This document shows positions 1 through 36,941 of a stretch of 36,941 bases of DNA, in pieces. A program made the position numbers and the translations under genes. Below the pieces are notes generated by a model that saw only the letters and a list, made by a program, of their open reading frames with translations, did no database searches and was not told the origin of the DNA. Source of the DNA: an uncultured Bacilli bacterium (GTDB lineage Bacteria > Bacillota_I > Bacilli_A > RFN20 > CAG-449); the NCBI GenBank assembly GCA_947627505.1, contig CANQWG010000009.1:1-36941 (forward strand), in the 5' to 3' direction. Within the stretch, counting starts at the first letter, position 1, and every line of letters begins with the position of its first letter.

Positions 1-81
1 TAATATTTTTTATATTTGCAACTCATCTTTGTGTCCTTTTTTGTCTTTTTCATTAAAATACAATTTCCTAGTTAATATAAA

Positions 82-102
82 AAGTCCCTAAATTAGGGAC
101 TT
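82..102 (-). terminator. Rho-independent terminator downstream of rpoE
   Basis: AAGTCCCT-AAATT-AGGGACTT inverted repeat; on the minus strand followed by TTTTATATT. Confidence 0.85.
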
Positions 103-123
103 GAAATTAAAAATTAAATTTTT

Positions 124-528
124 CTAATATTCTTCATCATAATCTTCTTCTGAATCATGATTACGATCTTCATCGTCTTCGGTCTCTTCATCAGAATCTA
201 AATCTTCATCGTAGTCTTTTTCTTCTCCATCTTCAGATTCAAGATCTTCGTCAGCTTCTTCCTCTACATCGCGATAAACATCATTCATATCGATGTGAAC
301 TTTTTCGAAAACGTAACGTTCACGAAGATCCCAAGTGTTTTCGCCAAGAGTAATAAAACGACCATCAAGACTTAAGTTAGTGTAAAATTTTCCAATTTTT
401 GCATTAGCCTCTTCTTCGCTGAAACCTTGAATTTGGCTTACTTCTTGCCATAACTTGTTGAATTCGACAGGTGCTTTTTTCTTTAAAACAAGTTCATAGG
501 CAATATCTAGATTTGATTTTTGTACCAT
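124..528 (-). CDS. rpoE: DNA-directed RNA polymerase delta subunit
   Basis: N-terminal domain (AYELVLKKKAPVEFNKLWQEV...GRFITLGENTWDLRERY) plus Asp/Glu-rich C-terminal tail. Confidence 0.93.
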   Translation of the reverse strand: MVQKSNLDIAYELVLKKKAPVEFNKLWQEVSQIQGFSEEEANAKIGKFYTNLSLDGRFITLGENTWDLRERYVFEKVHIDMNDVYRDVEEEADEDLESEDGEEKDYDEDLDSDEETEDDEDRNHDSEEDYDEEY

Positions 529-540
529 TGCTGTGTCCCC

Positions 541-2175
541 CTACATTCTTTCAGGTGCCGTAACACCGATTAAATCTAGCGCGTTTTTCATAACTATCTC
601 ACTAGCTTTAGTGAGTGCTAAACGCGATGAAGTTAATTTAATATTACTGCGATCCAAAACACGACATTCCGTATAGAATTCATGAATTGCGGTCGCTAAC
701 TTCTGAATATAAATACTAATCTTGTAAGGCGCTCTTGTCAAGGCAGCTTGCAAAACTTCGCGTGGAAAATCATTAAGAACCTTTAAAAGATTAAGTTCTT
801 TTTCTTCTTTTAATTCTTTTCCCTCTTCGTCTAATGGCAAATCTTTACCTTGATCAAGTAACGCACATAAACGCGCATGTCCATATTGAGCATAGTAAAC
901 CGGATTAGAGGCTTCTGTCTTCTTAGCAAGATCCAAATCGAAATCTAAATGACTAGAAGCTGCACGTGCGACAAAAAAGTAACGTACCGAATCGACACCA
1001 ACTTCTTCGCATAATTCTTTCATCGAAACCGCATTGCCGGTTCTTTTTGACATTTTGTATTCTTTTCCATCTTTGAAAAGTCGCACCATTTGAATAAGTT
1101 CGATGTCAAGAATATCAGGATCATATCCAAGCATCGCTAGCGATGACTTCATTCTTTCGATATAACCATGATGATCAGCTCCTAAACAATCGATGAGTTT
1201 CGTAAAACCTCTTTCTAATTTATCTTGATGATAGGCAATATCAGGTAAAAGATATGTATAAGATCCGTCAGATTTGACAATAACTCGATCCTTATCATCG
1301 CTAAAATCAGTCGTCTTTAAAAATTTAGCGTTGTCTTGTTCATAAATATAAGGTTGAAGTTGCGATAATACTTTTTCAATTCTCCCTTCGTTACGGATGC
1401 GAAGTTCAGAACTGAAAACATCGAATTCAACTCGAAACATTCTTAAATCTTCACGCAATTTTTCTAATTCAAGCTCGGTACCACGTTTTTTAAGAAAATG
1501 TTTCAAATCTTCATAAGGAGCCTTTAGCATCGAATCGCCAATTTCTTGTTTGATTGTTTTTGCAATCATCTTAATGTCATCTGCATGATAACCATCCTCA
1601 GGAAATGGTATAGAAAAATCATTGAAAGCTTCATGATAACGCACAAATAAACTTTTAGCTAAATTTTCAATTTGATTACCGGCGTCATTCACGTAAAATT
1701 CTCGTGTTACATCGTATCCGATTTTTTTATAAAGCCGGCAAATACTATCACCAATCGCCGCGCCTCTTGCATGACCCAAATGTAAATCTCCGGTGGGATT
1801 AGCTGAAACATATTCGACATTTATTCTTTGATTTTGACCGTAGTTTGAGGATCCGTAGTTTTCTTTTTCGTCAAAAATCCTTTTCAAAACTTTAGTAAGG
1901 CTTTCATTGCGCATGAAAAAATTAATAAATCCCGGCCCTGCAATCTCTACTTTTTCAATAAATTCGTCTTGAAGATTATCCTTTAAAGACAAAGCGATAT
2001 CTCGAGGCGCTTTATGCAGTTCTTTTGCCATTTGCATCGCGACGTTAGTAGCGTAATCACCGTGCTCTTTTTCTTTAGAACGTTCAATAACAATCCGCTC
2101 CAAAGCAAGTTCGACACCCATGTTTTTCAACGCTTCTTGGATTAACATTTTTAGTTTGATTTCGATATTTTCCAT
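541..2175 (-). CDS. argS: Arginyl-tRNA synthetase
   Basis: VEYVSANPTGDLHLGHARGAAIGD motif, KMSKRTGNAVSM; start set at MENIEIK (ATG overlaps the upstream TGA by 1 nt, GAGGGTGG SD). Confidence 0.96.
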   Translation of the reverse strand: MENIEIKLKMLIQEALKNMGVELALERIVIERSKEKEHGDYATNVAMQMAKELHKAPRDIALSLKDNLQDEFIEKVEIAGPGFINFFMRNESLTKVLKRIFDEKENYGSSNYGQNQRINVEYVSANPTGDLHLGHARGAAIGDSICRLYKKIGYDVTREFYVNDAGNQIENLAKSLFVRYHEAFNDFSIPFPEDGYHADDIKMIAKTIKQEIGDSMLKAPYEDLKHFLKKRGTELELEKLREDLRMFRVEFDVFSSELRIRNEGRIEKVLSQLQPYIYEQDNAKFLKTTDFSDDKDRVIVKSDGSYTYLLPDIAYHQDKLERGFTKLIDCLGADHHGYIERMKSSLAMLGYDPDILDIELIQMVRLFKDGKEYKMSKRTGNAVSMKELCEEVGVDSVRYFFVARAASSHLDFDLDLAKKTEASNPVYYAQYGHARLCALLDQGKDLPLDEEGKELKEEKELNLLKVLNDFPREVLQAALTRAPYKISIYIQKLATAIHEFYTECRVLDRSNIKLTSSRLALTKASEIVMKNALDLIGVTAPERM

Positions 2176-2609
2176 CACTCCACCCTCTCTAGACAAACTT
2201 TATTTTCTTGCCATGTTTCACTATCAAGTTTTAATCGATAATGAAATTTATATTTGTCTTCTGCAATTTTTAACTCCATTAATTCAATGTAAATCGACTG
2301 AAGCTTATATCCTTGTAAACGATATAGCATTCGTGATTCATTTTTACTTAACGATAGCAACAAAGACAATTCTTTTGATTTTTCAAACATTTCGAGATGA
2401 TCATCAAATTCACGAACTGAAACTTCCAAGAGTCTATCATCAGTTTCAAATTCGAATTCACGCTTGTTTAACTTAATGTCATGTGACTTTAAAATGCCTA
2501 TGTAGGTCATATTGGTTTCCGGTGAATCTTTCACCGATAAAGTTAAACACCATTTTTCCATATGATAATATCCCATTAGGATATTAAACAATTGTTTTTC
2601 TAATTTCAA
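2175..2609 (-). CDS. DUF1934/YwiB-like small beta-barrel protein
   Basis: Size, sequence style and position immediately upstream of argS as for B. subtilis ywiB; coupled to argS. Confidence 0.7.
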   Translation of the reverse strand: MKLEKQLFNILMGYYHMEKWCLTLSVKDSPETNMTYIGILKSHDIKLNKREFEFETDDRLLEVSVREFDDHLEMFEKSKELSLLLSLSKNESRMLYRLQGYKLQSIYIELMELKIAEDKYKFHYRLKLDSETWQENKVCLERVE

Positions 2610-2700
2610 GTCAATTCGACATTGATAATTCTTTTTAATCTCAAAATTCTAAATGAATGTTTTTCATAAATTTTCTCAAAATAAATATGAGGCGATTAAA

Positions 2701-4551
2701 ATGAAAAAATTTCTACTATATTTAAGCTTAATAGTATTTGTTCTTTTAAGCGGCTTCAATCTTGCAATTATCGTTTCTCCAGAAATAAGAATCTCCCATC
2801 CGTTAGAAGAAAAAATTTTTAATGCTCAAGAAGACTTGATATACTCCAAAGTTCACGGAGAGTTCGGAACTTACGTTCCACTTGAAAAAATCGCCGATAG
2901 TCTTAAAGAAACAATCATTGCTATCGAAGATCGAGAATTTTATTCCCATCGGGGCGTCAATCTCAAAAGAATCGTTTCAAGTATGTTTTCAAATATCCGA
3001 AGTGGTGAAATCGTTGCCGGTGGTTCCACTATTACGCAACAATTAGCACGCACACTTTTTCTTGACAATTCAAAAACTTACGATCGCAAGTTAAAAGAGA
3101 TATTTTTAGCCAAAAAAATCGAACGATCTTATTCCAAAGATAAGATCTTAGAGCTTTATTTAAATTGCGTTTATTTTGGTCACAACTTATATGGTATCGA
3201 TAGTGCTGCACACTTTTATTTTAATAAGAATCCATTAGAATTAAGTTATGGTGAAAGTGCGGGTTTGGTGGGAATTATTAACGCACCCGGAATATATTCT
3301 CCATTTATCGACCTTGAAGCTTTTAAAGAAAAGCAAAAAAATATTCTTTATACTTTATATGAACAAAATATTATTAATATCGAACAATATTATGAAGAAT
3401 TAGCCAAACCTTTAAATTTTTTATTTCAAAAAAGGGAAGCGGAAAATGAGCAACTTCTTTATTATCAAGATGGAATTGAAATTGAACTTCAACAACTCGG
3501 TTATGATTCAGATTATTACAAATATCTCGGTCTTAACATTTCAACTTATTTAGATTTAGATCTTGAAAGGAAGATTTCTCAAATAATCGAAGAAGAAAAT
3601 ATTGATACTTCAAAGCAAGAAATTGCAATTGTCGTGATGGAACCAAATAGCGGCAAAGTATTAACTTTAATCGGCGGTGAAAATTATATTGAATCACCTT
3701 TTAATCGCGCTTTAAGCAGTCGACGGCAAATAGGTTCAACGGTCAAACCTCTTTTATATTATCTCGGTTTAGAAAACGGAATGACTCCTCTTTCATTAAT
3801 GAGAAGTGAACCTGTTGAATTTTTTATTAAAGGTATCGGTAAATATGCTCCAACAAACGCAAATGATGTTTATGCCAATGCCGATATAACGATGATTGAA
3901 GCCTTGGGAATGTCAGATAATATCTATGCAACTAAAACAACCTTGTTAGTCGGTTCTAGTACACTGGCTTCTTTAATTAAAAGTTTTGGAATCGAAGTTT
4001 CAGACGTCAATCCGACAATCGGTCTTGGAAGCAACGTAATGTCCCCCTTAGAATTAACTGCAATTTATAATTGCTTTGCTTCAGAAGGTGTTTTTTATAA
4101 GCCATCATTCATCAAAACAATCACTTTATCAAATGGACGCAATCTTTATTCAAATAATAAAACAGGAAAAAGATTACTTTCCAAAAACGAAACAATAATT
4201 ATGAATTATATGATGCGCGCTCCTTTCGATCGAGGCCTTATTTCTTACGCTTCGCCATCTTTGGTAAATTTTCAAACAACACATCGCTTTAGCGCTAAAA
4301 CAGGATCGACCGAAAGTACCAATTGGACCATCGGTTTTAATCCTTTATATACTATCGGTGTCTATGTAGGAACTGATACCAATGAGTCGCTTCAAGATAC
4401 TAAATTAGCACGTAGACTATTTCAAAAAATCGCAAATAAATTGATGGAAGATAAAGAAGATATTTTCTTCGATACACCTTCATCGTTAAAAGCTTTTCAT
4501 TTAAAAAATAAATATAATTCGCGCTTGTCTTTTACTTATTATAGTAAATAA
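2701..4551 (+). CDS. Class A penicillin-binding protein (GT51 transglycosylase + transpeptidase)
   Basis: EDREFYSHRG, GGSTITQQLARTLFL; transpeptidase STVK, SDN, KTGS; start set at MKKFLLYL with GAGGCG SD. Confidence 0.92.
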   Translation: MKKFLLYLSLIVFVLLSGFNLAIIVSPEIRISHPLEEKIFNAQEDLIYSKVHGEFGTYVPLEKIADSLKETIIAIEDREFYSHRGVNLKRIVSSMFSNIRSGEIVAGGSTITQQLARTLFLDNSKTYDRKLKEIFLAKKIERSYSKDKILELYLNCVYFGHNLYGIDSAAHFYFNKNPLELSYGESAGLVGIINAPGIYSPFIDLEAFKEKQKNILYTLYEQNIINIEQYYEELAKPLNFLFQKREAENEQLLYYQDGIEIELQQLGYDSDYYKYLGLNISTYLDLDLERKISQIIEEENIDTSKQEIAIVVMEPNSGKVLTLIGGENYIESPFNRALSSRRQIGSTVKPLLYYLGLENGMTPLSLMRSEPVEFFIKGIGKYAPTNANDVYANADITMIEALGMSDNIYATKTTLLVGSSTLASLIKSFGIEVSDVNPTIGLGSNVMSPLELTAIYNCFASEGVFYKPSFIKTITLSNGRNLYSNNKTGKRLLSKNETIIMNYMMRAPFDRGLISYASPSLVNFQTTHRFSAKTGSTESTNWTIGFNPLYTIGVYVGTDTNESLQDTKLARRLFQKIANKLMEDKEDIFFDTPSSLKAFHLKNKYNSRLSFTYYSK

Positions 4552-4565
4552 ATTGGTAAATGAAT

Positions 4566-5054
4566 TTATAAAACTTTTTTCAACAATACGATAGCGCTAG
4601 CTTCAATGGCTTCATTTTTTCCTAGCATATCCATCTTTTCATTCGTCTGGGCTTTTATGGAAACATTATTTATATTTGTCTCTAACAATTTAGCGACTTG
4701 TTTGCGCATTTCAAGTATATATTGTGACAACTTTGGTTTTTCTAGCACGATTGTAATATCAATATTATTGATAATATATCCGTATTTTTTAACAAGTTCC
4801 ATCGCCTGCAAAACAAAAAGCGACGAATCATAATTTTTATATTTATCGTCGTTATCCGGAAAAAATGTTCCTAAGTCTCCTAATGCCAGTGCTCCAAAAA
4901 GCGCTTCGGTAACCGCATGTAAAACAACATCTCCATCGCTATGAGCTTCAAGTCCTTTTTCAAAGGGAATCTTAATACCGGCAATAATAAGAGGTTTACC
5001 ATCATCTATCAATCTATGAATATCTCTTGATTGTCCAATGCGAAACATCGTCAT
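4566..5054 (-). CDS. ispF: 2-C-methyl-D-erythritol 2,4-cyclodiphosphate synthase
   Basis: DIHRL, EAHSDGDVVLHAVTEALFGALALGDLGTFFPDND. Confidence 0.95.
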   Translation of the reverse strand: MTMFRIGQSRDIHRLIDDGKPLIIAGIKIPFEKGLEAHSDGDVVLHAVTEALFGALALGDLGTFFPDNDDKYKNYDSSLFVLQAMELVKKYGYIINNIDITIVLEKPKLSQYILEMRKQVAKLLETNINNVSIKAQTNEKMDMLGKNEAIEASAIVLLKKVL

Positions 5055-5060
5055 TTCTCC

Positions 5061-6164
5061 TTAAACATTAAATCTAATCAGCATGCAATCTCCATCTTTA
5101 ACCTCATAGGCTTTGCCTTCTGATCTAATTTTACCCGCTTCTTTAAGCGCTTTTTCACTTTTATATTCGAAGATATCTTCGCAAGCATATACTTCAGCTC
5201 GTATGAAACCTTTTTCAAAATCAGTGTGAATAAGTCCTGCACATTGAGGAGCTTTCATTCCATTTTTAAAAGTCCACGCTCGAACTTCGTCTTCACCGAC
5301 AGTAAAGAATGTTTTTAAATTCAAAAGATTATATGCAACTTTAACTAATCGATCAAGACCCGTGGTCTCAACACCGAGTTCTTTTAAATATTCCATTTTA
5401 TCTTCTTCGGATAACTCTGTTAACTGACTTTCAATTGCTGCTGAAATTGCTACTATTTCGGCTCCTTCACTTTCTGCTATCTGCTTTACCGCTTGATAAT
5501 ATTTATTATTTTCATAATTGCTATAATCGTTTTCGGCAACATTAGCGACATATATCACTGGTTTTTTACTCAGTAAATTATAATTTTTGACAATAAGTTC
5601 TTCTTCATCATTGAAATTTATACTTCGAGCCGGTTTTCCTTGATTCAAAGTTTCTTTTAACAATGTCAAAACTTTGCATTCTGCAACGGCCTCTTTTTCT
5701 TTGGTAGTATGCGCTTTAGTAAAGACTTTTGCTAATCTTTTCTCGACGGTTTCAAGATCAGCCATAATTAACTCATAGGAAATTATTTCAATATCCCTTT
5801 TCGGATCTATCGTATTTTCAACATGAATAATTTCATTGTCATCGAAGCATCGAACAACATGGCATACTGCATCACACATTCTAATATGCGAAAGGAATTG
5901 ATTGCCTAAGCCTTCTCCTTTAGAAGCCCCTTTTACTAAACCCGCAATATCGGTAAATTCAAAAGTTGCCCTAATTGTTTTTTTCGGATGAAATAATTCT
6001 ACCAATCGATCAACTCGAGGATCTTTGACTTCAACAATACCTGAATTAGGATCGATAGTTGCAAATGGATAATTAGCCGCTTCTACGTGAGAATTAGTAA
6101 TCGCATTAAATAATGTAGATTTACCCACATTCGGTAAACCGATAATTCCTGCTTTCAATGCCAT
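5061..6164 (-). CDS. ychF: Redox-regulated ATPase/GTPase YchF (Obg family)
   Basis: GIIGLPNVGKSTLFNAIT, TGDI-like FTDIAGLVKGASKGEGLGNQFL, C-terminal TGS-like domain. Confidence 0.96.
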   Translation of the reverse strand: MALKAGIIGLPNVGKSTLFNAITNSHVEAANYPFATIDPNSGIVEVKDPRVDRLVELFHPKKTIRATFEFTDIAGLVKGASKGEGLGNQFLSHIRMCDAVCHVVRCFDDNEIIHVENTIDPKRDIEIISYELIMADLETVEKRLAKVFTKAHTTKEKEAVAECKVLTLLKETLNQGKPARSINFNDEEELIVKNYNLLSKKPVIYVANVAENDYSNYENNKYYQAVKQIAESEGAEIVAISAAIESQLTELSEEDKMEYLKELGVETTGLDRLVKVAYNLLNLKTFFTVGEDEVRAWTFKNGMKAPQCAGLIHTDFEKGFIRAEVYACEDIFEYKSEKALKEAGKIRSEGKAYEVKDGDCMLIRFNV

Positions 6165-6188
6165 AACAAATAACCTTCTTTCATTTAA

Positions 6189-6213
6189 AAAGAGCCGCTT
6201 ACTGCGACTCTTT
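6189..6213 (-). terminator. Terminator downstream of csp
   Basis: AAAGAGCCGC-TTACT-GCGACTCTTT inverted repeat (one mismatch), T-run on the minus strand. Confidence 0.7.
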
Positions 6214-6227
6214 AGAATTGTCTGCTG

Positions 6228-6425
6228 TTAAATTTTCTTAACGTTTGATGCTCTTAAGCCGCGTTCAGAATTTTCTAGATCAAACTCTACTTCCTCGCCA
6301 GCTTCAGCTGTTTTAAAGGAATCCATCAACAATGATGAGTAATGGAAAAAGACATCACGACCATCTTCAGCAGTAATAAAGCCGAACCCTTTTTCCTTAT
6401 TGAACATTTTAACTTTGCCTTTCAT
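6228..6425 (-). CDS. Cold-shock domain protein
   Basis: MKGKVKMFNKEKGFGFITAEDGRDVFFHYSSL (RNP1/RNP2 motifs). Confidence 0.95.
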   Translation of the reverse strand: MKGKVKMFNKEKGFGFITAEDGRDVFFHYSSLLMDSFKTAEAGEEVEFDLENSERGLRASNVKKI

Positions 6426-6510
6426 TTACTGACCTAAATTAAACCTTTCTTTGCAAGTTAATTACTCGCTTTAGTAAATATTATCATTCTTTTATTAGTA
6501 TTTCTATAAT

Positions 6511-6537
6511 AAAAAAGCATTTTATAAAATCTTTTTT
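6511..6537. terminator. AT-rich hairpin, possible terminator downstream of the 6542-7525 CDS
   Basis: AAAAAAG-[ATTTTATAAAAT]-CTTTTTT nested inverted repeat. Confidence 0.5.
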
Positions 6538-6541
6538 ATCT

Positions 6542-7525
6542 TTAAAACTCTATATTTGTAACTTCTGGTTTAATTAAATCAACGTTTACTATTTTATCAG
6601 CATACGCATTTTGATCCATAAAAGAAAACTCCCATCTTTTATCTATTTTAAATTCTTTCGTTGGATCTTCAACACAATAATAAGTTGCTTTAACATTGAC
6701 AATGTAAGTTCCGATTCCGTCTAAATCAATTACTTTCAAAGATGAATGATAATCATTATTGTTTGAAAAGTTCCATATTTCATCAGCAGTAAAATACGAA
6801 TCGCTCATATTTGTAATTTTAGTTTTTAGGGCTTTTTCAAAGTTTTGCTTTACTTCATCTTCAAAAGTTTGGGGATCTTCAAAATAAAATTGCTCTTCTT
6901 CAATAGATACATCTTTTACTTTAAAAGTGTAACTCTTATCTTTAGTAAATTTTGAATAATTGGCTTGCACTATCTCCTCAAAAGTAAATGAATTCTTATA
7001 TTGTGCTTTACCTGTTATAGAGGAATCAAATCCATAGCCGCAAGCCCATATTTTATTTATTTCTTGATCATCGGATCTATAGCTGATTGATTTAAGTTTT
7101 TTCACATAATCAATAACAATTTGGGCGCTTTTAGATTCATCAGCTAAAGAAGTTATCGTTACATATATTTTTTTACTGAAATCAGCTTTACATTTTAATG
7201 TAATGGTTTTTGATTCAATGGCAATTGAAGCTTTCAAAACATCAGAACAATCGCTATTATCAAAATATTTTGCGGATACTTTGACTTGTTGATTTGTCGC
7301 ATTAAATGGTTGAATTGAGTATTTAAATGTTTTATCGACTGAACCATCAGGATTGTTGACGGTATTCAAAAGTTTTAAAGTAATTCCTTTTTCGATATTT
7401 TGAATCTCAGAATCAATTAAAGAATCAGTGTCTTCAACTTTTCTTAAAACTTCATATGTGCCTACACACAATAACAATGAGACAAAAGAAACTGCAACTA
7501 ATGCTTTATAAGTTTTTTTACGCAT
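6542..7525 (-). CDS. Membrane-anchored extracellular protein, possible Ig-like domain; unknown function
   Basis: N-terminal hydrophobic segment after MRKKTYK; beta-rich extracellular sequence; AAAGGAG SD; follows two ABC genes on the same strand. Confidence 0.6.
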   Translation of the reverse strand: MRKKTYKALVAVSFVSLLLCVGTYEVLRKVEDTDSLIDSEIQNIEKGITLKLLNTVNNPDGSVDKTFKYSIQPFNATNQQVKVSAKYFDNSDCSDVLKASIAIESKTITLKCKADFSKKIYVTITSLADESKSAQIVIDYVKKLKSISYRSDDQEINKIWACGYGFDSSITGKAQYKNSFTFEEIVQANYSKFTKDKSYTFKVKDVSIEEEQFYFEDPQTFEDEVKQNFEKALKTKITNMSDSYFTADEIWNFSNNNDYHSSLKVIDLDGIGTYIVNVKATYYCVEDPTKEFKIDKRWEFSFMDQNAYADKIVNVDLIKPEVTNIEF

Positions 7526-7611
7526 AACTTTTCTCCTTTCTTTATTAATGCGCCATAGTTTAAAAAAATCGTATAAATTACAAAAGTATCACCTCCTTTT
7601 TAAACTTTTGT

Positions 7612-10284
7612 TTATGAAATTGTGTCTAAGATAACAAGTTTTTTTACTTTTTTTAAAGACAATATTTCCAAAATTATCATCAAAAAAGCAGCAAATAAGA
7701 AGATTTGATAATTAACGCAAAGTATTTTAAACAAATTGGTACTTTTAGTAATAAAAGCAGAAATCACATTAACAATCAGATAAGCTAATACGATGCAAAT
7801 GCAAAGAGGAAAAGTTAGTAATCCGCTTATTGAATTTTTTGAAAAACCTAGGGAACGGAAAATAGCAATATTTCGCTTTTGTTTTTCAAAGGCATCCTTG
7901 CTTTCGTAAATAACTAAAACGATAGTACTAGCAATAAAAAGCACCTTAAAAATAGCAACAAGGTATTTAATAAATAGCGATAAGTCATCTATACTTTTTT
8001 TGACACCAATCATACCATTGGAAATGGCATAGTTTGGAAACTCTTCTTTTAACCTATCTAAAATTCCTACAACATTTGAAGAAGCATCAATTTGTACAAA
8101 TAAATCACTTATTACCAATTGATATGGATTTTGCAAATATTTAATTAATGGATAAGCCAACAGCCAAAGCGGTTCATGTGCGATAAATGACTCTTCCTCA
8201 TCGCATATTCCTACAATCGTCAACTCACTTTCAATAAAATGATTTTTTATTTTATCTTCTACTATCAATGAATTATCCTGATAGGCGACATATAATTTAT
8301 GACCAATCAGTTCATTTACATTTTTATTTTTAGACAATTTTGTTGCACATCCCTTTGAAATAACTATTTCATCAATTTGTTTAGCTTTATCACCGATAAT
8401 TTTTTTGATATTTTGGTTGTGAAAATTAAAAAAGTCTTTTTCGTAAATATTCCCGATATGTCCATTTAACACATTTTCATAATGTTGTAATTCGACATTT
8501 AAATCTTCAACACTTCTTTGATCGATTAAATTTGTAAGACTTTCATTATTGCTGGAAATATAATATGGTCGATTAAATCCAGATAATGAAAATGGTGTTA
8601 AATAAGAATAAAAATCCATAATCGAAAACTGATAAAAATCAACATAATCAAACGCATCAAGTTTTTTTATCGCTTTTAAAATATCCCCTTTATAATAATT
8701 TTCTATTGTTACAAAAAATCTTACTTTATCTTTAAAAAAATATGGATTCAGTAAATAATTCTGATATTTATCATTTATAAAAAAATCTTCAAAAAATGCA
8801 AAAGAAGAATTTGGCGTGGGTTCGATATAATAAGTTTTTTTTAAAGTCCATGGATATATTTCTTTTCTTGCCAAATCTAACGAAGAAGGCAATTGCATCA
8901 TATTTTCAAAAACCAGTTCATTAAAAAACGGATTGCTATGAAAAATTTGTAATCTATCGCAAGGCACTAATTCTTTGATTAAGAATAAATTTTGATCGTC
9001 ATAATGCCACGAATTATTTTTTACTTTTAAGCATGCATGCAAATTATTTTTTTTAATAATATCATTTAATTTTTCAAAACTTTGAGCGTTTAGATTAAGC
9101 GTCGATTCAATTAAACTTTTTTCTTGCTCAGTGATTCCTAAAATGATTTCATTATCTTTTAAATCTGAAGTGTCTAGCTCTGTTATTAATTCAAACTCAT
9201 TGATAGCATCAACACCATCTGTCAATAAAAATTCTTTTTGGCCATCAATTAGACATAAGTCGTTTTGATCGACAAAAAAGCTTGAAATTTCGGTCAAATA
9301 ATAAGTACCAATTCTAGATATATTTTGAAAATCATTTCTTATTTCATCTATCAAATAGCGATTTGCCGATATTTTAGAAGGATCTTGATCTACACTAATA
9401 TCGTGATTCATTATCGCATAATTTGCTTCGCTCATTCCATTAAATTGTTGATTTATAGTCTCTTGCATTGAATAATTGATCATATCTGAAAAGCCAATTA
9501 CTACAAAACATAAAAGCAAGCAAAAAAATGAGAAATAATATTTCATTTTTTGTTTTTTAATCAATGCAATAAAAAGTTTTTTTTGAATGTTAAACGGAAG
9601 AAAATTTTTATTTTTAGTTTTAATAATCTTATTAGTTAAATCTAAAGGCTTTCGATAGTTTGCCTTAAGATGATGATTTTCGATGGAAATTAAAAGAGTT
9701 GCATCGGTTGTAAATAGTTCTTCTTCATGTGTTACTATTAAAATCAAAAGCTTTTCACTTAAGTTTTTTAACAATTTTAAAAGCATAATTTTATTTTCTT
9801 GATCCAAAGAAGAGGTAGGTTCATCGCATAATATGATTTTTGCGCCTGATGCTAATGCTCTTGCAATCGCTACTCGTTGCTTTTCACCTCCTGAAAGTAA
9901 CGCACATTTTTGATTGATTATTGTTGTTAAATTTAAATCCTCAATAATGGAGTTTAAATCTTTAGTATTTTTACGATTTTTTATTAGAATATTTTGTTTC
10001 ACCGATATTTCTTCAATTAGCGAATAATTTTGAAAAACAAAACCGATATTATTAAAAACAAAAAGATCTAAGTCAATGTCTTTTATTTTTTTCATTGAAA
10101 TGCCGTCGATGATTATGTCGCCCTGATAATCACGATTTAGTTGACCAATGATAGATAGTAAAGTCGTTTTCCCAGTGCCCGATTCACCTTTTAGCACTAC
10201 TAATCCCGATGATGGTAAAACTAAATTACCATCTTTTATTATCGTTTCTTTGTATCGTTTGTTAATTCTTTGTAACTTTATCAT
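7612..10284 (-). CDS. ABC transporter, ATPase fused to MacB/FtsX-type permease
   Basis: Walker A GESGTGKTT, LSGGEKQR, IILCDEPTSSLD, VTHEEE; one TM, large extracytoplasmic domain, three C-terminal TMs; ATGA overlap with the upstream gene. Confidence 0.88.
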   Translation of the reverse strand: MIKLQRINKRYKETIIKDGNLVLPSSGLVVLKGESGTGKTTLLSIIGQLNRDYQGDIIIDGISMKKIKDIDLDLFVFNNIGFVFQNYSLIEEISVKQNILIKNRKNTKDLNSIIEDLNLTTIINQKCALLSGGEKQRVAIARALASGAKIILCDEPTSSLDQENKIMLLKLLKNLSEKLLILIVTHEEELFTTDATLLISIENHHLKANYRKPLDLTNKIIKTKNKNFLPFNIQKKLFIALIKKQKMKYYFSFFCLLLCFVVIGFSDMINYSMQETINQQFNGMSEANYAIMNHDISVDQDPSKISANRYLIDEIRNDFQNISRIGTYYLTEISSFFVDQNDLCLIDGQKEFLLTDGVDAINEFELITELDTSDLKDNEIILGITEQEKSLIESTLNLNAQSFEKLNDIIKKNNLHACLKVKNNSWHYDDQNLFLIKELVPCDRLQIFHSNPFFNELVFENMMQLPSSLDLARKEIYPWTLKKTYYIEPTPNSSFAFFEDFFINDKYQNYLLNPYFFKDKVRFFVTIENYYKGDILKAIKKLDAFDYVDFYQFSIMDFYSYLTPFSLSGFNRPYYISSNNESLTNLIDQRSVEDLNVELQHYENVLNGHIGNIYEKDFFNFHNQNIKKIIGDKAKQIDEIVISKGCATKLSKNKNVNELIGHKLYVAYQDNSLIVEDKIKNHFIESELTIVGICDEEESFIAHEPLWLLAYPLIKYLQNPYQLVISDLFVQIDASSNVVGILDRLKEEFPNYAISNGMIGVKKSIDDLSLFIKYLVAIFKVLFIASTIVLVIYESKDAFEKQKRNIAIFRSLGFSKNSISGLLTFPLCICIVLAYLIVNVISAFITKSTNLFKILCVNYQIFLFAAFLMIILEILSLKKVKKLVILDTIS

Positions 10285-12218
10285 ATTGAATTCCTCAAAT
10301 AATAAATAGTTTCTTTGCATAAGAATTTTTTTAACGTTAATTTACACATCACGAGCAAAATTAAAATAAAAACACACAATTCAATACTTTGAAGTGAAAT
10401 TATTTGATAATCTAACACTAAATTTAAATTCAGTGTTTTTATAGAAATTTGTTCGACAACATTGAAGAGAGAGTTTTTAACTAATAAAGATATGATTAGC
10501 GCTATGATTTCAAAAATAATAAATTCATATAAAAATGAATTTTCGATTACTTTGTGCTTTATTAACGTCGTTTTCATAATTCCGATTTCTTTTGTAAAAG
10601 CATGTAAATTATTTATAAATAGCAAAAAAGTAATAAAAATCGTGCAAATAATTGCCATAATTTTAAATACTATTAACATTTGTTCAAATGAATGCAATAG
10701 TTCTGCAAGTGACGTTGCACTTGTAATAGCTCTGCTTTGAACAGAAATTTTTCGTGTCATTGATAATTTTTTGTCGTTTAAGTTTTGATATATTTTCTTT
10801 GTTTCAAGTTTTTCGGTAAAAATTAAAAGACTCTCGGTATAGGTCGAACAATTAACTAGATTTAACGTATCATAAAATGAAATATTTTTTCCAAAATAAC
10901 TCTTAAATTTTGTAAGTTGTACAGAATTGAAAAATTTCTTAGCCGCTTGGTAAGAATAATAAATAATCGGATCATTTAAAAACAACGGTTCTTTAATAAC
11001 TTTATTGATTTTAAGCACCGTATCGATTTTTATTTCTTCTTGTAAATTTTGCTTTTCTCCATGATATATAATCTTTTTTTGACATTTTAAAGTAATTTTT
11101 TTATTAGCGATCAAAGTATGTGCCAAATCATTTAAAGTAACAAGTGAAAAATCTTGTATTTCATTATTATCCATTGGCAATAAGCGAATGTTATCGTTTT
11201 TCTTATCGTCTAAATAAATTGAAGCATCAGCAAAAGTTTTTTCAAAGCTAAAATCAAGTTTATACTTATCAGTACCGATGTTAATTTTTATTTCACTTTC
11301 ACTTAGTCGCGATGGCTTAACAATCGCTAAATTATTATCACTTTCATCTATCGCGTCAATTTTTAAAATATTATAATCGCCATATTGTTGATGTTGCAAA
11401 TCAAAATCACTATTGCAAAATGTCGATATTGAACTTACAAAAAATAAACTTAAATATGAAAATGCCAATATAAGAATCATTAATAATTTACAAGCAAAAT
11501 TTTTTAGCCCAAAATACTTTAAACAAGACCATATTTTTTTAGTTTCTAAACTTTTTTGATTCTTAGAAGAGCAAATAAACTTTTTTTGATTCTTTAAAGT
11601 AATTTGTTGATTCTTAAGTTCATAGATAGAATCACCATATTTCTTAGCTAAACGTTGATTATGCGTAATCACAATCACTAGACGTTTAGTTGCTTCATTT
11701 TTTAAAAATCCAAAAACTTCTTCACTATTTCTTTCATCCAACGATCCGGTTGGTTCATCACACAATAAAACATGTGGATTAGAAATGATAGCTTTAACCA
11801 AAGCTACTCTTTGCTTTTCACCACCCGATAAAGTACTGACTTTATGATCTTTTAACTTTTCAATATTAAAAAGTTTTAAGTTTTCATCAATTAATTTTTT
11901 CTTATCTTCTGTTTTTACGTTTTTATTTATTAATCCGAATTTAATATTTTCAAAAACCGTAAGATAATCGAATAATTCAAAATTTTGAAACATCATTGAA
12001 ACATTATTTGTTTCTTGATTTTCATTATTATTGAACATTATTCTACCTTCAAACGTATCAAATCCACACAAACAATTAAAAAAAGTTGACTTCCCACTTC
12101 CCGAAGCTCCTAAAAGTATAATTAGTCCTTCGTTAGAATCAAAAGTAAGATTAATGTCGTTTAAAATTAATCTTTCTCCATAACGTTTGGTTAAATGCTC
12201 AATAATGATTTCGTCCAT
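10281..12218 (-). CDS. ABC transporter, ATPase fused to MacB/FtsX-type permease
   Basis: Walker A GASGSGKST, LSGGEKQR, VLLCDEPTGSLD, ITHN; TM1, extracytoplasmic domain, three C-terminal TMs. Confidence 0.88.
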   Translation of the reverse strand: MDEIIIEHLTKRYGERLILNDINLTFDSNEGLIILLGASGSGKSTFFNCLCGFDTFEGRIMFNNNENQETNNVSMMFQNFELFDYLTVFENIKFGLINKNVKTEDKKKLIDENLKLFNIEKLKDHKVSTLSGGEKQRVALVKAIISNPHVLLCDEPTGSLDERNSEEVFGFLKNEATKRLVIVITHNQRLAKKYGDSIYELKNQQITLKNQKKFICSSKNQKSLETKKIWSCLKYFGLKNFACKLLMILILAFSYLSLFFVSSISTFCNSDFDLQHQQYGDYNILKIDAIDESDNNLAIVKPSRLSESEIKINIGTDKYKLDFSFEKTFADASIYLDDKKNDNIRLLPMDNNEIQDFSLVTLNDLAHTLIANKKITLKCQKKIIYHGEKQNLQEEIKIDTVLKINKVIKEPLFLNDPIIYYSYQAAKKFFNSVQLTKFKSYFGKNISFYDTLNLVNCSTYTESLLIFTEKLETKKIYQNLNDKKLSMTRKISVQSRAITSATSLAELLHSFEQMLIVFKIMAIICTIFITFLLFINNLHAFTKEIGIMKTTLIKHKVIENSFLYEFIIFEIIALIISLLVKNSLFNVVEQISIKTLNLNLVLDYQIISLQSIELCVFILILLVMCKLTLKKFLCKETIYYLRNSI

Positions 12219-12224
12219 AAAAAA

Positions 12225-12247
12225 TCCTCTATTATATCAATAGAGGA
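12225..12247 (-). terminator. Terminator-like hairpin whose 3' arm contains the SD of the ABC gene
   Basis: TCCTCTATT-ATATC-AATAGAGGA perfect 9-bp stem; minus strand reads AATAGAGGATTTTTTATG (start codon of the 12218 CDS). Confidence 0.8.
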
Positions 12248-12256
12248 CTTTTTGAA

Positions 12257-12460
12257 TTAATCAGATTTTTTGATGATTTTTTTTGCTTTATTGTTAAATT
12301 CATTGCGTGGCATCATAATGATATTGCCACACCCACAACATTTAATCTTAATATCCGCTCCAAGACGAATGATTTCAAATTGCTTAGAACGAGAACTGCA
12401 AGGATGTGGTTTTCTCATTTCAACAATATCACCAAGACCATATTCGTTATTTTCGATCAT
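12257..12460 (-). CDS. DUF951 (YyzM-like) zinc-ribbon-like protein
   Basis: GDIVEMRKPHPC...FEIIRLGADIKIKCCGCGNIIMMPR. Confidence 0.9.
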   Translation of the reverse strand: MIENNEYGLGDIVEMRKPHPCSSRSKQFEIIRLGADIKIKCCGCGNIIMMPRNEFNNKAKKIIKKSD

Positions 12461-13274
12461 GATTATACCTATAACATTTCAAAACATTATCCATCGCCAA
12501 AGCGGAAGTAATCGTTCCAACACCGCCAGGTACTTTGCTGAGCATTTTTACTTTATCGCTAGGAATCACGTCTCCTTTGATTTGATCATCTAAATAATGG
12601 ATTCCGGCATCGACAACTACTGCATTTTCATTCATTAAAGAACTATCAATAAAATGAGGTTTTCCAATAGCGACAACAACAATATCAAAATCCTTCAACA
12701 TTTGATTAAGATTCTTGGTTTTAGAATGAGCGACTGTAACTGTGGCATTACGATTCATCAACATTAAAGCAACTGGTTTTCCGACCGAGATTGATCTACC
12801 GATAATCAATGCTCTTTTACCTTCTATTTCAACGTGATACTCATCAAGCAATTCCATAATCGCTTTAGCGGTTGCCGGTACTAAACTTTCTTTTTCATTG
12901 CGCACTAATCGCCCAAGCATCAAAGAATTCATTGCATCAATATCTTTTTTAGGATCCAAAGCATCGATAATTTTTTGTTCGTCAGCTCCTTTAAATAATG
13001 GTCTAGTAATCAAAACAGCATCGACATCTTGATCTGAATTTAATTCTTTGATCGTATTTAAATAATCCTCCTCACAAGCCTTCATTTTTATTAAGGTAAA
13101 GCGAATTCCTAACTCATTTGCTAATTTTTGCTGAGAAATACAATAACCTTTACTTGATTCATCACTCTCATTTAATAAAACCACTAGATGAGGTGTTTTT
13201 TCCAAAGCTGCAATTTCTTGTTTGACTCGCTCTTTTATTTTTGAAGCCGCATTTTTTCCAATCATCAATTCCAT
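12447..13274 (-). CDS. folD: FolD-family methylene-THF dehydrogenase/cyclohydrolase with divergent active site
   Basis: Ungapped match by eye to the FolD family; GRSISVGKP and PGGVG retained; YxxxK is YCISQ and QLPLP is TRPLF. Confidence 0.85.
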   Translation of the reverse strand: MELMIGKNAASKIKERVKQEIAALEKTPHLVVLLNESDESSKGYCISQQKLANELGIRFTLIKMKACEEDYLNTIKELNSDQDVDAVLITRPLFKGADEQKIIDALDPKKDIDAMNSLMLGRLVRNEKESLVPATAKAIMELLDEYHVEIEGKRALIIGRSISVGKPVALMLMNRNATVTVAHSKTKNLNQMLKDFDIVVVAIGKPHFIDSSLMNENAVVVDAGIHYLDDQIKGDVIPSDKVKMLSKVPGGVGTITSALAMDNVLKCYRYNHDRK

Positions 13275-14885
13275 TTATAAATTCTCCATTTTTACTGCCG
13301 CTGGAACTTTAGGGAGTCCTGGCATCGTCAAAATATTACCTGTAAGTGGAATGATAAATCTTGCGCCACTTGAAAGATTGACATCACGGATCATCAAATC
13401 AAAGTCACGAGGTGTATTTAAAAGTTGCGGATTATCGCTAAATGATTGCGGAGTTTTGGCCATGCAAATATAAGCATCGCCATAACCCATTTCTATATAT
13501 TTATCGATTTTATTTTTAGCTAACTCAGTGTAATTTACACTTCTTGCACGATATATTTCCTTTGCGATTTTTTCGATTTTATCATAAACATTTTCTTCTT
13601 TTCTATAAAGTGGCATATATCCTTTACCATTAGAATTATTAAGTGCTGCAACAACTTTGTGTGCTAAATCCACCGCTCCTTCTCCACCATTAATGAAACC
13701 ATCTTGGAATGAGACCACATATCCATGTTCTTGACACCAATTCGTTAAAAAGGCAACTTCACTTGGATAATCACTTGCAAAGTGATTAATTGCAACCAAA
13801 GGCTTGATTCCGAATTTTTCAATGTTTTCTAAGTGTTGCTTTAAATTGTTAACACCCAATTTTAAGGCTTCGACATTCTCGACTCCTAAATCTTCAAGTT
13901 TTTGACCGCCATGCATTTTCAAGGCTCTTATGGTGGCAACCATCACTACTAAAGATGGTTTTAATCCGGCTTCTTGACATTTAATATCCAAGAATTTTTC
14001 TGCTCCCAAATCAGCACCAAATCCAGCTTCAGTTACGACGATATCTTTAAGTTTTAATGCCAATTTGGTAGCGATAATAGAATTGCAACCATGTGCAATA
14101 TTAGCAAAAGGGCCACCATGAACAAGGCATGGGTTGTTTTCCCCGGTTTGAATCAAATTAGGCTTTAAAGCTTCCTTCATCAATTTCATAATCGCATTGG
14201 AGATCTTCAAATCCTTAACCTTAATAGGTTTATCCTCATAAGAATAAGCGACAATGATTTCATTTACCCGACGTTTAAAATCTTCTTTAGACGTTGCTAA
14301 ACACAATACCGCCATCATTTCACTAGCAACAGTGATTATAAAACCATCATCACGTTCAACACCATTTTTTTCTCCGATACCGACCCTAATTTCTCGAAGG
14401 GCTCGGTCATTCATATCCAAAGCACGTTTCCATACAACTTTTGTCGGATCAATCCCTAATTCATTGCCTTGAAAAATATGATTATCGATAATAGCCGAAA
14501 TAAGGTTAATCGAACTTGTCAAAGCATGCATATCACCGGTGAAGTGAAGGTTAATATCTTCGCTAGGCTCAATTGTTACTTTGCCACCACCGGTAGCGCC
14601 TCCTTTTATACCAAAAACCGGTCCTAAAGAAGGTTCTCTTAAAGCGAGCATCACCGAAGCCCCGATTCGATTCAATCCTTCCGTTAAAGCGATCGATGTC
14701 GTGGTTTTTCCTTCTCCAGCTTTTGTCGGAGTGATGGCTGTTACTAATACTAATTGACCATCTTTTCTATCTTTTAATTCATCGAGTAGCGATAGATCTA
14801 TTTTTCCCTTGTATTTTCCATAAGGTTCTAAATATTTTTGATTAATGCCGGCTTTAGCGGCAATATTATAAATCTCTTCTAACAT
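13275..14885 (-). CDS. fhs: Formate-tetrahydrofolate ligase
   Basis: TPTKAGEGKTTTSIALTEGLNRIG, FTGDMHALTS, LVHGGPFANIAHGCNS. Confidence 0.97.
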   Translation of the reverse strand: MLEEIYNIAAKAGINQKYLEPYGKYKGKIDLSLLDELKDRKDGQLVLVTAITPTKAGEGKTTTSIALTEGLNRIGASVMLALREPSLGPVFGIKGGATGGGKVTIEPSEDINLHFTGDMHALTSSINLISAIIDNHIFQGNELGIDPTKVVWKRALDMNDRALREIRVGIGEKNGVERDDGFIITVASEMMAVLCLATSKEDFKRRVNEIIVAYSYEDKPIKVKDLKISNAIMKLMKEALKPNLIQTGENNPCLVHGGPFANIAHGCNSIIATKLALKLKDIVVTEAGFGADLGAEKFLDIKCQEAGLKPSLVVMVATIRALKMHGGQKLEDLGVENVEALKLGVNNLKQHLENIEKFGIKPLVAINHFASDYPSEVAFLTNWCQEHGYVVSFQDGFINGGEGAVDLAHKVVAALNNSNGKGYMPLYRKEENVYDKIEKIAKEIYRARSVNYTELAKNKIDKYIEMGYGDAYICMAKTPQSFSDNPQLLNTPRDFDLMIRDVNLSSGARFIIPLTGNILTMPGLPKVPAAVKMENL

Positions 14886-14932
14886 AACTACCCTCCTATT
14901 TTCATTTTATTTTTATGTATCATACCATAGAG

Positions 14933-15820
14933 TTAATCATGGTTTAACTTATTTATGCAAAAATCGTAAGCTTCTTTCTTTGAACTAAACCAATTAACTA
15001 TAAACTGATTTTTAAAATATGTGTATTGTCTTCTAGCATAAGCGTGAGATTTATGCTTGATATGCTCGACAATTAAAGCAGTTGATTCATTATTTTCGTT
15101 TCCGATTATAAAATCTTTGTATCCAATCGCTTGAAAAGCCTTATGATTACTTCCATATTTTGCAACCAACATCTGAACTTCTTTCTCTAGACCTTTTTCA
15201 ATCATATTGTCGACTCGTCGATCAATATCCTGATATAATTTTTGTCGTTCGACTTCAAGTCCTACAAAACATACATCGTAAATAGGCTGATGATGTTGCC
15301 TTTCGATTAATGCTGATTTTTTTTCTCCACGCATCAAATAAATTTCAATTGCTCTAAGTACCCTTTTGCGGTTGTTCATATGAATTTTAGAGGCTTCTAT
15401 AGGATCGATCTTCGATAACTTTTCATAAAGTTCTTCGTTATTCAAACATTCATATTCACTCATATCAACTTTTTGTTCTTGCAATTGCAAATCAAAATCA
15501 AAAAGCGCCGCTTTTAAATACATTCCGGTTCCCCCAACGATGATGATAGGAACATTTCTTTTCGACAATTCTGCGATTTTATTTCTGGCATCAACTTGAT
15601 AATTAAACGCTGAATAATCTTGATCGGGATTAACAAATGAAAAGAGATGATGTGGTACACTTTTCATTTCCATTTCACTTGGTTTTGCCGTACCGATATT
15701 CATATCCTTATAGATTTGAAAAGCATCACCATTGATAATTTCGCCATGAACCGTTTTCGCCACTTCAATCGCTAAAGCACTTTTCCCGACACCGGTTGGA
15801 CCAACGATACAAATTATCAT
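14933..15820 (-). CDS. miaA: tRNA dimethylallyltransferase
   Basis: GPTGVGKSALAIEVAK, NIGTAKPS, VPHHLFSFVNPDQDYSA, IGYKDF. Confidence 0.95.
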   Translation of the reverse strand: MIICIVGPTGVGKSALAIEVAKTVHGEIINGDAFQIYKDMNIGTAKPSEMEMKSVPHHLFSFVNPDQDYSAFNYQVDARNKIAELSKRNVPIIIVGGTGMYLKAALFDFDLQLQEQKVDMSEYECLNNEELYEKLSKIDPIEASKIHMNNRKRVLRAIEIYLMRGEKKSALIERQHHQPIYDVCFVGLEVERQKLYQDIDRRVDNMIEKGLEKEVQMLVAKYGSNHKAFQAIGYKDFIIGNENNESTALIVEHIKHKSHAYARRQYTYFKNQFIVNWFSSKKEAYDFCINKLNHD

Positions 15821-17646
15821 ATCGCAGTCCTTTTAAACATTTTTTCAATGTCATACTTTTTAAAACGCACAATCGTCGGTCGTCCATGAGGACAACATGT
15901 CGGATTTTTACATTTAAACAATTGATCAATCAACTGTTTCATTTCAAATAAATTAAGTCGATCATTAGCCTTTATTGAGGCCTTACAAGCCATCGTAGCT
16001 ATCACATGTTTTCTTAAAGAAATTAAATCTATTTTTTCTTTTCCAAGCACTTGATCAATTAATTCTAAAATATAAGAATCATCTTTTTCTTCTCGCAAGA
16101 AAAGCGGAATTCTAGATACCTTCAAAGTATTAGTGCCAAACAATTCAATCGTCAATCCGATGTCCTCTAAAAGTTTAAAATGCCTTTCATTTAATCGCAT
16201 GGCATCGCTTGGATTAAGATTTACAATAATCGGAAACAATGGCGTGCATGTCTCAATATTTGAATTTAAAATCTCTTGGTATTTTTCATAATTGATTCTC
16301 TCGTTTGCGGCATGTTGATCGATCAAATAAAATCCGTCCGGTGCACTGCAAACAATGTAAGTATTTAAGATTTGACCAAGTGGAGTAATCTCGTTTTTTT
16401 CTTCAATATCTACTTTTTTTTCTTCTTTAACTTCTATTTCTTTAAAGAGTTCTTTAGCTTCCGGTAATTGTTCATCGAAGTCTTCAAAATTAATCTTAAT
16501 CGGTGAATTCTCTTCTATTTTTTCTTTTTTCGGCTCAGTAGCTTGATGTTGATTAGAAGTCGTTGGACGAACGATATTTTCTTTAAACGGAACTTCAATT
16601 TGCTCAAACATCGGCATCGTCGATACTTTTTCCGTCGATTTGATATTGACTTCTTGAATGTGATTTAAATTTTTAAGTTTTTCAGAAATCGCTTTTTCAA
16701 GAGCGGCGTAAAGATTATTTTCATTGGATAGACGGACTTCTTTTTTTGTGGGATGGACATTAACGTCTACTAAAGCATAGTCAACTTTAATATCCAGCAC
16801 TACAAACGGAAATTTAGAGTTAAATATATAATCGCTGTATCCATCGATAATCGCCTTTTGAATTTTAGGCATATACACACTTCTTTGATTTAATAGTGTA
16901 ATCATGTAATAACGATTAGATTTTGCTATTTCTGGTAATCCTAGGTATCCTGTAACTTCAAATTCATAAGTAGAAAAAGAAATTGGTATCATCTTTTTAG
17001 CGGCATCATAGCCATAAATATTTGCGATAACTTCTAATAATTTACCATTTCCGTTAGTGGCAAAAGATAGACGATCATCAAAATATAGCGAAAAAGCCAC
17101 GTCGCTTCTAGCCATTGCTAAACGTTGCATCACTTCAAGGATTGAGGAGTTTTCGGTAGTATCCGATTTTAGATATTTTAAACGTGCCGGGGTATTAAAA
17201 AACAGCTCTTCAATCGTAAAAGTGGTTCCTTTTATTAAACTTGCGTCTTCCACAGTGACATTTTCATCTTCGATAGTTACTTTAGTACCTACGACTTTTC
17301 CATCAGACGTAGTCATCGTCACTTTAGAAACCGAAGCGATTGACGCTAACGCCTCGCCCCTAAAACCCATCGTTTTGATGTTAAAAAGATCTCTTTCACT
17401 ATATAGTTTGCTAGATGCATGACGCTTAAAAGCTAAAATTGCATCTTCTCGATCCATTCCGCTTCCATTATCGCTAACAATAATCTTATCGCGTCCAGCC
17501 CCATATATCATCACTTTGATTTTCGTGCTACCAGCATCCAAAGAATTTTCAACCAATTCTTTTACGACACTTGAAGGTCGTTCGATTACTTCTCCAGCAG
17601 CGATCATATTGGCAAGTTTATGATCCATCACTTTAATTACGCTCAT
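15817..17646 (-). CDS. mutL: DNA mismatch repair protein MutL
   Basis: IAAGEVIERPSSVVKELVENSLDAG; C-terminal endonuclease motif DQHAANERINYE; CPHGRPT. Confidence 0.97.
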   Translation of the reverse strand: MSVIKVMDHKLANMIAAGEVIERPSSVVKELVENSLDAGSTKIKVMIYGAGRDKIIVSDNGSGMDREDAILAFKRHASSKLYSERDLFNIKTMGFRGEALASIASVSKVTMTTSDGKVVGTKVTIEDENVTVEDASLIKGTTFTIEELFFNTPARLKYLKSDTTENSSILEVMQRLAMARSDVAFSLYFDDRLSFATNGNGKLLEVIANIYGYDAAKKMIPISFSTYEFEVTGYLGLPEIAKSNRYYMITLLNQRSVYMPKIQKAIIDGYSDYIFNSKFPFVVLDIKVDYALVDVNVHPTKKEVRLSNENNLYAALEKAISEKLKNLNHIQEVNIKSTEKVSTMPMFEQIEVPFKENIVRPTTSNQHQATEPKKEKIEENSPIKINFEDFDEQLPEAKELFKEIEVKEEKKVDIEEKNEITPLGQILNTYIVCSAPDGFYLIDQHAANERINYEKYQEILNSNIETCTPLFPIIVNLNPSDAMRLNERHFKLLEDIGLTIELFGTNTLKVSRIPLFLREEKDDSYILELIDQVLGKEKIDLISLRKHVIATMACKASIKANDRLNLFEMKQLIDQLFKCKNPTCCPHGRPTIVRFKKYDIEKMFKRTAI

Positions 17647-17649
17647 AAC

Positions 17650-20169
17650 TTACTCCTTTATTTTTTTCTTCAAATCATAAAGATAATTCAGTGCCTCAAG
17701 CGGTGAAAGAGTCAATGGATCTAATTGCTTTAAATCTTTAATCCATGGTTCTTCCTTTTTATCTTCACGTTTGATGACATCTTTTGAAACTTTTACCGAT
17801 TCATTCTCCAAAGAATCAAGAATTTCACGCGCTCTTTTAATCAGTGTTGGTGGCAAATGCGCTAAGCGAGCGACATTTAATCCATATGATTTATTCATCG
17901 CTCCGTCTTCCACCTTATAAAGGAAAGTAATTTGATCGTCGACTTCGCTGACTGATACATGTATGTTCTTTAAAACTTTAAGTTCCTTTTCGATGGTGGT
18001 AATTTCATGATAATGGGTAGAAAAAATCGTCTTGGCCTTAATGATTGAAGCGATATATTCAAGAATCGCCTGCGCTAACGCCATACCATCAAAAGTCGCG
18101 GTTCCTCTTCCTATTTCATCAAAAAGCAGTAATGAATTTTCATTAGCGTGTTGTAACGCATAATTTGTTTCACTCATTTCAACCATGAAAGTAGATTGAC
18201 CAGAGACTAAATCATCGGACGCACCGATGCGTGTGAATATTTGATCGAAAATCATTAACTCAGCTTCATCGCAAGGGACGTAGCAACCGATTTGAGCCAT
18301 AATCACTATCAAGGCAAATTGGCGCATATAAGTCGATTTACCGCCCATATTAGGACCAGTTATCACAAGAATATCGGTGTCTTTATCCATGATAATATCG
18401 TTTGGAACATAATTACTGTTTTGCATCACTTTTTCAATCACCGGATGACGCCCATTTTTAATTTTTATCATACGATTTTCATTAAATGTCGGTTTAACAT
18501 AATGATTTTCATTTGACACTTTAGCAAATGCCAACAAACAATCGATGTATGAAATCAATTGAGCAAGAGTTTGAATCTGTTCCGTATAAGAAGAAACATG
18601 TTTACGAAGAGCAACGAAAAGTTCATATTCCAAAGCCGCTCTTCTTTCGTCAGCTTGAAGGATAAGCGCTTCTTTTTCTTTAAGCTCTCGGGTTATAAAA
18701 CGTTCCGAATTAATCGTCGTCTGTTTTCTTTCATAGCCCCACTCTTCTTTAATTTGATTGACGGCTCCTTTAGATACTTCAATATAATATCCAAAAACTC
18801 GATTATATCCGACTTTCAAAGTTTTAATTCCGGTCTTTTCTCGCTCTTGAGCCTCTAAAGAAGCCACCCATGATTTACCATCAGTCGATAAAAAGATCAA
18901 TTCATCAAGTTCTTTGGAATATCCACGCTTAAAGATACCACCTTCTTTAACCGTAAGAGGCACATCTTCGTCAATAGCTTTTTCCAACATATTAGTCAAA
19001 TCAGAAAAATCATAATCAAGACCTTTCAACAAATTGACATTTTCATTATTTAACATTTTTAAATCGCTTAGTAAAGATGGCACTAGTTCAAGAGATTTTT
19101 TAAGTTGCAATAAATCTCGACCCGAAGCACTTCCAAAATTGATTTTGGCAATCAAGCGTTCTAAGTCATAAATATCTCTCAAATCTTTTGAAACATCATT
19201 GACAATCAAAAAATTATCAATAAAAGAAGCTACGATACTTTGGCGTTTTAAAATTTCACTTAAATCTGCCGTTGGTTTAACGATCCATTTTTTAAGAAGA
19301 CGCGACCCCATATTGGTTAAAGTCTTATCTAACAACCAAAATAAAGTTCCATATGTTTCATCGCTTCTTATAGTTCTGACTAATTCTAAATTCACTCGCG
19401 AAAAATGATCGATTTGCATGTCTGAAGTAGAGCGCAACACTTTGGCTTTTTGCAAATAATTAAGCTCTCGTTTTTGCGTTTCTTTAAGATAATTCAAAAG
19501 ACGCACCAAAGCATGTTGCTGAAAAACATCGCGCACATCCGAAAGAACATAGTCATGTTCCATCGTAATGTTATCGTCATTTTCATAAGAGATTAATATA
19601 TTATCGCGACTTTTGATTTTTAAAATGTCTTGATGGCTAAAAGAAGTTGAAACCACCACTTCACGAATCGCTAAATTTAAGATTTCATTGATTACAAGCT
19701 CGATATCCTTTTCGATATTTTCGACATATATTTCACCGGTAGAAATATCAGCGTAAGCAAAAACATAATAATTTTCGCTACTTCCAATACACCCGATGTA
19801 ATTATTGCCTTTTTGTTTTACATCTACCACCGCACCGGGAGTAATGATTTGAACAACATCACGTTCCACTAATCCTTTGGCGGTGCTTGGATCTTCCATT
19901 TGTTCGACAATTCCGACTTTATAGCCTTTTTTGATCAACTTATCAATGTAGGCATCGATTGCATGATGTGGAACTCCACACATTGGAACCCGTTCTTCGA
20001 CACCAGCACTTTTCCCGGTTAATGCTAATTGCAATTCGCGCGAGGCGATTTTTGCATCATCAAAAAACAATTCATAAAAATCGCCGAGTCGAAAAAGAAT
20101 CAAAGTATCTGGATGTTTATTTTTGATACTCAAATATTGCATCATCATCGGCGTATACTTCTTTTCCAT
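17650..20169 (-). CDS. mutS: DNA mismatch repair protein MutS
   Basis: MMMQYLSIKNKHPDTLILFRLGDFYELFF, TGPNMGGKSTYMRQ, DEIGRGTATFDGMALA, STHYHE. Confidence 0.98.
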   Translation of the reverse strand: MEKKYTPMMMQYLSIKNKHPDTLILFRLGDFYELFFDDAKIASRELQLALTGKSAGVEERVPMCGVPHHAIDAYIDKLIKKGYKVGIVEQMEDPSTAKGLVERDVVQIITPGAVVDVKQKGNNYIGCIGSSENYYVFAYADISTGEIYVENIEKDIELVINEILNLAIREVVVSTSFSHQDILKIKSRDNILISYENDDNITMEHDYVLSDVRDVFQQHALVRLLNYLKETQKRELNYLQKAKVLRSTSDMQIDHFSRVNLELVRTIRSDETYGTLFWLLDKTLTNMGSRLLKKWIVKPTADLSEILKRQSIVASFIDNFLIVNDVSKDLRDIYDLERLIAKINFGSASGRDLLQLKKSLELVPSLLSDLKMLNNENVNLLKGLDYDFSDLTNMLEKAIDEDVPLTVKEGGIFKRGYSKELDELIFLSTDGKSWVASLEAQEREKTGIKTLKVGYNRVFGYYIEVSKGAVNQIKEEWGYERKQTTINSERFITRELKEKEALILQADERRAALEYELFVALRKHVSSYTEQIQTLAQLISYIDCLLAFAKVSNENHYVKPTFNENRMIKIKNGRHPVIEKVMQNSNYVPNDIIMDKDTDILVITGPNMGGKSTYMRQFALIVIMAQIGCYVPCDEAELMIFDQIFTRIGASDDLVSGQSTFMVEMSETNYALQHANENSLLLFDEIGRGTATFDGMALAQAILEYIASIIKAKTIFSTHYHEITTIEKELKVLKNIHVSVSEVDDQITFLYKVEDGAMNKSYGLNVARLAHLPPTLIKRAREILDSLENESVKVSKDVIKREDKKEEPWIKDLKQLDPLTLSPLEALNYLYDLKKKIKE

Positions 20170-20194
20170 ACTACTACCTCATACTGCAATTTTA

Positions 20195-20203
20195 ATTATA
20201 ACA
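20195..20203 (-). promoter_or_regulatory. Extended -10 promoter upstream of mutS
   Basis: TGTTATAAT on the minus strand, 26 nt before the mutS ATG. Confidence 0.55.
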
Positions 20204-20245
20204 ATTTTAAGGATGTTTTTCGAGATAAAAAACATACTTAGAAAA

Positions 20246-20758
20246 TTACTTATCTTCGAGATAATTAGGATTTACATTCATTAAAATTTCTTCGTCGATT
20301 GAAATATCTTCCTTATAATCATCAGCACAGTTTACTACTAGAATTGCTTCCGCGAAACAATCAACTAAATAAAGGCTTTCGATTTTTAAATTGACAACCC
20401 CATTGCTTTCTAATTCCATCTTACTGCAAGTCGGATAATGAGAAACATAAACTTTTATAAAACGCTCTTCCGAAATTGTTTTTAAATCCCGATACACCAT
20501 GGTAAATGGTTCTTCAAATTCAATCGTCTCATTGTACACCGATGACTTTTGATCATGATTGGAAGCGTACCATAATTGAATATCAAAAGAACCTTTTAAA
20601 GTAATCTTCCCTTGCGATTCAATGGTTTCATATTTAAGGTTGATAATCCAGCAACCTAACGTTTTAGAAATATCCTCATCAATATAAATGCGTTTATTAA
20701 TGATACTGGAAAGTTTTCCTTTACCAATTAAAGTTTTCGCGGCGATTTCACGATACAT
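20246..20758 (-). CDS. cotE: CotE-like outer spore coat morphogenetic protein
   Basis: YREIAAKTLIGKGK...LGCWIINLKYE...GSFDIQLWYASN...NPNYLEDK resembles B. subtilis CotE; lies between ymcA/ylbF-like and mutS as in Bacillus. Confidence 0.8.
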   Translation of the reverse strand: MYREIAAKTLIGKGKLSSIINKRIYIDEDISKTLGCWIINLKYETIESQGKITLKGSFDIQLWYASNHDQKSSVYNETIEFEEPFTMVYRDLKTISEERFIKVYVSHYPTCSKMELESNGVVNLKIESLYLVDCFAEAILVVNCADDYKEDISIDEEILMNVNPNYLEDK

Positions 20759-20765
20759 AAAAAAA

Positions 20766-20792
20766 TCCTCCTCTACTAATATATGAGAAGGA
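20766..20792 (-). promoter_or_regulatory. Hairpin containing the SD of the cotE-like gene, followed by a T-tract
   Basis: TCCTcCTC/GAGaAGGA stem (one mismatch); minus strand reads GAGGAGGATTTTTTTATG. Confidence 0.65.
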
Positions 20793-20799
20793 TACCTTT

Positions 20800-21114
20800 T
20801 TATTTCAAAGCCTGTTGCAACTTTTCTAAAAGGAGCATTACTTCCTCACGTTCTAAATTAAAGTTTACAATAAAGGGGTTTTCATCGTAACTTTTTTTTA
20901 ATTCGAGATATTTTTGGCGATTAATTTGATAATTTTTCTCATCGTTGATCGCTAAAGCCGTCTTTTTTTGCCACTTTTTTATTTCTGTTTCCAACATGTT
21001 CAATTCAAAACTCTCAAGAATCATTTTCTTCAATTCTAAAAAACGGATGACTGTTGGATTATCAAAAAAAAGTTTGATAAATTCGTCTAGATCATTTTTT
21101 AATTTTTCATTCAT
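20800..21114 (-). CDS. YlbF/YmcA family regulator
   Basis: Small helical protein (VIRFLELKKMILESFELNMLETEIKKWQK), between miaB and cotE as ymcA is in Bacillus. Confidence 0.75.
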   Translation of the reverse strand: MNEKLKNDLDEFIKLFFDNPTVIRFLELKKMILESFELNMLETEIKKWQKKTALAINDEKNYQINRQKYLELKKSYDENPFIVNFNLEREEVMLLLEKLQQALK

Positions 21115-22555
21115 CGCTTACCAATTCTCCGATTAAAGAAAATGTATGTGACTCTAAAATTTTTACTTTTACAATTTTACCGATTAAATCTTTTGACCCT
21201 TTAAAGTTGACGAGTTTCATAGTTTCAGTATAACCACTTAAAATATCGTCTCTCTTTTTAGAAGTTCCCTCAACTAAAACATCATAGACGTTATTTATAT
21301 AACGTTTTGCTCTTTCTTCCGCTTCTTGTTCAACCACTTTGACCAAGCGATCAAATCTTCTTTTTTTCTCTTCCATCGAAACGTTATCTTCCATTTTAGC
21401 TGCAGGGGTTCCTACACGTGGAGAATAGATAAAAGTAAAGGCACTATCAAAGTGACAATATCGAACCATCTTTAAAGTTTCTTCAAAATCGGCTTCACTT
21501 TCATTTGGAAAACCGACGATAATATCCGTCGTTAAAGCGACATCTTTAATAAGGCTTTTCAGTTCATCGACTAATTGGCGATAATGAAAAACAGTGTATC
21601 TTCTTCCCATTCTGCGTAACACATCGTCGCTACCCGATTGAAGCGGAAGATGAATACATGGCATGATATTTTTATATTTAGCGATCACTTCAAACATCTC
21701 TTTGGAAAAATCCCACGGATGTGAAGTCGTAAAACGAAGTCGTGCAATACCGGTCTTAGCTACTAATTCTAAAAGTTTAGCAAAGTTTAAATTTGGATCG
21801 AGATCTTTACCATATGCATTGACATTTTGACCTAAAAGAGTAATTTCTTGATAACCATTATCAACAAGATTCTGACATTCATTTAAAATATCGGCCACGC
21901 GACGACTTCTTTGTTTGCCACGAGTATAAGGAACAATGCAATAAGTGCAAAACTTATCGCATCCGTACATGATATTTACAAAGGCTTTGAAGCGATCACT
22001 TCGCGCCAAAGGCATTCCTTCAATAACTTCGCCTTCTTTTGACAAAACTTCAATTACACGTTTCTCATCAAAAACCACTTCGTCTAAAAGCTGTGGTAAG
22101 CGAAAAATATTGTGGGTTCCAAAAACCAAATCAACTTGGGGATATGATTTTTTTACCTGCTCGACGATATGAGTTTGTTGTACCATGCATCCGCATAAAG
22201 CGATAATTGCCCCCGGATTAATGTCTTTCAAACGTTTTAAAGAACCGATTTCTCCAAAAACTTTGTCTTCAGCGTTCTCTCTTACCGCACAAGTATTTAA
22301 AATCAATAAATCCGACTTTAAAGGATCGTCTACAGGCACAAAACCCAGTTCTTGAAGAATCCCTTCAATCGCTTCAGAGTCTAAAACATTAGCTTGACAA
22401 CCATATGTTCTAATAAAATATTTACGATTTTTGGCAAACTCTAACAATCGTGAAGAATAAGTGATCTCTTCATGAATAATTTTAGTTGCTTCCTTACTAC
22501 GTTTAGCCGCTTCTTTTAAAGAAGGCAAGCTGTGCTCCTTTATTTGCTTCTTCAT
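21107..22555 (-). CDS. miaB: tRNA-2-methylthio-N6-dimethylallyladenosine synthase
   Basis: YGCQANVLDSE, CDKFCTYCIVPYTRG radical SAM cluster, C-terminal TRAM. Confidence 0.97.
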   Translation of the reverse strand: MKKQIKEHSLPSLKEAAKRSKEATKIIHEEITYSSRLLEFAKNRKYFIRTYGCQANVLDSEAIEGILQELGFVPVDDPLKSDLLILNTCAVRENAEDKVFGEIGSLKRLKDINPGAIIALCGCMVQQTHIVEQVKKSYPQVDLVFGTHNIFRLPQLLDEVVFDEKRVIEVLSKEGEVIEGMPLARSDRFKAFVNIMYGCDKFCTYCIVPYTRGKQRSRRVADILNECQNLVDNGYQEITLLGQNVNAYGKDLDPNLNFAKLLELVAKTGIARLRFTTSHPWDFSKEMFEVIAKYKNIMPCIHLPLQSGSDDVLRRMGRRYTVFHYRQLVDELKSLIKDVALTTDIIVGFPNESEADFEETLKMVRYCHFDSAFTFIYSPRVGTPAAKMEDNVSMEEKKRRFDRLVKVVEQEAEERAKRYINNVYDVLVEGTSKKRDDILSGYTETMKLVNFKGSKDLIGKIVKVKILESHTFSLIGELVSDE

Positions 22556-22566
22556 TTTTACTCCCG

Positions 22567-22833
22567 CTATTTCTTTTTTTCTATTCTTAATTTGATTGCC
22601 GTTTTTTCTTTTCCTTCAATTTCTATTTCCTTAAAAGAAGGAATCATATATATTTCAATACCAGAAGGTACGAGATATCCTCGAGCAATTGCGACAGCTT
22701 TGACCGCTTGGTTTAAAGAACCGGCACCTACGGTGTTTACTTCAAGGTAATCTTGGTCACGAATAATATTGCTGATTGCGCCCGCCACGGCAGTGACAGA
22801 TGACTGTGACGCCACTTTTATTTGCTGTATCAT
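22567..22833 (-). CDS. spoVS: Stage V sporulation protein S
   Basis: IKVASQSSVTAVAGAISNIIR...VNTVGAGSLNQAVKAVAIARGY; start set at MIQQIK with GAGGAG SD. Confidence 0.95.
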   Translation of the reverse strand: MIQQIKVASQSSVTAVAGAISNIIRDQDYLEVNTVGAGSLNQAVKAVAIARGYLVPSGIEIYMIPSFKEIEIEGKEKTAIKLRIEKKK

Positions 22834-22845
22834 TTTTGTTTTCTC

Positions 22846-22868
22846 CTCTTTCAAAAAATATGAAAGAG
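22846..22868 (-). promoter_or_regulatory. Intercistronic hairpin abutting the spoVS SD
   Basis: CTCTTTCA/TGAAAGAG perfect 8-bp stem; the SD (GAGGAG) overlaps the 3' arm. Confidence 0.6.
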
Positions 22869-22877
22869 TTAAAAAAA

Positions 22878-23669
22878 CTAGACCTCTATTGTTAATATTT
22901 TATAAATTGGTTTGATGGCTATACAACGATTATTGTTATCGAAGGATAAAATAACTGCGTTAAACAAACTTTGATCGTCATCGTCCTCAATTGTAAATGT
23001 GCTCGATAATCCGGTCCAAGTTCTAGTAATCACTTCTTCTTTTCCGGCTCCTAAAATGCCATTATAAGGCCCACACATTCCAACATCGGAAATATAGGCC
23101 GTACCATTTGGCAAGAGGCGATAATCACGTGTTTGAACATGTGTGTGTGTGCCAAGCAAGGCATCGATTTTCCCATCAAAAGCATAGGCTAAAGCAAGTT
23201 TTTCTCCAGTCGCTTCTGCATGAAAATCGACGATGTGAATATCGGCTTGATCTTCTTGAATTATTTCTTTTAAAGCTTCAAAAGGATTATTGGCATTTAA
23301 ATTAATAAATGCCCTTCCCAACAAATTGGTAACACGAATTTTTTTACCAGAAAAAGTTTCTAAAACCGTAGTTCCAAAACCCGGAATAGAATAATGAAGA
23401 TTATAAGGTCTAAGAAGATTATCGCAATCATCGATGAAATTGAAAATTTCTTTTCTAGCTCCATAATGATTTCCAAGAGTGATGCAATCAATACCGCATT
23501 CGATTAATTCATCATAATTTGCTCTTGAGATTCCTTTACCATGCGTGGCATTTTCACCATTGGCAATAATGAATTCAATTTCATATTCTTCTTGGAGTTC
23601 TTGAATCATTCGAGCGACAACTTGGCGCCCGGATTTTGCGACAATATCACCGATAAAAAGAATATTCAT
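22878..23669 (-). CDS. ymdB: YmdB-type metallophosphoesterase (TIGR00282 family)
   Basis: MNILFIGDIVAKSGRQVV, ANGENATHGKGI, LGNHYG, VDFHAEATGEKLAL, LLGTHTHVQTRD. Confidence 0.95.
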   Translation of the reverse strand: MNILFIGDIVAKSGRQVVARMIQELQEEYEIEFIIANGENATHGKGISRANYDELIECGIDCITLGNHYGARKEIFNFIDDCDNLLRPYNLHYSIPGFGTTVLETFSGKKIRVTNLLGRAFINLNANNPFEALKEIIQEDQADIHIVDFHAEATGEKLALAYAFDGKIDALLGTHTHVQTRDYRLLPNGTAYISDVGMCGPYNGILGAGKEEVITRTWTGLSSTFTIEDDDDQSLFNAVILSFDNNNRCIAIKPIYKILTIEV

Positions 23670-23689
23670 GAGTTCTCCTTTCTAAAAGA

Positions 23690-23706
23690 AAGGCCTCAAA
23701 GGCCTT
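23690..23706 (-). terminator. Hairpin terminator downstream of rny
   Basis: AAGGCCT-CAA-AGGCCTT; minus strand followed by TCTTTT. Confidence 0.7.
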
Positions 23707-23717
23707 ATTTATTTCAA

Positions 23718-25280
23718 TTATTTTGCAATTTCTGTAGCCCGCAATTCGCGAATAACCGAAACTTTAATTTGACCTGGATAAGTCATTTCATTTTCAATTT
23801 TATCTCTGATATCACGCGCCAATTTAAACGATGCTAAATCGTCAACCTTATCGGGGACCACCATGACTCTTACTTCACGACCAGATTGCATCGCAAATGA
23901 TGAAGATACACCTTCAAATTGCTTACAAATATTTTCTATTTGTTCGATTCTTTGAATGTAATTTTCTAATGTTTCGCTCCGTGCCCCCGGTCTTGCTGCG
24001 GAAAGAGTGTCCGCTGCCGCAACCAAATGAGAAATTACAAACTTAGCCGGCACGTCACCATGATGCGATTCGATTGCATTGACCACAACTTCGGGTTCTC
24101 CGTATTTTTTAGCAAGTCGTACTCCGATTTCAACATGGCTTCCATCCATTTCAAAATCAGCGGCTTTACCGACATCGTGAAGTAAGCCGGCACGTTTTGC
24201 AAGATTTTGATCCAAGCCTAATTCAGCCGCCATTACGCCAGCTAAATAGGCCACTTGAACGGAATGATCAAAGACATTTTGACCATATGAAGTACGATAT
24301 TTCAAACGTCCTACATAGGTTAATAAATCTTTATTAATTCGTGGTAACCCAAGTTTTAATGCCGCTTGCATACCTGCTTCTTTAACCGAACGATCAACTT
24401 CAGCTTTGGCCTTTTCACAGATTTCTTCAATTCGTCCCGGTTGAATTCTTCCGTCTTTAATCAATAATTCCAAAGCTAAACGCGCTGTCTCTCTTCTAAT
24501 TGGGTCAAAGCAAGAAACGGTGATTACTTCCGGAGTATCGTCGATTAAAATATCGACACCTAAAAGTTGCTCTAAAGTTCTAATATTGCGACCTTCTCTT
24601 CCGATAATTCGTCCTTTCATTTCATCGCTTGGAAGTGGGACCACAGATACCGTCCGTTCGGTCGTCACTTCTTGTGCGTATTTATCGATGGCTAGCGCCA
24701 ATAAATCGCGAGCCTTATTGTCGGCTTGTTCTTTTGCTTCATCCTCACGATTCTTGATAAAAGCAGCGATTTCTTGAGAAAGTTTTTCTTCAACTCTTTT
24801 AAATATTTCGGTTTTAGCTTCGTTGATCGACATTTGTGAAACTTTCTCTAATTCTGTAATAATCGCATCAATTTTTTCTTGTAAAACATTTTCTTTTCGA
24901 GACAACTCTTTGTTGCGTCGATCAAGTAAGTCGTTCTTTTCCTCTAAGTTTTTTTCCTTTTCAAGCAAAGCGAGATCGCGTCGATCAATACTTTGCTCTC
25001 TTGCCGTCAACTTATTTTCAGCATTGACTGCTTCTTGCTTTCTTTCCTTGATTTCCCGCTCAGCCTCAAGTTTCATCTCATAAACTGTAGACTTAGCATC
25101 TAATTGAGCATTTTTAATAATATGCTCCCCTTTAATCTCTGCGTCCTTAATAATCTTTTCAGCTTTTTTTGTAGCTTGCTTTGATTTTAAAGCCGGAATT
25201 AACCGACAAATTAAAAAGCCGACTATAAGTCCGATGACAAGAAAAAGGATGATTAAAAGCACGGCTGTTCCTGTATCCAT
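23718..25280 (-). CDS. rny: Ribonuclease Y
   Basis: N-terminal [24 protein letters not shown], coiled coil, KH ([30 protein letters not shown]), HD (HDVGKA); AAAGGAGG SD. Confidence 0.97.
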
Positions 25281-25519
25281 TTTCTTCCTCCTTTTCGTGG
25301 TAATTAAAATAATCTTACCAATCGATACATAAAATAAGCGTAATAGTTCCATTAATGTATCATAAATAAATAAATTAACATTAAATATTGAGAATGGAAT
25401 GGAAAATAATTCCAAATCATAACTAATCTGCTCAGCACTCTATGAGTACATTAATATTATAACAATAAAAACATGATTATTAAAAGACAAATCTTAGAAT
25501 ATTTCCATTAGTATAAAAA

Positions 25520-25543
25520 AGGAGGTGTATGCCTCCATTTTTA
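25520..25543 (-). terminator. Terminator downstream of recA
   Basis: Minus strand GGAGG-CATACA-CCTCC-TTTTTT. Confidence 0.75.
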
Positions 25544-25544
25544 T

Positions 25545-26546
25545 TTATTGTTCTTGACGCTTTTCACTGATTTTTGCAACTAAATTATCATAAACTTCAG
25601 GATGTTGTTTTAAAAACTCTTTAGCTGCTTCACGTCCTTGGCCCACTCGTTCTCCTAAAATTTCAAACCAAGAACCGGCTTTTTTGGCAAGATCATATTC
25701 TAAGGCCATATCGAGCGCTTCGCCGTACTTTGAAAATCCTTCGCCATATATCAATTCAACTTTACAACTCTTAAATGGCGGTGCCACTTTATTTTTGACT
25801 ACCTTTATATTAACAACATTTCCGATAATTTGATCGCCTTCTTTTAACGCTTCTCCTTTTCGAATGTCGATGCGAATAGAAGCATAAAACTTTAAAGCAC
25901 GTCCGCCGGTTGTTACTTCAGGGTTACCATAAATAACACCTACTTTTTCTCTTAATTGATTTATAAAAATAACGGTACAAGAAGATTTATTCAAAACTCC
26001 GGCGAGTTTTCTCATTGCCTTTGACATTAATCTAGCATGAGCTCCGACGTTTGAGTCGGACATCACACCTTCTAATTCACTTTGAGGAACTAAAGCGGCA
26101 ACTGAATCGACGACGATAATATCAATGGCTCCTGATTTAGCAAGCATTTCCACAATTTCAAGCGCTTGTTCTCCATGATCGGGTTGGGCCAAAATAAGTT
26201 CGTCGGTATTGACACCGAGTTTAGTAGCATATACTGGATCAATTGCATGTTCAGCATCGACAAAGGCTGCTCTCCCACCTTTTTTCTGTGCTTCAGCAAT
26301 CGCAGTTAGCGCTAAAGTTGTTTTGCCAGAAGATTCAGGTCCAAAAATTTCAATAATTCGACCTTTCGGATAACCTCCAATACCTAGCGCATTATCAATT
26401 AGAAGTGAGCCGCTAGGAATAGTATCGACGTCAATATTAGGACGATCTCCAAGTTTCATTACGGCACCTTTGCCAAATAATTTTTCAATATCGCGAATAG
26501 TCTCTTCTAATTTTTCATCTTTTGTTTTCACTTTTTCTTGTGCCAT
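25545..26546 (-). CDS. recA: Recombinase RecA
   Basis: [49 protein letters not shown]; start set at MAQEK. Confidence 0.98.
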
Positions 26547-26565
26547 TTTTTTTATCCTCACTTTA

Positions 26566-27039
26566 TCAATATTTGATTTTTTTACTTTTTATAAGTTCTT
26601 CGATTTTTTTCAAAGCGACCACTACGCATTTGGATCTAATTTCTTCACGCGTACCCTTAAACTGAAGTTCTAATACTGTCGTTTCACCATAAGCAAATCC
26701 AATGTAAACTAATCCGACTGGTTTATCTTCTAAAGCATCAGGTCCAGCATTTCCGGTAAAAGATACAGCGATTGACGAATCGAACAATTTTGCCGCACCT
26801 TCTGCCATATATCTAGCAGTTTCTTTAGAAATAGCTCCGTATTGTTTTAAAATCGATTCAGGGACATTAAGAACTTTTTGTTTTGCTTCATTACTATAAG
26901 TGACTGCCGAGCCTTTAAAGTAGTGAGATGCGCCAGGATAAGAAGTAATGGTAGTAGCAAATAAACCACCCGTCAAGCTTTCGGCACTGCTTAAAGTGAT
27001 GTCACCATTTTTGAGTGTTTCAAATAAGTCTTTAATCAT
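26566..27039 (-). CDS. pncC: CinA C-terminal domain protein (nicotinamide-nucleotide amidase, PncC-type)
   Basis: [45 protein letters not shown]; no N-terminal COG1058 domain. Confidence 0.9.
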
Positions 27040-27646
27040 TTTTGTTTTCCTCCTTAAATAATTCTCTCGCTGAAATTAGATATATTATACCCGAAACAAC
27101 CGAAGCAATCATCGCTAAATAACAAAGGACAATGCTCAAACTGAATGGCAAATTCAATAACGAAAAAGGATAATCATTTAAAAAGACACAAATGATTGCA
27201 ATCATTTGAAGTACCGTTTTCATTTTTCCCCAAATTGAAGCGGCGATTACTTTTCCTTTTTCAACAGCAAGCATACGGACAGCATCGACAACAATATCTC
27301 TAGCTATCATCAAAACAACCACAATTGCCGGAATTCTTAAAGGCCCTTGGATGGCTAAAATAATGAGCGTTGAATTGACCAACAATTTATCAGCGATTGG
27401 ATCCATAAACTTACCATAGGTAGTTACAAGATTATATTTTCTAGCGATATGTCCATCTAAATAATCCGAAAATGAAGCAATAACGAAAATAATCAGCGCG
27501 ATAAAATAAATGACAGAAACATTAAACCCACCACCGGAAAGCTGTGGAATATTAATATTAAAAGCATCGTAAGGAAATAAGAGTAAAATTACCAATATAA
27601 CCATTAAAATCATTCTAACTGTCGTAATTTTGTTGGGTAAATTCAT
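27032..27646 (-). CDS. pgsA: CDP-diacylglycerol-glycerol-3-phosphate 3-phosphatidyltransferase
   Basis: MNLPNKITTVRM, SDYLDGHIARKYNLVTTYGKFMDPIADKLLV (CDP-alcohol transferase motif). Confidence 0.96.
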   Translation of the reverse strand: MNLPNKITTVRMILMVILVILLLFPYDAFNINIPQLSGGGFNVSVIYFIALIIFVIASFSDYLDGHIARKYNLVTTYGKFMDPIADKLLVNSTLIILAIQGPLRIPAIVVVLMIARDIVVDAVRMLAVEKGKVIAASIWGKMKTVLQMIAIICVFLNDYPFSLLNLPFSLSIVLCYLAMIASVVSGIIYLISARELFKEENKND

Positions 27647-27668
27647 TATTTAACTCCTTTATTGAGTG

Positions 27669-28006
27669 TTTGACCCGATAAGCCATGTTCTGTCGCGGAC
27701 AATTATTTATCTATGCAATTTATGCATGCCTGAAGCGATTCAATTCTCGCTTCTTGCTTCCCTTACCAAATTTAGGTTTCTCGCTTGTGGGGTTTACCGC
27801 GTTCCACTTCATGATTTCTCATGAACTACGTCACTGTGGCACTTTCAAAGACTTAACCATGTCATAATGATTTAGGTCTCGCCTTGCCGTTAGATGCTCC
27901 CATCTACCCAAAGTTATTTTTTCCTTTGGCACAAACACTACCATCATCGCAGATGGTGCGAGCATGGACTTTCCTCTAGCTATTGCCAGCAATTGTCTGG
28001 GTCAAA
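27669..28006 (-). ncRNA. rnpB: RNase P RNA
   Basis: Minus strand: P1 TTTGACCC/GGGTCAAA at the ends; universal segments AGAGGAAAGTCCATGCTCGCA, AAAGTGCCACAGTGACG, GTGGAACGCGGTAAACCCC, ACAGAACATGGCTTA. Confidence 0.96.
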
Positions 28007-28008
28007 AA

Positions 28009-28374
28009 CTATTTTATTTCATTTGGATCGATACCTTGTTTGAATAAAGCTTGTTCTAAAGCCGAAATTCTTTTTAGTAAATCGATGTTTCCTAAAGAAG
28101 AGCTGTTATCACTGCCTTCGAGACTTTTCAATTTTTCATTCAAAACAGCATTGGTAACTTCGATTTGATCCAATCGTTCTTTTAAAAGTTTATTAGTGCG
28201 GGTTAATTCGCTTATAGTATTTTCAGCATCTTGATGATATTGATTAAAGGTTAAATAATCCTTTAGTATTTCGTCAAGAAAACTATCTACTTGAAGAGGA
28301 TCATAGCCTGGTTTTTTACCGGCAAATTCACGATCAAGAATCGCTTTTGCATCATATTTAAGATTGAAATCCAT
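28009..28374 (-). CDS. gpsB: Cell division regulator GpsB (DivIVA family)
   Basis: ILDREFAGKKPGYDPLQVDSFLDEILKDYLTF...LLKRISALEQALF; next to rnpB. Confidence 0.9.
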   Translation of the reverse strand: MDFNLKYDAKAILDREFAGKKPGYDPLQVDSFLDEILKDYLTFNQYHQDAENTISELTRTNKLLKERLDQIEVTNAVLNEKLKSLEGSDNSSSLGNIDLLKRISALEQALFKQGIDPNEIK

Positions 28375-28405
28375 CACTAATTTTTCCTTTCTCGGAACTT
28401 TAATT

Positions 28406-28434
28406 ATTATACAATAATTATCGATTATATGCAA
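28406..28434 (-). promoter_or_regulatory. SigA-type promoter of gpsB(-rnpB)
   Basis: TTGCAT - 17 nt - TATAAT on the minus strand. Confidence 0.8.
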
Positions 28435-28620
28435 AATAAATAAGAAACCTTAGAAGATCTACTCAAGGCTTATCATTATCAGAAAATCTTTTTTATATAA
28501 CAAATAAAAAAACTTATTCTATAACATACAAGTTGTAATACAATATTACATTTAATTAGCTTATGATTTTCAAATATAACAAATGCGTGATATTTTTACT
28601 TTAGTGCATTTCAAAAATCA

Positions 28621-28644
28621 AAAAATCCTCAATTGAGGATTTTT
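28621..28644. terminator. Bidirectional terminator downstream of the Cys-rich gene
   Basis: Perfect palindrome AAAAATCCTCAATTGAGGATTTTT. Confidence 0.85.
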
Positions 28645-28672
28645 CGTAAAGCATTTTCTTTTTAAAAACTTT

Positions 28673-29128
28673 TTAATTACAACATCCGCAGACTTGAATC
28701 GTTTCCATATTGCTTGAAACCGCCATCGGTTGCTTCATACAAAAAGCGCAGACACAGAAATTACAAGTAGCCCTCATTCTAATATACCGGCATAAATTCA
28801 TCACTGTACAAGTAAAAGTAATTGTCACCGTTTCATTTTGATTAATCGTTCCAAGACAGATGTTATTAGTACCACCACACTGACTATTGACAACATTTCC
28901 ATTGACCATCAAACTACCTCGCATCAAGCATAGGGAATTGTCAATTGGTAGTGAAACGACACAGTCCGTTATCGAATTTGAACAATTATTTTGAATAGTC
29001 AACGTGTAATTAACTTGTTCACAAACTCTGCAACAACAACGATCGCTTTGAAGCGTCATTAATAAGCCACAATCTGAACAATTAGAAACCCAAATGGATT
29101 GATTTCCAGAGTTACAATTAGTATTCAT
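28673..29128 (-). CDS. Cysteine-rich protein with DUF11-like domain, candidate spore coat/surface protein
   Basis: 21 Cys in ~151 aa; VNYTLTIQNNCSNSITDCVVSLPIDNSLCLMRGSLMVNG...LGTINQNETVTITFTC resembles DUF11 repeats; SD AGAGGTG before ATG at 29128. Confidence 0.7.
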   Translation of the reverse strand: MNTNCNSGNQSIWVSNCSDCGLLMTLQSDRCCCRVCEQVNYTLTIQNNCSNSITDCVVSLPIDNSLCLMRGSLMVNGNVVNSQCGGTNNICLGTINQNETVTITFTCTVMNLCRYIRMRATCNFCVCAFCMKQPMAVSSNMETIQVCGCCN

Positions 29129-29144
29129 CCAAACACCTCTTTCA

Positions 29145-29158
29145 AACGTTATAACGTT
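29145..29158. promoter_or_regulatory. 14-bp perfect palindrome, possible operator
   Basis: AACGTTATAACGTT immediately upstream of the SD of the Cys-rich gene. Confidence 0.4.
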
Positions 29159-29259
29159 CAATTATGTATATGTGCCTATTTTGTTTTTGCAACAATCCGA
29201 ATTATTCATTTTATAAATGTAACAAATGGAGTATACTTATTTTAGAAACGGAGTAGTCA

Positions 29260-29985
29260 ATGAAAGCTTTAAATAAATTACTCAAGAACAAACGAACTTT
29301 AATATTTATCGATTTTGAAGGTACTCAATTTACTCATGAAATTATCGCTTGGGGAGCTATAAAAGTTAACATCGACGAAAATGGAAATATAATCAATACT
29401 TATCCTGGTTTTCATGTTTATATTAACACTGATTCAAAAATCGGATCCGTGGTCACTAAAATGACCGGCATCGATAAAGTTGTACTTGAAAAGCACGGAG
29501 TTGATTTTATTGAAGCGATAGCAAAATTTGTAGAATATGTAGGCGAAGAACTGCAGAATGTTTTGCTTTTGACATTTGGAAGTAACGATTTACGCATGTT
29601 TCATGACACAATGTTAAAATTTAATCTTCAAGAAGATAATACTGCTCGTCAAATATGCAAAGCGATGGTTGATTTTATGGCTTTTATCGGTCAATATATC
29701 CGTGATTCGCAAGGAAATAATTATTCTTTAACAAATTATTTGAAGATTTTTAAAATAGAGCCCTATGGCAAAAGCCACGATCCGCTAAATGATTCTATCG
29801 ATTTATTAAATCTTTATAAAGCTTTTATCAATTCACCAGAAATCGTTACTAATGAATATTTAAAATTAATCAGTAATTTAAAGATTTTACCTGATCCGAT
29901 TAAAAAAACCGTCACGAAATTATGTAACGGCGAAAATGTAACCAGTGAAGAATTTAAAAATTACGTTAAAACTTTCTTATCATAA
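29260..29985 (+). CDS. DnaQ/DEDDh-type exonuclease-like protein
   Basis: LIFIDFEGTQF (Exo I), TFGSNDLRMF (Exo II), SHDPLNDSIDLLNLYKAF (Exo III HxxxxD). Confidence 0.8.
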   Translation: MKALNKLLKNKRTLIFIDFEGTQFTHEIIAWGAIKVNIDENGNIINTYPGFHVYINTDSKIGSVVTKMTGIDKVVLEKHGVDFIEAIAKFVEYVGEELQNVLLLTFGSNDLRMFHDTMLKFNLQEDNTARQICKAMVDFMAFIGQYIRDSQGNNYSLTNYLKIFKIEPYGKSHDPLNDSIDLLNLYKAFINSPEIVTNEYLKLISNLKILPDPIKKTVTKLCNGENVTSEEFKNYVKTFLS

Positions 29986-30026
29986 ATAACTATTTATATG
30001 GCAAAATATAATTAATGGAGGTATCT

Positions 30027-30614
30027 ATGGTCAATTATCCTAACAAAAAAGATGTCTCAAAACTCGAAAAATCTTTTCACAATTTTGCGAATCGTGGCAT
30101 GAATTTTGAACATGCCGTTAATACTTCAAACGATTATTATGATGAAGTCAAGCGAGCGATTATTACTAAAAGACCTACCCCAATTCACGTGGTCAAGGTT
30201 GATTATGCTGATAATGCAAGGATTAAAGATGCTTATTTTGAAAAGCAGTCTACCGCTGATTACAATGGCGTTTACCGCTCACGCTATATTGATTTTGAAT
30301 GTAAAGAAACCAAATCCAAAACTTCTTTAAGTTTTGGTAATATCTCTTCTCATCAAATAAAGCACTTAGAGAAAGTTATCTTTCATGGAGGTATTGCCTT
30401 TTTTCTCATCCATTTTGCAACACTTGGAGAAGTTTATTTACTAGATGCCAAAATCGTATGTGAATTTTATAATAAACAAGAACGAAAATCGATTCCTTAT
30501 AATTTTATTCAAGAAAAAGGAGTATTGGTGGAACAAAGCTTTATGCCGAGACTGAAGTACCTAGACGCTGTCGATAAGGTCTTCTTCAATGAAGCGCAAA
30601 AAGTCGATCTTTAA
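30027..30614 (+). CDS. recU: Holliday junction resolvase RecU
   Basis: NRGMNFEHAVN, STADYNGVYRSRYIDFECKET; immediately upstream of ponA; GGAGG SD. Confidence 0.93.
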   Translation: MVNYPNKKDVSKLEKSFHNFANRGMNFEHAVNTSNDYYDEVKRAIITKRPTPIHVVKVDYADNARIKDAYFEKQSTADYNGVYRSRYIDFECKETKSKTSLSFGNISSHQIKHLEKVIFHGGIAFFLIHFATLGEVYLLDAKIVCEFYNKQERKSIPYNFIQEKGVLVEQSFMPRLKYLDAVDKVFFNEAQKVDL

Positions 30615-32919
30615 TATCATTTTAAGCGGGGTTTTTATTACAACTTTTATAGTATCGCTAGGAATTGGTACTTATGTTTTTTATACTGTTAAAGACTTAT
30701 CGACGCCACAAATTGAAAAATTAATCGAGCAGAAACACACTCGTATTTACGATTCTTCTTCTCGTCTTATTGAAACTTTGGGAGAAGATAAAGCCAAACT
30801 TGTAAAGTACGAAGAGTTACCTCAAACGTTGATTAACGCTTTAATCAGTATTGAAGACGAGCATTTTTTTGAACATCATGGTATTAATTATTCGCGAATA
30901 CTTTATTCGGCTTTCAATAATTTATTTTCTTCTAACGCACGACAAGGCGGTTCCACGATTACGCAACAATTAGTAAAAAATTTACTTTTAACTTCAGAAA
31001 TCTCGTTATCTCGAAAAATTCAAGAAGCTTATCTTGCTTATCAATTAGAACAAATGATGAGCAAAGAAGAAATATTGGAACAATACTTTAATCGCATTTA
31101 TTTTGATGCAACAATTCAAGGTGTTGGTTATGCTTCATACCGCTTTTTTAATAAAAGCGTTGATTTATTAACTCTGCCGGAATGTGCGATTTTGGCAGGT
31201 GTTGTAAAATCTCCTTCTTTATATTCTCCTTTTAAACATATTGAAGAATGTAACAATCGAAAAAATCTTGTGTTAAATGCAATGCTTAACAATCATTATA
31301 TAACCGATGAGCAATATCAATTAAGCGTTAAAAAACACGCAAAAGATCTCGTGATTGAAAAAGGATCTAATTATCAAGAAGAAACATATGATTTTCAAAG
31401 TTATCTAGATGTGGTATACCGCGAAACTAAAGAATTAACTGGCCTTAACCCTTTTTCGGTAGCTTTGGATATCGAAACATATCTCGATACTTCAGTACAA
31501 TCTTATATAGATGGCATTCAATCAGGAACGAATTTTACTTTTGATGATGAAAACCAACAAGCAGCTTTAGCGGTAATCGACAATCAAAATCAGGCTTTGA
31601 TTGGTCTTATGGGTGGACGAAACTATGAAGGACAAATGTTATATAACCGCAGTTACGAAATGCAAAGGCAACCGGCTTCAACAATGAAACCGATTTTTAC
31701 ATACGCTTTAGCCATGGAACATCTCCATTATAATGAATTAAGTGCCGTTATCGATGAACCATACACTTATCCAAATACATCGATCACAGTGCAAAATGCC
31801 GATAAACAATATTTAGGTAAAATCACTCTTCTTGATGCTCTCGGTTATTCAAGAAATACTTCAACTCTTTATACTCTTGAAAAAGTTATTGCAAAAATCG
31901 GCGTCGATAAAGCGATACAATATCTTAAAGATATAGAAATTATGGACGAAGGAGAATTTACTTATCCTTATGCAATCGGCGGCATGAAATATGGCGTCTC
32001 GCCGATTCAACTTGCCGGAGCTTACGCAATGCTTGCAAATAATGGATCATACGTAAAACCCTCGACCATAAAAAAAATTACCGATCAAGAAACCGGGAAA
32101 ATCATCTACTCTCGCGATTTACAGGGAAAACAAGTAATTTCAAAAGAAGCCGCCTTAACGATGACGAGTGCTTTAACAAGAATGATTGATCAAAATTACT
32201 ACAACATCGCTTTAGCAAAACCATCTAATGTTACAATCGCTGGCAAAACCGGAACCAACGCTTATGACTCAAATGTGAGAGCTCGCTATAACTATCCTTC
32301 TAATGCCGATCGTGATGTTTGGTTTGCTGGTTACTCACCTTCACATACAATCGCCGTATGGACTGGATTCGATGAACCAAAATTAGGTGAAAAAAACTAT
32401 TTTGGTTACAGCGACTCACGTCGATTAGTAGCTAAAAAATTATTTAAGAATGTGATGGAAAAAATATCTAGCAAAAACAAAAGTTTCAGTTACGAAGCTA
32501 ATCTTCAAAAAGTTGAAGTGGTCAAAGGTCTTGACAAATTTTACTTGCCTAATTCCCTTGTTCCTTCACAATTTATTTCCTATGCTTATTTTCGCAAAGA
32601 AGAAGTTCCTTATGAAACACTTCCCACTCCGGAATTTGACGTTTTAGATAATCTCAATGTCAATTTCTTAAATAATTCAATATCGATTTCAATTTTAAAT
32701 GAATTAAAAGAAGATGAGATTTACACTACTTTTTTTGGCAATCGTGGTTATCTTTTTAAAATAAAAACCCTCGACGAAGAATACGAAATCTTTGTTGAGG
32801 GATATAACTTAGAATTACAGGAACTACCAGAAGAAATCGAATCCATTGAAATTTACGAAACTTTTAAAAACAATCATAATCTTCATGGCGAGCCTTACAT
32901 TTTAACTTTCTTTTTATAA
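30589..32919 (+). CDS. ponA: Penicillin-binding protein 1A (class A)
   Basis: EDEHFFEHHGI, GGSTITQQLVKNLLL; STMK, SRN, KTGT; overlaps recU by 26 nt. Confidence 0.95.
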   Translation: MKRKKSIFNIILSGVFITTFIVSLGIGTYVFYTVKDLSTPQIEKLIEQKHTRIYDSSSRLIETLGEDKAKLVKYEELPQTLINALISIEDEHFFEHHGINYSRILYSAFNNLFSSNARQGGSTITQQLVKNLLLTSEISLSRKIQEAYLAYQLEQMMSKEEILEQYFNRIYFDATIQGVGYASYRFFNKSVDLLTLPECAILAGVVKSPSLYSPFKHIEECNNRKNLVLNAMLNNHYITDEQYQLSVKKHAKDLVIEKGSNYQEETYDFQSYLDVVYRETKELTGLNPFSVALDIETYLDTSVQSYIDGIQSGTNFTFDDENQQAALAVIDNQNQALIGLMGGRNYEGQMLYNRSYEMQRQPASTMKPIFTYALAMEHLHYNELSAVIDEPYTYPNTSITVQNADKQYLGKITLLDALGYSRNTSTLYTLEKVIAKIGVDKAIQYLKDIEIMDEGEFTYPYAIGGMKYGVSPIQLAGAYAMLANNGSYVKPSTIKKITDQETGKIIYSRDLQGKQVISKEAALTMTSALTRMIDQNYYNIALAKPSNVTIAGKTGTNAYDSNVRARYNYPSNADRDVWFAGYSPSHTIAVWTGFDEPKLGEKNYFGYSDSRRLVAKKLFKNVMEKISSKNKSFSYEANLQKVEVVKGLDKFYLPNSLVPSQFISYAYFRKEEVPYETLPTPEFDVLDNLNVNFLNNSISISILNELKEDEIYTTFFGNRGYLFKIKTLDEEYEIFVEGYNLELQELPEEIESIEIYETFKNNHNLHGEPYILTFFL

Positions 32920-33539
32920 TATTTACAATATCTTGTAAGTTTACAAACATCACACATCGGTTTTTGGGCCTTACAATAATATCGACCAAAATGAATAAAT
33001 TGATGATGTGTTAAAATATATCTTTCAGTTGGAAAAAGTTTTTCTAATTTTTGCTCAACTTGCAATGGCGAAGCATTTTCATCGACAAGTTCCAATCTTT
33101 TGCTGATTCTTTCCACATGAGTGTCAACGGCAATATGAGGTTCTTTAAATAACTCGGCTAAAACCACATTAGCGGTTTTTCTTCCCACTCCCTTCATTTC
33201 AACTAAAAGATCACGAGAATTAGGAACCTTTCCATCATAGTTTGAAAGTAACGAATTAGCGATTGCCTTAATATTACAAGCTTTATTTTTAAATAATCCC
33301 AAAGGCTTTATAATCTTTTCGAGTTCCGCTAAAGGAGCATTTTTTAATGCTTCTAAAGTCGGGAAGCGTGAAAAAAGTAAAGCGGTAACCGCATTAACTT
33401 TTTTATCTGTCGTCTGTGCCGAAAGCATCACTGCAATCAAAAGTTCATAATCTGAATGATAAATTAATTCGCAACTGGCATTCGGTAAAATTTCATCGAA
33501 ATATTCGATAATTTGAGCAATCTTATTATTTTTCATCAT
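32895..33539 (-). CDS. nth: Endonuclease III
   Basis: HhH LVEMKGVGRKTANVVLAE, catalytic VDTHVERI, [4Fe-4S] CKAQKPMCDVCKLTRYC. Confidence 0.95.
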   Translation of the reverse strand: MMKNNKIAQIIEYFDEILPNASCELIYHSDYELLIAVMLSAQTTDKKVNAVTALLFSRFPTLEALKNAPLAELEKIIKPLGLFKNKACNIKAIANSLLSNYDGKVPNSRDLLVEMKGVGRKTANVVLAELFKEPHIAVDTHVERISKRLELVDENASPLQVEQKLEKLFPTERYILTHHQFIHFGRYYCKAQKPMCDVCKLTRYCKYYKKKVKM

Positions 33540-34179
33540 CAGTCCAATGGTATGAGGCAATATCAATCGCTTTTCCAATATCGTTTTTATGACGTTCGTC
33601 GATAGTGGAATATCCTTCTTTTTCACGATCATTATGTATTAAACGTTTTAATAAAATTTTATCAACTAAACGAACCGTAACTTTTTTATTTCGCATAGCG
33701 CACTCTTCAAGCGCGGAAAGGATGGATTGATCGTCGATACCTGATTGAATCCATTCCATAATTTTGTCGATATCGAGACGCGTTAAACTAGAGCCAATCG
33801 CAGTTTCAAAAGCCGTGAAGATATTTTCTTTTTGCTCTTCGTTCAAAGAATGTTCGCTTTTTCGCCGATCTTCAATAGAAGCAGTATAAAAAGCTTCGAT
33901 CTTTTTAAAGGTAGGTTCTAAAGAAGTTACCATTTGATCGTTTTTAGTCGCATATTCAATAAAACCTTTATCGATTAATTCGACAATTAACTGATCGATT
34001 TCTTTTTCTCCAAGCGACATTTTTAAAGCCAAAGTATCCGCGGTTACCAATATCGCATCATGTCTAAGAATATTGTCAATCGACAATATGATCATCACTT
34101 CATTTTCGTTTAAACCCAAATATTTGTATCGATCAATTAAGATATAACGATAATCTAACTCCTGTATAGTTGCCATCAT
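33526..34179 (-). CDS. dnaD: DNA replication initiation protein DnaD
   Basis: N-terminal winged-helix and C-terminal DDBH2-like segment (SSLTRLDIDKIMEWIQSGIDDQSILSALEECAMR); upstream of nth. Confidence 0.88.
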   Translation of the reverse strand: MMATIQELDYRYILIDRYKYLGLNENEVMIILSIDNILRHDAILVTADTLALKMSLGEKEIDQLIVELIDKGFIEYATKNDQMVTSLEPTFKKIEAFYTASIEDRRKSEHSLNEEQKENIFTAFETAIGSSLTRLDIDKIMEWIQSGIDDQSILSALEECAMRNKKVTVRLVDKILLKRLIHNDREKEGYSTIDERHKNDIGKAIDIASYHWTDDEK

Positions 34180-34228
34180 AATTTTCACCTTATCAAAATT
34201 ATAAAAAAAAAGTGAGCAAACTTAAATC

Positions 34229-35872
34229 TTATTTACACACTTTTTTAAATACTCGTAAAAAGTTTTTATAGAAAATTTTTTCAATTTCATCTTCTTTGAA
34301 ATTTTCCGTTTTCAATCGTTCATATAAAAGGTTCATTTTTGAAGCATCGCTTAATTTTTCCGGAGTGTCGATTCCATCAAAATCACTTCCTAAAGCAATC
34401 GCATTGATACCGGCAATAGCCTTAATATGATTTATATGATCTACAATTAATGATAAATAATCATCAGATGGTTTATTTTTTACAAACTTCTCACAAAAGT
34501 TAATTCCGATAACCCCACCTTTTAAAGCAATCTTTTTTATTAAATCATCGCTTAGATTACGCTGGTTAGGTGATATGGAAAAAGCGTTAGAATGAGAAGC
34601 GATAATCGGATCTTTTGAAATATTAAGCACATCTTCAACAACTTTATGCGAGCAATGTGAAATATCGATAATCATCCCTAATTCATTCATTTTTTTCACT
34701 ACTTCTTTTCCAAATAAAGTTAATCCTTGATAATTTTTTGAAATATTGTTTTCTTGGCTAATATCGTGTGCCGGATATCCGATTTCATTAGGATAATTCC
34801 ATGTTAATGTCATACTCCGACATCCACGTGCATAAAGTTTTTCTAGTTTTGATAAATCTCCTTCGATGATTTCTCCGCCTTCAAGAGTTATTAAGGCCGC
34901 TATCTTTTTCTTTGCCACGATTTTTAAATAATCGTCATAACAAGTGACTTTTTCAATCACACTATTATTTTCAAGTAATTCGTTTTCAAAGTTATCAAGG
35001 TAAACTTGAGCTTTATTGTAAAGATCTCCTTCGGTTTTTTTAATAAATAAGGCGAAACATTGTAAGGTGTAATGACTCTGCATCATTTTATTTAAATCGA
35101 GGTGAAGGTTATTTTTTATTAGTTTTTGTTTTTTGTCTTTAAGTGATGTCAATGTATCGCAATGCATGTCCACAAGAGCAATTGGATTAAGAACTTGACA
35201 TAATGGAATTATTTCATCGAGTTTTAATCTCTGCCATTCATCAATAAAAAGTTGAAAATATTTATTGTCTACTTTTTTAGCTTCTTCAAGAATCTTTGCA
35301 AAGGATATTTGCTTTAAGAAAATCTTTTGTTTTGAAATCGCCTGTTCAAGAGACAAATCATAGGTCAAATCCTGAGTTGTTTTAAATCTAATCGCCCTTA
35401 CAATTCGTAACGGATCTTCGTGCAAACGAATATCTGGGTTACCTATCATTTTCAAGTTTTTGTTTTTTAAATCAGCTTTTCCGTCATAAAAATCATGCAC
35501 CTTCATCTCGTGGTCTAGATAAAGTGCATTAATTGTGAAATCTCTTCTTTTAGCATCTTCTTTTAAATCTTTAACAAAGCGAACATATTCTGGATGGCGA
35601 AAATCTTTATAATCTCCTTCAACTCTTAAAGTAGTAATATCAACTTTTCGTTTATGCCAAATTAATGAAGTGCTTCCGAATTTTTGATATTTAGCAGTGC
35701 AGTTTGAAAACATCTCTTCAATTTTTTCCGGCAAAACATCGGTCACTAAGTCAAGATCTTCAATTGGACGATCACTTAAAAAATCTCGCACAGCACCACC
35801 AACAAGGTAAAGGTTTGCTCCGTGAAGTTTAAAAATTCCACTTATTTCCTTAAAAATATCTAGTTCACTCAT
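34229..35872 (-). CDS. Fusion: CCA tRNA nucleotidyltransferase head/neck + peptidase M19 (membrane/renal dipeptidase)
   Basis: N-term: LVGGAVRDFL, DLDLVTD, RRDFTINAL, EDPLRIVRAIRF. C-term: VDMHCDTL, ITLEGGE, IDISHCS, IIASHSN, LGSDFDGID. Confidence 0.9.
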   Translation of the reverse strand: MSELDIFKEISGIFKLHGANLYLVGGAVRDFLSDRPIEDLDLVTDVLPEKIEEMFSNCTAKYQKFGSTSLIWHKRKVDITTLRVEGDYKDFRHPEYVRFVKDLKEDAKRRDFTINALYLDHEMKVHDFYDGKADLKNKNLKMIGNPDIRLHEDPLRIVRAIRFKTTQDLTYDLSLEQAISKQKIFLKQISFAKILEEAKKVDNKYFQLFIDEWQRLKLDEIIPLCQVLNPIALVDMHCDTLTSLKDKKQKLIKNNLHLDLNKMMQSHYTLQCFALFIKKTEGDLYNKAQVYLDNFENELLENNSVIEKVTCYDDYLKIVAKKKIAALITLEGGEIIEGDLSKLEKLYARGCRSMTLTWNYPNEIGYPAHDISQENNISKNYQGLTLFGKEVVKKMNELGMIIDISHCSHKVVEDVLNISKDPIIASHSNAFSISPNQRNLSDDLIKKIALKGGVIGINFCEKFVKNKPSDDYLSLIVDHINHIKAIAGINAIALGSDFDGIDTPEKLSDASKMNLLYERLKTENFKEDEIEKIFYKNFLRVFKKVCK

Positions 35873-36509
35873 CAAGCGTCGTCCTCAATCCTTCAAATAA
35901 TCCGATATTTTGCAAAGCTTTTTTAACTCCTTCAACATATGCATGTTTGTCTTTAATTTCATGAATCATCGTCAATGAATCATTTTCATTATCAAATATT
36001 ATATCATGGCGATAGACAAAATCGTCACCTCGAGAGGAAATTATCTTTATCTTTTCATTTCCTAAGAGGTTTTTCAATAAAATCGCTGTCCCTGAAGGAA
36101 TATCTTTTTTTGATTTATGATGACGTTCCTTAATAGTAATATTAGCACCAGGTTTTAAGATTTCTAGACATTTAACCAATCGCCAAAAGGAAAGCGAAAA
36201 ATTGTAAACTAAGTAGGCAGAAAGATGATTGTCTTTGGCAGTACTGTTTATTAAAGATATTTCAAAAGGAAGCAGCCCTGTTGTTCCAGAAATAAAATGA
36301 ATCCCGTTTGTTAAACATAATAAAGCACTTCTTAAACATTCATGTCGTTCAGTAAAGTCAATTACAACATCGTGTGGTCTTTCAATCAATCTTTCGATTG
36401 TCAAAGGATTTTCTTTATCATAACCATAAACCAAAAAAGATTCTTTTAAGTCCTCATAGATTAGGCTTCCCATTTTTCCTTTAAAACCATTGATACCAAT
36501 AATCATCAT
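35865..36509 (-). CDS. dapB: 4-hydroxy-tetrahydrodipicolinate reductase (short form)
   Basis: GINGFKGKMG, VVIDFT, GTTGL, IKERHHKSKKDIPSGTA. Confidence 0.9.
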   Translation of the reverse strand: MMIIGINGFKGKMGSLIYEDLKESFLVYGYDKENPLTIERLIERPHDVVIDFTERHECLRSALLCLTNGIHFISGTTGLLPFEISLINSTAKDNHLSAYLVYNFSLSFWRLVKCLEILKPGANITIKERHHKSKKDIPSGTAILLKNLLGNEKIKIISSRGDDFVYRHDIIFDNENDSLTMIHEIKDKHAYVEGVKKALQNIGLFEGLRTTLDE

Positions 36510-36562
36510 TATCACCTAATCAACTATATGATTAAATAAAATCGATATTACCAAAAATTATA

Positions 36563-36591
36563 TTGACACCAATCACCTTTTGCATTATTAT
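36563..36591 (+). promoter_or_regulatory. SigA-type promoter of tRNA-Val
   Basis: TTGACA - 17 nt - TATTAT, about 11 nt before the tRNA 5' end. Confidence 0.88.
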
Positions 36592-36602
36592 ATTTTCGTT
36601 CT

Positions 36603-36678
36603 GGGTGTTTAGCTCAGCTGGGAGAGCATCTGTTTGACGTACAGAAGGTCGGCGGTTCGATCCCGTCAGCACCCACCA
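36603..36678 (+). tRNA. tRNA-Val (GAC), CCA encoded
   Basis: Cloverleaf: acceptor GGGTGTT/AGCACCC, anticodon loop TTGACGT in TCTGT/ACAGA stem, GGTTCGATCC T-arm, genomic CCA. Confidence 0.97.
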
Positions 36679-36687
36679 TTAAAAAGT

Positions 36688-36709
36688 GCCTTGTTCAAAG
36701 GCTTTTTTT
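36688..36709 (+). terminator. Terminator of tRNA-Val
   Basis: GCCTT-GTTCA-AAGGC-TTTTTTT. Confidence 0.8.
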
Positions 36710-36749
36710 ATTTAAAAGACAGAACAAAATCGATTTAACAATCGATAAG

Positions 36750-36774
36750 AACTTGGACTAGCATCCAAGTTTTT
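36750..36774 (+). terminator. Second terminator-like hairpin
   Basis: AACTTGGA-CTAGCA-TCCAAGTT followed by TTT; 22 nt before the next ATG. Confidence 0.6.
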
Positions 36775-36795
36775 AATTTAATAAGATATAAATGT

Positions 36796-36941
36796 ATGGC
36801 AAAGGAAATAACTTTTTACCGTAATTCAGATTTAAAAGTAAATCGATATTTTGCTCAACCAAGCTTTAGAATGCGACTAAAAGAAGCCTCTTCTCATGGT
36901 AAAGAAGTATTTTATAATGAAGTAAGAAAACTTAATAATTG
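36796..36941 (+). CDS. Hypothetical protein, truncated at the window edge
   Basis: Open frame MAKEITFYRNSDLKVNRYFAQPSFRMRLKEASSHGKEVFYNEVRKLNN...; no clear SD. Confidence 0.5.
   Translation, partial: MAKEITFYRNSDLKVNRYFAQPSFRMRLKEASSHGKEVFYNEVRKLNN

Follow-up and report, generated by a model that had tools for sequence, protein, structure and literature searches.

Can a tRNA CCA-adding enzyme and a dipeptidase be two halves of one protein, and if so, what does each half contribute? The question is raised by a gene in a 36,941-nucleotide contig of an uncultured Bacilli bacterium (CANQWG010000009.1, assembly GCA_947627505.1), the whole of which we call the window. A continuous open reading frame occupies positions 34229–35875 of the reverse strand, where all features lie unless noted otherwise; it encodes 548 amino acids from a TTG start or 547 from the ATG at 35872 (34229–35872, stop included). 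We number residues from this ATG, which has a Shine-Dalgarno-like AGGA 10–13 nt upstream (35882–35885). The initial annotation, made without database searches, described a nucleotidyltransferase fused to an M19 dipeptidase, and the motifs that it named for both are indeed all present in one continuous frame. Profile searches matched both a PolyA_pol head and a full-length Peptidase_M19 domain.

The head (35453–35812) is a PolyA_pol nucleotidyltransferase domain with GGAVRD, DLD, the flexible-loop residue R92 and RRDFTIN, and matches the Pfam profile over residues 22–141 (E = 1e-34). The neck helices (35228–35452) carry the nucleotide-template motif EDPLR at residues 152–156 (about 35405–35419). 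The GG, DxD and RRDxxxN motifs and flexible-loop Arg of the head, together with the EDxxR template of the neck, are features of class II CCA enzymes. A short linker (35186–35227; LDEIIPLCQV..), in which DxxIP or DxxLP is conserved in the family, leads into the M19 domain (34241–35188). Residues 230–545 match positions 4–319 of the 319-position Pfam profile for this domain (E = 4.6e-94; 315.6 bits versus a cut-off of 26), and the five metal ligands (H237, D239, E331, H406 and H427) are all present, as are the conserved R438 and D497. We built an AlphaFold2 model from an alignment in which the window protein was combined with GTDB contig proteins. Each domain is complete and folds with confidence (mean pLDDT 95.0, pTM 0.76); the placing of the head and neck relative to the M19 domain is less certain than either domain alone.

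Both halves have known counterparts. By sequence, the N-terminal part matches the class II enzyme of Bacillus stearothermophilus (1miv) up to residue 202, and Foldseek superimposes the modeled head and neck on 1miv with an rmsd of 1.9 over 201 columns. The fusion shares with this enzyme and that of Planococcus halocryophilus (6qy6) the head and neck motifs, the fold, the EDxxR template and the flexible-loop Arg, but has neither body nor tail and instead carries the M19 dipeptidase after the neck. For the C-terminal part, the structures matched are renal dipeptidase and Listeria monocytogenes Lmo2462 (3lu2, 3neh), a member of peptidase family M19. The whole domain aligns with Lmo2462, with the same zinc ligands and LTWN at the same place, and the modeled domain matches 3lu2 with a TM-score of 0.92 by target; Lmo2462, however, is a standalone protein, whereas the fused M19 sits C-terminal to a nucleotidyltransferase. 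Renal dipeptidase DPEP1 (1itq, 9h0b) is the best PDB sequence match for residues 321–546 and has the catalytic residues in common with the fusion, except for His152. DPEP1 is a membrane-anchored ectoenzyme; the fused M19, unlike it, lies inside a protein that begins with an RNA enzyme.

The missing half of the nucleotidyltransferase is evident from the NCBIfam profile for CCA tRNA nucleotidyltransferases (PRK13299), to which residues 16–230 align at positions 17–232 of 396. Because the alignment stops there, the protein lacks what in a normal enzyme would be the C-terminal ∼165 positions; the score of 203.4 bits is under the equivalog cut-off of 290. We searched the genome (1.38 Mb in 60 contigs, 96.6% complete) family by family and found one PolyA_pol head and one M19 domain, both within the fusion gene. 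It contains neither PF12627 nor PF13735, the families that in standard enzymes cover the stretch after the head and the C-terminal part; in two control genomes from the class, PF13735 was found. Within the completeness of the draft, there is therefore no separate gene with a detectable body or tail domain, which bears out the earlier observation that these domains are missing. Nor is there a second, full-length cca. The gene lies at the cca–dnaD–nth locus that is conserved in the order, with dapB upstream, and being the only gene of its type in the genome, it fits its earlier description as probably this organism's cca. Downstream lies dnaD (33526–34188), followed by nth, encoding endonuclease III (32895–33632); upstream, dapB (35865–36515) overlaps the start of the fusion gene. 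DapB is short (216 amino acids), yet both of its Pfam domains are detected.

The two halves appear to be made as a single polypeptide. In-frame GTG and ATG codons occur at the junction, and separate translation of the M19 half from such a start had been judged unlikely for want of a Shine-Dalgarno sequence. Among 14 fusion genes, none has a Shine-Dalgarno-like match of at least four bases before the in-frame starts near the M19 HxD motif, and all 14 have one at the start of the gene. We therefore rejected separate translation of the M19 domain, and the gene reads as one polypeptide.

The window comes from a 60-contig draft, so an assembly error or frameshift joining two neighboring genes had to be considered. 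The same fusion is present in 15 of the 18 genomes of the family, comprising every genome of genera g1, g3 and g4, always at the cca–dnaD–nth locus; dnaD and then nth follow every fusion gene, and dapB is the upstream neighbor in g1. Fourteen of the 15 fusions are 40–93% identical over their full length, and the remaining one (genome G006, genus g4) has a degraded C-terminal half. An arrangement shared by 15 separately assembled genomes down to ∼40% identity cannot be put down to chance or to chimeric assembly, and we regard an artefact as refuted and practically inconceivable. Purifying selection acts on both halves: a comparison of three close g1 genomes gives dN/dS of 0.10–0.17 for the head and neck and 0.11–0.17 for M19. 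We saw no fusion outside the family, either in the matches listed from 394 class genomes or in the top 80 GTDB loci. The gene is thus a true, vertically inherited fusion. The initial annotation knew of no described fusion of these activities, and the papers that we searched, a set outside which most of the subscription literature lies, likewise describe neither a CCA–M19 fusion nor a tail-less CCA enzyme. In the GTDB collection, five loci with the fusion are labelled, for instance, as uncultured bacteria of the Bacilli, Bacillales or Erysipelotrichaceae, and the names of the isolates point to gut samples; the family probably inhabits the gut.

Did the dipeptidase replace the body and tail, as first proposed? 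The rest of the order argues otherwise. A listing of the stronger head matches from 279 genomes of the order places nearly all of those in its other families in open frames of ∼195–270 amino acids, and in nearly all loci with readable neighbors these head–neck-only genes occupy the cca–dnaD–nth position without an M19 domain. In the class's other families, the heads listed are found mostly in frames of 357–464 amino acids, as expected for a normal enzyme. Because head–neck-only genes without M19 occur at the same locus, the body and tail were lost before the fusion arose, and the proposed replacement does not hold. Head–neck-only CCA-type proteins of ∼200–250 amino acids (L021–L025, L027–L030, L075–L084, L137, L142, L144, L160, L163 and L164) are found across most of the order, mostly adjoining dnaD and nth and without body or tail. 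In domain content, those such as L021–L025, L027–L030 and L075–L084 correspond to the N-terminal half of the fusion, but they stop after the neck. The order-wide absence of the tail is arguably more notable than the fusion itself.

Standalone M19 proteins of sister families are ∼46% identical to the fused domain. An M19 gene could have come to sit in front of dnaD, downstream of a cca that had already lost its tail, and been fused to that cca by loss of the intervening stop codon, presumably in an ancestor shared by all four genera of the family or by three of them. Constraining the fusions to one clade is not rejected for either the head–neck tree (p-AU = 0.372) or the M19 tree (p-AU = 0.714). 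For M19 the constraint gives a better likelihood than that of the quick unconstrained tree; the head–neck tree has poor resolution and does not by itself group all the fusions together. A single fusion event is the simplest account, and there may have been more than one.

The two halves have had different fates within the family. D39, D41, R92, R109–D111, N115, E152, D153 and R156 are invariant in all 18 genomes, and the other nucleotidyltransferase residues checked are likewise conserved apart from a change of D78 to Glu in one g2 genome. When the human CCA-adding enzyme was selected in vivo for CCA repair, no substitute was accepted for Arg105 in the flexible loop or for the D or R of EDxxR, and hardly any for the E (PMC11784652). 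Judged by eye, R92 would be the counterpart of Arg105, and E152, D153 and R156 would form the template motif. All five zinc ligands are kept in 14 of the 15 fusions. In G006, whose fusion gene (L018:1495–2988) has an unbroken frame with an M19 remnant of ∼270 residues, the substitutions H237N, D239N, H406S and H427Y leave one zinc ligand of five, and R438 and D497 are lost as well. Its M19 half is only 42–44% identical to those of its sister genomes in the genus, which share 64% with one another, whereas its head and neck are 51–52% identical to theirs (56% between the sisters). No other M19 was found in G006, and none at all in the three g2 genomes.

The proteins of these g2 genomes (L032–L034 from G004, G007 and G010; 325–328 amino acids) consist of the head and neck followed by a different C-terminus of ∼115 residues. 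This segment matches M19 weakly (hhalign E = 0.027, probability 1.8%) and colinearly around VxxYDDYL, so that it is possibly a decayed M19 domain; g2 may have lost the domain or may never have had it. Because the M19 domain is dead in G006 and absent from g2 while the nucleotidyltransferase is intact in both, dipeptidase activity looks dispensable for nucleotidyl transfer. A single locus presents the partner domain in presumably active, dead and missing states, a natural experiment on what effect, if any, a fused domain has on its neighbor.

These observations are probably best explained by two largely independent activities that were joined by gene fusion on an unusual tail-less repair enzyme; both activities, and their independence, are predicted. 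The first ∼215 residues would form a class II nucleotidyltransferase without body and tail that repairs tRNA CCA ends, rebuilding the terminal nucleotides with CTP or ATP selected by the EDPLR template. The last ∼318 residues would form an Lmo2462-like zinc dipeptidase that cleaves dipeptides independently, the join providing shared expression without necessary mechanistic coupling, and this half appears to have since been inactivated in at least one lineage (G006). That the order's head–neck-only cca genes occupy the same locus indicates that the enzyme stands without M19. Against this reading count the poor resolution of the head–neck tree and the chance that a tail-less enzyme is weak or specialized; moreover, a purely passive passenger would not be required to keep an unbroken ∼270-residue M19 domain after losing its active site, as that of G006 has done. 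For this last reason we take seriously, although we consider it unlikely, the idea that the M19 barrel is mainly a structural or tRNA-binding part, substituting for the body and tail or serving as a dimerization platform, with dipeptidase activity secondary. The retention of a near full-length, catalytically dead M19 domain in G006 despite heavy divergence, the short and partly conserved linker, and the overall confidence of the model are consistent with it. A scaffold, however, does not need the full set of catalytic residues found in 14 of 15 fused M19 domains; moreover, the head and neck suffice in most of the order, and g2 manages without M19. With respect to the positive charge that RNA binding could call for, the fused domains are less acidic than distant standalone M19 proteins (Mann–Whitney p = 6e-5 for a mixed set in which one sequence is counted twice), but their charge range overlaps that of standalone M19 proteins from the same order, than which they are not clearly more positive. 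Should the barrel now belong to the tRNA repair machine, positioning tRNA or dimerizing the tail-less enzyme, which we think quite unlikely, the dead copy in G006 would be accounted for, and a metallopeptidase fold would have been recruited as the scaffold of an RNA enzyme.

It is doubtful, and in our view rather improbable, that the nucleotidyltransferase half has been repurposed, adding only A, acting in a poly(A)-like manner or using another RNA substrate. The missing body and tail, the failure to reach the CCA equivalog cut-off (203 of 290 bits) and the CCA already encoded in tRNA genes, which may make full CCA synthesis unneeded, would all suit such a change. Set against them, the CCA nucleotidyltransferase family is still the best match (203 bits versus 130 for pcnB), the flexible-loop Arg and EDxxR are invariant, the genome has no other head domain, and the locus is that of the order's other cca genes. 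Functional coupling of the two activities, for example regulation of tRNA 3′-end repair by peptide or peptidoglycan turnover, had been raised as a speculation. Only the fusion and its conservation in three genera speak for it, and we consider it very unlikely: the dipeptidase is dead in one lineage and absent from another that both keep the nucleotidyltransferase, no partner or regulatory element was found, and the cell-wall genes nearby (dapB and ponA) are common neighbors rather than partners. The proposed link thus found no support.

Under the favored reading of two independent activities, how would the enzyme work without its tail? In class II enzymes the head and neck make up the catalytic core, which includes the EDxxR template, and the body and tail are the tRNA-binding half that recognizes the acceptor and T arms (PMC3925840, PMC8563995). 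Because the body and tail normally bind tRNA, the tail-less enzyme might be weak or specialized, and it probably grips only the acceptor end. The nearby tRNA-Val(gac) gene (36603–36678, forward strand) encodes CCA, as do all 33 of the distinct tRNA genes checked in the same genome, 21 of 21 in G006, 18 of 18 in G010 (g2) and 18 of 18 in G268, which has a standalone head–neck gene. The enzyme therefore probably repairs tRNA ends rather than synthesizing CCA de novo, which may explain how the tRNA-gripping half came to be lost. Most members of the order lack body and tail but retain the catalytic core intact, and their tRNA genes encode CCA wherever this was checked; they offer a natural minimal enzyme and a chance to probe what the body and tail, regarded as the tRNA-binding half, are for.

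A few longer CCA-type genes also occur in the order, among them L026:1447–2601 (385 amino acids) and L031:619–2148 (510 amino acids, with an HD-type motif). Neither of these two adjoins dnaD, which would fit a possible replacement by horizontal transfer. In the window, the dnaD and nth frames as listed overlap by ∼107 bases (33526–33632), and the true start of nth probably lies further downstream than that of the listed frame.
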